DNA from: Clostridia bacterium
GTDB taxonomy: Bacteria > Bacillota > Clostridia > Oscillospirales > Acutalibacteraceae
DNA length: 64,000 nt
Reading direction: 5' to 3'
Assembly (NCBI GenBank): GCA_017461235.1
Contig: JAFTYU010000012.1
Location: forward strand, 32,029 to 96,028
Shown piece after piece: positions 1-64,000 of this stretch (within the stretch, counting starts at the first letter, position 1; each line of letters opens with the position of its first letter). Below the pieces are notes generated by a model. It was not told where the DNA came from. It did no database searches and saw nothing but the letters and a program-made list of their open reading frames with translations. Made by a program: the position numbers and the translations under genes.

Positions 1-99
1 GAATTTCGGTTTATCGGAATTATCCTGCGCGTGGAAAACGCCTTCATCCTCCCATTTTTTCTGCCATTTTTGCTCAACGGCTGAAAAATCGTATTTCAT
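1..99 (-). CDS. leuS: Leucine--tRNA ligase, N-terminal fragment
   Basis: Only the first 33 codons lie in the window; the gene runs off the left edge. The visible protein begins MKYDFSAVEQKWQKKWE and continues through VFHAQDNSDKPKF, which is the N-terminal segment of bacterial leucyl-tRNA synthetases just before the Rossmann catalytic core. The enzyme charges tRNA-Leu in the cytoplasm. The ATG at 97-99 follows an AAAGGG ribosome-binding site. The position downstream of rsfS, yqeK and nadD is a common Clostridia arrangement. I see no T-box leader between 100 and 190. The identification rests on a short piece but is distinctive. Confidence 0.85.
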   Translation of the reverse strand, partial: MKYDFSAVEQKWQKKWEDEGVFHAQDNSDKPKF

Positions 100-120
100 T
101 TATATCATACCCTTTCTGGA

Positions 121-150
121 AATGCAAAATGCAGAATGCAAAATGCAAAA
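121..150. repeat. Short tandem ATGCA-type repeat
   Basis: Four near-identical copies of an eight-base unit (AATGCAAA and variants) follow each other between leuS and the decayed gene at 192-537. Similar degenerate AATTC/ATGAATT strings occur at 585-600 and near 19,910. Such strings often flank four-helix-bundle genes in gut bacteria and may mark the edges of an insertion; that link is an inference. Confidence 0.5.
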
Positions 151-191
151 TTATTGGAACCTGCGGTTGGCTATTTTAAGCTATCGCAGTT

Positions 192-537
192 TTATAAGTT
201 TTTATATGATGTTTTACAAGTATATATTAAGATGTTTCTGATATCCGTCAGATCATCACTCAAACTTTTATACTCTGAATCATTTATATAATTTGTGTCG
301 TGTAACAGCATCAACCAATACATTGTTTCGGTAGCTTCTTTGAGTGCTATATTCATTTTTGATGCAAAATCATTTTTAGTTTGACCGTTCTGTGCTTCAA
401 AAACATTTGCACCTATACTTGTTCCGCTTTTTGCAATTTATTTTGAAATAACAAATTCCTTTTTCTCATTAACAAGATACTTATTTAATAATCCGTTTTG
501 CAAACAATCTTGTTTTGTCTACTATATTGTCCTTCAT
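192..537 (-). pseudogene. Decayed four-helix-bundle protein (S23/IVP family)
   Basis: Reading the minus strand from the ATG at 535-537 gives an N-terminus MKDNIVDKTRLFAKRIIK, then a frameshift, then KYLVNEKKEFVISK, an in-frame TAA, then IAKSGTSIGAN, followed by the family core around SKMNIALKEATETMYWL and a C-terminus ending at the TAA at 192-194. The SGTSIGAN and SKMxIALKEAxET blocks are the signature of the roughly 120-residue four-helix-bundle family related to 23S rRNA intervening-sequence proteins and to accessory proteins of diversity-generating retroelements. One frameshift and one nonsense codon make it a pseudogene. It interrupts the rsfS-leuS interval, so it probably arrived by insertion. 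Confidence 0.75.
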
Positions 538-608
538 AAAAAACAACCCATCGAATTATTATAATACTGTGCGTAGCGCCCTATAATTCTGCATTCACGT
601 CACAAAAC

Positions 609-959
609 TTATTCATCTAACAAATTCTGAATATCTATTTTCTCCGCATCTTCCCAGAGTCTTTCGAGATTGTAATATTCTCTTGCTTCTTCCGTGAAGA
701 TGTGAGCTACAACACCTGCATACTCCATAACCACCCAGCCTGTTGTTCTGCCTTCAATATGATCTGCAGTCATACCCGCTTCTTCAAGTTGAAATTCAAC
801 TTCATCCGCAAGGGCGCGTATGTGAGTATTTGAATTACCTGTTACAATAACAAAGTAATCGGCAACAATTGTGAGTTCATCAATCTTGATAACCTTAATA
901 TCGTTACCCTTTTTATCATCAAGTGCTTTTACGATTTTCTTTACTGTATCTGAAATCAT
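609..959 (-). CDS. rsfS: Ribosome silencing factor RsfS
   Basis: This 116-residue protein covers the whole RsfS/YbeB/Iojap family. Diagnostic blocks are DYFVIVTGNSNTHIRALAD in the middle and GWVVMEYAGVVAHIFTEEAR, then YYNLERLW, near the C-terminus. The family binds ribosomal protein uL14 on the 50S subunit and blocks joining to 30S, which lowers translation during starvation. The gene starts two bases after the yqeK stop codon, so the two are co-transcribed; the order nadD-yqeK-rsfS is widely conserved in Firmicutes. Confidence 0.95.
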   Translation of the reverse strand: MISDTVKKIVKALDDKKGNDIKVIKIDELTIVADYFVIVTGNSNTHIRALADEVEFQLEEAGMTADHIEGRTTGWVVMEYAGVVAHIFTEEAREYYNLERLWEDAEKIDIQNLLDE

Positions 960-961
960 TT

Positions 962-1549
962 TTACTCTCCTGATTTATTATTCTGCAAATTAAACATAGC
1001 ATCGTTATATGCCGATACTGTATCAGGGTGAATTATCCTGTCCCTGTCAACAAGGTCCTTTATGGTAAAACCCAAGCCTTCAACAATTGCTTCATCAAGA
1101 CTGCGTTTTGCTTTTTCACGCATCACTTCAACCCCGTCATAATCACGCTCAGCACTGATAAAATCCGCTATGAAAACCACCTTTTCAAGCAGGGACATAC
1201 CCTTTCTGCCGGTCGTGTGATACCTTATGGCATTGAGCATATCTTCATCTGTAATACCGAAAACTTTTTCGGCATAAGCCCTGCCGCATATTGCGTGGTA
1301 AAGCTTTGCAACGTCCAATTCATATTCGGAAAGTTCAACGCCGTTTTCAATCATATATGACAATTGAAGTCCTGCGGGCTCATCCTTACAACAGTCGTGT
1401 ACAAGACCTACCGTATATGCCTTCTCGGGATCACAGCCGTAAATAAGGGCAAGCTCCTTTGCTGAGTCCGCAACATTCAACGAGTGAATATAACGATTCT
1501 CCGTCAAACGATTTTTTAAAGCTTCTTTGTATTCTTCATTCCTGTTCAC
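962..1549 (-). CDS. yqeK: HD-domain diadenosine tetraphosphate hydrolase, YqeK family
   Basis: This 195-residue protein carries an HD metal-dependent phosphohydrolase domain: H in RYIHSLNVAD, HD in GLVHDCCKD, then YHAICGR, RYHTTGR and VFIADFIS supply the later His and Asp ligands. YqeK proteins hydrolyse Ap4A symmetrically to ADP. The start codon overlaps the end of nadD by four bases (ATGA type), which implies translational coupling. Length matches the family. Confidence 0.92.
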   Translation of the reverse strand: MNRNEEYKEALKNRLTENRYIHSLNVADSAKELALIYGCDPEKAYTVGLVHDCCKDEPAGLQLSYMIENGVELSEYELDVAKLYHAICGRAYAEKVFGITDEDMLNAIRYHTTGRKGMSLLEKVVFIADFISAERDYDGVEVMREKAKRSLDEAIVEGLGFTIKDLVDRDRIIHPDTVSAYNDAMFNLQNNKSGE

Positions 1550-2142
1550 AGATATAACCCCCCAGCCTTAATATACTGCGACACATTATCATCAATATAA
1601 TCAAACAAACCATATTCAATATTATTGCGGATTTGTGTTGAACTTATCTCAATGGGCGTACTTTCAGAAAAAATCACGTTTTTCTCATCAAGACCGAGAA
1701 CATCTCTTGAATACTTCTGCATTTCTTCAAGCTTTTCAGGCTCAAGGGTTCTGCAAGCAGTAACAAGCACGCACATTTCAGCAATTTTCTCATACTCGTA
1801 CCACCTGTCAAATGATAAAAACATATCATCGCCCATAAAAAGATAAATCTGCGCATCAGGATAAAGCTTTTTAACCTCAGCCACCGTATCAACGGTATAA
1901 CTTTTTCCGCCGCGGTTTATTTCAATATCGCTCACTTCAAAAAGGGGTTCATTAAAAGCCAGTCGGCACATCTCATATCTGTCGGCGGCAGTTGCACCTG
2001 ATGATTCCTTGAAAGGTGACAATGCCGTCGGTATTATTATAACCTTTTCTGCTCCGCAAATTTCCGCAAGATTTTGCGCAAGAAGCTTGTGTCCCTTGTG
2101 CGGCGGATCAAATGAACCGCCGTAAATCGCAATTTTTCTCAT
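1546..2142 (-). CDS. nadD: Nicotinate-nucleotide adenylyltransferase
   Basis: The 198-residue product has the nucleotidyltransferase signature YGGSFDPPHKGHKLLAQ at residues 8-24 and the C-terminal ISSTQIRNNI motif that binds the triphosphate. It converts nicotinate mononucleotide and ATP to deamido-NAD in NAD synthesis. It begins one base after the stop of the GH29 gene upstream and overlaps yqeK downstream, so it reads as part of one long minus-strand operon. The more usual upstream neighbours (obg, yhbY) are missing and are replaced by the fucosidase and oxidoreductase genes. Confidence 0.95.
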   Translation of the reverse strand: MRKIAIYGGSFDPPHKGHKLLAQNLAEICGAEKVIIIPTALSPFKESSGATAADRYEMCRLAFNEPLFEVSDIEINRGGKSYTVDTVAEVKKLYPDAQIYLFMGDDMFLSFDRWYEYEKIAEMCVLVTACRTLEPEKLEEMQKYSRDVLGLDEKNVIFSESTPIEISSTQIRNNIEYGLFDYIDDNVSQYIKAGGLYL

Positions 2143-2143
2143 A

Positions 2144-3556
2144 TCAATACATTGTTACAGTCTGCATTTCAAGATTGCCTCTGTATGAAGTGATTTTAAT
2201 TTTAACCCTTGTAACTTCAACAGGGCTGATTTTATGTATCTTTTTGTAACCGATTACACCGCCTGTACCGACTTTTTTAAATTTGCCGTTACCTTCATCG
2301 ATGTAAACCTCATATTCTTCAACATGCTGACCGTTGACGATGTTTTCCATCATAACGAACTTATCGAACATATCTTTCTGCGAAAGTGTAATGGTAAGCT
2401 CAGGTTGAGCATCATTCGCGGCAGGACGCCAGGTCTTTGTTTCATCATCGTCAAAAAGATTAGATGCAGCATACTCTGCAGAAAGCGTACTGCTGGCAGT
2501 AATCTCACCAATTTGAGAAACTTTATATGTATATGACCTTTTAAGGTCGATACCGAACGCCTTTAAAATCTGATAATCCATTTCGGCAAACTTACCGTTT
2601 TTCATAGGCGGAACACCCACCATTAACGCACAGTTACTGCCTACGGATTCAAGATAAATCTTCTGAAGCTTATCCTTCGTTTTTGCGGTATATTCATCAT
2701 CCTTATGATAATACCATCTGTCACGCATTGAAATACAGACTTCACAGGGATACCAGATAAAATCGCTATCTTTTTTGATTGCTTTTCGTGAACCTAAATC
2801 ACGTTCAAATTTTTCTTCTTTTTTGAAAAATTTTTTAGTCTTTTCTTTACTGCGTTTGAATGCGTTATAAATGCTGTATCTTTCAGGAACAACACTCCAC
2901 TCATTTTCGCGGATAACGCCCCACTCATTACCATACCAACGCACATCGGGACCCACGAGAGCAATAACCGCCCCGGGTTGACATTCTCTTACAACGTCAT
3001 AATAGCCCTGCCAGTCATATTCCTGCACATTGCCGTCTTTATCCGCTTCTGCGGCACCGTCAAAACGCACGTAGAAAATATCGCCGTATTTTGTCAGCAC
3101 TTCACGAAGAAGGGCTTTAAAGTAATTATTGTATTCTTCGCCCTTGCCGTATGACTCTTCGTGACGGTCAAGGGGTGAAATAGCTATACCGAATTTAATA
3201 CCCTGTCGTTTGCATTCTTCGCTTAAAAGCTCTACGATATCTCTGTTTTCAACGTCCCAATTATCTGCACTTTCCACGGAATAATCAGTGTATTGAGAAC
3301 ACCACAGGCAAGAACCGTCGTGATGCTTAACGTTGAGAACCATACCCTTGAAACCTGCATCCTTGAAAAAGGTTACCCATTCTTCTGCGATGAATTCTTC
3401 AGGGCAGAAATTGGAAGGATTCACTTTACCGTCGGTCCATTCTCTGTTTACAACGGTAGCAAGTCCGAAGTTTATAAAACCGTAAAACTCTGTCTTTTGC
3501 CATTCAATTTGTCTTGCAGAAGGTTTGACTTCCGCAGCTATTTCATAAGGCTTCAT
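2144..3556 (-). CDS. Alpha-L-fucosidase-like glycoside hydrolase (GH29) with C-terminal beta-sandwich
   Basis: The protein has 470 residues. Residues 1-350 match the GH29 barrel: GFINFG near residue 26-31, GMVLNVKHHDG at 71-81, and FYVRFDGA at 161-168, where D166 is the expected catalytic nucleophile. Residues from about 355 form a discoidin/F5-8-type carbohydrate-binding-like domain (NLFDDDETKTWRPA and a beta-rich end). The family removes alpha-L-fucose from host glycans or plant xyloglucan. No signal peptide is visible, so it acts in the cytoplasm on imported oligosaccharides. It sits between the oxidoreductase trio and nadD with minimal spacing. Linkage specificity cannot be read from sequence. 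Confidence 0.88.
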   Translation of the reverse strand: MKPYEIAAEVKPSARQIEWQKTEFYGFINFGLATVVNREWTDGKVNPSNFCPEEFIAEEWVTFFKDAGFKGMVLNVKHHDGSCLWCSQYTDYSVESADNWDVENRDIVELLSEECKRQGIKFGIAISPLDRHEESYGKGEEYNNYFKALLREVLTKYGDIFYVRFDGAAEADKDGNVQEYDWQGYYDVVRECQPGAVIALVGPDVRWYGNEWGVIRENEWSVVPERYSIYNAFKRSKEKTKKFFKKEEKFERDLGSRKAIKKDSDFIWYPCEVCISMRDRWYYHKDDEYTAKTKDKLQKIYLESVGSNCALMVGVPPMKNGKFAEMDYQILKAFGIDLKRSYTYKVSQIGEITASSTLSAEYAASNLFDDDETKTWRPAANDAQPELTITLSQKDMFDKFVMMENIVNGQHVEEYEVYIDEGNGKFKKVGTGGVIGYKKIHKISPVEVTRVKIKITSYRGNLEMQTVTMY

Positions 3557-3574
3557 ATAATTTCCTTTCGGGGT

Positions 3575-3937
3575 TTATTTGCCGCAGTCGCAGTTAGTTG
3601 CAACTATATCAACACCTAAACCGAGAATATTTTTGATAACTACGTCACCTATTTTAACAGGTGCCTTTACTGTGGCAGAGTTTATAACCTGCATACATTC
3701 AAACATTTTATCTTTAGGCACGGGGCCTGAAGATTTAACAGGCACAACAGGGTGACAACCGTCTTCAACTTTAATGCTTGTTGTAAGACTTCTGACGGGG
3801 TTTGTTATTTCTGCGCGTGCATAGGCATCGCCACGTTTACAGGTATTACCCGAAACACTGATAACTTCACCGTTTTCAATCTCAACTTCAATAGGGCATC
3901 CCAAAGGGCAGGATACACAAATAAGACTTTTCTTCAT
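3575..3937 (-). CDS. DUF1667 cysteine-rich protein
   Basis: This 120-residue protein has an N-terminal cluster CVSCPLGC plus a later Cys in GNTCKRGDAYA and ends in NCDCGK, the hallmarks of DUF1667. The family is found almost only as the third gene after a GlpA-like and an FAD/NAD oxidoreductase, exactly as here, and probably binds an Fe-S cluster. I place the start at the ATG at 3937, nine bases after AAGGAG; a GTG at 3946 overlaps that ribosome-binding site. Its biochemical role is unknown. Confidence 0.85.
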   Translation of the reverse strand: MKKSLICVSCPLGCPIEVEIENGEVISVSGNTCKRGDAYARAEITNPVRSLTTSIKVEDGCHPVVPVKSSGPVPKDKMFECMQVINSATVKAPVKIGDVVIKNILGLGVDIVATNCDCGK

Positions 3938-3949
3938 TTCTCCCACTCC

Positions 3950-5203
3950 TTATTCTTCAACGCGAACAATAATTTCGCTGTTTTTATTCATTTTCTTAAG
4001 CATTTCAGGTGTGATAACCACATTTTCCATCTCGCCGGGAGCAAGCTTCACTTTCTTTCTTGAAGAAAGTATTTCGCCGTCACATTCAACAACCACCTTT
4101 GCACCCTTATAAACCTGACCGACACGGAAATAGAGCTTAAGGTTTTCTTCACCTTCAATATTAACACGCTGGGGAACGATGTAACGGACACCGTCAATAC
4201 CCTTTGTATTTATAAATGCACCGCCTTTTTTCTTACCGAAGATATAGTCCGCAGCACCCTTACCTGCAATCTGACTTTCTTCCGTAACATAGTCAACAAG
4301 GTCATGTACCTGTAAAACGTTACCGCAAGCGAAAATGCCGGGTCTTACGGTTTCTCTGTACTCGTCAACAACAGGGCCGCTTGTAACTCTGTCAAGCTCA
4401 ACGCCCACGTCTTTTGAAAGTTCATTTTCGGGAATAAGTCCCACGGAGAGAAGAAGTGTATCACATTCAATATATTCTTCTGTTCCGGGAATGGGCTGAA
4501 GTCTTTCATCAACCTTTGCGATTGTGACACCTTCCAGTCTTTCTTTACCGTGAGTTTTAACTACCGTACAGCTTAATCTCAACGGAATACCGAAGTCATC
4601 AAGGCACTGTACAATGTTTCTTGTAAGACCGCCCGAATAAGGCATAAGCTCACAAACAACCTTCACTTCTGCGCCTTCAAGTGTCATACGGCGAGCCATA
4701 ATAAGACCGATATCACCCGAACCGAGAATAACTACCTTTTTACCGGGCATATAGCCGTCAATATTCACATATTTCTGCGCAGTACCTGCAGTCATAATAC
4801 CCGCAGGTCTTGAACCCGCAATAGAGAGTGCACCGCGTGGTCTTTCGCGGCAACCCATAGCAAGAACTACGGCAATTGCCTGAAACTGCATAAGACCTTC
4901 ACTATTATTTACCGCTGTAACAACGTTATTCTCCGATATATTAAGAACCATTGTATCGGTAAAAACATCAATGTCGGTTTTCTCAACCTGTTCTATAAAT
5001 CTTCCTGCATACTCGGGTCCGGAAAGCTCTTCTCCGAAATAATGAAGACCGAAGCCTGTGTGTATGCACTGTTCAAGAATACCACCGAGAGTTTCAGCTC
5101 TTTCAAGAATAACTATCTTTTCAACACCCTCGGCTTTTGCCGCAAGGGCTGCAGCCATACCGGCAGGACCGCCGCCGACAACAACTAAATCATAATTCAA
5201 CAT
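3950..5203 (-). CDS. FAD/NAD-dependent pyridine nucleotide-disulfide-type oxidoreductase
   Basis: With the start at ATG 5203, placed eight bases after a clean AGGAGG, the protein has 417 residues. It opens with the FAD-binding motif DLVVVGGGPAGMAAAL, has a second NAD-binding Rossmann motif KVVILGSGDIGLIMARRM near the middle, and an ATG-type motif around PGIFACGNVLQVHD. A longer reading to 5233 would overlap the upstream gene and is unlikely. In this trio (GlpA-like, this protein, DUF1667) it probably passes electrons between the GlpA-like subunit and NAD(P). The physiological substrate is not evident; glycerol-3-phosphate is the family default. Confidence 0.85.
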   Translation of the reverse strand: MLNYDLVVVGGGPAGMAAALAAKAEGVEKIVILERAETLGGILEQCIHTGFGLHYFGEELSGPEYAGRFIEQVEKTDIDVFTDTMVLNISENNVVTAVNNSEGLMQFQAIAVVLAMGCRERPRGALSIAGSRPAGIMTAGTAQKYVNIDGYMPGKKVVILGSGDIGLIMARRMTLEGAEVKVVCELMPYSGGLTRNIVQCLDDFGIPLRLSCTVVKTHGKERLEGVTIAKVDERLQPIPGTEEYIECDTLLLSVGLIPENELSKDVGVELDRVTSGPVVDEYRETVRPGIFACGNVLQVHDLVDYVTEESQIAGKGAADYIFGKKKGGAFINTKGIDGVRYIVPQRVNIEGEENLKLYFRVGQVYKGAKVVVECDGEILSSRKKVKLAPGEMENVVITPEMLKKMNKNSEIIVRVEE

Positions 5204-5216
5204 CTGTCCCGCCTCC

Positions 5217-6650
5217 TTACTTCGTTCTGTCATACATTATCTTCGACTTTCCGCCGAATTTTGTAATCTCGTTCATAGGTACGCCTAATTCTCTTGCAAG
5301 GATTTCAACTACCTTGCTTCCGCAGAAACCGCCCTGGCATCTGCCCATACCTGCTCTTGTTCTTCTCTTGACGCCGTCAACATCCCTTGCACCTGCAGGA
5401 GCGTGTATGGCATCTAAAATCTCGCCTTCGGTTATTGTTTCGCAACGGCAAACAATTCTGCCGTAGGCTTTATTCTTTTCAATAAGCTTTGCACGTTCCT
5501 CTGTGTTGAGATGACGGAAACGCACGGGCTCGGGACGAACAGGATCAAAACCTTCTTTTTTCACAAGTCCTCCCGTGAGTTCGTTCATTATGCCGTCAAC
5601 CATCTCTGCTATAGCAGGAGCAGAAGAAAGACCGGGCGACTCAATGCCGGCAGCATTGATAAATTTTTTATTTGCCGCCGAAGAGCCGATAATAAAGTCA
5701 TCGGTTACGGGATGGGCTCTGTTACCGCTGAAGGAAGTAATCGCATTTCTCAACGAAACTGCAGGAATACTCTTTGTTGCCGCGGTATAAATACCTGACA
5801 GACCTTCGGCTGTTGTGGAAACATCGTCACTGCCGTCGATATCGGTTGCTGAAGGGCCTACAATAAGATTTCCGTCAACTGTAGGTGAAACGAGTACACC
5901 CTTACCCATTTTTGAAGGACACTGGAAAATAGTGTTACTTGCAAGAGTGCCCTGTGATTTATCAAGAAGATAATAATCACCGTGACGGACAATTATTTCT
6001 ATTGAGTTATCGCCGATAAGCTGTGCGATTTCACCTGAATGGACGCCTGCGGCATTGATAACGTATTTTGCAGTTATGTCACCTGCTGTAGTATCAAGGA
6101 TAAACTCATCGTTCTCGTACCTGATACCTCTGACTTCACAATTCCTTATAAACTCCGCGCCGTTTGTTACAGCATTTTCTACACCTGCAATAGTCAGCTC
6201 GTAGGGACAGACTATTGATGATGTAGGAGCATAAAGAGCCGCTACTGCAGTATCGCCTATATTAGGTTCCATTTTCACGAGCTCTTCTCTTTCAACAATA
6301 CGTAAATCGGGAACGCCGTTCTCTATACCGCGCTCAAGAAGATGATTAAGACTGTCCTTTTCCTCTTCGGAAAAAGCAACAACCAGAGCACCGTTATTTT
6401 TATACGGCACACTCAACTCCTTGCAGACTTTTTTCATGAGCTCTACGCCACGCACATTGAGCTTTGCTTTAAGTGTTCCGGGTTTGGCATCGAAGCCCGC
6501 ATGCACAATAGCACTGTTTGCTTTTGTGGCACCCATCGCACAATCGTTGCATCTTTCAAGCAGTGCAATCTTAATATCGTACTTTGAAAGCTCCCTTGTT
6601 ATAAGAGAGCCTACAACGCCTGCACCGATTACTGCAACATCGTACTTCAT
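5217..6650 (-). CDS. GlpA-like FAD-dependent dehydrogenase with C-terminal [2Fe-2S] (BFD-like) domain
   Basis: The 477-residue protein starts with YDVAVIGAGVVGSLITRELS, a DAO-family FAD-binding fold, and has GATKANSAIVHAGFD, typical of GlpA/L-2-hydroxyglutarate oxidase relatives. Its last 90 residues form a BFD-like [2Fe-2S] domain with cysteines in VCRCETITEGE and GRCQGGFCG. Known members oxidise sn-glycerol-3-phosphate or similar hydroxyacids in anaerobes. The start at 6650 lies nine bases after AAGGAG; an upstream in-frame ATG abuts that site and is less likely. It heads the minus-strand operon behind a promoter at 6693-6722. Substrate assignment is uncertain because no glpK or glpF is nearby. 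Confidence 0.85.
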   Translation of the reverse strand: MKYDVAVIGAGVVGSLITRELSKYDIKIALLERCNDCAMGATKANSAIVHAGFDAKPGTLKAKLNVRGVELMKKVCKELSVPYKNNGALVVAFSEEEKDSLNHLLERGIENGVPDLRIVEREELVKMEPNIGDTAVAALYAPTSSIVCPYELTIAGVENAVTNGAEFIRNCEVRGIRYENDEFILDTTAGDITAKYVINAAGVHSGEIAQLIGDNSIEIIVRHGDYYLLDKSQGTLASNTIFQCPSKMGKGVLVSPTVDGNLIVGPSATDIDGSDDVSTTAEGLSGIYTAATKSIPAVSLRNAITSFSGNRAHPVTDDFIIGSSAANKKFINAAGIESPGLSSAPAIAEMVDGIMNELTGGLVKKEGFDPVRPEPVRFRHLNTEERAKLIEKNKAYGRIVCRCETITEGEILDAIHAPAGARDVDGVKRRTRAGMGRCQGGFCGSKVVEILARELGVPMNEITKFGGKSKIMYDRTK

Positions 6651-6692
6651 TTTAAACATCTCCTTGAAAACAGGTTAAAAATAAATCAGTTT

Positions 6693-6722
6693 ATTATAGC
6701 ATACTGTCTTATGAAAAATCAA
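6693..6722 (-). promoter_or_regulatory. Promoter for the GlpA-like operon
   Basis: On the minus strand TTGATT (6717-6722) and TATAAT (6693-6698) are separated by 18 bases, upstream of the start at 6650. It is a good sigma-A type promoter and may drive the run from the GlpA-like gene to leuS. Confidence 0.6.
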
Positions 6723-6745
6723 GACATTATAATGTATATTATGCC

Positions 6746-6774
6746 TTGTTTTTTAAGGACTTTTAGTGTATGAT
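6746..6774 (+). promoter_or_regulatory. Promoter for the U32 protein pair
   Basis: TTGTTT (6746-6751) and TATGAT (6769-6774) are 17 bases apart and precede the ATG at 6808. It is divergent to, and just outside, the promoter of the GlpA-like operon. Confidence 0.5.
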
Positions 6775-6807
6775 AAATATTTGTAAAACTTTTGTGAGGT
6801 ATAAAGA

Positions 6808-8028
6808 ATGAAATTACCCGAACTCCTTGCCCCTGCAGGGGATATGAATTGTCTGAAAGCCGCCGCGCGTTTCGGTGCGGATGCAGTATATATCGGCGGT
6901 CCGCTTCTTCAGTTAAGAGCAGAGAAATCCGCATTTCCCGAAGAAGAAATCGATACCGCCGCAAAGCTTCTTCACTCCTTGAATAAAAAACTTTACGTTA
7001 CTGTAAACAGCTTCACCAAAAATACTGAAATAGAGCCTTTGAAGGATTATGCGAGAACACTTTATTCCTTGGGTGTTGATGCAGTTATTGTTGCAGATTT
7101 AGGTGCTTTAAGAGCCATTAAACAGGCGGAGCCGCGCCTTGAAGTTCATATCAGTACACAGGCTAACTGTTGCAACTATTCTGCAGCTATGGCTTACTAC
7201 GAGTTAGGCGCATCAAGAATTGTTGTTGCCCGTGAAATGACTATTGACGAAATTGCAGAAATGCACTCGAAAATTCCTGACGAGCTTGAGATAGAAGCCT
7301 TTGTTCACGGAGCAATGTGTATGGCATATTCGGGAAGATGTCTTATCTCATCATATATGAACGGCAGAAGCGGTAACCGTGGCGAATGCACACAGCCCTG
7401 CCGTTGGGAATACTACCTTGTTGAGCGCAACAGACCTAACGAATATCTGAAGCTTGAAGAATACGAAGACCATTCCGCTCTTTTATCTTCCCATGATATG
7501 AAGGCTATCGGATTTCTTGATAAATTACAGCAAGCCGGTGTTGACTCATTCAAAATCGAAGGCAGAATGAAGACAGAATACTACGTTTCACACGTGGTTA
7601 ATGCATACAGACGAGCTATTGATAAATCTGCCCCCATAGAACTTCTTGAGGACGAGCTTAACGCCATAAGCCACCGTCCTTACAACAGCGGTTTTTATTT
7701 CGGCAATCTGGTTCACAACCACAAAAATGACGGCCTTTACCATTGGGACTGCACCTTTGCAGGCGTTGCCCTTGAAGATTGCACCGACGGCAAGCTTAAA
7801 ATACAACAACGCAACTTTTTTAAGCTCGGTGACAATCTTGAAGTTCTTTCTCCCGACAGTTTCGGTATGGCGTTCAACTGCACTAAAATAGTTAACGAAA
7901 AAGGCGAAGAATGTGAAACCGCCTGTCACCCACAGGAGTTTCTGACCCTTGATTGTACGGCAGATGTTAAAGCCGGTGATATATTAAGAGTACGAACAGA
8001 AAAGCAAAAGATTATTACGGACATCTGA
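6808..8028 (+). CDS. U32 family tRNA hydroxylation protein (TrhP/YrrO-like)
   Basis: The 406-residue protein begins with the family motif ELLAPAGDMNCLKAAARFGADAVYIGG split over residues 4-30 and carries the U32 signature EAFVHGAMCMAYSGRC followed by GRSGNRGECTQPCRW, which supplies four cysteines for an Fe-S cluster. Proteins of this size and motif set (TrhP, YrrN/YrrO) take part in prephenate-dependent 5-hydroxyuridine formation at the tRNA wobble position; older annotations call them collagenase-like peptidases. The next gene, also U32, starts three bases downstream. Assignment between TrhP and other U32 subfamilies is by length and order only. Confidence 0.85.
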   Translation: MKLPELLAPAGDMNCLKAAARFGADAVYIGGPLLQLRAEKSAFPEEEIDTAAKLLHSLNKKLYVTVNSFTKNTEIEPLKDYARTLYSLGVDAVIVADLGALRAIKQAEPRLEVHISTQANCCNYSAAMAYYELGASRIVVAREMTIDEIAEMHSKIPDELEIEAFVHGAMCMAYSGRCLISSYMNGRSGNRGECTQPCRWEYYLVERNRPNEYLKLEEYEDHSALLSSHDMKAIGFLDKLQQAGVDSFKIEGRMKTEYYVSHVVNAYRRAIDKSAPIELLEDELNAISHRPYNSGFYFGNLVHNHKNDGLYHWDCTFAGVALEDCTDGKLKIQQRNFFKLGDNLEVLSPDSFGMAFNCTKIVNEKGEECETACHPQEFLTLDCTADVKAGDILRVRTEKQKIITDI

Positions 8029-8031
8029 TAT

Positions 8032-10077
8032 ATGAAAAATTACGAGATTCTCGCTCCGGCAGGAGCATACGAACAACTGCGCGCCGCGGTAATATGCGGT
8101 GCGGATGCGGTGTATCTTGGTGCAGGCAATTTCAACGCAAGGCGCAATGCACAGAATTTTACCTCCGCCAATCTGACAGAAGCGGTAAAATACTGTCATC
8201 TTCGCAACGTAAAGGTTTACGTCACTTTAAATACCCTTGTTTTTGACAAAGAGATGTCCGAACTTTACGAAACGGTCAAAGACATTGCTGAAAGCGGAGC
8301 AGATGCCGTTATAGTTCAGGACCTTGCCGTGGCAAAAGCAGTTAAAAGCATTTGTCCGCAACTTCCTTTGCACGCTTCAACCCAAATGGCAGTACATAAT
8401 GTTTCGGGTGCGCTGTTCCTTGAAAAAGCAGGCTTTTCACGTATAGTTCTTGCTCGTGAATTGTCATTGAATGAAATAAAAGAAATCCGCCGCAATGTCA
8501 GGGCGGAACTTGAAGTTTTTGTACACGGTGCTCATTGTATGAGCACCTCCGGCAACTGTTATCTTTCCGCAATGTTGGGTGAAAGAAGCGGTAACAGGGG
8601 GCTGTGTGCCCAAGGATGCCGCCTTGAATGGAAAAACACCCACGGCAGAGAATACGCTCTTTCTCTCAAAGATATGTCGTACCTTGACAACATCGACGAA
8701 CTTCAGAAGCTCGGTATAGAATCCTTTAAAATTGAAGGAAGAATGAAACGTCCCGAATACGTGGCGGCGGCAGTTTCAAGCCTAAAAAACGCTCTCGCAG
8801 GAAAGGAATATGACAAAGAAGCTCTGCGAAGTGTCTTTTCAAGAAACGGCTTCACAGACGGCTATCTTCAAGGGAACCGCGATGTGAATATGTTCGGATT
8901 CAGGGGCAAGGACGATGTAACTTCTGCATCAAGCGTTTTAAAAAACCTTGAAGCCTTATATCGTGATGATGTACGCCCTCTTTGCGTAGATATGACACTA
9001 ACTTTAACTAAAGACACCCCTATGGAGCTGGGGCTCTCATCCTGCGGCAAATTCGTTTCCGCTTTCGGTGCAGTACCTGAAATTCCGCGAAACGCCCCCT
9101 TAGCAAAAGAGATTGCCCAACGCAATTTAAGCAAGCTGGGTGACACCTCATTCCACGTGGGAAATATAGAATTCAACAACAATGATAATCTCACCGCTTC
9201 CGCATCGGCACTTAATTCACTGCGCCGTGACGGTATTGAAAAATTAGAGAATGCAATTCTTGAAAATGAGCGCACCGTAAACAATGTAACTCCTGAAAAA
9301 CATTCTTCATATTATCCCTTACAACGAACAAAATTGAGAGTGCGTTTTGAAAAATTCCAACAATATTCCGAAATTTTTGAGAACGTTGAATTCATAATTC
9401 TTCCAATTGAAGAAATACTAAATAACAAAGCGGAAATAAAGAATATTTCAAGCAAAATAATCGCAGAACTTCCACAACTAATTTATCCCGAAAACGAACA
9501 AAACATATTCAAGAAACTTGAAGAAATAAAAGAATCGGGCATTACTCATGGTGCAACAGGCAACGTGGGCGGTATAAAACTTCTCATAGATGCAGGATTC
9601 ACCATCCACGGCACCCACGGACTAAATATAACAAACACCGCTGCTCTTAATATGTACGCTTCATCGGGCTTAAAGGACACCGTTTTGTCTTTTGAGCTTA
9701 CCGAAAAAGCGGTGAAGAATATTGGCGGTGAGCTTCCCCGCGGCACGTACATTTACGGACACTTACCCCTTATGCTGATGCGTGCCTGCCCGCAAAAAAG
9801 TCCTTCAGGTTGCGGTAACTGTAACGGAAAATCTTATCTTACAGACAGAAAAGGCATTCGCTTCCCTTTAATCTGCCAACAGAAAACATATTCCGTACTC
9901 CACAACAGCGTTCCGCTTTACATAGGCGATAAAAATCTGTCTTCTCTTGATTTCGGAGTTTTTTATTTCACAATAGAGTCGGCAAAGGAATGTGCGGATA
10001 TTTACAACGCATATTGCGAAAACAAATCTATACCCGGACCTAAAACAAACGGGCTTTTTTATCGCGAACTTTTATAA
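8032..10077 (+). CDS. U32 family protein with DUF3656 region (RlhA-like)
   Basis: The 681-residue protein has the U32 domain in its first 300 residues ([54 protein letters not shown]) and a further 370 residues that match the DUF3656-type extension of long U32 proteins, including a Cys-rich patch [16 protein letters not shown]. The long subfamily includes RlhA, which is needed for hydroxylation of C2501 in 23S rRNA. It follows the shorter U32 gene by three bases, so both are in one transcript and may share an Fe-S or prephenate-dependent chemistry. The rRNA role here is inferred. Confidence 0.8.
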
Positions 10078-10109
10078 ACCTTATCATTTTTACACAAGGA
10101 GATGATATT

Positions 10110-11657
10110 TTGTCCGAAAAAACTGCAATAATCATCGGTGCAGGTCCCGCAGGACTTACAGCGGCATACGAGCTGTTAAAAAACACCGATATAATACCCC
10201 TTGTGCTTGAGGAAAGTGATTTTATCGGCGGCATTTCACGAACTGCGCAACACAACGGCAACCGTATGGACATAGGCGGTCACCGATTCTTTTCAAAAAA
10301 CGAAAAGGTAAACCGCTTGTGGCAGGAGCTTATGCCTTTACAGGGCGCACCTTCCTTTGATGATATAAGAACACAGACACACAAGGACCTCAATCCCAAC
10401 GGTCCCGATCCCGAAATCGACGAGAAGGTTCTCCTTTTAAGAAACCGTGTTTCACGAATTTATTATTTAAGAAAATTCTTCGATTACCCCATTTCACTAA
10501 AGCCCGAAACCTTCATAAATATGGGTTTTTCACGCACATTCAAGGCAGGTATGGGCTATCTGAAATCCTGCGTTTCAAAAAAAGAAGAAACTTCACTTGA
10601 GAACTTTTATATAAACCGTTTCGGAAGACCCTTATATGAAATGTTTTTTGAAGACTATACCGAAAAACTCTGGGGCATCAATCCGTCACACATTGCTGCG
10701 GACTGGGGTGCACAAAGAGTTAAAGGGTTATCACTCACAAAAGCAGTTATAAATGTTCTTACCAAGCCCTTTAAAAAGAAGGAAAACACGGAAACTTCTC
10801 TTATTGAGCAGTTTTATTACCCCAAAAAGGGGCCCGGTCAGCTTTGGGAGACTCTTGCGGATGAAGTTGAAAAAATGGGCGGTAAAATACTAAAAAACAA
10901 CCGCGTCACAACACTTACCGTTGAAGGTAAAAAAATCAAATACGTGGGTGTTGAAACTCCTGAAGGCTACACCCAATACAAAGCCGATTATTTTATTTCG
11001 ACCATGCCCGTAAAAGACCTTATTAACGGCATGGGCGATGATGTTCCCAACACAGTCAGAGAAATTGCTCTTGACCTTCCCTACCGTGATTTTATAACAG
11101 TAGGCGTACTTGCAGACAGACTTCTTCTCGAAAACAAAACCAAACACAGAACTCTCGGCAACATCGTGCCTGATTGTTGGATATATATTCAGGAGCGCGA
11201 CGTTAAGCTCGGAAGACTTCAGATATTCAACAACTGGTCACCCTATATGGTAAAAGACCCCGAAAACACCGTATGGATAGGACTTGAATACTTTTGCAAT
11301 GAAGGCGACGAATACTGGAATATGTCTGACAGTGAGTTTATTGATTTTGCCGTTGATGAGCTTCAGAAAATCGGCATAATTGACAAAGCCGACGTAAAGG
11401 ATTGTGTGCGTATCAAAGTAAAAAAGGCGTACCCCGCTTATTTCGGCTCTTACAATGAATTCAGCAAGGTACGTGAGTATCTTGACAGCATAGATAACCT
11501 TTATTGTATCGGCAGAAACGGTATGCACCGTTACAACAATATGGACCACTCTATGCTCACCGCAATTGAAGCGGTCAACTGTATAACAAATCCCAACCAT
11601 AATAAATCCCGTATCTGGGATGTAAACACAGAACAAGAATACCACGAAGAAAAATAA
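10110..11657 (+). CDS. NAD(P)/FAD-dependent oxidoreductase, UDP-galactopyranose mutase/protoporphyrinogen oxidase-like
   Basis: The protein has 515 residues and starts at a TTG codon (10110) that sits eight bases after AAGGAG. It opens with [19 protein letters not shown] and continues [20 protein letters not shown], which is typical of a flavin amine-oxidase-like group related to UDP-galactopyranose mutase. Near the C-terminus [20 protein letters not shown] is the conserved flavin-contacting end of that group. The natural substrate is unknown. It is the third gene after the U32 pair and ends at a strong terminator. Confidence 0.75.
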
Positions 11658-11661
11658 CCCG

Positions 11662-11698
11662 TCACCCCGAAATTCCCGCAATTTCGGGGTGATTCGTT
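11662..11698 (+). terminator. Hairpin terminator after the FAD oxidoreductase
   Basis: A perfect 13-bp stem (11662-11674 with 11680-11692) and a five-base loop start a few bases after the stop codon, followed by a weak T-rich tail. Confidence 0.75.
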
Positions 11699-11778
11699 TA
11701 TAAAAACTTTCACAAACTTTTAAATCCAAAAATGTCAGCATCTTCTTTTTTTCGTCACTTTGTTACAAACTGTACACA

Positions 11779-11905
11779 TTTGTTTGTGCAACTATAACAA
11801 AACATTTTCTTTAAACCACAATGATTTGTATAATTCTAAAACAAAGTATAAACAGTCTGGTGTTGTGCATATTGCACAAACACACAATGTTTTGTTTGTG
11901 CAACT
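11779..11905. promoter_or_regulatory. Operator-like cluster of TTGTGCAA sites
   Basis: Two exact copies of TTTGTTTGTGCAACT stand at 11779-11793 and 11891-11905, and between them lies a perfect palindrome TTGTGCA-TAT-TGCACAA at 11863-11879. The last copy ends five bases before the -35 box of the promoter at 11910. All three share the core TTGTGCA. The arrangement looks like a multi-site binding region for a dimeric regulator controlling the small gene at 11972. The regulator is not identifiable here. Confidence 0.55.
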
Positions 11906-11909
11906 TCAC

Positions 11910-11937
11910 TTGACTTTTTTTAAAAAATCATTATAAT
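11910..11937 (+). promoter_or_regulatory. Strong promoter for the 40-residue gene
   Basis: TTGACT (11910-11915) and TATAAT (11932-11937) with a 16-base spacer, 35 bases before the ATG at 11972. It is one of the best sigma-A promoters in the window. Confidence 0.75.
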
Positions 11938-11971
11938 AAAATCATAAATTAAAGGAAAGGAGTCCACAACA

Positions 11972-12094
11972 ATGGTAGACTACAAAGCACTCGAGCAAAA
12001 ATTGCTCAAAGAGATTGAAGAAGAAAAGGGCTTCTCCTTCAAGAAGCTTATCAAGATCATAGAGCTTGATGGTATTCTCAAAGAGTTGCAGTAA
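11972..12094 (+). CDS. Small highly charged protein, 40 residues, function unknown
   Basis: ATG 11972 follows AAAGGAAAGGAG by nine bases and opens a 40-codon frame: MVDYKALEQKLLKEIEEE, then KGFSFKKLIKIIELDG, then ILKELQ and TAA. The composition is almost all helix-forming, alternating Lys/Glu with Leu/Ile, which suggests an amphipathic helix pair and no membrane span. It has its own strong promoter, an operator-like repeat cluster upstream, and two hairpins downstream, so it is very probably expressed as a monocistronic unit. I recognise no family. It could be a regulator, a toxin or an antitoxin, but the sequence supports none of these in particular. Confidence 0.7.
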   Translation: MVDYKALEQKLLKEIEEEKGFSFKKLIKIIELDGILKELQ

Positions 12095-12118
12095 TCCTGC
12101 TTCTTCACCCACTAAAAA

Positions 12119-12167
12119 CCCTGAACATCGGTTTCACCCTATATTTACGCTGAAGCCGACTTCAGGG
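12119..12167 (+). other. Imperfect hairpin downstream of the small gene
   Basis: CCCTGAA (12119-12125) pairs with TTCAGGG (12161-12167), and inside it TCGGTTTCA (12128-12136) pairs with TGAAGCCGA (12151-12159) with one G-U pair. No strong T-tract follows, so it may be an mRNA-stabilising structure or a weak terminator. Confidence 0.5.
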
Positions 12168-12196
12168 CTCTATATAAATTTGTTTCATAAAGCATG

Positions 12197-12236
12197 AACA
12201 ACAAGCCGCCATAACAGGCGGCTTGTTGTTCTTTTT
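12197..12236 (+). terminator. Rho-independent terminator
   Basis: A perfect 14-bp stem (12197-12210 with 12217-12230), loop ATAACA, then CTTTTT. It closes the small-gene transcript. Confidence 0.85.
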
Positions 12237-12284
12237 AACATAAAATCAAGTGGAAAATTTAGGCATTTCAACAATCAAACTTTC

Positions 12285-12313
12285 TTGACTATGATAGTCA
12301 TTTAGTTTATATT
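12285..12313 (+). promoter_or_regulatory. Promoter with overlapping palindrome for the GH3 operon
   Basis: TTGACT (12285-12290) and TATATT (12308-12313) are 17 bases apart. A perfect palindrome GACTAT-G-ATAGTC (12287-12299) overlaps the -35 box, a position suited to a repressor operator. The GH3 start is at 12350. Confidence 0.6.
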
Positions 12314-12349
12314 TATCTTATATGAATACACTTAAAAGGAGCCAACACC

Positions 12350-14455
12350 ATGACTAAAGCTCAGGCACGCGAAAAAGCAAAACAAATAGTTTCGCAGATG
12401 ACACCCGAAGAAAAAATATCTCAACTTTTATATAACTCCCCGGCTATTGAACGTTTAGGAATCAAGGCATATAACTGGTGGAACGAAGGCGCTCACGGTG
12501 TTGCACGTGCAGGTACCGCAACGGTTTTCCCGCACACTATTGCAATGGCGGCAACCTTCGATCCCGAACTTATTAATAAAATCGGTGATGTAATCTCCAC
12601 CGAAGGAAGAATCAAGTATAACAAACACGTTGAATACAATGATTTTGATATATTCAAAGGCATTACTTATTGGGCACCTAATATCAATATTTTCCGTGAT
12701 CCCCGTTGGGGACGCGGACAGGAAACTTTCGGCGAAGACCCCTTCCTTACATCTGTTCTCGGCACTGCTTTCGTAAAAGGCATACAGGGCGACGGCGAAT
12801 TTTTAAAGGGTGCAGCCTGTTCAAAGCACTATGCCGTTCATTCAGGACCCGAAAAAACACGTCACAGCTTCAATGCTCTCACCAACGAGCACGACCTATT
12901 TGAAACATACCTTCCTGCCTTTGAAAAAACTGTTAAAGAAGGCGGCGTTATAGGCATTATGGGTGCATATAACCGTACAAACGGCGAGCCCTGTTGCGCT
13001 CACTCGTATCTCGTTTCCGACATTCTCAGAAAACGTTGGGGCTTTGACGGCTATTTTGTTTCAGACTGCGGTGCTTTAAAGAATATTTACACATTCCACC
13101 AATTCACCGAAACGAAAGCCGAGGCAGCCGCCGTTTCACTGAAAAACACATGCGATCTTAACTGCGGTGAAACTTACGATGCACTGATTGATGCATACGA
13201 AGAAGACCTTGTTACGGAAGATGATATTACCGCTGCCGCAGAAAGACTTTATACAGTACGTTGCCTTTTAGGCGAATTTGAAGAAGTACGCCCCTATTCG
13301 GATATTCCTTACAGTAAACTTGACTGCAAGGAACACAGGGAACTCAATATGACGGCCGCAGAGCAATGCCTTGTTCTTCTGGAAAACAAAGAAAACTTCC
13401 TTCCGCTTGATAAAAATACAGACAAACGCATTGCAATCGTAGGTCCTAACGCACTTTCACTTACTGCACTTGAAGGTAACTATAACGCATATGCTTCAAA
13501 GTATTACCCCGTAGCAGACGGTGTCAGAGAAGTGTTTAAAAATGCAGACATAAGTGTTGAAAAGGGTTGTAACTATTGCTTTGAGCAGCTTAACCATTGG
13601 AGCGGCTTCAACAATATGTTAAGCGATGGTATTGCCGCCGCATCTGAAGCAGATATAACAATCCTTGCTTTAGGTCTTGACTGTTCCGTGGAAGGTGAAG
13701 ACACAGGTTTCGATGATGATTACACCGCTTGCGGAGACAAAAGAAGTCTCTTCCTTCCCAAAACCCAGCAGAAATTGGCAGATGCAGTGTGCGATGTTTG
13801 CGATAACGTTATTGTTGTCCTTATGTGCGGCAGTTCAATTGACGTTGGCGAAAAAGTTCGCAATCACGCAAAAGCAATCGTGCACGCCTGGTATCCCGGC
13901 TCATTGGGTGGTCTTGCTGTTGCGAGACTTATTGCAGGCGAATTTTCACCCAGCGGCAAATTGCCCGTTACAATTTATAACGGAAACCACGATGTTCCCG
14001 ATTTTAACGATTACAGTATGAAGGGAAGAACCTACCGCTATATTGACGGTGATGCGCTTTACCCCTTCGGCTTCGGTCTTTCATTCACAACCTTTGAATA
14101 TTCTGATTTCAAAGTAATTGATAAAAACGATGATGTTGTCACCGTCAGCGTAAAGCTTAAAAATACAGGTGACATTAAGGCGAAGGAAATTTCACAGATT
14201 TACGCATCATTCAAAGACAGCAGAACCTACACACCTCACTATCAACTCTGTGCCGTTAAGACAAGTGAGCTTGCACCCGGTGAAGAGGCTGTTCTCACTT
14301 TTGATATTGATACATACTGGCTTAAAGCCGTTACCGAAAACGGCGAGCGTGTAACACCTGACGGAGAAATTGCTCTCTATGCAGGCGGACACCAGCCCGA
14401 TAACGTAAGCAACGCTCTTTCATCATCGGTTTGCGAAAAAATTAAACTTCAGTAA
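12350..14455 (+). CDS. Glycoside hydrolase family 3 (beta-xylosidase/beta-glucosidase-like)
   Basis: The 701-residue protein is a full-length GH3 enzyme: NWWNEGAHGVAR near residue 42-53, NINIFRDPRWGRGQETFGED at 111-130, and the nucleophile motif FVSDCGA with D239. The region to about 590 holds the second alpha/beta domain, and the C-terminus is a fibronectin III-like domain beginning near LYPFGFGLSFTTFEYSD. The RDPRWGRGQETFGED pattern is typical of the xylosidase/arabinofuranosidase branch. No signal peptide is seen, so it likely acts on imported oligosaccharides. It starts behind AAAAGGAG and is followed 15 bases later by a sugar dehydrogenase-like gene. Confidence 0.92.
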   Translation: MTKAQAREKAKQIVSQMTPEEKISQLLYNSPAIERLGIKAYNWWNEGAHGVARAGTATVFPHTIAMAATFDPELINKIGDVISTEGRIKYNKHVEYNDFDIFKGITYWAPNINIFRDPRWGRGQETFGEDPFLTSVLGTAFVKGIQGDGEFLKGAACSKHYAVHSGPEKTRHSFNALTNEHDLFETYLPAFEKTVKEGGVIGIMGAYNRTNGEPCCAHSYLVSDILRKRWGFDGYFVSDCGALKNIYTFHQFTETKAEAAAVSLKNTCDLNCGETYDALIDAYEEDLVTEDDITAAAERLYTVRCLLGEFEEVRPYSDIPYSKLDCKEHRELNMTAAEQCLVLLENKENFLPLDKNTDKRIAIVGPNALSLTALEGNYNAYASKYYPVADGVREVFKNADISVEKGCNYCFEQLNHWSGFNNMLSDGIAAASEADITILALGLDCSVEGEDTGFDDDYTACGDKRSLFLPKTQQKLADAVCDVCDNVIVVLMCGSSIDVGEKVRNHAKAIVHAWYPGSLGGLAVARLIAGEFSPSGKLPVTIYNGNHDVPDFNDYSMKGRTYRYIDGDALYPFGFGLSFTTFEYSDFKVIDKNDDVVTVSVKLKNTGDIKAKEISQIYASFKDSRTYTPHYQLCAVKTSELAPGEEAVLTFDIDTYWLKAVTENGERVTPDGEIALYAGGHQPDNVSNALSSSVCEKIKLQ

Positions 14456-14470
14456 TAAAAGGTGATTATT

Positions 14471-15418
14471 ATGATAAATGTAGCATTAGTCGGAACTTGG
14501 CACGTTCACTTCGGCGGTTACGCAAGAGCGATAGAAAGCAATTCTCTTTGCAGAATAACCGCTCTTTGGGATAGCGATATCGAAAACGGCAAAAAGCAGG
14601 CAGAGAACTTCAATTGCGAATTTGTTGAAGATTATGACGAGCTTTTAAAAAGAAGTGATGTGGATGCAGTAATGGTCTGCACTTCAACAGACCTTCACCA
14701 CGATGTAATCAAAAAAGCTGCACTTGCAGGCAAGCATATTTTCACGGAAAAAGTGCTTTGCTTCACTGAAGCAGATGCTCTCGACGTAGCAAAAGCCGTC
14801 AAGGACAGTAACATTAAATTCTGCATCTCTTTCCCGTGGCGCAGCAAAGGTGAATTTTTATGGATAAAGGATGCGGTGGATAACGGTCTTATCGGTAAAT
14901 TGAATTACTGCCGTATGCGCAATGCCCATAACGGAACACTTGCAGGTTGGCTTCCCGAAACATTCTATGACCCCAAAACCTGTGGCGGCGGTGCTATGAT
15001 GGATCTGGGTGCACACTCAATGTATTTTCTTAATTGGATTATGGGCGAGCCCGAAAAAGCTACATCCGCTTTCACAAACGTACGCGTCAAATCCGTTGAA
15101 GACAACGCCGTAACCGTGCTCACCTATAAAAACGGCGCTATAGGTGTCAGCGAAACAGGTTTCGTAGCACCCAACAATCCCTTCGAGCTTGAAATTGTAG
15201 GTGATAAAGGTACAATTCTTGCAGGCGGTTTTATGAACAAGTTGTGTTATAACATCGGCGAAGGATGGGTTTTCCCTAACGTACCGCGCAATGCGGAATC
15301 ACCCATAGAAATGTGGATTAACGGTATAGAAAACGGCACTCCGATCCCCTACGATATCGACGACGCCGTAGCACTTTCAAAAACAATGGAAATGGCATAC
15401 AAAAATCCTCTCGCTTAA
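14471..15418 (+). CDS. Gfo/Idh/MocA family NAD(P)-dependent oxidoreductase
   Basis: The 315-residue protein begins INVALVGTWHVHFGGYARAI (Rossmann fold) and has FTEKVLCF in place of the usual EKP motif and CGGGAMMDLGAHSMYFLNW in the C-terminal sheet domain, both landmarks of the family. Members oxidise or reduce sugars and inositols with NAD(P). The ATG at 14471 is spaced well from AAAGGTGA; a GTG nine bases upstream overlaps that site. It is co-transcribed with the GH3 gene and probably handles a released sugar, though the substrate is unknown. Confidence 0.88.
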   Translation: MINVALVGTWHVHFGGYARAIESNSLCRITALWDSDIENGKKQAENFNCEFVEDYDELLKRSDVDAVMVCTSTDLHHDVIKKAALAGKHIFTEKVLCFTEADALDVAKAVKDSNIKFCISFPWRSKGEFLWIKDAVDNGLIGKLNYCRMRNAHNGTLAGWLPETFYDPKTCGGGAMMDLGAHSMYFLNWIMGEPEKATSAFTNVRVKSVEDNAVTVLTYKNGAIGVSETGFVAPNNPFELEIVGDKGTILAGGFMNKLCYNIGEGWVFPNVPRNAESPIEMWINGIENGTPIPYDIDDAVALSKTMEMAYKNPLA

Positions 15419-15436
15419 CGCGAGAGGATTTTTGTA
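15401..15436 (+). terminator. Terminator overlapping the stop codon of the oxidoreductase gene
   Basis: A 14-bp perfect stem (15401-15414 with 15420-15433) contains the last codons and stop of the preceding gene; the loop is TTAAC. The T run lies in the 3' arm, so termination is plausible and the gene end is part of the hairpin. Confidence 0.75.
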
Positions 15437-15439
15437 ACT

Positions 15440-15525
15440 AAGTTTGCCTATGGCAAGTGAAGTTACTGCGTAGTAAAGTCGCAGAGCAGTGAAGTTTGCT
15501 TTGCAAGTGATTTTGAGGCAAACTT
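15440..15525. repeat. Hairpin-array intergenic repeat
   Basis: An outer inverted pair AAGTTTGCC (15440-15448) and GGCAAACTT (15517-15525) encloses several mini hairpins (TTGCC-TAT-GGCAA, TTACT-GCGT-AGTAA, TTGC-TTT-GCAA) joined by a recurring GTGAAGTT-like linker. It resembles the palindromic extragenic repeats that occur in many copies in Clostridia. It lies between converging genes. Confidence 0.6.
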
Positions 15526-15534
15526 AACTTCAAT

Positions 15535-18500
15535 TTACATCAACGCGTAATTCACCACTAACTGATAATCAACTATAGTCAATTCATCGTCCCGGTTGGT
15601 GTCACCCGCGTGAAAATAATTTCCCGACAGCTCTTTATGTCCGTTTACTACTTGCTCCGTTGCAGAGACATCAATAACGTCAACTGCACTGTCACCGTTA
15701 ATATCACCTTCGACAATTAGTGTGTATCTTTCCTTTTGGGTGCCATCGTAAACAACAAACTCAGAACCTGTGCCATACCAAGAATGTTCCTTATATACCA
15801 AAGACGGCAAAGATGAATAGCTAGTGTTATCTTGAATGTTGATTATACCAAAGAAATCTTTATTTGCAGTTGTTTTGGTGTAAATTAATTTATTAACATA
15901 ATCAATCTCGGTATTATCTTTTGGCATCATATAACATAACTTGTTTTGACAAATAGAACTGAAAATCTCAACACTTACAGACTTTCCTGTAGTATCCGTA
16001 TCAGTACTTGTCATTTTGCAATAGTAGTAAGGGTATTTGTCACCCTTTTTAGGAGTAAACTCGTTTGTGGTTGCTCCTTTAATGGCAACATCATCTCCGT
16101 TATCAACTTTGTTATCTAAAGAGCCGTACCACTGATACGAGCTATTTATTCCTATTGCATCAAAAGTTAATGGTTCAATGGAATTTTCATCATAAACGGT
16201 AGCTATATCCGTAACAATTGAATTCTCTTGCGAGATTTCATAGAAAGTATGACCATTGGCTTCTGCCCATGTTTCTGCCGTGCTACCTTTAGTGCCAAAA
16301 ACTTTGTACTCTCTGCCTGTCGTATCCTCGGAGCAAGATTCAAAAGTACTTGGTAAGGCGACTATACTGTTTTTAACCTCGGGTAAAGATGCCACTGTTT
16401 GTATTTTATTAAACTCAACACGTTCAATAGAAGTACCTTCAAAAACAGCTTCTGTACTATTGGTCAATCCGTTAAGTACAACATATTTCATCATAGAGCA
16501 GTCAACAAAAAGATTTGATCCAACGAATTCAAGGTCGTCGGAGAACACCACTTTTTCTAAGTATCTGTTACTGCGGAAAGCTTGTTCTAAAACGGTGGTA
16601 CATGAAGGGATAATAACCTCTTTTAGTGAGGGCATATAGTCAAATGTGTGTGTATCAACAAATGTGACACTAGGTAAATTCATAGTTTCAACATAATGAC
16701 AATGGTTAAAGTCGCCCCAATAAACATATTGTATGTTTTTCAAGAAACTAAAATCAGTTGCATTGCAATCTGTAAAAGTATATCCGCCTAAAGTAACAAA
16801 ATCTTGTGGGAAGTTCACTCTTTCTAACATATGACAACCACTAAAAATACCTTCTCCAAGATTACCATCAACTAAAGAGGGTAAAGAGATTTCAATTAAA
16901 TTTTCACAATTCAAAAAAGCATACCATTGTATCTCTTGGACATTAGGGAAAGTCATATAACTGAATGTACATCCAGAAAAAGCATATTGGGGAATTGAAG
17001 TGAAATTTTCTACAGGAAGATTTTTTAGTTCACCGCACTGTCTAAAGCATTCTTTTGAAAGTTTGGTTAGTTTAGGCATATCAACATAATCAAGCAATTT
17101 GCAATTGAGAAATGATTGTATTCTTACTGTAGTAACTCCAGGGGCGTAAATAGCATCAAGATATTTACAATTTTTAAAAGCATAGTTATCAATATATGTT
17201 GCTGTTTCGGGGAGTATAATTTGCTCAATGAATGTCTTTTTTTCGAATGCGCTTTCAGCAATACCAGTTACTGTAGCACCAAAAATCTTATCAGGCACAA
17301 TCGGGTTTATTTCATACCCATAATACCCTGTAACATATCCCTTGGAATTTATTGTCCATCCGTTATCATTATCAGGAATATCCCCATAGACTTGAATATA
17401 CACAGTTAAATCTGCTGGTTCACTTCTGTATCGATTCTTGGAAAATGTAACGGCACGTATTTTTGTTGTTACATCAAGTTCGATAGGTTCTGTGTATAAG
17501 GTGGCTGTTTGCCTTGTGGGGTAAGATGTATCTGTTGTGTAATATATTTCTTCACCTTCATTGCAGTAAAGTTCGAGGTACTGTGTTTCCGAATACATTG
17601 TTGTGGGAGATGGACGAGAAGTCAAACTGAAAGTTGGTACATCAGCAAGTTCTTCTTTGTATTCACTACCCACAAGAGCGTTCATAAAATCTATGGTTCC
17701 GTACTTCGTTTTGTTACCTGCCAAAAGAGTTGAATCACAAGACGAATATAAGGCTTCTTTTACTTTTTCTCTTGAATATTCAGGATGAATAGAAGCTATC
17801 ATTGCGCATAAGGAAACAACCATAGGACAAGAAAATGATGTACCGGAACCCATATCAGGTAAATTTTCACCGGGTGCAACAACTTCTACATAATCAGAGT
17901 TTCTGTTTGAAAAAGTTGACATTTTATCATGTTTGTTCATCGATGCAACAGCAAGTGCGTATTCAGCGCTTGATGGATAATGCGCTTTTGTACTACTGTC
18001 GTTTCCAGCAGAAGTTATAACCAAAACTCCTTGCTCATATAACTTTGAACCAATGTTAATATTATATTTGCTACCGAAGCTAAAATTAACTATATCAAGA
18101 TTGTCTAAAAGCATTCGTTCTTCACATATAATTAAATTTGATACATACAGATTACCCTTTGAATCACACCCTTGATAAGAATGGATTTTTACATTTGTTG
18201 TGGTGCAGTCAGTTATTATTCGTGAAATAATATTAGCATGGTTATTGGTAATCTCAAATGTTTGGTTCGAATTGCTTATAACTGAATATTCCACAGCAAC
18301 TCGGTTTTGTATATCTTCTTCATCAGTCCAAACACCGCAATCAAGAATGCCAACTTTAATTTCAGGTAATTCATTTTCGTTATAATTATTTTTTACATAT
18401 TCAAGAGCTTCATAAACTCGAACTCTGTCATACGCCCAGTTATATACTGATGTTTCATCTGTACTTTCTACTGTTGTCATATCAACTTCAGTATCTGGTA

Positions 18501-18912
18501 TCACCGATGAAACGGAAGATTTAGAAGAAAGTGAGTTGAAAGCGTTGATAGTTTCTTCAACCGATTCATACTGTATTACTTGCAAGTCTTCGTAACCCGT
18601 AACCGCTTCATCGGCACCGTAAGAATTTTCGTAGGATTTGTATGAACGGACAATAAGCCTGCAGGTTGCAAAGTCTTTGTATGTGTATTCATTCTCTTCG
18701 TAAATCGCAACGGTTTCTTCTGACTCGGACTCAACTGCATTTTCATACAAATCGCTGTTTTCCTCTATCATTTCATTCAGCTCATTACTGAATTCATCAA
18801 GAGAAATATTTGCACTTGTATTCAGATATAAATCTTCCGTTGCTGAAACAGGAATGCAGATTATTGATGATAGTAAAGATACACATAGAATAGTGCTTAT
18901 TATTTTCTTCAT
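15535..18912 (-). CDS. Secreted subtilisin-like (S8) protease with BspA-type leucine-rich repeats and a dockerin
   Basis: I start this at ATG 18912, seven bases after AGGAGG, giving 1125 residues; a longer frame to 18996 runs into the neighbouring repeat element. Residues 1-24 are a signal peptide. The S8 domain (about 155-430) has D191 (GILDCGVW), H225 (NNHANIIS), N304 (SAGND) and S359 (GSGTSFSCP), so the triad is intact although the His context is atypical. A chitobiase-type domain (near YYTTDTSYPTRQ) follows, then about 300 residues of LRR_5/BspA repeats, and the C-terminal 57 residues are a type I dockerin with two F-hand repeats (GDINGDSAVDVIDVS and GDTNRDDELTIVDYQ). It is probably displayed on a cohesin-bearing scaffold. 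Target proteins are unknown. Confidence 0.88.
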   Translation of the reverse strand: MKKIISTILCVSLLSSIICIPVSATEDLYLNTSANISLDEFSNELNEMIEENSDLYENAVESESEETVAIYEENEYTYKDFATCRLIVRSYKSYENSYGADEAVTGYEDLQVIQYESVEETINAFNSLSSKSSVSSVIPDTEVDMTTVESTDETSVYNWAYDRVRVYEALEYVKNNYNENELPEIKVGILDCGVWTDEEDIQNRVAVEYSVISNSNQTFEITNNHANIISRIITDCTTTNVKIHSYQGCDSKGNLYVSNLIICEERMLLDNLDIVNFSFGSKYNINIGSKLYEQGVLVITSAGNDSSTKAHYPSSAEYALAVASMNKHDKMSTFSNRNSDYVEVVAPGENLPDMGSGTSFSCPMVVSLCAMIASIHPEYSREKVKEALYSSCDSTLLAGNKTKYGTIDFMNALVGSEYKEELADVPTFSLTSRPSPTTMYSETQYLELYCNEGEEIYYTTDTSYPTRQTATLYTEPIELDVTTKIRAVTFSKNRYRSEPADLTVYIQVYGDIPDNDNGWTINSKGYVTGYYGYEINPIVPDKIFGATVTGIAESAFEKKTFIEQIILPETATYIDNYAFKNCKYLDAIYAPGVTTVRIQSFLNCKLLDYVDMPKLTKLSKECFRQCGELKNLPVENFTSIPQYAFSGCTFSYMTFPNVQEIQWYAFLNCENLIEISLPSLVDGNLGEGIFSGCHMLERVNFPQDFVTLGGYTFTDCNATDFSFLKNIQYVYWGDFNHCHYVETMNLPSVTFVDTHTFDYMPSLKEVIIPSCTTVLEQAFRSNRYLEKVVFSDDLEFVGSNLFVDCSMMKYVVLNGLTNSTEAVFEGTSIERVEFNKIQTVASLPEVKNSIVALPSTFESCSEDTTGREYKVFGTKGSTAETWAEANGHTFYEISQENSIVTDIATVYDENSIEPLTFDAIGINSSYQWYGSLDNKVDNGDDVAIKGATTNEFTPKKGDKYPYYYCKMTSTDTDTTGKSVSVEIFSSICQNKLCYMMPKDNTEIDYVNKLIYTKTTANKDFFGIINIQDNTSYSSLPSLVYKEHSWYGTGSEFVVYDGTQKERYTLIVEGDINGDSAVDVIDVSATEQVVNGHKELSGNYFHAGDTNRDDELTIVDYQLVVNYALM

Positions 18913-18962
18913 ATGTTTTACCTCCTGAAATTTGTTTATGTTTTTAAAAATAGTTGTGGTTT

Positions 18963-19363
18963 GGTTTACCTCTCTAACTTTAGAGAGGGGGACCACCTTT
19001 TAATTAATTTTCCTCTTACAATTATCAAAAAGCGAGACTAAAATTTAATAAACGGATAGTTTTTGTCGGGTGGTGGAGAGTTTCCGATGCGGCAGCATCG
19101 TGGAAGCATCGCTTCCATTGACATAAAGTTTCTGTTATTAGGTTTTGGTTTTTAGTGATAGAATTATTGTTCTTATTTGCTTTATCGGTAAGGTGAATTT
19201 ATTACAATTGAATCTTACGATTCAACAACGCTTACGCGTTGGGAACTCTCCACCGCTCCGTCAGACGGTATTTTTAAATATAACTACTGGCACGTTTAGC
19301 ACCAATTACAAAAAGGCAAATATTGCAGGGCGGTCCCCCTCTCTTAGGCCAGAGAGGTAGAAC
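18963..19363. mobile_element. MITE-like element with 36-bp imperfect terminal inverted repeats
   Basis: The ends 18963-18998 and 19328-19363 are inverted repeats, matching at about 28 of 36 positions, and each end itself folds (CCTCTCT...AGAGAGG). Inside are a subterminal inverted pair around GGTGGAGAGTTTCC and its partner near 19232-19246, plus four small hairpins such as TTGAATC-TTAC-GATTCAA and AACGC-TTAC-GCGTT. It holds no plausible coding sequence. The left end lies 50 bases upstream of the protease start, so it is part of, or next to, that promoter. Non-autonomous element is an inference from structure. Confidence 0.6.
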
Positions 19364-19395
19364 AAACATCTGCTTAGCGTGATGGTGGTCCCTGC

Positions 19396-19428
19396 CATCC
19401 CTATTTCATCACAGATGAAACAGGGATG
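19396..19428. other. Hairpin in intergenic region
   Basis: CATCCCT-A-TTTCATC (19396-19410) pairs with GATGAAA-C-AGGGATG (19414-19428), one mismatch and a three-base loop. It has no T-tract. The rest of 19364-19597 holds no gene I can recognise. Confidence 0.45.
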
Positions 19429-19597
19429 ATGGGCTTCGCACATACCTGCTATTTCATTCTGTTTAAATTATAAAATACAAACTATACATCCATGTCGCAA
19501 ATTTATGAACAAAGCGTAAACACATTGTGTCATCTTATTGCAAATAAAAAATGCGCCCACCGAAGCAGACGCACAAAAAACGCAAACTCCGATAGTC

Positions 19598-19770
19598 GCC
19601 AAACTATTTTTATATGAAACAGGTATAATTACTCATCCCTACATATCAGCCGGATTTTGCATTTTTATCGAAATCTAACTAATATATAGGTTTCCCACCA
19701 TACGGCAAATAAGCGTAAATCCCTAAAAAGAAAATACACCTGTTTCCATATATATTAAAAATAGTTTGGC
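19598..19770. mobile_element. Short inverted-repeat element, about 173 bp
   Basis: GCCAAACTATTTTTA at the left end is repeated inverted at the right end (TAAAAATAGTTTGGC, to 19770), and the match extends inward to ACAGGT / ACCTGT with a short indel. The interior has no coding capacity. Size and structure fit a very small MITE or a long hairpin RNA; no target duplication could be assigned. Confidence 0.5.
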
Positions 19771-19814
19771 ATAATTAGTGTAACACACCAAACGCAAATT
19801 TACAACAAAAAAAT

Positions 19815-19850
19815 TAACCGACCTCAACAAATGGTCGGTTAGTTTTGTTT
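19815..19850. terminator. Bidirectional terminator
   Basis: A nine-bp stem (19815-19823 with 19833-19841) is flanked by A-rich sequence on the left and T-rich on the right, so it can stop transcripts in both directions. It serves the minus-strand phosphoesterase gene that ends at 19928. Confidence 0.65.
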
Positions 19851-19927
19851 TAGGATGATAGGCTTCGCATTACTTTATTTATAATCGGCACGAAGTGCTC
19901 CTTTAATTACGCATTATGAATTACGAA

Positions 19928-20473
19928 TTATAACGCTTTTTGTTCTATAACTTCTCCATCAAGTGTCTTATGTGTTATAGCAACATCATCCACAATCATA
20001 TACCCTCTCGGTGTGCTTTCTTTGGGTATCGAAACCGAACCGGGGTTCGCATAAATTACGCCGTCGGACAATTCTTCAATTTTGCTCACGTGGGTGTGAC
20101 CGTTAAAAAGGATATCACCCTTTTTGAGCTTAGGCATATTTTGCGGATTGAATTTGTGTCCGTGAGTTAAAAAAATCATTCTTGCTCCATGGTAAAGGAA
20201 AGCATATTCCGCAAGAACATTGAAATCAAGCACCATATCATCAACCTCTGCTTCGCAGTTACCGCGCACGCAAAGTATTTCCTGCGCCATACCGTTAAGA
20301 AGAGCTATAACTCCCTTGGGGTTATATTCTTCAGGCAAATCGTTACGGGGGCCGTGGTAAAGCACGTCACCCAAAAGAATGAGTTTATCGCATTTTTCCT
20401 GCGTGTATCTTTCGACTAACTCACGGCAATATTTTAATGAGCCGTGAATATCGGATGCTATCATTAATTTCAT
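19928..20473 (-). CDS. yfcE: YfcE/MJ0936-family metallophosphoesterase
   Basis: The 181-residue protein has every motif of the calcineurin-like phosphodiesterase fold in order: ASDIHGS, LLGDVLYHG, VRGNCEAE, FLTHGHKF and FNGHTHVS, which bind the two metals. YfcE hydrolyses phosphodiester model substrates; the cellular substrate is not known. The ATG at 20473 follows AAAGGAA. It is a single gene, divergent from the sugar symporter operon. A degenerate ATTATGAATTACGAATTA string directly downstream resembles the repeats near 121-150. Confidence 0.9.
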   Translation of the reverse strand: MKLMIASDIHGSLKYCRELVERYTQEKCDKLILLGDVLYHGPRNDLPEEYNPKGVIALLNGMAQEILCVRGNCEAEVDDMVLDFNVLAEYAFLYHGARMIFLTHGHKFNPQNMPKLKKGDILFNGHTHVSKIEELSDGVIYANPGSVSIPKESTPRGYMIVDDVAITHKTLDGEVIEQKAL

Positions 20474-20569
20474 AAAATATTCCTTTCAGCGTGTTTTTTC
20501 GATTATAACATACCCGTTTTAAAATGTAAACCGCCCCAAAACGCATCAAAGTTTTTGCGTGATATATTA

Positions 20570-20598
20570 TTGTAAAATAACTTTTGGTATGATATAAT
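20570..20598 (+). promoter_or_regulatory. Promoter of the GPH symporter operon
   Basis: TTGTAA (20570-20575), 17-base spacer, TATAAT (20593-20598) with an extended -10 (TATGA before it). The same extended -10 form recurs upstream of the superoxide reductase and rubrerythrin genes. Confidence 0.65.
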
Positions 20599-20626
20599 TC
20601 TCTCATTAATTTCAAGGAGGATTATC

Positions 20627-22102
20627 ATGTCTGACAATTCCATGAAAAAGTATATGAAAAAGTCAGAGATTGCAACCTTCGGTATCGGTCTTTTCGGTGT
20701 TGCACTTCTGACAGGGTGGATGCCCGACTACACGGCAACCTATTTTGCCGACTTTGCCTTCAAGGGCAAAGGCTTTGACAGTGCCGATATGTCCAACGCA
20801 ATTTCCATAGTATTCCTTGTTGCAGGTATTGTGGGGGCTGTCTGTGAACTTGTTATCGGTTATCTTGTTGATAACACACGCACCAAAATCGGTAAGGTTA
20901 AACCATGGGTAGGTTTCGGTGCTGTTCCTTTGGCTCTCATTTCTCTGCTTGTTTTCGTAGCCCCCGACACAAACAACCAGACTGTTGCTATAATCTGGAT
21001 GTTCGTTATCTATTCTCTTTACACCGCCGTTTGTTGTGCGGTTGAGAGCCCTGCGAACTGTTTCGGTTCACTTTCTTCGCCTAATCCGTCGGAACGTTCA
21101 ACGGCTATTTCAATCGCATCATTCCTTCGTTCGGTCGGTCAATCCGGCGGTATGGTTGTAATTATAGTTGTAGGCGCTGTTATGAAAGCCTTGTTAGGCT
21201 CACAGCAATTCAAAAACGCCGAGGCCCAAGGTCTTGACCTTTTATTCTCAACTGCCGTCTGTGCGCTGGGTCTTATTCTCTTTGTTATGATATTCTTCTC
21301 AAATAACAAAGAACGCGTTCCCTTCACACAGGAAAAGGTTTCTCTTAAAGATGCGGTTAAAGTCGTTTTCACCCACAAGAACCTTCTTATGGTTTCGCTC
21401 ACCAAGCTTTTCGGCTTCGGTCGTGGTGTTTACGGCACGGTTTCCCTTTACATAGCAATATATCTTTTAGGCTCAAAAGACTTAAAGCTCGGTCTTTTGC
21501 TCCCTATGGGTATCGGTACCGCGGTAGGTACACTTCTTGTAAACTTTGTTCTTAAAAAGTTTTCAACCAAAAAGACCTTCATACTTTTCTGTATTTACGG
21601 TGCTTCATCACTCACAATTCTTTTCATCGTTTCAAAATCAATAGAGTTCGGTGACGCGCTCATTATCCCCTTCCTTATTCTCAACTTCTTCTGCGGTCTT
21701 CAGCACGGTAACACAAACGTTACACCTAATATTATGATTGCTGACTGCGTTGATGAAATTGAGTACAAAACAGGCAAGCGTCAGGAAGGTCTTGCATACG
21801 CAGGCTACGGACTTTTCTCAAAAATTGCATCCGCTTTCACAAAAGCTCTCGGCCCTTGGCTCCTTTACACCTGGTCACAGTATGCGGTATCCACCGATGC
21901 AAATGTTGCATACGCCACCCAGACCGATGAAACTCTCAGCAGAATTCTTATGATTTATACCATCATTCCTGCTATATTCGTTGTATTGCAGGCAGTGCCG
22001 ATTTTCTTCTACGATATGGTCGGCGAAAAGAAAGCCCATATCACCAGAACGCTGGCAGAACGCCGCGCCGCAAACGCCGCAGCTGCCACAGTTGAAAATT
22101 AA
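20627..22102 (+). CDS. GPH-family sugar:cation symporter (MFS)
   Basis: The 491-residue protein has about twelve hydrophobic segments and the GPH/MelB-type landmarks: GYLVDNTRTKIGKVKPWV in the loop after the second helix pair and ISIASFLRSVGQSGG in the middle. The family imports glycosides, pentosides or hexuronides with H+ or Na+. The start follows AAGGAGG. It is co-transcribed with the next gene, 12 bases downstream. The substrate cannot be deduced, but the window is rich in glycosidases that act in the cytoplasm. Confidence 0.88.
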   Translation: MSDNSMKKYMKKSEIATFGIGLFGVALLTGWMPDYTATYFADFAFKGKGFDSADMSNAISIVFLVAGIVGAVCELVIGYLVDNTRTKIGKVKPWVGFGAVPLALISLLVFVAPDTNNQTVAIIWMFVIYSLYTAVCCAVESPANCFGSLSSPNPSERSTAISIASFLRSVGQSGGMVVIIVVGAVMKALLGSQQFKNAEAQGLDLLFSTAVCALGLILFVMIFFSNNKERVPFTQEKVSLKDAVKVVFTHKNLLMVSLTKLFGFGRGVYGTVSLYIAIYLLGSKDLKLGLLLPMGIGTAVGTLLVNFVLKKFSTKKTFILFCIYGASSLTILFIVSKSIEFGDALIIPFLILNFFCGLQHGNTNVTPNIMIADCVDEIEYKTGKRQEGLAYAGYGLFSKIASAFTKALGPWLLYTWSQYAVSTDANVAYATQTDETLSRILMIYTIIPAIFVVLQAVPIFFYDMVGEKKAHITRTLAERRAANAAAATVEN

Positions 22103-22114
22103 GGAGGCGATATT

Positions 22115-23041
22115 ATGGCAAAAACAAAAAAAGAACTTAACACAAAATTATACGCCGTTGTCGCATTCTTTCTGGTCCTCGCTTTCCTTGTATCGGTTTG
22201 CGCCGTTACATTCAAAAATAAATACAATGCCTTCCATCCCGATAAGGTTGCTACAGCTTTTACCGAAAGCATAGTAAACCGCGGTGACGGTTATAACTCC
22301 TACAAAAACACTCTCATAAGCAAAAACTACAAGTACGGCGATTATATCCGCGAATACTATATGTATCCCCTGATTTATACCGAAAGCAATTATAAAGCCG
22401 GTATGGATACGGAAGGACTCAAAGGCTTTAACGACGAAAGCTATATAGGTGACAAAACCGCATCCGATAACGGCACTCTTTCGGGTCAGGTTATTGATAA
22501 AATGTATCCGTACTACGTACAACTTATAACCGAGCTTAACGGTTGGGATAACTACAACACCTTCTTCACCAAATATTTTGCAAAATTGCTTGAAGTGCGT
22601 GAAGAAGTTTTCGGCGATAAATATATGACCGATGAAATTATGTTTACAGCGCTTGAAGCCAACGTAGCCGCATACGGCGACAAACTCGTAGGCACCGAAG
22701 ACGTTATTGATGAAAACTCAAACATCAAAACAAGCACCAAAACAATCGGTATTTATGAAAACAAATACGGTGAAAACTGCGTTTTCACATACGAAGCCGT
22801 TAAAATTGATGACGTAAATGATCTTGAAAAATTCAAAGAGAGTCTTGATGCTGCAACGCTTAAAACTTACAAGGTTGCCATTGATGATATCACCGAAGCA
22901 AAGGTTGTTACAGTCCAAGTAAAAGCGGAAGGAAATACTGTTGTAAAAGAGCAGAAGGTCACAGTTGTTAAAATTGATTCTTTCTGGTATGTTGACAATA
23001 CAAACACCGATACCGCTCAACTTTACAACTTTTACAAATAA
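22115..23041 (+). CDS. Membrane-anchored extracytoplasmic protein of unknown function
   Basis: The 308-residue protein has one N-terminal transmembrane segment (residues about 13-32, YAVVAFFLVLAFLVSVCAV) and a hydrophilic Tyr/Asn/Lys-rich outer domain that ends in a beta-rich stretch, FWYVDNTNTDTAQLYNFYK. There is no lipobox in the right place, so it is probably a membrane-tethered protein and not a lipoprotein. It has its own AAGGAGG site and follows the GPH symporter by 12 bases. A partner role with that transporter is inferred from position only. I recognise no domain. Confidence 0.75.
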   Translation: MAKTKKELNTKLYAVVAFFLVLAFLVSVCAVTFKNKYNAFHPDKVATAFTESIVNRGDGYNSYKNTLISKNYKYGDYIREYYMYPLIYTESNYKAGMDTEGLKGFNDESYIGDKTASDNGTLSGQVIDKMYPYYVQLITELNGWDNYNTFFTKYFAKLLEVREEVFGDKYMTDEIMFTALEANVAAYGDKLVGTEDVIDENSNIKTSTKTIGIYENKYGENCVFTYEAVKIDDVNDLEKFKESLDAATLKTYKVAIDDITEAKVVTVQVKAEGNTVVKEQKVTVVKIDSFWYVDNTNTDTAQLYNFYK

Positions 23042-23048
23042 AATCAAG

Positions 23049-23088
23049 CCCCTGTTAAGCTCAATCGGACTCAACAGGGGATTTTTTT
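23049..23088 (+). terminator. Terminator of the symporter operon
   Basis: CCCCTGTT (23049-23056) pairs with AACAGGGG (23073-23080), followed by a run of seven T residues. The convergent acetyltransferase gene ends right after it. Confidence 0.8.
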
Positions 23089-23698
23089 ATAAATCATTGT
23101 AATCTATTTCCAGATTTCTGTAATAATATTTTTTGTCGTGTTCACCTATTTGGCGCAGGACTTTACAAGGATTACCCACGGCAACAACATTTGAAGGTAT
23201 ATCCTTTGTAACAACGCTACCTGCACCGATAACGGTATTGTCACCTATGGAAACACCGGGAAGGACAATAACACCTGCACCCAACCAACAGTTTCTACCT
23301 ATATGTACGGGCAAGTTGTACTGATACGCTTTCCCGCGCAATTCCGGGTCTATAGGATGACCTGCAGTAGCAATGGTTACGTTAGGCCCGAACATTGTGC
23401 AATCACCAACATAAATGTGAGTATCATCCACCATAGTCAGGTTAAAATTCGCATAGACGCTGTTACCGAAATGCACGTGATGACCGCCCCAATTGGCGTG
23501 AAAAGGTGGTTCTATGTAGCAATTCTCACCTATTTCCGCAAACATTTCCTTCAGAAGCTCTTCTCTTCTTTTCATTTCTGTAGGACGGGTGTTATTAAAA
23601 TCATAGAGTTTATCAATATATCCCAGCTGTTCTGTCATTATATCGTCACCGCTGGGATAATAAATTTTGCCGGAATGCAGTTTTTCTCTGTTTGTCAT
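23087..23698 (-). CDS. Maltose/galactoside O-acetyltransferase family protein
   Basis: The 203-residue protein has the N-terminal Mac domain (EKLHSGKIYYPSGDD) and a left-handed beta-helix with hexapeptide repeats (WGGHHVHFGNSVYANFN; IGRNCWLGAGVIVLPGVSIG). The catalytic His is in TIATAGHPID. These trimeric enzymes transfer acetyl from acetyl-CoA to sugars, which may detoxify non-metabolisable sugars. It lies alone, convergent to the symporter operon. Confidence 0.9.
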   Translation of the reverse strand: MTNREKLHSGKIYYPSGDDIMTEQLGYIDKLYDFNNTRPTEMKRREELLKEMFAEIGENCYIEPPFHANWGGHHVHFGNSVYANFNLTMVDDTHIYVGDCTMFGPNVTIATAGHPIDPELRGKAYQYNLPVHIGRNCWLGAGVIVLPGVSIGDNTVIGAGSVVTKDIPSNVVAVGNPCKVLRQIGEHDKKYYYRNLEIDYNDL

Positions 23699-23770
23699 AG
23701 CACATTAACCTTTCAAGCTTTTTTAAAATTTTACCATTAAAAAAATAAAATATCAACAATATTCATCGTA

Positions 23771-23799
23771 TTGAAAAATATTCTCCGATATAGTATAAT
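23771..23799 (+). promoter_or_regulatory. Promoter of the flavodiiron gene
   Basis: TTGAAA (23771-23776), 17-base spacer, TATAAT (23794-23799), 38 bases before the ATG. Confidence 0.7.
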
Positions 23800-23837
23800 G
23801 TTTAATTGTGGACAAAACAATTATGGAGTGATTGATA

Positions 23838-24992
23838 ATGAATATAACCGATACAGTAAAGTATGTTGGTGTTAATGACCATCAGATTGATTTGTTTGAG
23901 GGTCAGTATATCGTACCCAACGGTATGGCCTATAATTCTTACGTTATAATTGACGAAAAAATCGCAGTTATGGACAGTGTAGATGCCAACTTCACAAACG
24001 AATGGCTCAACAACATCAAAGCCGTTCTCGGGGATAAACAGCCCGATTACCTTGTTGTTCAGCATATGGAGCCTGACCACTCTGCCAATATTGATAATTT
24101 TCTTAAAGCATACCCTGACGCTCAGGTTGTTTCTTCAAAAATTGCTTTTCAGATGATGAATCAATTCTTCGGCACAGATTACACTGACAGAAGAATTATT
24201 GTCGGCGAAGGTGACACGCTTGATTTAGGCAGCAGAGCACTAACCTTCTATACCGCACCTATGGTGCATTGGCCCGAAGTAATTGTTACTTATGACAATA
24301 AAGATAAAATACTTTTCTCCGCCGACGGCTTCGGCAAATTCGGCGCACTTGATATTGAAGAAGACTGGGCTTGCGAAGCACGACGTTATTATGTAGGTAT
24401 CGTCGGTAAATACGGCGTTCAGACACAGGCACTTCTCAAAAAGGCGGCAACACTCGATATTGAAAAAATCTGTCCGCTTCACGGTCCTGTTCTTACAGAG
24501 AATTTAGGCTATTACATCGACCTTTACAACACTTGGTCATCGTACGGCGTGGAAAGCGAAGGTGTGGTTATCGCTTATACGTCCGTTTACGGAAACACTA
24601 AAAAGGCTGTTGAATTGTTAGAAGAAAAGCTCAAAGAAAACGGTTGCCCGAAGGTTGCAGTTAATGATTTGGCAAGATGTGATATGGCAGAAGCCGTTGA
24701 AGATGCTTTCCGTTACGGTAAAATTATTCTCGCCACAACCACATATAACTCAGACGTGTTCCCGTTTATGCGAACATTTATAGAAGAGCTTACTGAGCGC
24801 GGTTATAAAAACAGAACCATTGCTTTTATGGAAAACGGCAGTTGGGCTCCCACCGCGAAAAACGTTATGAAGCGTATGCTTGAAAACTCAAAGAATATCA
24901 CATACGCCGAGAATAATGTTACAATTAAATCAACGTTAAACGATGCAAGCCGTAAACAAATCGAAGCCCTCGCCAAAGAGCTTTGCAAATAA
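23838..24992 (+). CDS. fprA: Flavodiiron protein (A-type flavoprotein, O2/NO reductase)
   Basis: The 384-residue protein joins an N-terminal metallo-beta-lactamase domain (diiron ligands in QHMEPDHSAN, VHWPEVIV, FSADGFGKFG and CPLHGP) to a C-terminal flavodoxin domain (IAYTSVYGNTKKAVELLEE). All diiron ligands are present. The class reduces O2 to water or NO to N2O in anaerobes, with electrons from rubredoxin or coenzyme F420 analogues. I choose ATG 23838 after GGAGTGA; an upstream TTG is less well spaced. It is monocistronic, bounded by a good promoter and terminator. Confidence 0.93.
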   Translation: MNITDTVKYVGVNDHQIDLFEGQYIVPNGMAYNSYVIIDEKIAVMDSVDANFTNEWLNNIKAVLGDKQPDYLVVQHMEPDHSANIDNFLKAYPDAQVVSSKIAFQMMNQFFGTDYTDRRIIVGEGDTLDLGSRALTFYTAPMVHWPEVIVTYDNKDKILFSADGFGKFGALDIEEDWACEARRYYVGIVGKYGVQTQALLKKAATLDIEKICPLHGPVLTENLGYYIDLYNTWSSYGVESEGVVIAYTSVYGNTKKAVELLEEKLKENGCPKVAVNDLARCDMAEAVEDAFRYGKIILATTTYNSDVFPFMRTFIEELTERGYKNRTIAFMENGSWAPTAKNVMKRMLENSKNITYAENNVTIKSTLNDASRKQIEALAKELCK

Positions 24993-25000
24993 AAAGCATA

Positions 25001-25040
25001 AAAACAGTCGTTCAGAAAAATGAACGACTGTTTTTCGTTT
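25001..25040. terminator. Bidirectional terminator
   Basis: A perfect 14-bp stem (25001-25014 with 25021-25034), loop GAAAAA, with A-rich and T-rich flanks. It separates the convergent flavodiiron and inositol monophosphatase genes. Confidence 0.85.
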
Positions 25041-25043
25041 TAT

Positions 25044-25799
25044 TTATATCACATTGTTTTTCGCTAAAATCGAAGTTTTGCCATCAAATGAAAGCTGCTC
25101 CCCGTCAAACGTTGTAACAACTCCGCCTGCCTCTTCAACAAGTAATTTACCTGCGGCAAAATCCCAGGGTGAAACAAGCAATTCAAAATACAACTCTGCT
25201 CTGCCACAGGCAACGTAGCACAAGTCAAGGGCCGCAGAACCACCACGCCTTATATCCAACGCTTTGTAATAATATTCGGAAAGTATTTCCAGAGTTTCAG
25301 GAAAAAGCTCCTTATTATAAGGTACTGAACCGAAAAGAACCAACCCATTACTCAAAGGTTTTGATGAAACACTGATTTTTTTGCCGTTACAAAAAGCACC
25401 GCCACCCTTGATTGCATAAAAAATCTCGTCAAGATATGGATTGTAAACGACACCTGCCACAACGCTTTTGCCCTTTAACAAGGCAACTGATATTGCGCTC
25501 ATATGATAATCTTTAATAAAGTTAGTAGTGCCGTCAATAGGGTCAACAACAAAAGCATAACCGCTTTCGGTTAACTCATCGTTTGCACCTTCTTCACCAA
25601 TAAATTTCGCTTCAGGCAAAATTCTTTTCAGACCAACAGCTAATTGCTCCTGAATATTCTTGTCATATTCAGTAACCAGATCCGCAACACCCGATTTTAT
25701 ATCAATAGCCATTTTATCCCTGTCTGCATTAAGAATTACCTTACCACATTCCTTCACCAAGGAACAAATCTCATTTATCAAAGCTTTCAAATTAATCAC
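25044..25799 (-). CDS. Inositol monophosphatase family protein (SuhB-like)
   Basis: The protein carries the family metal-binding motifs GEEGAND, VDPIDGTTNFIKDYHMS and SPWDFAAGKLLVEEAGG in order. It hydrolyses inositol-1-phosphate or a related sugar phosphate. I set the start at GTG 25799, seven bases after AGGGG, for 251 residues; an ATG at 25805 touches the ribosome-binding site, and a longer frame to 25925 adds 40 residues with no family resemblance. Single gene, convergent to fprA. Confidence 0.88.
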   Translation of the reverse strand: MINLKALINEICSLVKECGKVILNADRDKMAIDIKSGVADLVTEYDKNIQEQLAVGLKRILPEAKFIGEEGANDELTESGYAFVVDPIDGTTNFIKDYHMSAISVALLKGKSVVAGVVYNPYLDEIFYAIKGGGAFCNGKKISVSSKPLSNGLVLFGSVPYNKELFPETLEILSEYYYKALDIRRGGSAALDLCYVACGRAELYFELLVSPWDFAAGKLLVEEAGGVVTTFDGEQLSFDGKTSILAKNNVI

Positions 25800-26076
25800 C
25801 GGCATTCCCCTGTTTTTATGTTCATCGTAATTATAACAATTTATGTTTTCCTTTGCAATAGAAAACCTTGATTTCTGCAACACAATATGATAGAATAATT
25901 CGTAATCCGCACAACCTTCTATCATTCATTAAATAACTATGCAGTAAGGACGAAATGGCGCAGCGGTCAAAATCGTGCTAAGCGAGCAACGAGCAAAACG
26001 ATTTTGGGCACCGCAAGAGTCCTTCACGTACAGTTCTTTACTCAACAAAACCGTTGAGTGACACAATAAAATATAT

Positions 26077-26160
26077 GCGGGTGTGGCGGAATTGGCAGAC
26101 GCGCCAGATTTAGGTTCTGGTGGCACCCCCGTGCAGGTTCAAGTCCTGTCACCCGCACCA
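26077..26160 (+). tRNA. tRNA-Leu (anticodon UAG)
   Basis: An 84-base gene with acceptor stem GCGGGTG / CACCCGC, an anticodon stem CCAGA / TCTGG around loop TTTAGGT (anticodon TAG), a class II long variable arm and an encoded CCA end. The final 51 bases (26110-26160) recur exactly at 50571-50621, which marks it as a probable attachment site. Confidence 0.95.
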
Positions 26161-26165
26161 TCGCT

Positions 26166-26199
26166 CAAAGCCTTATATATCAAGGCTTTGGGCATTTTT
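26166..26199 (+). terminator. Terminator after tRNA-Leu
   Basis: CAAAGCCTT (26166-26174) pairs with AAGGCTTTG (26182-26190), followed by GGCATTTTTA. Confidence 0.75.
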
Positions 26200-26224
26200 A
26201 TTGGCAAAGGAAAAACAATCACAA

Positions 26225-26262
26225 CAAAAAAGCAGGTGCATAACCTTAAGTTATGCATCTGC
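26225..26262 (-). terminator. Terminator of the ECF sigma gene
   Basis: A 13-bp stem (26232-26244 with 26250-26262, one G-T pair) is followed on the minus strand by a run of six T residues. Confidence 0.75.
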
Positions 26263-26289
26263 CAATTTTAATATCGTAATAAGCGTTTA

Positions 26290-27933
26290 TTACTGTTTAA
26301 ACAACACTGTCATCAAGGATTGTTTCTGTTTTTCTGTAGGTAAAGTCAGTTTACCGTTATTTACAAGCTCTTTCAGACAATGCAGGATAAACCAAGCATC
26401 ACTGTAAAAGATATGCTGTAAGCCGTACATTCTCATTTTCTGTAAATGTTTAGGTGTATTCTGAAGCACAGCATTGATATAAGGTGTTTTGAGTTTTTCA
26501 AACTCATCCTTATACTTTTCTTTTATCTTATCACCGATAGATAAAAGTTTCTTTCGTGATTCTTCATCTTTGATGTACACAATCCTCAAAGCTGTCTTGA
26601 ATAATTCATCAGGTTTACCACTGACAGATATATATCCTTTTTCAGCAAGATAAGCATAATCATCTTCGCTCAGAATTACATCATTAAGATAATTGTTCAG
26701 TAGTGTTAAATCACGGGCAACAGATAACTGATAGTTTTCTTCGATGCGATTATTAGACCATTCAGAATCAACAGTCCAAAGAGTTATTTTATCTGTAAGA
26801 CCGTTCCAGAACGGACCTTTGAATTTTTTCATTTCTTCGTTGTACATAGGCGGTTTCACATCAGGTGTTGCGACCGTTGCATAACAAATATTTTTACCAC
26901 CATCAGGTCTTATTGTGTAAATATCTGAAAAAGCTATGCTTTTATCCAATATGCCTTCACCACTGAAAGCAGTAATAACCGGTATAAGTGCCCACATAAG
27001 AAAGTTCTTATCCTGAGCGTTATTGTAGCCGCCTAAAACGCAATCGCTTTCTAATAAACCTGTTTTTTTAAGTTCATTGTACAACTCATTTGCAAAGAGT
27101 TTTGCAGCGTTCAAATACATTTCATCGTGTAAGCGGTTAAGTTCTTCTGTCGGTTCTGATATAAGGATATTGCAAAGATATTTATCTTTCTGTTTTAATA
27201 GAAATCCGTATTCTTCAAGAAACTCTGCTTCACTTTCAACATACACAGGTGAAACACCTAATTCATCAGCAATTTCATTTATTGATTTCGCTTCGTTTCT
27301 TACGGTGTAAACAATGTTCTGTGAAATAGCACTACGGAAGAAATTTGATATATCTCCCTTTGTTCCGATTTTACCGCTGAAGCTGCACATATCAAATCTT
27401 TTGGGATTAAACTTTAATTCACTGGGTTCTCTCATAATTTCAATACCTCTTTTCAGTTCTTTTTTAGCTTCAAACAAATGCCACTTTACTGTGCCGACAG
27501 GAATATTTAATTCTTTAGCTATCTGCTCCTGCTTTTGGTTTTCATAGTAATACATAATTACTATCCGGCGTTGCAACTTTGAAAGGTAGGCGATTTCAGA
27601 ATACAGCTTTGAAATTTCTTCTTGCTCAACGAGTGATGATTCAACACTCGGTGTATCATCACAAAGACAATCTTCCATATCACCAATGGGCACACCTGTA
27701 AAGCTGTGCTTATTGTCGCGGTAATAATTGCTCAGACAATTATGAGCAATAGTCCAGATGAATTTTGAAACATCTTCAATATCATCACGCTTGAGCAAAG
27801 CAACATAAACCTTAGCCATAATTTCCTGAGATAAATCTTCTGCATCTTCTATACTTCTGCACTTTTTTAAAGCAAAACCAAAGACAGGTTTTAAATATTC
27901 AGTTGTCCATCTTTCAGCATCTGTTCTGTTCAT
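26290..27933 (-). CDS. ECF-type sigma factor with a 370-residue C-terminal extension
   Basis: The 547-residue protein (ATG 27933, behind AAGGAGG) has sigma region 2 (RSIEDAEDLSQEIMAKVY) and region 4 (LSKLQRRIVIMYYYENQ then EQIAKELNIPVGTVKWHLFE) in its first 180 residues. A winged-helix-like segment follows (NEIADELGVSPVYVESEAEFL) and then a long unrecognised region rich in Tyr, Trp and charged residues. ECF sigmas redirect RNA polymerase, often on an extracellular cue; long C-terminal extensions can replace an anti-sigma factor or bind ligand. It is the first protein gene after the tRNA and lies in the AT-rich segment. The extension's role is unknown. Confidence 0.85.
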   Translation of the reverse strand: MNRTDAERWTTEYLKPVFGFALKKCRSIEDAEDLSQEIMAKVYVALLKRDDIEDVSKFIWTIAHNCLSNYYRDNKHSFTGVPIGDMEDCLCDDTPSVESSLVEQEEISKLYSEIAYLSKLQRRIVIMYYYENQKQEQIAKELNIPVGTVKWHLFEAKKELKRGIEIMREPSELKFNPKRFDMCSFSGKIGTKGDISNFFRSAISQNIVYTVRNEAKSINEIADELGVSPVYVESEAEFLEEYGFLLKQKDKYLCNILISEPTEELNRLHDEMYLNAAKLFANELYNELKKTGLLESDCVLGGYNNAQDKNFLMWALIPVITAFSGEGILDKSIAFSDIYTIRPDGGKNICYATVATPDVKPPMYNEEMKKFKGPFWNGLTDKITLWTVDSEWSNNRIEENYQLSVARDLTLLNNYLNDVILSEDDYAYLAEKGYISVSGKPDELFKTALRIVYIKDEESRKKLLSIGDKIKEKYKDEFEKLKTPYINAVLQNTPKHLQKMRMYGLQHIFYSDAWFILHCLKELVNNGKLTLPTEKQKQSLMTVLFKQ

Positions 27934-28036
27934 TTTGACCTCCTTGAAAGCTGCTTTCACCTATATAGACACGGAAGATTATAAAAGGTTGGGAGTTTTT
28001 ATAATAATTGTAGCATATAAACACTAATTTTTCCAA

Positions 28037-28588
28037 CTATACTTCTTGCAAAAACAAATTCCCATTCAAAAGCAATACTTGCAATTTACGAAAATTGTAG
28101 TATACTCCAATCCCTGCAGGCAATATCAATACAAAACAAAGCAAACAGGCAATAATTGCGTTTGAGCGGCTGTTGCACCATTTCCTGACTCTTCGGGTGA
28201 TTTTTCTTTTCTTTTGGTTTGCTTCAATAATTTTACCGGTAAGATATCCTGAAAGAACAGTCACAGAAACAAGAAGCACACCCGAAACTAACAAGTGATA
28301 TTGTGCAAACAGCAAAAACAACATAAGCTCTATTGTTAATATTGTCCCGACAATTATCCCCGTCTTCGTATTTTTCAACACCGGGTTAACATTTACAAAA
28401 ATCTGTACTATAAGGCAAATCAATATCGCCAAAAGAAATGACCCTGTAAAACCTAACGACAAATCAAAATCAGCAAAATATAAGTCATACCCTTCAAACG
28501 CAATAATGAGCCCAAATGCCAGAAGAATTGGCACAGTCTGAAAACCCACTCTGAATAAATCCAAACTTTGTACATCCTGTTTTTTCAT
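28037..28588 (-). CDS. Multi-pass membrane protein of unknown function
   Basis: This 183-residue protein has about five hydrophobic helices (for example TVPILLAFGLIIAFEGYDLY, LLAILICLIVQIFV and IIACLLCFVLILPAGIGVYY) and a basic cytoplasmic loop EANQKKRKITRRVRKW. It lies upstream of the sigma gene on the same strand with about 100 bases between them, so it could be its signal-transducing partner or a separate gene. I recognise no family. Confidence 0.65.
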   Translation of the reverse strand: MKKQDVQSLDLFRVGFQTVPILLAFGLIIAFEGYDLYFADFDLSLGFTGSFLLAILICLIVQIFVNVNPVLKNTKTGIIVGTILTIELMLFLLFAQYHLLVSGVLLVSVTVLSGYLTGKIIEANQKKRKITRRVRKWCNSRSNAIIACLLCFVLILPAGIGVYYNFRKLQVLLLNGNLFLQEV

Positions 28589-28660
28589 AAAATATCCCCC
28601 TCTCGTAACTGTTTATTTTATTAAAGCATAAACAGATACCTGATTTTGGAAGGGGGACGC

Positions 28661-28695
28661 AAAAAAGCCGGGCAACCGCCAGCTTTTTGTTTTTT
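28661..28695 (-). terminator. Terminator at the end of the kinase/TIR operon
   Basis: AAAAAGC (28662-28668) pairs with GCTTTTT (28682-28688) around an inner CGG-GCAA-CCG stem with a small bulge. On the minus strand the following sequence is T-rich. Confidence 0.6.
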
Positions 28696-28764
28696 CTATT
28701 ATTACATAATGTAATAAAATATATTTTAAATTTGTTTTTGGTTAATCAGAATAAAAACTGACTT

Positions 28765-30585
28765 TTACTCTTCCATATAAGCTCGTTCTTTTCCTAACCC
28801 TAATCTCTTATTCAAATCAACTATATATCTGTTACCATCATCATCGAACCAGAAGAAGCGTTCGCCCTCACTTGAATAATTATATAGCCTTGTATCCGTA
28901 GCAAACCATATTCTATCCCTTGGGAAATCCTGAATTACAGAAGATATGGTATCCCAAATCTCATTAACATGCTCATCATCTTCACAAACATAACAGATTA
29001 TGGTTTCTTTTCCTGTATGGAAAGCTTCTGTCTTATAATTTTTTGCCGCATACAAGTCGCCGTCAAAATTTATAATACTTACCATCCTTACTAATTTTTC
29101 TTTGATGCTTTCCTTCTCGTTTGATAATTCAAAATCATAGGTGCGACGTACAGGCTCACCTATCATCAATATGTCGTTGCAAGTAACAGTACCATAAATT
29201 TTGGCACCATTTTTTTTGGCACCAACCACATGTATCACTTTTGCGGTATCATAATCATTCTTGATTTCATCCGGGTACGAGCTCAACCAATAAGTCAACC
29301 ATTGGTTAATTGCTAAAACAGATTTAACGTCATTACCATTTTGATATATATCAAAGGGATTATATCGATGTTCTCTGTTTAATTCACTTAACAATCTGGC
29401 TCCAACATCTGCTAATGAATATATCTGAAAATTCTCTTCAGCTGCAATACTATCTTTTTCAGTTTCATCAACTGTAACAAATTTTGAAATTGTAACCAGA
29501 TTATATCTTGCTAAGCGTTTGAAAATATCTGATAAACGATGAAGATTAATATTTCTCCAACCGTGTGATGTATAACCGCTTGCAAACATATCAATTATCA
29601 TTGCATTGGTCATATATCTGAACTTCTCTATCAGGGATAATGTATCAATTTCAAAAGCCCCTATATCATTTTTCATCAATGCAGATAACAGCGAGCTGTT
29701 GTTTCTTGCTGTAGGCACGGTATCGCCAACTTTAATTTGACGCAGCTTAGTATTTGGAACAAAAACAAAAGGTTTTTGCTCTGCATCCTTTATACGTCCA
29801 TATTTATTTCGGTTTTGGTTATCCTCTTTTCTGCAATAAGGGGTTATTTCTCTACCTTCAATTTGCTCCAGATATTTTTCTCTTATAAGCTGTAAGGCTT
29901 TTTTCCTTGTAAGACCATTTTTCAACGATACAGGAAATTCACCCGGAAGATATACAGATATGTTTTCCTGATTCATATAGTATAAATTCCCGTTGGAAAA
30001 GCAGTAATCCAAGGCTGGAATTTTTATTTCAAAAAATGCTGTTCCTTCATCTGTAATGTCATAAACCGAAACATCAATATCATAAACTTCTATCTTATCT
30101 ACCATTTCCTTATTCTTTCTTTTAAAGATATATGCTATATATTTTCTCAAATCTCTCCAAGAAATCAAATCGAAATCAGAAGCTTCATCAATATTTTCAG
30201 GCAGATACACAAACGGTGTTTCGTTCACCAAAGCCAAACTGCAATCTTTTATTTCTGTTTTCAAAAAAACACAATCTACATCTGCCAAGCAGTTTCCATT
30301 ATCCTCTGCATCATGGAAAACAACCCTTGTTTTTTTATATTCACCAAATTTTTTGTTAAACTCATCAGTTATAGCTGTTCTTACCTCTTTCCATGTAATT
30401 TTCTGCCAGATCTGATTAGTATCGTTTCCATTTGCAGGCATATTTACGGTTATAGTATCTGCCTTCAAGGATACAACAAAATCGGATATAGTTATGTTGC
30501 TTTCTTCAAACAAAATACTTGCTTTACATTTATCAACGGAAAACTCATAAAAAGTAATTATCATACCATAATTTTCAACATTCAT
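28765..30585 (-). CDS. Protein with three SpoVG-like N-terminal repeats and a winged-helix/replication-relaxation-like C-terminus
   Basis: The 606-residue protein shows three similar N-terminal units of about 75 residues: a beta-rich segment ending in a short aromatic or proline phrase (DTITVNMPA; TPFVYLPE; NISVYLPG), then a helix (ITWKEVRTAITDEF; ISWRDLRKYIAYIF; LTRKKALQLIREKY). This pattern resembles SpoVG. Around residues 325-380 a winged helix is likely (MIIDMFASGYTSHGW, then NLHRLSDIFKRLARYNLVT), and the rest resembles the C-terminus of replication-relaxation proteins (DFELSNEKESIKEKL; ETIICYVCEDDEHVNEIW). The start overlaps the TIR gene by 11 bases behind GGGGGAA, so translation is coupled. 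Domain calls are by eye and moderate at best. Confidence 0.6.
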   Translation of the reverse strand: MNVENYGMIITFYEFSVDKCKASILFEESNITISDFVVSLKADTITVNMPANGNDTNQIWQKITWKEVRTAITDEFNKKFGEYKKTRVVFHDAEDNGNCLADVDCVFLKTEIKDCSLALVNETPFVYLPENIDEASDFDLISWRDLRKYIAYIFKRKNKEMVDKIEVYDIDVSVYDITDEGTAFFEIKIPALDYCFSNGNLYYMNQENISVYLPGEFPVSLKNGLTRKKALQLIREKYLEQIEGREITPYCRKEDNQNRNKYGRIKDAEQKPFVFVPNTKLRQIKVGDTVPTARNNSSLLSALMKNDIGAFEIDTLSLIEKFRYMTNAMIIDMFASGYTSHGWRNINLHRLSDIFKRLARYNLVTISKFVTVDETEKDSIAAEENFQIYSLADVGARLLSELNREHRYNPFDIYQNGNDVKSVLAINQWLTYWLSSYPDEIKNDYDTAKVIHVVGAKKNGAKIYGTVTCNDILMIGEPVRRTYDFELSNEKESIKEKLVRMVSIINFDGDLYAAKNYKTEAFHTGKETIICYVCEDDEHVNEIWDTISSVIQDFPRDRIWFATDTRLYNYSSEGERFFWFDDDGNRYIVDLNKRLGLGKERAYMEE

Positions 30586-33500
30586 CTGTTATTCCCCCGT
30601 TTTGTTTTAATAATTTACGACCACTTGGTTCACTTATAGTGCCTTGAATATTACAAAAATTACAACCAAAAATTGTTATACCCTTGTATGAAGTAAAAAC
30701 TTCTTTCTTTAAGGTATTTTTATTAATTATAATCAGCTTGTTATTCAATCTGTGTATTTCATAATCAGGATTCTCACTATCCTTAAACATATTAAATATA
30801 GTGTATACCTTGCTTGGCTCAAAAAAACGATTTCTTTCAAAATCATAGCCTACGCAAACCGGTTCATTTTTTTGAGTAAATCTTTTATCTGCTGTTATTA
30901 CAAACATTTTATCTTTTTTATCCAGCATATTATCTTTTCCGAAAGAAACAGACGAAAATTTCATAGAAGGTTTTCTTATTCTGTTTACATTCATTTTGTC
31001 GGAAAACTGTTTTATTGAACCAGCAGTATCATACGTGTACAAGATGTTTTTATTGTACATTACTCTTAAAATATTAGGAAGTGACTCACCCACATATTTA
31101 GATTCGATTTTAAAATCTTTATTCAGTAAAATGATATCAACACCCGAACCAACAAGGATTTTTCCACTGTCTAAACAACATACCGTTTTAACCGATGAAT
31201 TTAATGTCAAAATATTACGGATGCTCAGCGTCTCACTATCATATTCCACAACACTGCTTCCGAATGCAACAATAAAGGTTTCTTCATTACAACTGTATTT
31301 TAAATCTGTTGTCTTTTTGCCCTTTAAAACATCTCTCATATGAATCTCGTTAGTCAACTCATATCTAGCCTCTTTCTGTTCGTACACATAAACTATACCA
31401 TACATACCACTTCTGAATATTTTGTTCCTGGATGAGTTTATAATCGCACAGCCACAAGGCATATCATCCTGAGTAAGGCATCGGGTTTCCTCGTTATCTA
31501 ATAATTGCCAGGTTAAGGGAGATGTATCGAAGGTGATTTCTAATTCACCACTCTCGTTATATCTTACGTGCCTATATGTATTTTTACTTGTGGTAATAAG
31601 GCGTAATTCTTCTGACTCAGTGTTATAAACAAACACATCGTGTTGTTTTAATATAGCCAAACAATTCTCATAGCAAGCCAGACACACAACAGCACCCTCA
31701 CCCGTATCAACACACCATACAGGCTTATCGCTATCCATTGACCAGCATTTAACATTTCCATCTAAATCTGCTGAGAAAAATCTTTCTCCGGCTGCACAGA
31801 GTGCAGAAACCTGTGCTTGATGACCTGATCTGATAAAGCATTCTGTATCTATATAAGCCCCCTCAAAAGAAGACGGATATACAGAATCTTCATACCACTC
31901 TGAAAAACGACAGCTCTTTAACTGACATTTTCTTAAATCCAGATAAGAAAAGTCACAATTATATAATCGCCTGTTCCTACCGATTGACATAATTGTCATA
32001 ATATTGTATACCGCATTCTGCGCACCTTCGTTAAACACACCTTTAAAAACGCTTAATGCCTTTTCTGAATCCGAATACTCTGATGGTACTAAACATGCAT
32101 TTTTACCAGGAAATGTTATACCGCGATCATCAAAAACAGGCTTTGCTTTTTCTTCAGCCGATATCTGTGCCACATATTTTAAAATCTCGTTAGAATATGC
32201 TCTTTCGGTCAGCTCAGTCCCTGCTTTTGCATCAGGAACTGTCAGCATTTCAATTTTCTTTGCAATAAACATTGCTGCAAAAAAATCTCTGAAGCACTGA
32301 TGGAAAAAATCATACATACAGTCCTCAACTGTTCCCGTTTTAACTAATAACGATATTTTCCCAAAGATTATTTGCAACAGCTCTAATTCATCAAAGCTTT
32401 TTTTACTCAACCCCAATTTGAATGCCAACTTTTTTACTCTTCTGGAATAATAATATCTATAACTATCGCTATCCAGCATATTCTCTTCACTCAAAAGATC
32501 AAATACCTCATATTCAGATATCTGTTTTTTATTATTGCTGATCATATAATAAGCAATCAGCGGAAGTACATATTCAATAGCAAAAAAGGAATCGCAAATA
32601 ATCGAACCGGCACACTCTTCATTCAAACGATACAATTGGCTCTGTAAAAAATTCCATATCACTTGTCCTTCTGTTTCCGGCTCCACTGTCTGATATATTT
32701 TATAGTAATTGGAATAATGTGAGATTGATTCACTATAATCAAAATCTGTATTAACATACAGCATCAACATCAAGGGATTTGACAATAACGAAAGCATTCT
32801 CTCGCTCAGCTTTGAATCAGAGCCTCTTTTTTCCAAAAATCTTTTTACACTTTCGACACTGAGAGGTTCAAGCTTTATTGATGAACTTTTAATGTATCCG
32901 GGCAAATCATAAACAACATCATTTCTTGAAGATATAACAACCTGCGTATTTGACCAGGTCATAATATCTGAAATTTCCACAAGAAGCTTCTTTCTGTCAC
33001 CGCTGAACTCATTAAGACCATCAAATAATATTCTAAAGGGTCTGTTACTTCCGGTACATTTGCCATATCTTTTAAACACATCCCAGGTTAAATCCAGCTC
33101 TTCCTTAAGATACAGCGATAAATTATCAGAAATTTTATTTAACGGAACATATATAACAGGGTCAAATTTAGAGAAAAAATGATTAAATATATTCTTTAAT
33201 GCTACAGTTTTTCCCGAACCACCATCGCCGACTATTATAAACTGCGTGTCAGTTTTTTCCGATAGCTTTTCAATCAATAACAAATTGTTGTTCTCTGCGG
33301 ATTCAATTTCCGAGTCAATAGAAATAGGCGGATAAAGCTCTTCCTCCAGCTTAAAAAGATGGTAGTTTCCAAGTGTAACTCTTTTATGATATCTTTCTAT
33401 ATCATCAAATATTGTTGGTCTGATAAAAGGCATAGGCCCTTCTTTTTTTTCACCGAATACATATTCACTTAATTTTTCAAAGGAAATCGAGTCAAACATC

Positions 33501-33904
33501 TTATTACATAACTGAGTAAAATCCTCTTCATTATCAATTCCCTGATTGAAATTAACCTGATTTACTCCTGAAAAAATGAAATCCAATGCATGTCCCGGTG
33601 GTGGTATTACAGCTTCTACATACACAGCTAAGCAGTTTTTCTGATGATTATGTGCATATTTAATTTCCTCACTGCAAAAAATCTTTTCAATATAAGTGCT
33701 TGAAACCAACGAAATAAAAATAGAGGAATCATAAATTGCGCTGGCTATTTTATCATTAAAATCCTCTTTGCCGCGAATGTTCTCATAATCTATCCATACA
33801 TCAAAACCTTTTTCTTTTATCTTTTCTGTAATTTTTTTTGCTATTTCTGCATCGTGATGCGCATACGATATAAAAATATATGGTTCAATTTCCATTTTAT
33901 TCAT
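30575..33904 (-). CDS. TIR-NACHT-beta-propeller STAND protein
   Basis: The 1109-residue protein has three parts. Residues 9-100 are a TIR domain (YIFISYAHHDAEIAKK, GFDVWID, then FCSEEIKYAH, where E80 fits the catalytic Glu of TIR NADases). Residues about 185-480 are a NACHT-type P-loop NTPase with Walker A GDGGSGKT (226-233), Walker B ILFDGLNEF (292-300) and VVISSRND. The second half has pentapeptide-like CDFSYLDLRKCQLKSCRF, then WD40-like repeats (GNVKCWSM; YGIVYVYEQ), ending in TIFGCNFCNIQG. Proteins of this build sense phage or other danger signals through the repeats, oligomerise, and deplete NAD+. The target here is unknown. Confidence 0.85.
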   Translation of the reverse strand: MNKMEIEPYIFISYAHHDAEIAKKITEKIKEKGFDVWIDYENIRGKEDFNDKIASAIYDSSIFISLVSSTYIEKIFCSEEIKYAHNHQKNCLAVYVEAVIPPPGHALDFIFSGVNQVNFNQGIDNEEDFTQLCNKMFDSISFEKLSEYVFGEKKEGPMPFIRPTIFDDIERYHKRVTLGNYHLFKLEEELYPPISIDSEIESAENNNLLLIEKLSEKTDTQFIIVGDGGSGKTVALKNIFNHFFSKFDPVIYVPLNKISDNLSLYLKEELDLTWDVFKRYGKCTGSNRPFRILFDGLNEFSGDRKKLLVEISDIMTWSNTQVVISSRNDVVYDLPGYIKSSSIKLEPLSVESVKRFLEKRGSDSKLSERMLSLLSNPLMLMLYVNTDFDYSESISHYSNYYKIYQTVEPETEGQVIWNFLQSQLYRLNEECAGSIICDSFFAIEYVLPLIAYYMISNNKKQISEYEVFDLLSEENMLDSDSYRYYYSRRVKKLAFKLGLSKKSFDELELLQIIFGKISLLVKTGTVEDCMYDFFHQCFRDFFAAMFIAKKIEMLTVPDAKAGTELTERAYSNEILKYVAQISAEEKAKPVFDDRGITFPGKNACLVPSEYSDSEKALSVFKGVFNEGAQNAVYNIMTIMSIGRNRRLYNCDFSYLDLRKCQLKSCRFSEWYEDSVYPSSFEGAYIDTECFIRSGHQAQVSALCAAGERFFSADLDGNVKCWSMDSDKPVWCVDTGEGAVVCLACYENCLAILKQHDVFVYNTESEELRLITTSKNTYRHVRYNESGELEITFDTSPLTWQLLDNEETRCLTQDDMPCGCAIINSSRNKIFRSGMYGIVYVYEQKEARYELTNEIHMRDVLKGKKTTDLKYSCNEETFIVAFGSSVVEYDSETLSIRNILTLNSSVKTVCCLDSGKILVGSGVDIILLNKDFKIESKYVGESLPNILRVMYNKNILYTYDTAGSIKQFSDKMNVNRIRKPSMKFSSVSFGKDNMLDKKDKMFVITADKRFTQKNEPVCVGYDFERNRFFEPSKVYTIFNMFKDSENPDYEIHRLNNKLIIINKNTLKKEVFTSYKGITIFGCNFCNIQGTISEPSGRKLLKQNGGITDEC

Positions 33905-34058
33905 CTTTAACCCTCACACATTTTAAACAAATCTGTTTATCTAACTTTCATATAGTTGATATATCTTTACATTATTTAATTTCCTGATTAACTTGGCATT
34001 TCTGCATCAACAATCAACTGTAATCTTCTTCTGCACATAGCAATAATTCTCACAATTG

Positions 34059-34550
34059 TTATGTGCAAATCCGCTTATACGTTGACAGAAACTCCAATTC
34101 CTGTACTCCATAAACATCATCAAAGTCCTTGTTAAAAACAAGATAACCACCGGCAACTAAATTCTGTTTTTCTCCCCAAGGTGCAACAAAACAAATATTC
34201 TCATCAATTTGAGCAGCTGTAATAGGATTCCAGATAGGTTTAAACCTATCATCAGTATCAGCAATTCTTTCATATTTCTTTTTAAATACAGAATCTGAAA
34301 CAATATATTGTTCACCTGTAGAATTAGTAACAACCCAACCGGGATAACCGTTTTCATCTGCCGTTACTGTGTTTTTTGTTTCCTGCAATCCATTAGCCAT
34401 TACTGTCAATATTTCTTCGCCGATTTTACCAATCCTTGCGGTAATTTCGCCCGACTTCTGGAAAGTTTCTGATATGAGATTACCGCTATTTAAACCATTT
34501 GTAAGATATTCTTTAATATTCTCAATTGTTCTGAATTCATTATTTCTCAT
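34059..34550 (-). CDS. PGDYG-like small protein
   Basis: The 163-residue protein has a C-terminal half GYPGWVVTNSTGEQYIVS, then FKKKYE and FVAPWG ... GGYLVF, which resembles the PGDYG family (proteins of unknown function). The first 60 residues are helical. It is translated from ATG 34550 behind AAAGGAG, 77 bases after the giant kinase gene and 154 bases before the TIR gene. Its small size, position and helical N-terminus would fit an adaptor or a substrate for the flanking kinase; that is inference. Confidence 0.7.
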   Translation of the reverse strand: MRNNEFRTIENIKEYLTNGLNSGNLISETFQKSGEITARIGKIGEEILTVMANGLQETKNTVTADENGYPGWVVTNSTGEQYIVSDSVFKKKYERIADTDDRFKPIWNPITAAQIDENICFVAPWGEKQNLVAGGYLVFNKDFDDVYGVQELEFLSTYKRICT

Positions 34551-34627
34551 AATAAAATCTCCTTTTCTTGTGTTAATAACATCTTACATCAAGTAACCCT
34601 ATAAATATTCGTGGGGGGATATATATA

Positions 34628-37600
34628 TCACTCATTAAGAATATCATAAAGTGTTTTTGCAATATCATTTAAGGCTGCATCATTATATACCGTAAGTATT
34701 TGTTTTCGTTTGCCGTAGTTAAGTATTTCATCAGGATATTTTTGCACTGATTCATCCTTTTGATATTTATCTGCAACTAATATCGCCTTACTGTTAAGTC
34801 CGAATTCGTTTGTAAGGTCATGCAATTTATCATAATAATTATTTTCCAGAGAATTGGTGGTTTTGCACTCAACAAAGGCAGATTTAAAGCCGCGTGTTAA
34901 TACTATATCGAACTCATTTTTATCATTTTCATTGCCAGCACGATTGATTTCATAGCTGGTTGCAACATCATCAAAAAGTCCGCTTTTTAAACACGCAATA
35001 TATACATACATCTCCAGAATAGCACCAGATTTTGTTAAAAGCTGCTGACTTTTCTGCGATGTAAAGCAGAAAGAAAAGCTGTTATCAACCCATTTAATGT
35101 TAGTAATCAAGTGTTGAGCATTCAATGAGTTCAAAATAAAATCAATCTGATTCTTTTTATATCCAAAATTCTCACCTGAAAGTGAATCTAAAGAAACATT
35201 GTCAATCATAAGGTCATTTGCCTCGATAACAGCTTCTGTTTTCTTCATATAGCATAGCAAGCTATCTTCATCGCAAAGATAATAGATGTTTTCAAAAAGC
35301 TTCTCAAAACCACAGATGCACTTCTTTGAAACCTGATTCAATTCAACTATGCACCTGTCTGTATGCTGACGGTACACGTGAGAATTATTGTCTATGATAT
35401 TGTGCTTTTTTAAAAATACTTCTACCTTTTTCAAAGCATCAAAAGCAAATACAGGAGCATAAAAACGTTTCGAGCAACAATCTGTTTCTGCTTTTTTACC
35501 ACCAAACTCAATTGCCTGACTACTATTCTCACCTAAAACTCTGCATAATGTTTTCCAAAGTCCGCGATTCTTTAAATAAATCTCGAATATGCCCTTATAT
35601 TCATCAAAGAATTCCGGAAATTCGGTATTTTTACCACGTGCATTGCTTATTCTAAACAAGTCGGAAACAGTAAGCACCTTGTTAGATTTTATATAATTCA
35701 GGAAGTTACATGCTTCGTTAGCGTGAATTTGGAATTCCGAATCCAGACTAAAGGACGGAATTTTATTTACATTATCAATAAATATTTCCGACAAATTTAT
35801 TAAGCCATTCAGTTTTTGAATAGCGCTGACCTTGCTTAAGCTACAAATTGCTTCACGGATTTTTTCAGTTGCATCCATTTCAACAACTTCAACAGCCTTA
35901 ATTCTATCGCACTGCAACAGCTCGTTTTTCAAAGCCTGTATATCAGCAGAGCTGGTTATATTTTTCTTATTCCATTCAATTACAACATTAACCTTGGTTT
36001 TGTAATCGCCATCCACTAGATAGTCGTTGATTTTTTGGAAAAACACCCTAGTCTGCTCTATATCGTTCTTTTCAGCAATACAGCAAACATAGCATACCTT
36101 TAAGGGATTGATAATAGTAATCGCTGCTACATTTGTAAAAACATCCTTTACAGGTACTTCCTTAGTATAGCGATTATAATTATCGCTTAATCTAAGGGGG
36201 ATTACTATATCCAGATTATGCTTATATGTAAGAATGAATGGTATGTATTGTACAAGATCCTCATCTTTTTTCTTATAATCATCATACCTTAGGCTTTCTA
36301 CAATGGGATAATAAATCAAATGGATATTATTGATTATCTCCAAAGCCTTTTTCTGGTCCGCTTTTCTTATCAAGTAATTTCCGTTTTCATCCTCTGCCTG
36401 AATAGCTGTTTCCATTCTTTTTTTCAAACCTTTGTATTTGGAAACGGCTCCCTTTTCTTTATTCCAAAGGGATATTAAACAATGGCACCAATCAAAATAA
36501 GCATATTCAACCAAACGCTTTCCTAAAATCAAGTTTCTAAGTTGAGTTTTATAATTTTCCAGGGTAACGTCATTTTTTCTTGTTTTGTTTGCAGCCTTTT
36601 TCAAGCCGCGATGAAGATTAACTGAGAGCGCATCCAGCTCATCCAATTTTTCTATTTGTTTTATTGATGCATTATCAAAGAAATTTTCATCAAACTTGAT
36701 TTTCTTAATATCTTTATCTCGTTCAGGTGTGCTTCTGACTAAGCAAACATGTTTTTTTGCTTTTTCGTCATTTATAAAGCCGTTATAACAGGCCTGCAGA
36801 TTAGTTTGCCTTGTCCAACCCTTACAGATTTTCTCTGCAACCCATCGTCTGTGTTCAACTGCAACAAGCTCATTAAAATTAGTTTTATCCTCATTTAATA
36901 AAACCTTCTCGCAAAAAATATCTGCTGCTTCATTTAAATCACTGCAGTCTATCCCTATACTTTTAAGCTTGTATTTTGTTGAAACAACGTTTGCTATGCA
37001 GGATGTATAATTATATGTTTTTCTGAACTCTTTTCTTACGTCCTTGTAGCTATAATTACTATCCTGTATCCAAACAAGATGAGCGTTTAAACCCATTCTG
37101 TTAAGCTCAGTCAACTCTTTTCTGGGAACAGACTTGCTGAGAATTATGGCGTTACCAACATTTTCTGCATTTTTTATTGGCTTTTCCAGAACGTAGTTTA
37201 CAGAATATCCCTCAGGCTTAGCACACTGTGCAACTGTACTAAAGCTTTTTGCTGCGTTATAATTCACCTTATCATTTCCAAGTGAAACAAAGATATAATC
37301 AGGAGCTTTTTCTGCCAAATCCAGTGCAATACCATCGTTTTTATGAAAATCTGTTGTAAAGTCAACCTCTTTAAAATACAAATTACCATAAGCTTTTTCT
37401 TTTTCAGACTCTTGGAATGAATTATCTACTGAAAAGAATTCTTGCAATGCAGGTCTATTTTTCAGATACAAAGCTTTTTCGCTTTCAGAATTCTGCGTTG
37501 CAACGGTAACATTCAGTTTTTTATTATGCATCTGCCCGATTTGCAGGCAACAATCCAAAAATCGTTGACCGTGATTACCAAAACCCGCCACCAACACAGT

Positions 37601-38791
37601 GATTTCCTTTGCTTCGTTATCAGAAAATTCATACAACGGATGTTTATATAAATGATTCAGGAACAGAACTTCCGCTTTAACGGGCTTTTTATCTAATTTT
37701 TCTGATACAGCTTTTAAACTTATTCTTTCATTGTATTCAGTAGCCAACAACAAACGACGCATCTGTTCTAAAGCGGCCACTATATCTTCACAGCTGTAAT
37801 TACGTCTGTCGTTCTGCTTTATCAATAATCCTTTCAACAATTGACAAAGAAGCTCAACTAATCTGATATTGTTTGTTGAGTCAGTTGCTGTTATAAGCTC
37901 AGATTCTTTAATCAGGCGTTCAATATTATCATACGCCTTATCACAATACCCTTCAATTTCACCTGTGATCGCCGCAAATAAAAGGCATCCAATAGAATAA
38001 ACGTCACTTCTTCGGTTTATCAACTCGTTGCACTGCATTCTGACCTCAGGAGCGCTATAACCTATAGTTCCAAGGTCTTCAATAACCATATCTTCATACA
38101 CAGAATGGAGCGTATTGATATCAAATAAATAGATGTTATCTGTTAGTACATTTTCCTTAAACGTTGGTATTCCAAAATTGTTTGGCTTGATGTCCAGGTG
38201 CAAAAAACCCTTTTCGTGTAAAACACCAATACGGTTAGTCAAGGTTATCATCGTACTTAATAACGTAAATAATTTGTGCTCCGGCAGATTATCGTAGTCA
38301 CGATGAAGCTGTTTGATAAAATCTGAGAACAGTGTTATTTTTCTGTTTTCCGTCCAGATATATAGAGTTGGATGTTCGGGGGCGTTACCATTCATATCGC
38401 AACTTTCGTAAACTGTAAAATCAGGTATAAAAGATGATATATCAGAGCCTTCCTTTTTATCTATAAATATTTCTTTAAGTTTGTTATGTGATTTCAAAAA
38501 CAACTCTTTTTCTCTTTCTGCTTCAGAAAAATTTGAAGCAGTGTATTGTAGCATATTATCAGCGTGACGGGTAAATCCACCCACCAAACCAAGAGGATAG
38601 AATTCTTTAAGTCTTCCGACTCTGTTTTCACTCAAAAGAATAGCATTATAGCAGATACAAGAACTGCCTTCACCTTCTATATCCAAAACATTAAATCTCT
38701 CTGTTATGTTTGTCCCAAGTTTTTTTAAAAGTATGTTTCTTGATTCTTCACCATTTCCCAAATTTATAAAATCAGGGGTTTTTCTTCCCAT
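34628..38791 (-). CDS. Giant fusion: protein kinase - TrkA-N-like Rossmann - RyR domain - DUF1887/Card1-like nuclease
   Basis: The 1387-residue protein (ATG 38791 after AAGGGTGA) has an active-looking Ser/Thr kinase at 35-350: GEGSSC loop, K62, HLDIKPNN with D200, FDIN with D224, SAPEV at 246-250. An NAD-binding-like Rossmann unit starts at VLVAGFGNHGQRF (399-411). A RyR domain follows (VEHRRWVAEKICKGW, 645-659; KKHVCLVRS). A region near 885-1000 may be a degenerate CARF-like Rossmann fold but lacks the NxTGGT motif. The end is a PD-(D/E)XK nuclease: GAILEMYVY (E1260), NEFDIVL (D1295), VECKTT (E1308, K1310), closest to Card1/DUF1887 nucleases. Its start is 12 bases after the stop of the gene before it. 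Confidence 0.8.
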   Translation of the reverse strand: MGRKTPDFINLGNGEESRNILLKKLGTNITERFNVLDIEGEGSSCICYNAILLSENRVGRLKEFYPLGLVGGFTRHADNMLQYTASNFSEAEREKELFLKSHNKLKEIFIDKKEGSDISSFIPDFTVYESCDMNGNAPEHPTLYIWTENRKITLFSDFIKQLHRDYDNLPEHKLFTLLSTMITLTNRIGVLHEKGFLHLDIKPNNFGIPTFKENVLTDNIYLFDINTLHSVYEDMVIEDLGTIGYSAPEVRMQCNELINRRSDVYSIGCLLFAAITGEIEGYCDKAYDNIERLIKESELITATDSTNNIRLVELLCQLLKGLLIKQNDRRNYSCEDIVAALEQMRRLLLATEYNERISLKAVSEKLDKKPVKAEVLFLNHLYKHPLYEFSDNEAKEITVLVAGFGNHGQRFLDCCLQIGQMHNKKLNVTVATQNSESEKALYLKNRPALQEFFSVDNSFQESEKEKAYGNLYFKEVDFTTDFHKNDGIALDLAEKAPDYIFVSLGNDKVNYNAAKSFSTVAQCAKPEGYSVNYVLEKPIKNAENVGNAIILSKSVPRKELTELNRMGLNAHLVWIQDSNYSYKDVRKEFRKTYNYTSCIANVVSTKYKLKSIGIDCSDLNEAADIFCEKVLLNEDKTNFNELVAVEHRRWVAEKICKGWTRQTNLQACYNGFINDEKAKKHVCLVRSTPERDKDIKKIKFDENFFDNASIKQIEKLDELDALSVNLHRGLKKAANKTRKNDVTLENYKTQLRNLILGKRLVEYAYFDWCHCLISLWNKEKGAVSKYKGLKKRMETAIQAEDENGNYLIRKADQKKALEIINNIHLIYYPIVESLRYDDYKKKDEDLVQYIPFILTYKHNLDIVIPLRLSDNYNRYTKEVPVKDVFTNVAAITIINPLKVCYVCCIAEKNDIEQTRVFFQKINDYLVDGDYKTKVNVVIEWNKKNITSSADIQALKNELLQCDRIKAVEVVEMDATEKIREAICSLSKVSAIQKLNGLINLSEIFIDNVNKIPSFSLDSEFQIHANEACNFLNYIKSNKVLTVSDLFRISNARGKNTEFPEFFDEYKGIFEIYLKNRGLWKTLCRVLGENSSQAIEFGGKKAETDCCSKRFYAPVFAFDALKKVEVFLKKHNIIDNNSHVYRQHTDRCIVELNQVSKKCICGFEKLFENIYYLCDEDSLLCYMKKTEAVIEANDLMIDNVSLDSLSGENFGYKKNQIDFILNSLNAQHLITNIKWVDNSFSFCFTSQKSQQLLTKSGAILEMYVYIACLKSGLFDDVATSYEINRAGNENDKNEFDIVLTRGFKSAFVECKTTNSLENNYYDKLHDLTNEFGLNSKAILVADKYQKDESVQKYPDEILNYGKRKQILTVYNDAALNDIAKTLYDILNE

Positions 38792-38803
38792 TTTATTCAC
38801 CCT

Positions 38804-40465
38804 TTAGTCCATATATAATTTGTTGTTGACCCTGCAGTATGCAAAAAATACAACTAACATATCAAACACGTTTTTGTAGTCCAATTTGCAAAATCCGGCT
38901 TCCTCAAGTGTTTCGTTTAACCACATTTCGAAATCAAGTAAAACGTCGGAAAACATTCTTGGAGCATCGAAATTATCCATACAATAGCCGTGAAAATATG
39001 CAGCAATTAATTTTGTTCGTGTTATTTTAGCAACCTTTTCATCGTTATAAATGCTCAATGTTTCGAAGGGATCCAAACGTTCATTTACTTTCTCAATCAA
39101 AATCCTAAAATCCTCATCAAATATCGGCATACTTTCGACATCAAATTTATTCAGCTCCAACTCCCAAAGAGAATCCAATTCTTTCTTATATTCATTAGAA
39201 AGAGCAAGGTTTTCTTTTTTAGAACGTATTTTAGTATTTATAACCTTCAAAGCCGATCTAAACTCTTTTTTGCTTATTTCAAGATTTCCGGCAATTTCAT
39301 CCCTGATAGTGTCATAGCATTTGTATATAGTATTGTGTGAAAATGCAAGACCAAAAGGAGACGATCCCTTTTTAAGTTTGCAATTATAATGCCACAAAAT
39401 ATATTCTTCAATTTCCTCTTCATCCAATTGTAAAACAATTTTTATAAAATTATCTTTCTGTTGGTTTGTTGACAATAATTCGAAAACATTTTCTTGCTCA
39501 CTGTTTGCAGCCTTCTTTTTTATATTTTTTAATACTTTATATATTTTCTTTATTTTTTGTTCAGCAGAATAGCATTCTTTATTCATAAAATAAATGAATA
39601 CTGCTTCAGCATAATTTTTGTAATCTATACCAAGGCCCAAAGGCTCATCCTCATAAGCAGAATTATTCACATTCTTATATGATGTAATGTATCTTATCAG
39701 ATTATCATTATAGTAATCATTGAAAATATTTTTTACGATATCTTTTTCTTTGCAATATTCTTCTGTTTCATAGGGATAATATTTCATACCCAAAACAATT
39801 GCTAACAAATATAAAGGTTCTTTAGAGGCCCCATTATTTTTAAACTTGCCTTCAGCAAGTTCCTGAGCTAGAACAAGCAAGGAATATTTATCTTTTTTCT
39901 CTTCTTTTGTCGCAGCTTGTAAAACCTCAAAAACGCCATCATCCACAACCAAAAGCTCATTTATATCCTTTGGCTTTTCTTTATCTATATATTTTTTTAT
40001 GTGAGCTAAGCCGGTATAACCTGCGGCAGTCAGACCATGTCCGTATTTCAAAAACTCTTTAAGAATTCTTAATCTCATTGTTTCTTCTTTTTTAAATTCT
40101 TCACTTCCGCAATTATCCAGGATTCTTTCCATTATTTTGGCAGGTTGAGGAAAGTCTTTATATATACCATATAGATATTTCCAGATTTCGTTATCTAAAT
40201 CCTCTTTACTTTCATACAGTGTTCCTGCAGGAACAGTTCGTAATAAATCTATGTAGTATTCAGGAGTTTGCCCTATTTCACATGCTATACCAATACTTTC
40301 ATATAACCTCACAACTTCTGCACTGTCGGAGGGGTATTCCGTTTTGGTGCATTTTTTTAATGCCATAACTTTATCCTCAAATTCTGCTTGTAAGTGTAAA
40401 GTTGAAATTTTATTATTAAAAGATTCGTATTGTTTTCTTGCTTTTAATGTTAAATTATTTTCCAT
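38804..40465 (-). CDS. Unknown helical protein, first gene of the putative conflict operon
   Basis: The 553-residue protein begins at ATG 40465, seven bases after AAAGGAG. It is rich in Lys, Glu, Tyr and Leu with mostly helical segments and no transmembrane helix, signal peptide or catalytic motif that I can see. The C-terminal third (FDEDFRILIEKVNERLDP onward) looks like a compact helical domain. It is the first gene of a minus-strand operon behind a near-perfect promoter, and the kinase fusion gene starts 12 bases after its stop. In such operons the first protein is often the sensor or regulator; nothing in the sequence proves this. Confidence 0.7.
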   Translation of the reverse strand: MENNLTLKARKQYESFNNKISTLHLQAEFEDKVMALKKCTKTEYPSDSAEVVRLYESIGIACEIGQTPEYYIDLLRTVPAGTLYESKEDLDNEIWKYLYGIYKDFPQPAKIMERILDNCGSEEFKKEETMRLRILKEFLKYGHGLTAAGYTGLAHIKKYIDKEKPKDINELLVVDDGVFEVLQAATKEEKKDKYSLLVLAQELAEGKFKNNGASKEPLYLLAIVLGMKYYPYETEEYCKEKDIVKNIFNDYYNDNLIRYITSYKNVNNSAYEDEPLGLGIDYKNYAEAVFIYFMNKECYSAEQKIKKIYKVLKNIKKKAANSEQENVFELLSTNQQKDNFIKIVLQLDEEEIEEYILWHYNCKLKKGSSPFGLAFSHNTIYKCYDTIRDEIAGNLEISKKEFRSALKVINTKIRSKKENLALSNEYKKELDSLWELELNKFDVESMPIFDEDFRILIEKVNERLDPFETLSIYNDEKVAKITRTKLIAAYFHGYCMDNFDAPRMFSDVLLDFEMWLNETLEEAGFCKLDYKNVFDMLVVFFAYCRVNNKLYMD

Positions 40466-40506
40466 ACCCTTGCTCCTTTGAAGTCTAATTGCTAAATTCA
40501 ATTTTT

Positions 40507-40535
40507 ATTATACTTTCTTGATTAGAGACAGTCAA
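40507..40535 (-). promoter_or_regulatory. Consensus promoter of the kinase/TIR operon
   Basis: On the minus strand TTGACT (40530-40535), a 17-base spacer, and TATAAT (40507-40512), about 42 bases upstream of the first ATG. It suggests constitutive sigma-A expression. Confidence 0.8.
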
Positions 40536-40620
40536 GGTGATGAAGCGTAAATTCCTTTTAATCGAAGTATCTGCCTAGGGAAAACTCCATCTTCCCCAAC
40601 AATACATTCATATTTTAAAC

Positions 40621-40746
40621 TTGACAAAACCATTTTTCCATATTATTATGCAAATAGTCAGAAAACTCTAAAAATCAAAAAGCCGAGAACCCTTGATTCT
40701 ACTGGGTTTACGGCTTATCATCCATGTGATGTTACCGTTAGGTTCT
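40621..40746 (+). repeat. 126-bp island-end module, copy A
   Basis: This stretch matches 50454-50579 over 126 bases without indels (about 9 differences). It holds TTGACA (40621-40626), 17-base spacer, TATTAT (40644-40649), then a hairpin (AGCCGAGAACCC at 40681-40692 with GGGTTTACGGCT at 40704-40715) and runs into a tRNA-Leu-like 3' half. A conserved promoter facing a tRNA fragment is unusual; see findings. Confidence 0.8.
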
Positions 40747-40789
40747 TGTGCCGAGAGGTGTACAGGTTCGACCCCTGCTACCCGCACCA
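40738..40789 (+). pseudogene. Diverged tRNA-Leu 3' half
   Basis: The 52 bases end with acceptor strand TACCCGC and encoded ACCA, preceded by a T-arm CAGG-TTCGACC-CCTG. The start TTAGGTTCT equals that of tRNA-Leu(UAG), but the middle differs, so it probably derives from another leucine isoacceptor. No 5' half is present. It is followed by a terminator, as a real tRNA would be. Confidence 0.7.
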
Positions 40790-40803
40790 AAAACAAAAAG
40801 ATG

Positions 40804-40843
40804 CTCTCCCACGACAAGCAACTGTCGTGGGAGAGTACCTTTT
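40804..40843. terminator. Bidirectional terminator between the tRNA fragment and the hydrogenase operon
   Basis: A perfect 13-bp stem (40804-40816 with 40823-40835), loop AGCAAC. T-tracts exist on both sides when read in the matching direction, so it can end both the hydrogenase operon (minus) and the tRNA-fragment transcript (plus). Confidence 0.85.
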
Positions 40844-40862
40844 TGAATGAAGGATTTAAAAT

Positions 40863-42296
40863 CTATTTCAAAACAGAAATTGCATCGGAGATAGTTTTTT
40901 CAAAAGCTTCTCGTCCGTACTTATCAACCTCTGCTTTGTTTTTTTCACCGTGGGTAAGGCAACCTGCACCGCCGATACATCCGCCGACACATGCCATACC
41001 TTCAATAAAGTTTGCCTGAAGTGCATTCTTACTTTTCTTAAGAAGTGCAATTCTGCATTCTTCAATACCGTCGCAAGAAACAGGCATAAACTCAAAATCA
41101 GTTATATTCTGCTCTTTAATCGCTTGAGTTACTGCGTCAGTAAGACCACCGCTGCGAGCGAAAATTCTGCCAAAATATGATGCGTTGTCAAGCACATCTT
41201 CTTCGAGAGTTGTGATATCAATATCACGGCTGTCAAAGAGTGCCTGAAGTTCTTCAAAAGTCAGAACAGCATCAACATAAGGCTTTGCACTTTCAAGCTG
41301 TGCTTCTGCTTTTTTAGCAGTACAAGGTCCGATAAAAATTGTTTTTGCATTTTCGTCAGTTTCTTTTATATACTTCGAAATTTCGACCATTGGTGAACAG
41401 TTGTGAGAAATAAAAGGAACTAAATCGGGAAATGCAGATTTTATGTAAGAAACAAATGCAGGACAACAAGAGCTTGTAAGGAAGCCTTTTTCAGTTAATT
41501 CCTGAGATTCTTTCATAGCAACCATATCTGCACCTAAAGCTGCTTCAACAACAGTGTGGAAACCCATTTTTTTAAGTCCTGTTATAACCTGACCTAATTT
41601 TGCATAAGAGAACTGACTTGAAATTGAGGGAGCAACAACTGCATAAAGCTTGTAATTTCTGCCTTGTTCGCTTTTCTTAATAAGGTCAACCACGTTAAGA
41701 ATATAGGATTTATCGGAAATTGCACCGAAGGGGCATTGATAAACACAAGCACCGCAAGCGGTACATTTATCGTTATCAATAGATGCCGCATTATCTTCGT
41801 TAATTGAAATTGCCTTCACCTTGCAGGCAATCTGACAAGGTCTTTTGCGGTTAACAATTGCAGAATAAGGACAAACCTTTGCACACTGACCGCATTCAAC
41901 ACATTTTGATTTATCAATATGTGCAACATGATTATGGTCAAATGAAATTGCACCGCGCTTGCATACATCTTCACAACGGTGAGCAAGACAACCTCTGCAG
42001 GAATCTGTTACTTCATAGCCTGCAGCAGGACATTCATCACAAGCAATATCAATGACCTGAATAACATTGGGGTTTTCAGGGTCACCGCCCATAGCAATTT
42101 TAACACGCTCTGAAAGAATAGCACGTTCTTTATAAACACAGCAACGCATTGTGGAGGTTTTTCCGGGAACTATTTTTTTAGGTATATCAATAAGATTTTC
42201 AAGAAGGGTATCATTCCATGCTTCTCTTGCAACCTCTCTTAACACCTTGTATTTAAGATATTGTACTTTTGTATCAAATTTTCTTATATTACTCAT
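40863..42296 (-). CDS. [FeFe]-hydrogenase, group B-like
   Basis: The 477-residue protein has Cys-rich N-terminal motifs (CDECPAAGYEVTDSCRGC) and ferredoxin-type clusters CVECGQCAKVCP and CTACGACVYQCP, then the H-cluster domain with L1 SSCCPAF (277-278), L2 GPCTAKKAEA (C325) and L3 EGMACVGGC (C436, C440). All four H-cluster cysteines are present. L2 lacks the usual Met before PC, as in group B enzymes, which are linked to ferredoxin in fermenters. It is last in the adhE-hydrogenase operon, two bases after the phosphatase gene. Whether it produces, consumes or senses H2 cannot be read from sequence. Confidence 0.88.
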   Translation of the reverse strand: MSNIRKFDTKVQYLKYKVLREVAREAWNDTLLENLIDIPKKIVPGKTSTMRCCVYKERAILSERVKIAMGGDPENPNVIQVIDIACDECPAAGYEVTDSCRGCLAHRCEDVCKRGAISFDHNHVAHIDKSKCVECGQCAKVCPYSAIVNRKRPCQIACKVKAISINEDNAASIDNDKCTACGACVYQCPFGAISDKSYILNVVDLIKKSEQGRNYKLYAVVAPSISSQFSYAKLGQVITGLKKMGFHTVVEAALGADMVAMKESQELTEKGFLTSSCCPAFVSYIKSAFPDLVPFISHNCSPMVEISKYIKETDENAKTIFIGPCTAKKAEAQLESAKPYVDAVLTFEELQALFDSRDIDITTLEEDVLDNASYFGRIFARSGGLTDAVTQAIKEQNITDFEFMPVSCDGIEECRIALLKKSKNALQANFIEGMACVGGCIGGAGCLTHGEKNKAEVDKYGREAFEKTISDAISVLK

Positions 42297-42298
42297 AA

Positions 42299-43471
42299 TT
42301 AAAAATAACTCACTTTAATTCTTTTACCCATTTGCTTCAAGCACTTAGAAAGCTCTTCCACAAGGTTCATTTTAATATTGAAGTTTATGGGAAGGTCCGG
42401 GTTCTGATGGGCAGGGTTAATTGCTCTACCCACATAAAAGTTTATATCTGTTGCTTCTTCAAAAAGTAAACGGCTTATAAGTGAAGCTCCGTCCTTTTTG
42501 AAATTCCAATGCTCATAGTGTTTGTTTTCACCAAGATAATCTTGTGCGTACTCTACAACTTTATTGACTGTGATAACACCTTCGGTAACAAGGTCAACGC
42601 CTTCAATTTCCGCAATAGGCGGAACATCACTGCTCTCAAAATTAAGGGATGGCTTTAAAGGCTTTCTCAAGAATTTAGATGCAATGGATGATGTTGTACC
42701 ACCACAGATAATGTGCTTTCCTTCTTTTGAGAAGAAAAGGCTCATCATTCTGTCTGCATCATCTCTGTTTGAGGGCGGTCCGAAAAGCATATTCATAGGA
42801 ACTCTCTTACGGATTTTAACAACACAAGCGGTTGCATCGTCACCGGGCTTGTAATCATAAAGCTTATCACACTCATCAATGAGCATTGTTGATAAGTTCT
42901 TTGCAGTATAACCAACAGGAGCAAGAGTTTCAAGAAAGTTTGCAATATCTTCACGCTTCCAACCGAAGTTATATGCAGTACCAATACCTGCATGCGGGCA
43001 ACCATCGCTCATAGCAATAAAAATATCGTTTTCCTGAAGCTGAATAACAGATTTGAAAATTTTCTTTCCGCCAATATTCACTTCGGTTTTCGGATAATCC
43101 CAATTTTTTTCGTTTCTTATTATTATGGTGTGTGGGTTATCGTACTGAATAAGCTCTGCAGTTTCATTATTCTTAAGATGAATAATGGTGAATGTGGAAT
43201 AAGCAACTCCACGCACCGAGCAAACAGGAAGAGTTGCTGCAATAGTTTCAACGCACTCCTCAAGGGAAAGACCTTCTGCAAGCATTGTTGAAATGATTTT
43301 TGAAGTAAGTGTTGAAAGAATACTAGCTTTAACACCGCTACCGAGACCATCGGAAAGAACAACCACAGTTGAATCCTCATCTGGCTCAACTATATCAATA
43401 TGATCTCCGCAAAGCTGTTCACCGTAATGGTTTATGCTTTTATAACCGATATCTGCACATAAATCATTCAT
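42299..43471 (-). CDS. SpoIIE-type PP2C protein phosphatase
   Basis: The 390-residue protein begins with a PP2C/SpoIIE phosphatase domain: VVLSDGLGSGVKAS, IAMSDGCPHAG and GDDATACVV supply the metal-binding aspartates. The C-terminal 160 residues are a separate unrecognised domain. SpoIIE-type enzymes remove phosphate from Ser/Thr of small regulators. It overlaps the end of the sensory hydrogenase gene by eight bases and precedes the group B hydrogenase gene by two, which fits the known pairing of group C hydrogenases with Ser/Thr phosphatases and kinases. Confidence 0.88.
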   Translation of the reverse strand: MNDLCADIGYKSINHYGEQLCGDHIDIVEPDEDSTVVVLSDGLGSGVKASILSTLTSKIISTMLAEGLSLEECVETIAATLPVCSVRGVAYSTFTIIHLKNNETAELIQYDNPHTIIIRNEKNWDYPKTEVNIGGKKIFKSVIQLQENDIFIAMSDGCPHAGIGTAYNFGWKREDIANFLETLAPVGYTAKNLSTMLIDECDKLYDYKPGDDATACVVKIRKRVPMNMLFGPPSNRDDADRMMSLFFSKEGKHIICGGTTSSIASKFLRKPLKPSLNFESSDVPPIAEIEGVDLVTEGVITVNKVVEYAQDYLGENKHYEHWNFKKDGASLISRLLFEEATDINFYVGRAINPAHQNPDLPINFNIKMNLVEELSKCLKQMGKRIKVSYF

Positions 43472-45143
43472 CAGAAATCGACTCCTTTAATTTTGCAAGG
43501 GCGATTTTTGTTTCTGCGGCTGTTTCACCCAAAAGTGAAGCAATCTCCTGAACAATTCGCATTTGCTTATCAACAACCTTATCGGCAACCTCAATTGTCT
43601 GACGGCTGATATTTTCTTTTCTTTCTCTTTCTTTCTCTTCGGCAGTAACATCTCTCATAATGCCAATAAGAAGATGTGAATCTCTGTCATAAACAACAGT
43701 TTGTTCAACATATCTTTTGTATTCTGCAAGGTAAACTCTTTGGTTAGTCACATCTCTGCCGGTTTTAAGAACAGTTTCAAAAACCGTAGGGTCAAGAATA
43801 CGGATAACATAATCGCCGAGAACATCAGAAGCATATCGGATATTCATAATTTCCCTTGCAGCTTTATTAATTTGCTGAACTTCTAAATTCTCATTGAGAA
43901 CAATAAGTCCATTGGGAGAACTATTAACAATGGTATCTGAGAAGCTTTCAGCCTTTTCCTTAAGGAAAGGAAGACACATTGAAATCTCCGCTTTACCCTG
44001 ACAAATAGCAGCAGCTTTTTCACGACAAGTATTGTAACCGCAAGAACCGCAATTGAGCTCATGAGCAGGTTTGAATTTACCCATCTGACGAAGAACAGCA
44101 TTAATTTCCATTTCTGATGGTCGAGGATATCTGTGTTCGATATATTCAAATTGCTTTCTCAACTCTCCGGGTTTAGGCTGAGAAATCTCAAAATCCTTTT
44201 TACCTGCATAATTTGCTATAGTAAGGTAATCTGTAATGGTTTCTGTGTGGTGGTATTTTTCCATAACAGGACCACCCATACAGCTACCGACACAAGCAGA
44301 TATTTCAATAAAGCATTTATGAACTTTTCCGCTTTCAATATCCTTGAGTGCTGCTATACAGTTTTCAACACCATCCAGTGCGATATATGTATAGTCAGGT
44401 GTATCCTGAGCCATTGTTTTAAGCACACCACCTGTTGTAGGAAAGAAACGCGCACGACTGAAATCATCGTTATCTTTTTCAACTTCAAGCTCTATATTTT
44501 CACTTTTGAGCCAGTTCGTAAGTTCTTCAAATGTAAGGACTGCATCAACAATACCTTCGTAATGCTCAGCTTCATCTTTTTTTGAAACGCAAGGCCCGAT
44601 GAAAACTGTCTTTGCATCAGGATAGCGTTTCTTTATATCCATACAGTGAGCCTGCATAGGTGAAACAACATCTGCAAGATACTCCAATTCTGCAGGAAAA
44701 TGTTTCTGAATAAGTAAGTTTATAGAATGGCAACAAGAAGTTATAATAATGTCTCTATCATCCTCTTTGAGCATTCTCTCATATTCGTTTTTAACAATTG
44801 TTGCACCGATAGCGGTTTCTTCGACATCATAAAAGCCCAAAATTTTGAGAGCTTTTCTCATTGAATTTATTCCAACGCCATCGTAGTTAGCAATAAACGA
44901 GGGTGCAAGACTCACTATAACCTTTTCCCTTGCCTGCAAAAATACTTTTACTTTTTCAGTTTCATCAACAATTTCTTTTGCATTCTGAGGGCAAACAACA
45001 AAACATTGACCGCAAAGAATACACTCGTTTCCGATAATATGAGCCTGATTTCCCGAAAAGCGAATCGCCTTAACGGGACAATGGCGAATACATTTGTAAC
45101 AGTTTTTACAGTTGGATTTTTTTAATGTTAAACAATTAGGCAT
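43464..45143 (-). CDS. hydS: Sensory [FeFe]-hydrogenase (group C, HydS-like) with PAS domain
   Basis: The 559-residue protein has two ferredoxin clusters (CKNCYKCIRHC; CILCGQCFVVC), an H-cluster domain with altered loops L1 TSCCHS (137-138), L2 GPCVSKKDEAE (C185) and L3 SACVGSCMGG (C284, C288), a 4Fe-4S motif CGSCGYNTC at 365-373, a PAS domain at about 400-510 and a C-terminal coiled coil. This architecture is that of group C hydrogenases, thought to sense H2 and signal through a phosphatase or kinase. The SpoIIE gene overlaps it. H2 sensing is an inference from family; it has little catalytic activity in studied relatives. Confidence 0.88.
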   Translation of the reverse strand: MPNCLTLKKSNCKNCYKCIRHCPVKAIRFSGNQAHIIGNECILCGQCFVVCPQNAKEIVDETEKVKVFLQAREKVIVSLAPSFIANYDGVGINSMRKALKILGFYDVEETAIGATIVKNEYERMLKEDDRDIIITSCCHSINLLIQKHFPAELEYLADVVSPMQAHCMDIKKRYPDAKTVFIGPCVSKKDEAEHYEGIVDAVLTFEELTNWLKSENIELEVEKDNDDFSRARFFPTTGGVLKTMAQDTPDYTYIALDGVENCIAALKDIESGKVHKCFIEISACVGSCMGGPVMEKYHHTETITDYLTIANYAGKKDFEISQPKPGELRKQFEYIEHRYPRPSEMEINAVLRQMGKFKPAHELNCGSCGYNTCREKAAAICQGKAEISMCLPFLKEKAESFSDTIVNSSPNGLIVLNENLEVQQINKAAREIMNIRYASDVLGDYVIRILDPTVFETVLKTGRDVTNQRVYLAEYKRYVEQTVVYDRDSHLLIGIMRDVTAEEKERERKENISRQTIEVADKVVDKQMRIVQEIASLLGETAAETKIALAKLKESISDE

Positions 45144-45149
45144 TTCCCG

Positions 45150-45404
45150 TTACACCCTTTCAATTTTCGTTAAAACGTTTTCCTTGAAAAATTCTTTGAA
45201 ATTTTCTCTTGTAATACCGGTATGAATATCATCATCTATCTGAACAGTTACGCCCACACGATTACACTTGCCGATACAAAAACTACCGGCAAGTGTTATT
45301 TCGTTTTCTAAATGATTTTCTTCAACGGCTTTCTGAAAAAGCTCAACAATCTCTGCAGAACCTTTCAAGTGACATGAACTGCCAACACAAACCTGAATTA
45401 TCAT
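45150..45404 (-). CDS. Thioredoxin-like [2Fe-2S] ferredoxin, copy 2
   Basis: This 84-residue protein has the thioredoxin-like ferredoxin pattern CVGSSCHLKGS near the N-terminus and FCIGKC in the middle: four cysteines for a [2Fe-2S] cluster as in NuoE/HydC-type subunits. It is a paralogue of the next gene, two bases away. It probably carries electrons for, or to, one of the hydrogenases; there is no NuoF-like partner in the window. Confidence 0.85.
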   Translation of the reverse strand: MIIQVCVGSSCHLKGSAEIVELFQKAVEENHLENEITLAGSFCIGKCNRVGVTVQIDDDIHTGITRENFKEFFKENVLTKIERV

Positions 45405-45406
45405 TT

Positions 45407-45646
45407 TTATATTTTTCCTTTTACATTATCGTTGAAAAATTCTTCAACTGTTTCCGGTGTTACTGAGAAGAAAGCGTCGTCAACAGTTACGCAAACACCC
45501 TGCTGGCATTTGTTCATACAAAATGTGCCGCCTAATTCTACTTTATCTCCTAAATTATTTTCTTTAATAAGGTACTGAAGCTGTTCAACAACCTGACGAG
45601 AACCTTTAATATGGCAGGAACTACCGATACAAACTGTAACTTTCAT
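45407..45646 (-). CDS. Thioredoxin-like [2Fe-2S] ferredoxin, copy 1
   Basis: This 79-residue protein has CIGSSCHIKGS and FCMNKC, the same four-cysteine pattern as its neighbour, with about half of the residues alike. Tandem small ferredoxins of this type recur beside group B and C [FeFe]-hydrogenases. It is translated from ATG 45646 behind AAGGAG. Confidence 0.85.
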   Translation of the reverse strand: MKVTVCIGSSCHIKGSRQVVEQLQYLIKENNLGDKVELGGTFCMNKCQQGVCVTVDDAFFSVTPETVEEFFNDNVKGKI

Positions 45647-45666
45647 TTCTTTAACTCCTTATCTGA

Positions 45667-46416
45667 TTATTCGTAATCAACAACATTTACCCAAGAAAGA
45701 AGGAATTCTCTTTCTTTCTCATTGCCCTTAACTGACTGAGAAGCGGCAACGATAGGCATCCATTTCTGAACATACTGTTTAGCTGTATTGCTCTTTTGAC
45801 AGAACAAGTCAAGATATTTCTTAGCACCTTCAATGTCGCCATTAAGCCAGAAAAGAAGGTATGTTCTTGCGGCATCTGCAGAAGCATTACCCTGAGTAGC
45901 ATGTGACCAGTCAAGAATATATGCTGTGCCGTCTTCAGAAATGATAATATTTGATGGATTGAAGTCACCGTGACAAACCTTGTTGTGCTTGGGCATACCT
46001 TCAAGTCTTGTGTGAAGGTCATAACGTGTTGTTGCATCAAGCTCAGAAGCACTGATTTTGCGATTCATTTTATCTTTGAGTTTGTTAAGGAGAGGGCAAA
46101 CCTTTGAATGAACCTGGAGCTGAAGATCAACAAGTAATTCGATATATTCATCTTTCTTCTCAACATCCTCGTCCATAAGCTGCTGAAGTGTTTTGCCTTT
46201 AATGAATTCAGAAACGATAGCCCATTTGCCTTCAACCATTGTTACTTCGATAATTTTAGGAATATTAAGACCGGTTTCTTCTATTCTTGCCTGATTTAAT
46301 GCTTCGTTAAGCACATCCGCTTTTGAATAATCAGTATCAAAAACCTTAACGCATTTGTTACCGTCACGGTAAATAGTTTTATTATTTCTTACTGCAATAA
46401 CTCTATCAAGTTTCAT
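45667..46416 (-). CDS. APH/choline-kinase-like phosphotransferase
   Basis: The 249-residue protein has the kinase-like motifs of the APH family: IVSEFIKGKTL in the hinge, CHGDFNPSNIII as catalytic loop and YILDWSHATQG with the metal-binding Asp. Members phosphorylate small molecules such as choline, homoserine or aminoglycosides. It lies between adhE and the ferredoxin genes in one operon. Antibiotic resistance is unlikely in that place; a role as the kinase partner of the SpoIIE phosphatase, or on a metabolite, is possible. The substrate is not evident. Confidence 0.82.
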   Translation of the reverse strand: MKLDRVIAVRNNKTIYRDGNKCVKVFDTDYSKADVLNEALNQARIEETGLNIPKIIEVTMVEGKWAIVSEFIKGKTLQQLMDEDVEKKDEYIELLVDLQLQVHSKVCPLLNKLKDKMNRKISASELDATTRYDLHTRLEGMPKHNKVCHGDFNPSNIIISEDGTAYILDWSHATQGNASADAARTYLLFWLNGDIEGAKKYLDLFCQKSNTAKQYVQKWMPIVAASQSVKGNEKEREFLLSWVNVVDYE

Positions 46417-46434
46417 TTTAGTATCTCCTCTCTC

Positions 46435-48426
46435 TTACGCTTTTTTACCTTTTGTATAGGGTGTTTTAACTGCATTCGCAGTCATACCTGTTGTAACATC
46501 AGCTGCAGTAGGCATTGCTTTTTCTGTGAAATGCTTGCCATAGTAAGCATTGAGATACATTTCTTTGATTTCGCTCATAAGAGGATAACGGGGATTAGCA
46601 CCTGTGCACTGGTCGTCAAATGCCTGTTCAACCATTTCATCAAGGTTGTCAAGGAATACTTTTTCATCAACGCCGTAATCTTTGATTGTGTTTTTGATAC
46701 CAACTGTTGCTTTAAGGTCGTTGATAGCCTTAATAAGATTTTCAAGCTTTTCTGAGTCAGTTGTACCCCCAAGACCGAGATAATCTGCGATTTCAGCGTA
46801 GCGAGCAAGAGTGTGAGGGTGGTCATACTGTGAGAATGTACCCATCTTTGCGGGTGCTTCACTTGCATTAAATCGAAGAACCTCTTCAATCATAAGCGCG
46901 TTTGCCACACCGTGAGGAAGGTGGTGGAAGGCACCGAGCTTATGTGCCATTGAGTGACAAACTCCAAGGAAAGCATTTGCGAAAGCCATACCTGCCATTG
47001 TTGCGGCATTTGCCATTTTTTCTCTTGCTTCAATATCAGTCTGACCATTTTCATAAGCACGAGGAAGATATTTGAAGATGTTTTTGAGAGCCTGAAGTGC
47101 AAGACCATCTGTATAGTCTGTTGCAAGCATTGCAGCGTAAGCTTCAACTGCGTGAGTTACAGCGTCAATACCTGATGCAGCTGTAAGACCCTTGGGAGCT
47201 GACATATGGAAATCAGTATCAATGATTGCCATATTAGGAAGAAGCTCATAGTCTGCAAGAGGATATTTAACGCCTGTCTGTTCATCGGTAATAACTGCAA
47301 AGGGTGTTACCTCAGAGCCTGTACCTGCAGAAGTGGGAACTGCAATGAAGTATGCTTTTTCACCCATTTTGGGGAATGTATAAACTCTCTTACGGATATC
47401 AATGAAACGCATTGCCATATCCATAAAGTCTGCTTCGGGATGCTCATAAAGAACCCACATAATCTTTGCGGCATCCATTGCAGAACCACCACCGAGAGCA
47501 ATGATTGTATCGGGCTTAAATGCTGCCATCTGTGCTGCACCGCTCTTTGCATTTTTAAGAGTGGGGTCGGGTTGAACATCAAAGAATGTTGTGTGAGCTA
47601 TACCCATTTCGTCAAGCTTATCTGTAATGGGTTTTGTATAGCCATTTTCATAAAGGAAGGTATCTGTTACGATGAATGCTTTCTTTGCACCACGAACTGT
47701 GCGAAGCTCGTCAAGAGCAACAGGAAGACAACCTTTCTTGATATAAACCTTTTCGGGTGCACGGAACCAAAGCATATTTTCCCTTCTTTCTGCAACTGTT
47801 TTAATATTTAAAAGGTGTTTAACACCAACGTTTTCGGAAACTGAGTTACCACCCCAGGAACCGCAACCGAGAGTAAGTGAAGGAGCGAGTTTGAAATTGT
47901 AAAGGTCACCGATACCGCCATGTGATGAAGGTGTGTTTACAAGAATACGGCAAGTCTTCATTCTTGCAGCGAATTCGTTGATTTTTTCTGTTTCTGTTAC
48001 TTCATTAAGGTAAACAGACGATGTATGGCCGTAACCGCCGTCAGCAACAAGCTGTTCTGCCTTATCAAGTGCATCTGCAAAAGATGTTGCTTTATACATT
48101 GCAAGAACGGGAGAAAGCTTTTCGTGAGCGAACTCCTCGCTAATGTCCACACTTTCAACTTCACCGATAAGGATTTTTGTTCCTTCGGGAACTGTTACAC
48201 CTGAAAGCTCTGCAATTTTTGCAGCAGGCTGACCAACGATTTTTGCATTAAGAGCACCGTTAATGATTATTGTTTTTCTTACCTTTTCTGTTTCTGCATC
48301 GTTAAGGAAGTAGCAACCGCGACTTGCGAACTCTGTCTTAACTGCGTCATAGATATTTTCAAGAACAATAACTGACTGTTCGGAAGCACAAATCATACCA
48401 TTATCGAATGTCTTTGAGTGAATGAT
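46435..48426 (-). pseudogene. adhE: AdhE, C-terminal part (split by in-frame stop)
   Basis: After the in-frame TAA at 48427-48429 the same reading frame continues IIHSKTFDNG, then MICASEQS, with the catalytic Cys of the CoA-acylating aldehyde dehydrogenase domain, and goes on through the iron alcohol dehydrogenase domain (IALGGGSAMDAAK; FLGVCHSMAHKLGAFHHLPH, metal ligands). The first in-frame Met is at 48396 (653 residues). If translated from there, it would have the alcohol dehydrogenase half and part of the aldehyde dehydrogenase half. Normal AdhE is about 860-900 residues and makes ethanol from acetyl-CoA with 2 NADH. The 18-base gap to the APH gene shows it is the operon's first gene. Confidence 0.85.
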
Positions 48427-49134
48427 TTAGTTAACAGCAAGAAGAATATCTGCAGATTCATCAATGATTGCGGGTGTGTTACCTGCACCAACACCGAGAG
48501 CAGGCTTACCACTTGAATATGCAGCCTTAACCATACCGGGACCACCTGTTGCAAGTATGATATCTGCTTCTTTCATTACTGTGTTTGTCATTTCAAGAGA
48601 AGGAACATCAATCCAGTCGATAATTCCTTCGGGAGCACCTGCCTGAACTGCAGCTTCAAGAACAAGCTTTGCAGCAGCGATTGTGCAGTTCTTTGCTCTT
48701 GGGTGAGGAGAGATTATAATTGCATTTCTTGTTTTAAGAGCAAGAAGACATTTGAAAATTGCAGTTGATGTAGGGTTGGTTGTGGGAATAACCGCAGCAA
48801 CAACACCGATGGGCTCTGCAATCTTTTTTGTACCGAATGCTTTATCTTCTTCGATAATGCCACAAGTCTTTGTTTCTTTATAAGCATTGTAGATGTATTC
48901 GGAAGCATAGTTGTTTTTAATAACCTTATCTTCTACAATACCCATACCTGTTTCTTCAACTGCCATTTTTGCAAGAGAAATTCTTGCTTTATTTGCAGCG
49001 GATGCGGCAGCAAGGAAAATTTTATCTACCTGCTCCTGAGTGTAGGTAGCAAATTTCTTCTGCGCCTCTCTTGTGCGTTCGATAGCTTCCTGAAGCTTTT
49101 CAACGCAATCAACAATTTCGTAGTTCATGTCCAT
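48427..49134 (-). pseudogene. adhE: AdhE, N-terminal part ending at an in-frame TAA
   Basis: The 235 residues match the N-terminus of bifunctional AdhE (MAVEETGMGIVEDKVIKN; VAAVIPTTNPTSTAIFK; GPGMVKAAYSSGKPALGVG) and stop after DILLAVN where relatives carry Ser or Ala. A single change of TCA to TAA would explain it, with no frameshift. Either adhE is inactivated, the stop is suppressed, or it is a sequencing error; nothing else in the two halves is damaged. A Rex-like operator lies upstream. Confidence 0.85.
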
Positions 49135-49199
49135 TATATCCTCCTAATAATAATTACATTGTTTGTATGGGCTTTATTCGCACTTCGCCCTCGTTGACT

Positions 49200-49217
49200 T
49201 TGTTATTATTTTAACAA
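49200..49217. promoter_or_regulatory. Rex-like operator upstream of adhE
   Basis: TTGTTATTATTTTAACAA differs from the Rex consensus (TTGTTAA, four bases, TTAACAA) at one position. Rex is an NADH/NAD-sensing repressor that controls adhE and hydrogenase genes in Firmicutes. It lies 66 bases upstream of the adhE start. No rex gene is in the window. Confidence 0.7.
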
Positions 49218-49255
49218 CCCTTGTAGGATTATGGAATTCTTAAACCGGATAAGCA

Positions 49256-49277
49256 GTGTTATCAAAAATGATAACAC
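49256..49277. promoter_or_regulatory. Perfect palindrome, possible LysR operator
   Basis: GTGTTATCA-N4-TGATAACAC is a perfect nine-base inverted repeat placed between the adhE promoter region and the LysR gene's terminator. It contains a T-N11-A core, as LysR-type sites do. Confidence 0.5.
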
Positions 49278-49283
49278 CCAAAG

Positions 49284-49325
49284 GAATTAAAAAACCGACT
49301 TGAGTACAATATACTCAAATCGGTT
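49284..49325 (-). terminator. Terminator of the LysR gene
   Basis: A 14-bp stem with one mismatch (49293-49306 with 49312-49325) and, on the minus strand, a T-rich tail. Confidence 0.7.
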
Positions 49326-49345
49326 AAAAACATTGATATAGAATT

Positions 49346-50272
49346 TTATTTTTTCAGATGTTTTCTCTTGGATTCACACAATGAAGTAATAAATTGGCGA
49401 TCAAGCTTTGTAAGCTTATATCCGTCTTTATAAATTAAAACATCTTTGTATACCTTCTTGTTATCGCCACATTCCTTTTGAACTAAATTATATCGTTCAA
49501 GAAGACTTTGAGGTGCAGGAGAAACCCACATAAATGTTTCAGGATTCATTGACAGCAAATCAAATTGACTTGCTCTTTCGAAAATAAAAATTCTTCGGTT
49601 GATATTATCAGGCAACTCCTCTTTAACAACCTTTGAAAGTGGCATCGAGGGAACATAAGGATCTGCATGAGCAATTTCTATATAGTCCTTTAAGTCGTCA
49701 TAGGAAATATTTTCTTTTTTTGCCAACGGATTATCTGCGCTCATAATAAGAGAATATGTAAATTCCGTTACTAACTCATACTGAAATCCTTTTTCTTCAA
49801 GCATTGATTTAAAATATTTATCATAGTTTTCAGCATAACGTATTATACCTAATTTATAATCATGCTCTAGCATATTGCGGATTGTTCGCTGGGAGTTGGT
49901 TTCTTTATAAAATATTTCCGCTGCATCACCTGAAAGTGATTTTGAGAATTCTGCAAATGCTTCAGAAATATAACAAGCTCTGGGAACAGAAATAGAAAAC
50001 TCCTGTTTTTTAGCTGTGCCCTTTTTATAGAAATCCTCAACCTGCTCAATCTGACCGAGAATTCTTTTGGCAAAGTTTATGAACTGCTCTCCGTCAGGAG
50101 TAAGCTCCATGCCTTTGGTGGTTCGTTCAAAAATAGATATACCAAGGTCTGCTTCAAGCTCTTTAATTGAACGGCTTATGTTTGGCGTTGCAATAAGCAA
50201 AGTTTCAGATGCTTTACCCAAAGAACCGAGCCTTGCAACCTCAACAGCATATTTCATATGTAATAAATTCAA
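49346..50272 (-). CDS. LysR-family transcriptional regulator
   Basis: The 308-residue protein has the N-terminal winged helix of the family (LHMKYAVEVARLGSLGKASE; IATPNISRSIKELEADLGIS) and a C-terminal effector-binding domain. I put the start at TTG 50272, a few bases after GGTGGTGAT, which gives the usual MNLLHMKYA beginning. Its neighbours are adhE and the hydrogenase operon, which it probably regulates, perhaps through the palindrome at 49256. The effector is unknown. Confidence 0.85.
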   Translation of the reverse strand: MNLLHMKYAVEVARLGSLGKASETLLIATPNISRSIKELEADLGISIFERTTKGMELTPDGEQFINFAKRILGQIEQVEDFYKKGTAKKQEFSISVPRACYISEAFAEFSKSLSGDAAEIFYKETNSQRTIRNMLEHDYKLGIIRYAENYDKYFKSMLEEKGFQYELVTEFTYSLIMSADNPLAKKENISYDDLKDYIEIAHADPYVPSMPLSKVVKEELPDNINRRIFIFERASQFDLLSMNPETFMWVSPAPQSLLERYNLVQKECGDNKKVYKDVLIYKDGYKLTKLDRQFITSLCESKRKHLKK

Positions 50273-50453
50273 ACATATCACCACCGGTATTTTTCTTGAT
50301 TATATCACTAAGCTTTTTAAAAAGCAATAATTACAAAGTGCAGCTACTCGTATCCTTGGAATTATGCAGTGAAAATTTTGTAGTGTAGAATTAAGCGAAT
50401 ACGCAAGATGGTAAGTAAGATATCTGAGGTTAAATCTAATCTGCAATATTGTC

Positions 50454-50579
50454 TTGACAATCCCATTTTTCTATATTATTATGCAAATAGTCAGAAAACT
50501 CTAAAAATAAAAAAGCCGAGAACCCTTGATTCTATTGGGTTTACGGCTTGTCATCCAGGTGGTGTTACCGTTAGGTTCT
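50454..50579 (+). repeat. 126-bp island-end module, copy B
   Basis: About 93% identical to 40621-40746 with no gaps. TTGACA (50454-50459), 17-base spacer, TATTAT (50477-50482), hairpin AGCCGAGAACCC (50514-50525) with GGGTTTACGGCT (50537-50548), and then the tRNA-Leu 3' half. The sequence 50285-50453 shows nothing else I recognise. Confidence 0.8.
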
Positions 50580-50621
50580 GGTGGCACCCCCGTGCAGGTT
50601 CAAGTCCTGTCACCCGCACCA
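50571..50621 (+). other. Exact 51-bp copy of the tRNA-Leu(UAG) 3' half (probable attR)
   Basis: These bases are identical to 26110-26160: part of the anticodon arm, variable arm, T-arm, acceptor strand and CCA. A direct repeat of a tRNA 3' end is the classic footprint of tyrosine-recombinase integration, with the intact gene at the other end of the island. No integrase gene lies between the repeats, so the element is either decayed, a satellite, or mobilised in trans. Confidence 0.85.
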
Positions 50622-50624
50622 TAG

Positions 50625-50668
50625 TGAGTATTCATAAGGGATTTGACCTGTGAATACTCAATTTTTTT
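50625..50668 (+). terminator. Terminator after the tRNA-Leu 3' copy
   Basis: A perfect ten-bp stem (50625-50634 with 50651-50660) and ATTTTTTT. It may be the original terminator of the tRNA-Leu gene. Confidence 0.75.
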
Positions 50669-50713
50669 GCTTAAAATAGAGCTTTGTATATAATTTAATA
50701 ATTTTTATGTATC

Positions 50714-50743
50714 GTCGCATTCCTTTTGGAGTGCGACTTTTTT
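50714..50743 (+). terminator. Second terminator hairpin
   Basis: GTCGCATTCC (50714-50723) pairs with GGAGTGCGAC (50728-50737) with one G-T pair, followed by TTTTTT. From here to 51022 the AT-rich sequence holds no gene or signal I can support. Confidence 0.65.
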
Positions 50744-51022
50744 GTTATGCTGACTTTTCTGCGGGTTTTGCAATATATCCTATGCAGTATCCTTTAATAA
50801 TTTATATTCTTCGTATTTTTCTTCAAAAAACACAAAAGAACCAACATCCTCTGCAGACAGCTGATTCTCTTAAATCTTATTATAATTGTTAAATTTTGTA
50901 TCGATATATCATAATTATATAGTCTTCGTCAAGAGCTCCCCACAAAAGATTTTTATACCTATAACTTTTCGCTACAAAAATGCATTTTTATAAAAGTTGT
51001 TTTTTTAATTTTTTCTTATGGC

Positions 51023-51682
51023 TCATAATAGTTTAAAAAAACTTTTGTCAAATGTCAAAAGCCCCTCATTGCGCATTTTGCAAAGCTCGTTTGACATAGC
51101 GCTTCTGTCCACCGAAAGAAAATCCGCAAGCTGTTGACGGTTAAATGGAATAATAAATGATGCACTGTTCTGACTTTTTGCCTCCTCAGACAAATAAGAT
51201 ATCAGTTTCTCCCGTGTGGAACGTTTAGAGACATGACCAATCTTCTGCACAAGCTTTCTATTCTTGTCCGATATCGCAAAAAATAAATTTTGCACCACCA
51301 TCGAATGAAAACGGCAGGCTGAGGAACAAACAGTTATAATTCGTTTTGCATCAAAAAATATGACTGCGCTGTCTTGGGTTGCAACAACATCGTTGAGAAG
51401 TGCACCGCTTTCAGGGGTAATATAGGCTTCACCGAACATCTCTCCTATGGAAATTCGATGGATGATACTACGGTTTCCCCAATAATCATCTCGTTGTATG
51501 TGCAGGTTTCCGTCCACAAGCACCATAATATGATTCAAATGCTCGCCTTGGCAAAAAACATACTCCCCCTTTTTATATTCATGCAGCTTTGAGTCAAGGC
51601 AGGAAAGAATTGCGGTGATACCATCCTCAGATACGCCTGAAAATAACCGTGTTCTTTTTAATATTGGAATATATTTCTTCAT
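51023..51682 (-). CDS. Crp/Fnr-family transcriptional regulator
   Basis: The 219-residue protein has a cyclic-nucleotide-binding-like beta-roll (YVFCQGEHLNHIMVLVDGNL; GEMFGEAYI) and a C-terminal helix-turn-helix (NRQQLADFLSVDRSAMSNEL). It lacks an N-terminal FNR-type cysteine cluster. It is divergent from hcp, as in many anaerobes where a HcpR- or NO-responsive regulator controls hcp. It probably binds the palindrome at 51698. Its ligand is not certain. Confidence 0.88.
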   Translation of the reverse strand: MKKYIPILKRTRLFSGVSEDGITAILSCLDSKLHEYKKGEYVFCQGEHLNHIMVLVDGNLHIQRDDYWGNRSIIHRISIGEMFGEAYITPESGALLNDVVATQDSAVIFFDAKRIITVCSSACRFHSMVVQNLFFAISDKNRKLVQKIGHVSKRSTREKLISYLSEEAKSQNSASFIIPFNRQQLADFLSVDRSAMSNELCKMRNEGLLTFDKSFFKLL

Positions 51683-51697
51683 AAAGACTCTATTTCT

Positions 51698-51711
51698 GTT
51701 GTAAAAACAAC
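51698..51711. promoter_or_regulatory. Crp/Fnr-type palindrome in the regulator-hcp gap
   Basis: GTTGT-AAAA-ACAAC, a perfect inverted repeat with TTGT half sites and the four-base gap usual for this family, lies 16 bases upstream of the regulator gene. Autoregulation and control of hcp are inferred. Confidence 0.5.
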
Positions 51712-51796
51712 TGCCTCTCTTTATTTATTGCATTAAAATTATAAACGCAAAGTCAAACGACTATACGCAAAAAAATAATTTGTGGAGGAAGATATT

Positions 51797-53398
51797 ATGG
51801 CAAATCAGATGTTTTGCTTTCAGTGTGAACAAACTGCAGGATGCAAGGCGTGCACAGGAGGGGCTGGTGTATGCGGAAAAAAGGCAGATACTGCCGTACT
51901 TCAAGACGAGCTTACAGGTTCCCTTATCGGACTTGCCCATGCAGCAGCGAATAACGGGGATCTTATAACAGAAAATACCGACCAACTGGTTATCGAAGGT
52001 CTTTTCACCACCATTACCAATGTGAATTTTAACAATGAAACGATTTCGGCCATCATCGAAAAGGTCGAAGCCGAAAAAGCACGGCTTGTTCAGAATTGTT
52101 GTAGTTGTCTCTCAGTCTGCGCCCAAAGTGACAATTATGATATGAATAAGTTATGGGCGGCAGACGAGGATATCCGTTCTCTCAAATCACTTATCCTTTT
52201 CGGTATCCGTGGTGTTGCTGCATATGCCTATCATGCGGCTGTACTCGGCTATCACAACCCTGACGTTAATACATTTTTCTATAAAGCACTCTGTGCTGTT
52301 GGCACGGATGATTATGGAATGGAGGAGCTTCTTCCCATCGTAATGGAGGTTGGAGAAATCAACCTCAAATGCATGGCGCTTCTCGATAAGGCAAATACCG
52401 AGGTCTACGGCAACCCCACACCAACCGAAGTTAGTCTGACGGTTGAAAAGGGGCCATTCATCGTAATTTCAGGACATGACCTATACGATCTGAAACAGCT
52501 TTTGGAACAAACCGAGGACAAGGGCATCAATATTTATACACACGGTGAGATGCTTCCTGCTCATGCCTATCCCGAGCTTAAAAAGTATTCACACCTGAAG
52601 GGTAACTTCGGCACGGCATGGCAGAATCAGCAAAAGGAGTTTGCGGATATTCCCGCACCTATTCTCTTCACCACCAACTGTCTGATGCCACCGAAGGCAA
52701 ACTATGCAGACAGAGTTTTCACCACCGAGGTGGTGTCCTATCCTGGAATGGTTCATATCGGAGATGATAAAAATTTCATGCCCGTCATAGAAAAAGCACT
52801 TGCGCTTGGCGGTTATCCCACCGATATGCACTTCACAGGCATCAACGGTGGTCAGAAAGTAATGACTGGATTCTCGCACAATGCCGTTCTCTCAGTTGCT
52901 GACACTGTTATAGAAGCTGTTAAGAGCGGAGCAATCAAGCACTTCTTCCTTGTGGGCGGTTGTGACGGTGCGAAGCCCGGCCGCAACTACTATACCGAAT
53001 TTGTAAAGCAGACTCCTTCTGATAGCGTGGTACTGACGCTTGCCTGCGGAAAATATCGTTTCAACGACCTTGACCTCGGCACGATCGGCAGCCTGCCTCG
53101 CATTATGGATATGGGACAGTGTAACGATGCATACAGCGCTATTAAGGTGGCGGTGGCTCTTGCAGAAGCCTTTGACTGCGGTGTCAACGACCTGCCTCTT
53201 TCTATGGTGCTTTCGTGGTACGAGCAAAAAGCTGTATGCATTTTACTCACCCTTCTTCACCTCGGTATCAAGAATATTTTTCTTGGACCATCGCTCCCTG
53301 CATTTCTTTCACCGGGTGTGCTTAACTTTTTGGTGGAGCACTACAATATTGCACCGATCTCAACACCGGAGGAGGATCTGAAAAAGATTCTCGGATAA
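51797..53398 (+). CDS. hcp: Hydroxylamine reductase / hybrid cluster protein
   Basis: The 533-residue protein has the N-terminal Fe-S cysteines FCFQCEQTAG, KACTGG and GVCGKK, then hybrid-cluster ligands in VISGHDLYDLKQLLEQTED, HGEMLPAHAYPELK, NCLMPP, and LVGGCDGAKPGRNYY. Hcp reduces hydroxylamine or NO and protects against nitrosative stress. I start at ATG 51797 after GGAGGAAG; an upstream GTG (51782) overlaps that site. The order Crp/Fnr regulator then hcp is typical. Full length, no defects. Confidence 0.95.
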   Translation: MANQMFCFQCEQTAGCKACTGGAGVCGKKADTAVLQDELTGSLIGLAHAAANNGDLITENTDQLVIEGLFTTITNVNFNNETISAIIEKVEAEKARLVQNCCSCLSVCAQSDNYDMNKLWAADEDIRSLKSLILFGIRGVAAYAYHAAVLGYHNPDVNTFFYKALCAVGTDDYGMEELLPIVMEVGEINLKCMALLDKANTEVYGNPTPTEVSLTVEKGPFIVISGHDLYDLKQLLEQTEDKGINIYTHGEMLPAHAYPELKKYSHLKGNFGTAWQNQQKEFADIPAPILFTTNCLMPPKANYADRVFTTEVVSYPGMVHIGDDKNFMPVIEKALALGGYPTDMHFTGINGGQKVMTGFSHNAVLSVADTVIEAVKSGAIKHFFLVGGCDGAKPGRNYYTEFVKQTPSDSVVLTLACGKYRFNDLDLGTIGSLPRIMDMGQCNDAYSAIKVAVALAEAFDCGVNDLPLSMVLSWYEQKAVCILLTLLHLGIKNIFLGPSLPAFLSPGVLNFLVEHYNIAPISTPEEDLKKILG

Positions 53399-53425
53399 AA
53401 GGACATCGTTCATATTTGAAAAACA

Positions 53426-53478
53426 CAAGAGACCACAGTAGTGAAACCATTACTGTGGACTCTTGATATTTTTTATTT
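53426..53478. terminator. Terminator between hcp and ferritin
   Basis: CAAGAG-A-CCACAGTA (53426-53440) pairs with TACTGTGG-A-CTCTTG (53451-53465), followed by a T-rich tail. The two genes are convergent. Confidence 0.8.
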
Positions 53479-53482
53479 TGAT

Positions 53483-53992
53483 TTAAAGTGTCAATGAGGG
53501 AGCGGTATATACTCTTGCCGCCAGTTCTTGATTGAGCATATACAAGCTCTTAGGATCGGAACCGAACAGTTCCATCTTGGTGATCATATCGGTAGCGTTG
53601 GTTTCTTCTTCGCCCTGCTCCTTAACGAACCAGTCAAGGAACTGCATTGTACGAAAATCACGAACGTCGTATGCCGCACCATAGATATCATTGATCAAAG
53701 CGGTAACATACTGTTCATGCTCAAGACCCGCCTTCAAAACGTCCATGTGGCAGGTAAACACCTTATCAGGCTTTGCGATGGCTTCCAAGGCTACTGCCTG
53801 ACTCTCATTCTGAAGGTACTGATAGAACAGCATAGCGTGGTCACGCTCCTCCTGTGCCTGGATCTTATACCAGTTGGCAAAGCCGTCAAGACCGGCCTGC
53901 TCAAAGTAGTTGGAAAAATCCAGATAAAGATATGCGGAGTAAAACTCCTTGTTGATTTGCTGATTTAACAGCTCGTGTACTTTTGCATCCAT
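53483..53992 (-). CDS. ftnA: Ferritin
   Basis: The 169-residue protein has the four-helix ferritin fold and ferroxidase ligands in NQQINKEFYSAYLYLDFSN, FANWYKIQAQEERDHAMLFY and FVKEQGEEETNA. It stores iron and limits Fenton chemistry. It follows the superoxide reductase gene by 17 bases, so the two may be co-transcribed with rubrerythrin in a common stress group. Confidence 0.93.
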   Translation of the reverse strand: MDAKVHELLNQQINKEFYSAYLYLDFSNYFEQAGLDGFANWYKIQAQEERDHAMLFYQYLQNESQAVALEAIAKPDKVFTCHMDVLKAGLEHEQYVTALINDIYGAAYDVRDFRTMQFLDWFVKEQGEEETNATDMITKMELFGSDPKSLYMLNQELAARVYTAPSLTL

Positions 53993-54009
53993 TGATGTTT
54001 CCTCCTTAA

Positions 54010-54393
54010 TTAGATATCAGTCCTCCACAGACCGTGAAGATTGCAGTAAGCATACACCGCAACGGGCTTCTCGTCAGAAAGAGCAAAGGTCACAACGGGA
54101 GCTTTGCCGACTTCAAGGCACTTGCGCTGACCGCCCTTATTGGTTTGGAGATACACCCAAAGTATACTGTGCTCCTCAACCATAGGATGCTCCACAGAGC
54201 CGATGGTTACGGTTACGATATTGCCGTCAACAGCCACAACGGGAATATGCTTCTCGTGGCTTGCCTCCACCACTCCGGGTTCCAGCTTGGTCATCTTCTG
54301 ACCGCAGCACATCATGGGAACGCCCGCATCGTGAATCATACCTATCAGATTACCGCAATGCCCGCAGATATAAAACTTATTGTTATCGCACAT
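54010..54393 (-). CDS. Desulfoferrodoxin / superoxide reductase (2Fe-SOR)
   Basis: The 127-residue protein has an N-terminal desulforedoxin-like Fe(Cys)4 site (ICGHCG; MCCGQKM) and a C-terminal SOR domain with ligands in ASHEKHIP, VEHPMVEEHSI and YCNLHGLW. All ligands are present, so it should be active in reducing superoxide to peroxide. It is behind an extended -10 promoter at 54424. Confidence 0.95.
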   Translation of the reverse strand: MCDNNKFYICGHCGNLIGMIHDAGVPMMCCGQKMTKLEPGVVEASHEKHIPVVAVDGNIVTVTIGSVEHPMVEEHSILWVYLQTNKGGQRKCLEVGKAPVVTFALSDEKPVAVYAYCNLHGLWRTDI

Positions 54394-54423
54394 TTTAGAA
54401 TACCTCCAAATATTTATAGCTTT

Positions 54424-54453
54424 ATTATATCATAAATTATATAACCACATCAA
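54424..54453 (-). promoter_or_regulatory. Promoter of the superoxide reductase-ferritin unit
   Basis: Minus strand TTGATG (54448-54453), 18-base spacer, TATAAT (54424-54429) with extended -10 TATGA. The same TATGATATAAT block is found upstream of rubrerythrin. Confidence 0.65.
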
Positions 54454-54523
54454 GTATTTTAATTTTAGACAATGCATGGAAAGAAAAACAGTACAGGAAT
54501 GGTTTCCGCACTGTTTTTGCCCA

Positions 54524-55186
54524 TCAGTAATTCTCTTTTCTTACTTCAAAGTAAGCCTGCGGATGATTGCAAACCGGGCAAACTTCAGGTGCGGCAGTAC
54601 CAACAACAATATGACCGCAGTTTCGGCACTCCCAAATGGTTACACCGCTCTTCTCGAAGACTGCCTTACTTTCCACATTGTTAAGCAGAGCACGATATCT
54701 TTCCTCGTGAGCTTTCTCGATAGCAGCCACTGCACGGAACTGTGCCGCAAGCTCGTAGAAGCCTTCTTCCTCAGCGTCCCTTGCAAAGCCATCGTACATA
54801 TCCGTCCACTCATAATTCTCGCCTTCTGCTGCATGAAGAAGGTTTGCTGCAGTGTCGCCAAGCTCACCGAGCGCCTTGAACCAAAGCTTTGCGTGTTCCT
54901 TCTCATTCTCAGCGGTCTGAAGGAAGATTGCTGAGATCTGCTCGTAGCCAGCCTTCTTCGCTACCGATGCGAAATAAGTGTACTTGTTTCTTGCCTGAGA
55001 CTCACCGGCAAATGCTTCCCAAAGATTCTTCTCTGTCTTTGTCCCTGCATAAGGGTTATTCGATGGAGCTGCTTCCTCGATCTTCTCAAATTTTGATGCG
55101 GGCACCTTGCACTTGGGACACTTGAAATCATCCGTAATATCACCTTCATGAACGTAACCGCAAACAGTACATTTCCATTTTGCCAT
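54524..55186 (-). CDS. Reverse rubrerythrin (two rubredoxin-like ends)
   Basis: The 220-residue protein has a rubredoxin domain at both ends: N-terminal [11 protein letters not shown] with CPKCKVP, and C-terminal CRNCGHI with CPVCNHP; the diiron four-helix domain lies between ([32 protein letters not shown]). The N-terminal rubredoxin is the mark of reverse rubrerythrins, which reduce peroxide and O2 in clostridia with NADH through a reductase. It is monocistronic by promoter, followed by ferritin/SOR on the same strand. Confidence 0.92.
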
Positions 55187-55231
55187 TTTAGTTGTTCCTC
55201 CACATATTTTTTCAAATATTATGTAAAGTTA

Positions 55232-55259
55232 ATTATATCATAATTTTACCATTTTTCAA
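55232..55259 (-). promoter_or_regulatory. Promoter of reverse rubrerythrin
   Basis: Minus strand TTGAAA (55254-55259), 16-base spacer, TATAAT (55232-55237) with extended -10 TATGA. Confidence 0.65.
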
Positions 55260-55296
55260 TATTTTTAGTAAAAATCGATATCGGATTTATTGGAAA

Positions 55297-55591
55297 TTAC
55301 CGTGTTAGGTACTCAATCGATTCTTCCTTCGTTGCAACAAAGAAAACCTCATTGCCATTGCTGTTCTAATGCATAAAATCTTCAAGTGGTTTTCTTGTGT
55401 ACTTGGAGTAATATCCCCAAATCGCAACCTTGGCTTGATATGTGATGAATGGCTCAAATATTTTGCCCGCAGGATCACGACTAAAGAATAAAGAAATCCT
55501 CTGCTGCCACATTTTTATCTATGGCAACCAGATTTGTTCCGAAACCGTGCTTTGCGATAAGAATAAGGTCGAGTGTGGCTTGCACATTCAT
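55297..55591 (-). pseudogene. DUF4180 gene remnant
   Basis: The minus strand reads ATLDLILIAKHGFGTN, EDFFIL, then a frameshift, SRDPAGKIFEPFITYQAKVA, IWGYYSKYTRKPLEDFMH, an in-frame TAG, and NSNGNEVFFVATKEESIEYL. This is the DUF4180 domain end to end, a small protein of unknown role. One frameshift and one nonsense codon make it dead. It lies beside a decayed XRE-type regulator. Confidence 0.7.
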
Positions 55592-55593
55592 AC

Positions 55594-55849
55594 TCTCATC
55601 TAACTCGAATATTCTCGATTGATACTTATATAACACGCCTTGTGGCTAATAGATTCGTACAAAGATGCAATCCAAGGAAACATTAAAAATCTCTTCATAT
55701 TGCATCAGCACTCCACGTAACGGAAAGGACTGTGCATTTTTCATATCGAAAGATGGCAATCTGGTCGATGTCAAACACCGCTGCCAGACGCACCTGTGAT
55801 ATATGTTCCCTTCTCTGAGCTCGGTCAACCTCTCAGATATGATTGTCAT
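55594..55849 (-). pseudogene. XRE-type regulator remnant
   Basis: TIISERLTELRE at the N-terminus and GVLMQYEEIFNVSLDCIF further on match an XRE helix-turn-helix protein, but the middle helices are garbled by frameshifts and a stop follows at the C-terminus. It runs into the DUF4180 remnant. Confidence 0.6.
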
Positions 55850-55938
55850 CTTTCATCTTCACTCATTTCATTTTTTACTTTTTTGAACATAATATACCGC
55901 ATTTTTTAATTTCCTTTCCGTGATGCCATCACATAAAA

Positions 55939-55972
55939 TACCACCCTTCCCTTTTTGGATGAGTGGTACTTG
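55939..55972 (-). terminator. Hairpin after the CoA-disulfide reductase gene
   Basis: TACCACCCTTCC (55939-55950) pairs imperfectly with GGATGAGTGGTA (55957-55968). The T-tract on the minus strand is short. Confidence 0.5.
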
Positions 55973-55973
55973 T

Positions 55974-57665
55974 TCAGTTATCCATTCCGCAGGCAGTGGC
56001 ACGTTCGATCAAAGCCCGGTCGTTCATGACCGCATCATAAAAACGGAAGCCACCCGCAAAATTGTATGATGTATAGCCGTTACCTTCCAAAATGCGACTT
56101 GCAATATAACTGCGCAGACCGCTTTGGCAGATCACGTACACAGGCTTGCCCTCTTCCACTTCATCAAAGCGTTCCCTCAGCTCATCAACGGGGATATTCT
56201 TAAATCCATCAATATGACCTCGACTGTATTCACCGACAGTTCTTGTATCAAGTAGCGTTACGCTTCCGTCACGGGGCAACTTATCCACATCATCAAGATG
56301 CCATTGCTTCAGCACTCCTTTTGCAATATTGTCGATCATAAAGCCTGCCATATTGACGGTATCCTTGGCTGAGGAATATGGCGGTGCATAGGCAAGATCG
56401 ATATCCTTCAGGTCAGTTGCCTTCATTCCTGCACGTATGGCGGTAGCAAGCACATCGATGCGCTTGTCCACGCCCTCATATCCGACGATCTGTGCGCCAA
56501 GCAGACGGTAGGTGCCTTTTTCAAAGACCACCTTCATTGTCATAACCTTGCCGCCCGGATAGTAGCTTGCATGGCTCATAGGTGAAAGAATGACCGTATC
56601 TGCATCAAGCCCTGCCGCCTTTGCACATCTTTCGTTAATGCCGGTCAGCGCTGCCGTAACATCAAAAACCTTGATGACCGAGCTGCCCTGAGAGCCTTTA
56701 TATCGGCTGTCAAGTCCGCAGATGTTATCCGCAATAATGCGTCCCTGTTTGTTAGCGGGGCCTGCAAGGGAGATAAGCGCATCCTCGCCTGTAACGATGT
56801 TTTTCACTTGCACCGCATCACCTGCGGCGTAAATATCGGGAACCGAGGTTTCCATGCGGTCATTGACAACGATAGCGTCTTTGACACCGAGCTCCAGTCC
56901 CGCTTCTTTGGCAAGAGCCGTATCGGGCGTAACCCCAATAGCAAGTACCACCATATCAGCATAAAGAGGCGCATCGTCTTTTAACAGGACCTTAATGCAG
57001 CCGGCCTTTTCCTCAAAGCCCTCCACCGCACGACCGAGAACAAGCTTTACTCCGTGCTCTCGCATTTCGTTATGAATAAACGATGCCATATCCGAGTCGA
57101 AAGGATTCATCAACTGCTTTGCATATTCAACGATAGTAACTTCCATTCCCAACTCACGCAGATTTTCCGCAAGCTCAAGACCAATAAAGCCACCGCCTGC
57201 CAACACTACCGATTTTGGATGATTTTCATTGATATGCTTCTTGATACGAAGCGTATCTTCTACGGTACGGAGCGTAAATACTTTTTCAAGATCCGCACCG
57301 GGGAAACGGGGCTGTGTCGGCTTTGCTCCGGGAGAAAGAATGAGTTTATCATAGCTTTCCTCGAATTCTTCACCCGTTTTCAAATTTTTGACCGACACCG
57401 TCTTTTTATCAGGATGAATTGCCGTAACCTCGTGATGCACCTTCATGTCCACACGAAAGCGCAAATAAAAGCTTTCGGGAGTCTGAAGTGTCAGCACCTC
57501 GGCATCGGTGATCACATCCCCGATATAGTACGGCAGTCCGCAATTAGCATAGGAAATATATCCGGAACGCTCAAACACCACTATTTCTGCCTTTTCATCA
57601 AGCCTTCGGATTCGTGCAGCAACAGTTGCTCCACCTGCCACACCGCCTACAATAACAATCTTCAT
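55974..57665 (-). CDS. CoA-disulfide reductase with C-terminal rhodanese domain (CoADR-RHD)
   Basis: The 563-residue protein starts KIVIVGGVAGGATVAARIRR (FAD site), has the single redox Cys in SYANCGLPYYIGD (C42), an NAD-binding motif SVVLAGGGFIGLELAENL, and a rhodanese domain from about 465 with active Cys in YVICQSGLRSY. Such enzymes reduce CoA disulfide, CoA persulfide or polysulfide with NAD(P)H, linking thiol and sulfur stress. It follows a stand-alone rhodanese gene by one base. Both active sites are intact. Confidence 0.92.
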   Translation of the reverse strand: MKIVIVGGVAGGATVAARIRRLDEKAEIVVFERSGYISYANCGLPYYIGDVITDAEVLTLQTPESFYLRFRVDMKVHHEVTAIHPDKKTVSVKNLKTGEEFEESYDKLILSPGAKPTQPRFPGADLEKVFTLRTVEDTLRIKKHINENHPKSVVLAGGGFIGLELAENLRELGMEVTIVEYAKQLMNPFDSDMASFIHNEMREHGVKLVLGRAVEGFEEKAGCIKVLLKDDAPLYADMVVLAIGVTPDTALAKEAGLELGVKDAIVVNDRMETSVPDIYAAGDAVQVKNIVTGEDALISLAGPANKQGRIIADNICGLDSRYKGSQGSSVIKVFDVTAALTGINERCAKAAGLDADTVILSPMSHASYYPGGKVMTMKVVFEKGTYRLLGAQIVGYEGVDKRIDVLATAIRAGMKATDLKDIDLAYAPPYSSAKDTVNMAGFMIDNIAKGVLKQWHLDDVDKLPRDGSVTLLDTRTVGEYSRGHIDGFKNIPVDELRERFDEVEEGKPVYVICQSGLRSYIASRILEGNGYTSYNFAGGFRFYDAVMNDRALIERATACGMDN

Positions 57666-57666
57666 A

Positions 57667-57954
57667 TTACCGTTTCACCTTTCTGCGATAAGAAAATATA
57701 CCGCCGATGTTGTTGACCTTGGTATATCCCATCTGTCCGAGTACCGCCACAGCCTGACGGTTTCTTGCGTCGTAATAAAAATAGACAAACAACTCTGTAT
57801 CTTTATTTTCCACGACAGTCCTTACCTTGTCAAGTGTTTGCAGAGGAATGTTCTTGCTTTCCGTGATATGATCTTCACTATATTCCTGTGTGGTGCGCAC
57901 GTCAAGCAAAACAATACCGGCAGCGTTTTTATATTCATTTACGCCTTGAATCAC
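57667..57954 (-). CDS. Rhodanese-like domain protein lacking the active-site Cys
   Basis: The 95-residue protein has the rhodanese opening VLLDVRTTQEYSEDHITESK and the end MGYTKVNNIGGI, but in the active-site loop it reads VYFYYDARNRQA where active relatives have VYCxSGxRSxxA. The nucleophilic Cys is replaced by an aromatic residue. It could be a binding or regulatory domain or be in early decay like its neighbour. It is upstream of CoADR-RHD with one base between. Confidence 0.75.
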   Translation of the reverse strand: MIQGVNEYKNAAGIVLLDVRTTQEYSEDHITESKNIPLQTLDKVRTVVENKDTELFVYFYYDARNRQAVAVLGQMGYTKVNNIGGIFSYRRKVKR

Positions 57955-57998
57955 ATCGGGTTGTCTTAAAAATCAAAAAATCCCCTTTTCTAAACACC

Positions 57999-58296
57999 TT
58001 ACAGCATACCGAGGATTTCTTCCTTCGGTCTTGCTCCCATTACCTGATTTACGATCTTACCGTTTTCGATTACTACAAAGCTCATGATACTGAACTGATT
58101 TGCCAGCTCTGCTTCTACATCCACATTACTCTTCCCAACCTTGATGTCGAAACGCTCACAGGCGAGCTGTTCAACAATCGGCACCACCATACAGCAAGGA
58201 CTGCACCGGGAAGCCTAAAAGTTCAGAATCACCTTTCTTTCGGGATTTAATAATTCGCTTTGAAAATTGTTTTTTATCGATGTTGATAGCAGATAT
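57999..58296 (-). pseudogene. trxA: Thioredoxin gene remnant
   Basis: The minus strand reads SAINIDKKQF, then a frameshift in a homopolymer, then SELLNPERKVILNF, an in-frame TAG where Trp stands in FWAS, then ASRCSPCCMVVPIVEQL and the thioredoxin end to LGML. The start codon is also changed (ATA at 58294-58296 at the expected place). Three independent lesions show it is a pseudogene. Its active site is CSPC. It fits the sulfur and thiol context of CoADR-RHD. Confidence 0.8.
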
Positions 58297-58533
58297 TTTT
58301 ACATCCTCATTTTTTGCGGCTTTATTATATCATGGCCTTTGACATCGTTCTGTGATGAAATCACATTTCTGTCTTTAGTCGTTAAAAAGCTGATGATTGA
58401 TAAATTATAAACAGCCGTCAGCTGCTCTTTATAATGCTCTACCTTATCGCACAGTATTTTCCACAACTTTTTTGAAAAAAGTGTGCTGTAGAAAATTATA
58501 TCTACTGTTGGATAAATATAGTTTTGTCTTATG

Positions 58534-58562
58534 TTGACTTTTAAAACATAAAAATATATAAT
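58534..58562 (+). promoter_or_regulatory. Promoter of the glycan cluster
   Basis: TTGACT (58534-58539), 17-base spacer, TATAAT (58557-58562), 37 bases before ATG 58600. Sequence 58297-58533 holds no gene I support. Confidence 0.75.
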
Positions 58563-58599
58563 TTTATCGAACATACAGAATAATTTGCGGGGTATTGAA

Positions 58600-60513
58600 A
58601 TGACTCGAAAAAATATAAAAATTGATTTTAATAAAAAAAACGGAGATTATGAAATCGTTTACAATGGTTTTGCATGGGTAAGCGACGGCAGAAAGCCCTA
58701 TATAATCATCCGCAAAAAAATAGGGAGCAAATATGTCAGCACTTTCCGCCCGTTTTGGTCGGCGTTAAAAAAGAAAACTGAATATTCAACGGATAAGATT
58801 ATAACCCGTTATTCCGATTTTGTCGCTTTCGGTAAAAAACTGCCGTTTACTCTTGTTTGTACTGCCGAAATTTCAGAAGAAAACACGGTTGAATTTTCAT
58901 TGAAAGCAGTAAATGAAACAGGATACGACATTCAGGCGGTATATTTCCCTGCACCCTTCAATTCAAAATTAAAATGTAAAGAGTCTTACCACGTTGACCC
59001 TATGCGTCAGGGATTTATACTTCCTGACGCATACAAAAAGAACTTTTCAACTATATTTGGCTATACACATATAAAACGGAAAATCAACACCGGAGAATGT
59101 TATATGCCCGTTTGGGGCAGAGTCTGCGACGGTCACTCTTTCACTGCTATAGTTGATACTCCTTATGATGCTTCGATGTATTCATCATTCGGAAAACACA
59201 GAGCATTCGTTAACTCGGTTTACTGGCAGTCATCGCTGGGCAAGCTGTCATATGAAAGAAAAATCCGTTTTATTTTTCACGAAAAAGGTGATTACAACAC
59301 CATTGCAAAGGATTACCGCAATTATATGATTGAGAAAAATCAACTTGTTACAATTGATGAAAAAATAGCGAAAAATCCCAACATAAAAAAACTTATAGGT
59401 TCACCCGTTCTTCATCACAAGATTTTTTCTAAAATCAACAAAAAATCACAATTTTATGATAAAAACGGTACTAATGAAATCCTTTGTGCGACTTTTTATG
59501 AGCGTGCAGAACAGATTAAAAAGCTAAAATCTCTCGGTCTTGAAAAACTCTATATTCACACAGACGGCTGGGGAAAAGATGGCTATGACAACAACCACCC
59601 GTATATTCTTCCGCCTTGTGAACAGGCAGGCGGATGGGACGGCTTCAGGGAATTTTCGCTCATCAGCCGTGAACTTGGATATGTTTTTGCACTCCACGAC
59701 CAATACAGAGATTATTATTATGACAGCCCCGTTTTCGATAAGGAAAAAGCCGTAACTAATATTGACGGATCAAATCCGTACTGTTCTATCTGGGACGGCG
59801 GTGAACACAGTTATCTTTGCTCTGCTTTTGCCCTTGATGCAGTCAAGAAAACCTACGCTGAGCTTGAAGAACACGGTATCGATGTTCAAGGTGCATATCT
59901 CGATGTCTTTTCTATTATGCAGGGTGATGAATGCTTCCATAAAGACCATAAAATAACAAGAGAGGAAAGCATGAATTTCCGTGGCAAATGCTTTGATTAT
60001 CTCAATGAAAAAGGATTTATAATGTCATCAGAAGAACCCGGCATGCAGCTTCTCAATCACCTTGCCCTCGTACACCATGGACCTCATGCACTCCGTCCGC
60101 AGGAAAACGGAGAAGCGATCGGAATTCCCATTCCTCTTGGAAATCTTGTTTATCATGATTGTATAATGGTTCCGTGGAATTGGTTTAATAATTGGGGTAT
60201 TCCAAAAGGAGAGGACGGCGACTTATACGGTGCCCTGAATGCCGGCATGCCCTATATTCATCCTTACGGAAACTCCCTTCGAAAAATCGGTACAGATAAC
60301 AGAACCGCTGATGTTGACATGATGAGCGATGAAGAACTCAAAAAGGAGCTTGAACGAATTGCACCTCTTTGTGAATTGCAGGCCAAGCTCTATAATAAAG
60401 AAATGGTAAAGCACGAATTTTTAGGTGACTACCGTAAACAGAAAACAACCTATTCAGACGGAACAACAGTAACCATTGACCTTGACAAGGCTGTATATGA
60501 AATAAATCACTGA
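58600..60513 (+). CDS. Glycoside hydrolase-like protein (DUF5696-type)
   Basis: The 637-residue protein starts at ATG 58600 after GCGGGG. Its first 250 residues are beta-rich (galactose-mutarotase-like), and the C-terminal part looks like a TIM barrel with acidic motifs YIHTDGWGKDGYDNNHP, FALHDQYRDYY, GAYLDVFSI and FIMSSEEPGMQ on successive strands. The build is like DUF5696 and the GH101/GH129 type proteins that act on mucin-like alpha-GalNAc, but I cannot name a family with confidence. No signal peptide. It begins the glycan cluster with the sulfatase. Confidence 0.65.
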   Translation: MTRKNIKIDFNKKNGDYEIVYNGFAWVSDGRKPYIIIRKKIGSKYVSTFRPFWSALKKKTEYSTDKIITRYSDFVAFGKKLPFTLVCTAEISEENTVEFSLKAVNETGYDIQAVYFPAPFNSKLKCKESYHVDPMRQGFILPDAYKKNFSTIFGYTHIKRKINTGECYMPVWGRVCDGHSFTAIVDTPYDASMYSSFGKHRAFVNSVYWQSSLGKLSYERKIRFIFHEKGDYNTIAKDYRNYMIEKNQLVTIDEKIAKNPNIKKLIGSPVLHHKIFSKINKKSQFYDKNGTNEILCATFYERAEQIKKLKSLGLEKLYIHTDGWGKDGYDNNHPYILPPCEQAGGWDGFREFSLISRELGYVFALHDQYRDYYYDSPVFDKEKAVTNIDGSNPYCSIWDGGEHSYLCSAFALDAVKKTYAELEEHGIDVQGAYLDVFSIMQGDECFHKDHKITREESMNFRGKCFDYLNEKGFIMSSEEPGMQLLNHLALVHHGPHALRPQENGEAIGIPIPLGNLVYHDCIMVPWNWFNNWGIPKGEDGDLYGALNAGMPYIHPYGNSLRKIGTDNRTADVDMMSDEELKKELERIAPLCELQAKLYNKEMVKHEFLGDYRKQKTTYSDGTTVTIDLDKAVYEINH

Positions 60514-60545
60514 CTGCAAACACATTATTTTAATGAGGTAAAGAA

Positions 60546-61862
60546 ATGAGGCCTAATATTATTTTCTATTTTTCTGACCAACAACGTTGGGACACGCTTA
60601 ACAGCACTCTTATGCCGAATGTTTGGGAATTAGGCGAAAACGGAGTATTATTTTCAGATTCATATACTTGTCAGCCTGTTTGCGGTCCTGCTCGTGCATG
60701 TTTGCAAACGGGGCAGTTTGCAACAGAAAACCGTTGCTATTGGAATGGAATTGCATTAAAAGAGAACACAAAAACCTTAGCAGATTATTTCAATGAAAAT
60801 GGTTATGACACAGCATACATAGGAAAATGGCACCTTGCGTCAGACCGTTATCCCGGCGTAGGTGTTCATTGCGAAAAAACTGCCGTTCCTCGTGAAAGAC
60901 AGGGTGGTTATAAATATTGGCGTGCAGCTGATATTCTTGAATTCACTTCCCACGGATACGACGGATATGTTTTTGATGAGAATGGTAAGAAGATTGATTT
61001 TACCGGTTACAGAGCAGATTGTATAAATGATTTTGCCGTTGAATATATTAATAATCATAATCGTGAAAAGCCTTTCTTTATGTTTGTTTCTCAGCTTGAG
61101 CCTCATCATCAGAATGACAGGGGGCATTTTGAAGGGCCTACGAACATGATTGACAAATTCCGTAATTATCCTTTACCTGAAGATTTAGTTTTTCTTAACG
61201 GCAATTATAAAGATGAATATCCCGATTATCTCGCTGCTATTCATTCGCTTGATGAAAACATGGGAAAGCTTGTTAAAACTCTTAAGGATAAAGGGATATA
61301 CGATAATACTGTTATTGTATATACCAGCGACCACGGTTGCCATTTTAAAACACGAAATGCTGAATACAAACGCAGTTGTCATGACTCCAGTATACACACC
61401 CCCCTTGTTTTTGGCGGTGGAGCTGTAAACAAGAGCGATATTTTGGATTGTCTTGTCAGTCTTATTGATATTCCTCCTACACTTTTAAGTCTTGCTGATA
61501 TTCCCATTCCCGAAACTTATTCGGGTAACATTCTTCCCGTTAACAAAAAAGATGTGCCTGAAAGAGATTGTGTTTTTATTCAGATAAGTGAATCACAAGT
61601 GGGAAGAGCGGTAAGAACAAAGGAGTGGAAATATTCCGCACGGGCAATAGGTTCAGGTTGGCACAAACCAAATGCAGTACATTATTTTGATGACTTTTTG
61701 TATGATCTGAAAAATGATCCTTACGAAAAAAACAATCTTGTTAATAATAAGAATTGTGAAAAGATTTTAAGTCAAATGCGTGCCTTGCTTTCAAGAGAAA
61801 TGGTAAATGCAGGCGAGAAAAAACCGATTTTCCACAAGCCTTTAAAAACAAGAAAATATTAA
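60546..61862 (+). CDS. Cys-type sulfatase
   Basis: The 438-residue protein has the alkaline-phosphatase-like fold: FYFSDQQRWDTL (metal ligands), the formylglycine motif CGPAR (C46) in QPVCGPARACLQTG, YIGKWHLAS, and TSDHGCHFK. The Cys must be converted to formylglycine by an anaerobic radical-SAM maturase, which is not in the window. It probably desulfates host glycans or glycosaminoglycans. No signal peptide, so the substrate is imported. It lies 32 bases after the glycosidase-like gene. Confidence 0.93.
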   Translation: MRPNIIFYFSDQQRWDTLNSTLMPNVWELGENGVLFSDSYTCQPVCGPARACLQTGQFATENRCYWNGIALKENTKTLADYFNENGYDTAYIGKWHLASDRYPGVGVHCEKTAVPRERQGGYKYWRAADILEFTSHGYDGYVFDENGKKIDFTGYRADCINDFAVEYINNHNREKPFFMFVSQLEPHHQNDRGHFEGPTNMIDKFRNYPLPEDLVFLNGNYKDEYPDYLAAIHSLDENMGKLVKTLKDKGIYDNTVIVYTSDHGCHFKTRNAEYKRSCHDSSIHTPLVFGGGAVNKSDILDCLVSLIDIPPTLLSLADIPIPETYSGNILPVNKKDVPERDCVFIQISESQVGRAVRTKEWKYSARAIGSGWHKPNAVHYFDDFLYDLKNDPYEKNNLVNNKNCEKILSQMRALLSREMVNAGEKKPIFHKPLKTRKY

Positions 61863-61900
61863 TAATATTGTTACTAAACAATAACATCTGTACTACTCTA

Positions 61901-61940
61901 AAGCCTTGAAGCTATGCGGTTTCAGGGCTTCTTTTATTTT
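61901..61940 (+). terminator. Terminator after the sulfatase
   Basis: AAGCC-T-TGAA (61901-61910) pairs with TTCA-G-GGCTT (61921-61930), then CTTTTATTTTT. The rest of 61863-62170 holds no gene. Confidence 0.7.
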
Positions 61941-62170
61941 TATAAAACACAATTATCTATAAAATATCCACATGAAATTTCACAGTCAATTTCTTTGCCA
62001 TAAAAGCCCAAGCAACATTTGAGACTTGAAATATTATTTTCGTCCCCTTTTTTATTGTTTGCTGCGGTTGAATTTTACCAAATAAATCAAACTCATGCTT
62101 GAAATAATTGGCATAATTATAGTATAGTTTAATAGTAAAATAAAGGATTGCGCTAAGTAGGAGAATTATT

Positions 62171-62623
62171 ATGAATTTGTTTTGTTTCACAACTGATGAG
62201 CAAAAGCAATATGCTTTGGCTTGTCTTACTTTTGCTCGGAAACTTGGACTTATTGACGACAACAGTCTTGAAGCAGTTGCCCGTAGATGTAATGAGGAAA
62301 ACGAAAAGCGTCGTCTGGCACTCAAAAACGGTGAAATTGTTTATGGTTTAAAGCAATTTACCCTGCCCGTATATCTTGACTATGAATTAACACGCTTCAG
62401 ACTTGATTTCGCATCTGAAAAGGATGTAATAAAAAACAATTACACATATTTACCCATTGATAAGAAACAACTTAAAGAGTATTACAAGAACAACAGTGAT
62501 TTGTTTACAAGATATGGTGGAGAAAAATTCAAATTCAGGGAATCTAAAATGGTTGTGTATAAAAAGATAAGAGAGGAGCAATATGATGAAGAAATCAACG
62601 CTATATTACGTCAGCTCTCTTAA
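62171..62623 (+). CDS. Small protein with PpiC-like C-terminus
   Basis: The 150-residue protein follows TAGGAGAA. Its C-terminal part (IDKKQLKEYYKNNSDLF ... FRESKMVVYKKIREEQYDEEI) resembles the pre-parvulin segment of SurA/PpiC-type proteins, but no full parvulin domain exists. Similar small proteins stand in polysaccharide clusters of clostridia. It overlaps the start of the next gene by 41 bases, so they are coupled. Function unknown. Confidence 0.65.
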   Translation: MNLFCFTTDEQKQYALACLTFARKLGLIDDNSLEAVARRCNEENEKRRLALKNGEIVYGLKQFTLPVYLDYELTRFRLDFASEKDVIKNNYTYLPIDKKQLKEYYKNNSDLFTRYGGEKFKFRESKMVVYKKIREEQYDEEINAILRQLS

Positions 62624-63875
62624 CGGAAATAACAGCAACGATGGTTTAACGCCTCAATCACCGTTTTTAACTCTTGATAAAATCAATGATCTCTCTATAA
62701 ATGCAGGAGATAAAATTCTGCTTGAAAGAGACTCGGTATTTGATAATCAGTTTTTACATTTGAAAAACTGTGGTGATATTAACTGTGAGCCTATTGAGAT
62801 TGCATCTTATGGTGACGGTGACAGACCTCCTTTCATAAACACGAATGGTAACGGAATTTGGTTACAGGATTATGGCATGCCACTTGATTACAGTGGCCAC
62901 GTTTACAAGGGTAATGTATCATCATCAATTTTACTTTACGACACCGAAAATATTATTGTTAAAGATATTGAAATTGCAAATAAAGAAGAATACACGACTC
63001 CACAAAACTACTCTGCACCCAATAAAATGGACAGAACAGGTGTTGCTGTGGTTGCTCAGAACAGAGGCACATTGCATTCCATCACCTTGACGAATCTCTT
63101 TATTCACGATGTTAACGGTAATGTTTATAATAAGCACATGAACAATGGTGGAATTTATATGACAGCATTTAAGCCTGATAATGAAGAGAAAACGGGAGTT
63201 GCAAGATATGACGGTGTAACCGTAGAAGGGTGTTATGTGAAGAATGTCAGTCGTTGGGGAATTGCAGTAGGTTATACATACCGTCACGCTGATTTTGCAA
63301 CAAAGTTTCTTGATGACGAAACATTCAAAAAATTCGGCAATGAAAACATTTTGATTACAGGTAATTATCTTAAAAATGTAGGTGGCGATGCAATAACTCC
63401 AATGTATGCATTGAAGCCACTTGTTGAGCATAATGTGTCCGACAGCTGTGCTTTGGAAATAAATGACCGTTATTATACAAAGGCAGGAAAGCGTATGGGT
63501 AAGGTTGCGGCAGCAATATGGCCTTGGAAATGCAAGGATGCCTTTCTTATTTACAATGAAGCTGTCGATACTAAACTTAACCAAGACGGTATGGCTTATG
63601 ATGCCGACTCAGGTGACGGTACAACCTACAAATATAATTATTCAAGGCTTAACGAGGGCGGTTGCGTAATGTTCTGCCTCGGTGAAGCAGTAAATAACAC
63701 ATTTACAAATAATGTCAGTTACGATGACTTGGGTGGTATATTAAGCCCATCGGGTAATCCTGACGCATACGTTGCCGATAACGAGTTCTATATGCGTAAA
63801 GGTGTTCCCCTTAAAAGAAAGCGTAATCACGGAAAAATGACATTAAAAAACAACAAAATTATTATCATTGATTAA
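62583..63875 (+). CDS. Parallel beta-helix protein (polysaccharide lyase/glycosidase-like)
   Basis: The 430-residue protein has the repeats of a right-handed beta-helix (NIIVKDIEIANK; SITLTNLFIHDVNGN; GVTVEGCYVKNVSRWG; NILITGNYLKNVGGDA). The opening YYVSSLNGNNSNDGLTPQSPF is the usual start of secreted pectate-lyase-like proteins, yet no signal peptide precedes it. It would cut or bind acidic polysaccharides. ATG 62583 or the next ATG (62586) both fit GAGGAG. It ends the visible part of the cluster. Confidence 0.8.
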   Translation: MMKKSTLYYVSSLNGNNSNDGLTPQSPFLTLDKINDLSINAGDKILLERDSVFDNQFLHLKNCGDINCEPIEIASYGDGDRPPFINTNGNGIWLQDYGMPLDYSGHVYKGNVSSSILLYDTENIIVKDIEIANKEEYTTPQNYSAPNKMDRTGVAVVAQNRGTLHSITLTNLFIHDVNGNVYNKHMNNGGIYMTAFKPDNEEKTGVARYDGVTVEGCYVKNVSRWGIAVGYTYRHADFATKFLDDETFKKFGNENILITGNYLKNVGGDAITPMYALKPLVEHNVSDSCALEINDRYYTKAGKRMGKVAAAIWPWKCKDAFLIYNEAVDTKLNQDGMAYDADSGDGTTYKYNYSRLNEGGCVMFCLGEAVNNTFTNNVSYDDLGGILSPSGNPDAYVADNEFYMRKGVPLKRKRNHGKMTLKNNKIIIID

Positions 63876-63889
63876 CGAGGTGACTAACT

Positions 63890-63988
63890 ATTAAAAGTCA
63901 AGAATTTTTTAGATTTTTAATGGTTAGGAAAAAAAGGCATGACAAAACAAGCCCTTATGAGAAGGACTTTGAAAAAAGATATAAATAA
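63890..63988 (+). CDS. Possible small ORF with ATT start, unknown
   Basis: An open frame of 32 codons begins ATT AAA AGT eight bases after GAGGTGA and reads KSQEFFRFLMVRKKRHDK, then TSPYEKDFEKRYK, then TAA. ATT is a rare start; the first ATG (63920) would leave 22 residues. It may be the N-terminal remnant of a broken gene or a rare-start small protein. Weakly supported. Confidence 0.3.
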   Translation: MKSQEFFRFLMVRKKRHDKTSPYEKDFEKRYK

Positions 63989-64000
63989 GAAGTTATCTAA

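What the first reader, a model, noticed from the sequence alone, without database searches (positions are those of the whole stretch)
28765..40535. Candidate undescribed conflict/immune operon: unknown helical protein, kinase-Rossmann-RyR-nuclease giant, PGDYG-like protein, TIR-NACHT-propeller, SpoVG-repeat protein
Seen: five genes on one strand with short spacings (3 bases, 77, 154, overlap 11), a near-consensus promoter at 40507-40535 and a terminator-like hairpin at 28661-28695, inside a tRNA-bounded AT-rich segment. Known: TIR-NACHT proteins and Card1-like nucleases are defence effectors, and RyR domains with Rossmann partners occur in bacterial conflict systems. Inferred: two independent effectors (NAD-consuming TIR and a PD-(D/E)XK nuclease) are controlled by a kinase and by NAD/nucleotide-sensing modules. 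I know of no described system with this gene set.
Basis: partly seen in the sequence, partly recalled or inferred. Interest (0 to 1): 0.92.

Follow-up and report, generated by a model that had tools for sequence, protein, structure and literature searches.

The report
TIR-linked kinase and RyR-nuclease defence operon
A bacterium carries a gene cluster that looks like a new form of virus defence, in which one protein would make an alarm molecule and a giant partner would sense it and cut nucleic acid, under a phosphorylation switch of the kind known from animal cell signalling.

The parts
38804..40465 (-). gene 1: all-helical protein of unknown family, obligate neighbour of kinase-form giants (ORF from TTG 40501; likely start ATG 40465)
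34628..38800 (-). gene 2: giant, kinase + TrkA/RCK Rossmann + RyR + CARF-HTH-PD-(D/E)XK nuclease, 1390 aa
37718..38746 (-). protein kinase domain of the giant (aa 19-361; K65, D203, N208, D227)
   Evidence: Pkinase E 2.2e-12; residues kept in most of 25 kinase-form giants
37130..37660 (-). TrkA/RCK-type Rossmann domain (aa 381-557)
36584..37003 (-). RyR-like domain (aa 600-739; E649 H650 W653 H684 D720 D723)
   Evidence: below Pfam cut-off
34631..36220 (-). Card1/Can2-like unit: CARF-like fold, middle part and PD-(D/E)XK nuclease (aa 861-1390; D1278 E1296 D1298 E1311 K1313)
34059..34550 (-). gene 3: small PGDYG-like protein, 163 aa, weak call
   Evidence: PF14083 E 0.013, below cut-off; no homologue among the ORFs
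30575..33904 (-). gene 4: TIR - STAND/NACHT NTPase - WD40-like propeller, 1109 aa; TIR E80
   Evidence: TIR_2 E 5e-22; homologue in L021, E 4e-43
28765..30585 (-). gene 5: SpoVG-family-linked protein, 606 aa
   Evidence: homologue of L021 18953-20362 (E 1e-7), which has SpoVG PF04026
40507..40535 (-). promoter-like site TTGACT-17-TATAAT
   Evidence: no more frequent than in shuffles
28661..28695 (-). terminator-like hairpin with T run
26077..26160 (+). tRNA-Leu at one end of the AT-rich segment
40738..40790 (+). diverged tRNA-Leu-like 3' half at the other end
   Evidence: homology with G006 stops at 40795

Best explanation
A Thoeris-like abortive or toxic defence operon. Step 1 (inferred): infection is sensed by the NACHT/propeller part of gene 4, which activates its TIR domain. 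Step 2 (inferred): the TIR turns NAD+ into an ADP-ribose-type signal (cyclic ADPR isomer or similar). Step 3 (inferred from conserved residues): the signal binds the RyR domain, next to the TrkA/RCK Rossmann domain, of the giant. Step 4 (fold shown by model, action inferred): this releases the Card1/Can2-like nuclease at the giant's C terminus, which cuts nucleic acid. Step 5 (co-inheritance shown, direction inferred): in the kinase form the N-terminal kinase, its usual PP2C phosphatase and gene 1 add a phosphorylation gate, probably holding the nuclease off until signal arrives. Gene 5 and the small gene 3 are accessory, role open.
For: Giant's fold. TIR genes within 4 kb of 10 of 36 distinct giants (expectation 0.47 from the carriers' own TIR density under random placement). 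TIR_2 over cut-off in 31 of 33 giant genomes against 38 of 249 phylum genomes and 35 of 99 relatives; control Mrr_cat 13 of 33 against 91 of 249; Fisher. TIR genes in apparent operons: L028 (two TIR genes, the second overlapping gene 1), L025 (TIR overlapping the end of a kinase-less giant), L046, L021. RyR residues: H650, W653, H684 in 35 of 35 rows, D720 34, D723 33, matching by motif the ligand-binding H, W, H, D of RyDEP (PMC13232231, sections 4 and 5 read). A second RyR protein type, with N-terminal hydrophobic segments and TrkA-like domains, sits beside giants in L014, L044 and L046 and has a TIR gene within 3 kb in 5 of 16 further loci. Gate: gene 1 with 18 of 22 kinase-form giants that have enough upstream DNA, PP2C with 15 of 24 (one fused, L026), neither with any of 11 kinase-less giants; in L036 kinase and PP2C motifs are lost together.
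Against: No ligand, activity or phage data. RyR is below Pfam's cut-off in the window, in 0 of 35 giants at E 0.001, and no RyR chain was in the shown rows of the structure comparison. 26 of 36 giants have no TIR within 4 kb (some contigs are short); most kinase-less giants whose neighbours I scanned sit among metabolic or unrelated genes. 11 of 16 membrane-type RyR loci show no TIR near. TIR excess may partly reflect lineage or general defence richness; Mrr argues against the latter but is one family. No giant was found in viral contigs or phages; the two plasmid matches cover 7% and 14% of the query, in the kinase part.
Confidence: 0.5

Rival explanations
1. Neighbours only: the giant with gene 1 (and PP2C) is one system, the TIR-NACHT/SpoVG pair another; they share a defence island but no signal.
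For: 26 of 36 giants have no TIR within 4 kb; partners vary (TIR-kinase, TIR-Sel1, TIR-VWA, TIR-NACHT); L011 lies by cas3/cas5/cas8-like genes (read by eye); gaps of 154 and 77 bases around gene 3.
Against: 31 of 33 giant genomes carry TIR_2 although often elsewhere in the genome; TIR genes overlap giant or gene 1 in L025 and L028; the TIR-NACHT/SpoVG pair recurs behind a giant in L021; RyR proteins of another type also lie by TIR genes.
Confidence: 0.24
2. NAD sensing rather than a signal molecule: the TIR depletes NAD+, and the Rossmann/RyR part of the giant senses NAD(H) or ADP-ribose level, then kinase and nuclease act.
Against: RyR ligand residues are more strictly kept than the rest of the glycine motif (G408 in 26, G411 in 15 of 35); the RyR precedent is for cADPR-type ligands.
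Confidence: 0.13
3. CRISPR-type accessory nuclease: the CARF part is switched on by cyclic oligoadenylate from a type III system; kinase, Rossmann and RyR are extra regulation.
For: Whole CARF-nuclease fold matches cA4-bound Can2 and Card1; PADLOC CARF_PDDEXK hits.
Against: By eye only one of 35 rows (L049, the same locus as L012) shows a TGG in the stretch where I expected the CARF motif (motif recalled); profile hits for the window cover only the nuclease part. Presence of Cas10 in these genomes was not searched.
Confidence: 0.08
4. Not defence: a phospho-regulated stress or housekeeping regulator.
For: No phage data; kinase-less giants often lie among metabolic genes.
Against: Rare and scattered (2 of 398 phylum genomes have a giant), island position, nuclease and TIR content, near-identical 9.8-11.1 kb blocks in three differently labelled assemblies.
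Confidence: 0.05

Closest known systems
Thoeris (ThsB TIR plus ThsA effector)
   Same: TIR gene coupled to a separate effector with a nucleotide-type sensor; expected NAD+-derived signal.
   Different: No SIR2-SLOG or macro-domain effector among the five proteins; the sensor here is RyR with a Rossmann domain, the effector a CARF-type nuclease, with kinase, PP2C and gene 1 added.
Card1 / Can2 / VC1899 (DUF1887, CARF4-PDDEXK nucleases)
   Different: About 860 aa of kinase, Rossmann, RyR and helical linker in front; CARF motif not recognisable in the window; no type III CRISPR link shown.
RyDEP and other RyR (PF02026, Repeat12) domains
   Same: H..W, GW and H.C motifs and a later Asp.
   Different: RyDEP is a phage protein that cleaves or sequesters the signal (PMC13232231); here RyR would be the host's sensor inside an effector.
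Bacterial TIR-NACHT/STAND proteins
   Same: Gene 4 is TIR - STAND NTPase - propeller.
   Different: Paired with a SpoVG-type protein and a giant; full-length homologue in L021 only, among the loci seen.
Kinase-bearing defence proteins (PD-T4-6, MAD6, PglW)
   Same: Kinase domain similarity (PADLOC E 2.8e-14).
   Different: Similarity confined to the kinase; none has the rest of this architecture in the profiles matched.

Membership tests
Thoeris | TIR protein (ThsB) | tested here: met
   TIR_2 E 5e-22; but NCBIfam type III Thoeris ThcB4 scores 45.8 against a cut-off of 220 bits
Thoeris | SIR2-SLOG or macro-domain ThsA-type effector | tested here: not met
   none among the five proteins at E up to 1 in Pfam
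Thoeris | TIR makes an ADPR-type signal that switches on the effector | not testable with these tools
   needs biochemistry
Card1/Can2 CARF-PD-(D/E)XK nuclease | Card1-type nuclease domain | tested here: met
   PF09002 27.9 bits against 26.4; 28 of 35 giants at E 0.001
Card1/Can2 CARF-PD-(D/E)XK nuclease | CARF domain in front of the nuclease in one fold | tested here: met
Card1/Can2 CARF-PD-(D/E)XK nuclease | cyclic oligoadenylate-binding CARF site | tested here: inconclusive
   no TGG in the window's stretch by eye; pocket not analysed
RyR (PF02026) | profile match above the family cut-off | tested here: not met
   12.9 against 27.4 bits; 0 of 35 at E 0.001
RyR (PF02026) | ligand residues H, W, H, D | tested here: met
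   by motif, not by alignment to RyDEP itself: 35, 35, 35 and 33 of 35; hhalign 92.7% to a solved RyR fragment
RyR (PF02026) | R12 fold | tested here: inconclusive
   no RyR chain among the rows shown
Type III CRISPR accessory effector | linked Cas10 or type III locus | not tested
   no Cas10 search was made

The most novel reading that the evidence does not exclude
A class of bacterial immunity in which RyR domains, known as calcium-channel modules of animals, are the host receptors for TIR-made signals: one RyR effector is a Card1-like nuclease held by a built-in kinase and a partner PP2C phosphatase, another is a membrane protein. TIR signal, receptor domain and phospho-gate would all recall animal and plant immune and calcium signalling.
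Probability: 0.35. Interest if true: 0.92.

Novelty: new variant of a known kind. Interest (0 to 1): 0.8.

Why it matters
If true, RyR joins SLOG and macro domains as a receptor for TIR-derived signals on the host side, which would explain why phages carry RyR proteins that bind or cut such signals, and would give a bacterial test bed for the old question whether cADPR-type molecules act on RyR domains directly. It would also be a nuclease under an unusual double key, a nucleotide-type signal and a kinase/phosphatase pair. These are consequences of the inferred mechanism, not results.

Tried and rejected
PGDYG gene as a conserved part: rejected for now; phmmer with the window protein found only itself at E 0.01 among the 571 ORFs, and the equally placed 211-aa gene of L012 is not similar and matches no Pfam family. 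L012's 552-aa gene and L036's 664-aa gene as gene 1 homologues: not shown (hhalign 2.5% and 0.2%), so counted as misses.

Mobile carriage: no relative in viral contigs for giant or gene 1; none in phages; two kinase-part matches in plasmids. The empty-site test did not give a clean answer: G006 and G017 lose homology at 40795 and 40860 but do not continue with the window's tRNA-Leu flank.

Literature: open-access searches listed no description of this gene set; two searches asked for two papers by DOI that are not held, so prior description there is not excluded. Of PMC13232231 I saw abstract, outline and sections 4 and 5; of PMC7159879 and PMC4012209 only passages; of the rest only listings. 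PMC4012209 notes a CARF family with kinase and AAA+ ATPase, a different architecture.

Analysis faults: one search timed out; the PP2C profile drifted onto the giants and was replaced. ORFs were called mechanically, so N-termini can be too long (gene 1 in L029 overlaps the TIR ORF). L044's giant is a truncated 769-aa ORF that lacks the CARF and nuclease parts and is overlapped by a convergent TIR-WD40 ORF; it was kept in the counts. Rows dropped as duplicates: L038, L040, L049 (same contigs as L011, L013, L012), L047, L048 (99% identical to L029); L051 (RyR fragment only). L045 (same assembly as L027), L038, L040, L049 and L051 were not in the 33-genome TIR test. A weak TIR_2 in L020 (E 0.0031) was not counted. 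The 249-genome control is from the window's phylum; the 33 carriers include at least a Planctomycetia and a Synergistaceae bin, so the match is not exact. The fold of gene 1 was predicted (pLDDT 80.5) but could not be searched. The structure comparison tested aa 600-860 poorly.
Full report
Observation. The five ORFs, their strand and spacings are as described. Promoter and terminator are plausible but statistically ordinary. The segment is the most AT-rich stretch of the window, starts next to tRNA-Leu and ends at a tRNA-Leu-like 3' half, where homology with a congener also ends. No integrase was identified, but not all genes were scanned.

Relatives. Giants are rare: 2 of 398 phylum genomes, own included, carry one (two further matches there are to the kinase part only) and 3 of 118 relatives, own included. 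One scan of 84,980 species genomes gave 38 loci. The scan used two short peptide patterns, so it is not exhaustive.

A phosphorylation module travels with the kinase. Gene 1's family is found by profile in 18 of 22 kinase-form loci with enough upstream DNA, just upstream of the giant or separated from it by the PP2C gene; the misses are L012, L026, L032 and L036. A PP2C phosphatase lies just upstream of the giant in 14 and is fused to it in one (L026), 15 of 24; the window has none. Neither occurs with the 11 kinase-less giants. Of 398 phylum genomes two have gene 1, and both have it next to a giant. In L036 kinase and phosphatase have lost catalytic motifs together. The fusion and joint loss point to a working pair.

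TIR link. A TIR domain lies within 4 kb of 10 of 36 giants (window, L012, L013, L021, L025, L028, L029, L035, L044, L046). With the carriers' own TIR density the expectation is 0.47 loci (P 2.7e-11 under random placement; defence genes cluster, so this overstates). Genome-wide, TIR_2 is over cut-off in 31 of 33 carrier genomes (32 of 33 at E 0.001), against 38 of 249 phylum genomes (two of the 249 are carriers) and 35 of 99 relatives (three are carriers): Fisher P 7.7e-20 and 2.1e-9. The control family Mrr_cat is not enriched: 13 of 33 against 91 of 249, P 0.85. In G106 four of five TIR_2 matches lie on the giant's 66-kb contig. In Eubacterium sp. HAN014 (L021) the order is gene 1, PP2C, giant, small gene, kinase-TIR, TIR-NACHT, SpoVG protein; the last two are homologous to the window's genes 4 and 5 (E 4e-43 and 1e-7), and the SpoVG domain is unmistakable there. 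In L028 two TIR genes precede gene 1; in L025 a TIR gene overlaps the end of a kinase-less giant.

A second RyR type. Next to giants in L014, L044 and L046 lie proteins with N-terminal hydrophobic segments (by eye), TrkA-like domains and the same RyR motif. In L046 the order is giant, this protein, TIR-MORN, TIR-TPR, with overlaps or short gaps. A profile of the three finds relatives in 16 of 266 genomes; in 5 of the 16 fetched loci a TIR gene lies within 3 kb (L086, L087, L088, L089, L099). All eight of these genomes that were also carry TIR_2. So RyR proteins with another likely output also go with TIR genes.

Mechanism. A preprint (PMC13232231; abstract and sections 4 and 5 seen) shows a phage RyR-domain protein, RyDEP, cutting 2' and 3' cADPR, with H75, W78, H100 and D117 at the ligand, and six of eight tested phage homologues binding these signals. 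The giant has the same H..W, a later H and D. I infer that the TIR makes an ADPR-type signal, that RyR is the receptor, and that the CARF-nuclease is the output; the kinase/PP2C/gene 1 module would set the threshold. Shown here: genes, domains, fold, co-inheritance. Not shown: signal, binding, cutting, phosphorylation, defence.

Against. RyR misses the Pfam cut-off everywhere tested; most giants lack a close TIR gene; kinase-less giants mostly lie among unrelated genes; the window's CARF motif is not recognisable and cOA control is not excluded. The control sample for TIR is matched by phylum only.

Novelty. It works like Thoeris but fails a defining feature (no ThsA-type effector), so it is not filed as Thoeris. 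The nuclease part is a Card1/Can2 relative. The searches found no description of this combination in the open-access library; two likely papers were not held.

Noticed in passing
window 26110-26161 and 50571-50622: Exact 52-nt direct copy of the 3' half of tRNA-Leu 24 kb away, with a diverged third copy near 40738-40790: looks like attachment-site remnants of tandem insertions.
   Followed up: partly
window 26290-27960: ECF-type sigma factor (first about 175 aa) followed by a winged-helix-like stretch with weak CasR/CARF3 profile hits, next to the operon on the same strand.
   Followed up: no
L029, L047, L048: 9.8-11.1 kb with TIR-Sel1, gene 1, PP2C and giant, 99.1-99.7% identical in assemblies labelled Anaeroplasma, Christensenella and [Clostridium] spiroforme: recent transfer, or misbinned contigs.
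   Followed up: partly
L014 16379-19864, L088 9244-12618, L101 9425-12943: Double-AAA proteins with FtsH-like peptidase M41 next to membrane-type RyR proteins in three loci: a possible third output.
   Followed up: no
L012 2675-6101 and L013 1541-3596, 13760-15082: A shared set (OmpA-like lipoprotein, membrane protein, small proteins) near two kinase-form giants.
   Followed up: no
L036 8163-13204: Kinase and PP2C motifs both lost in the same locus.
   Followed up: partly
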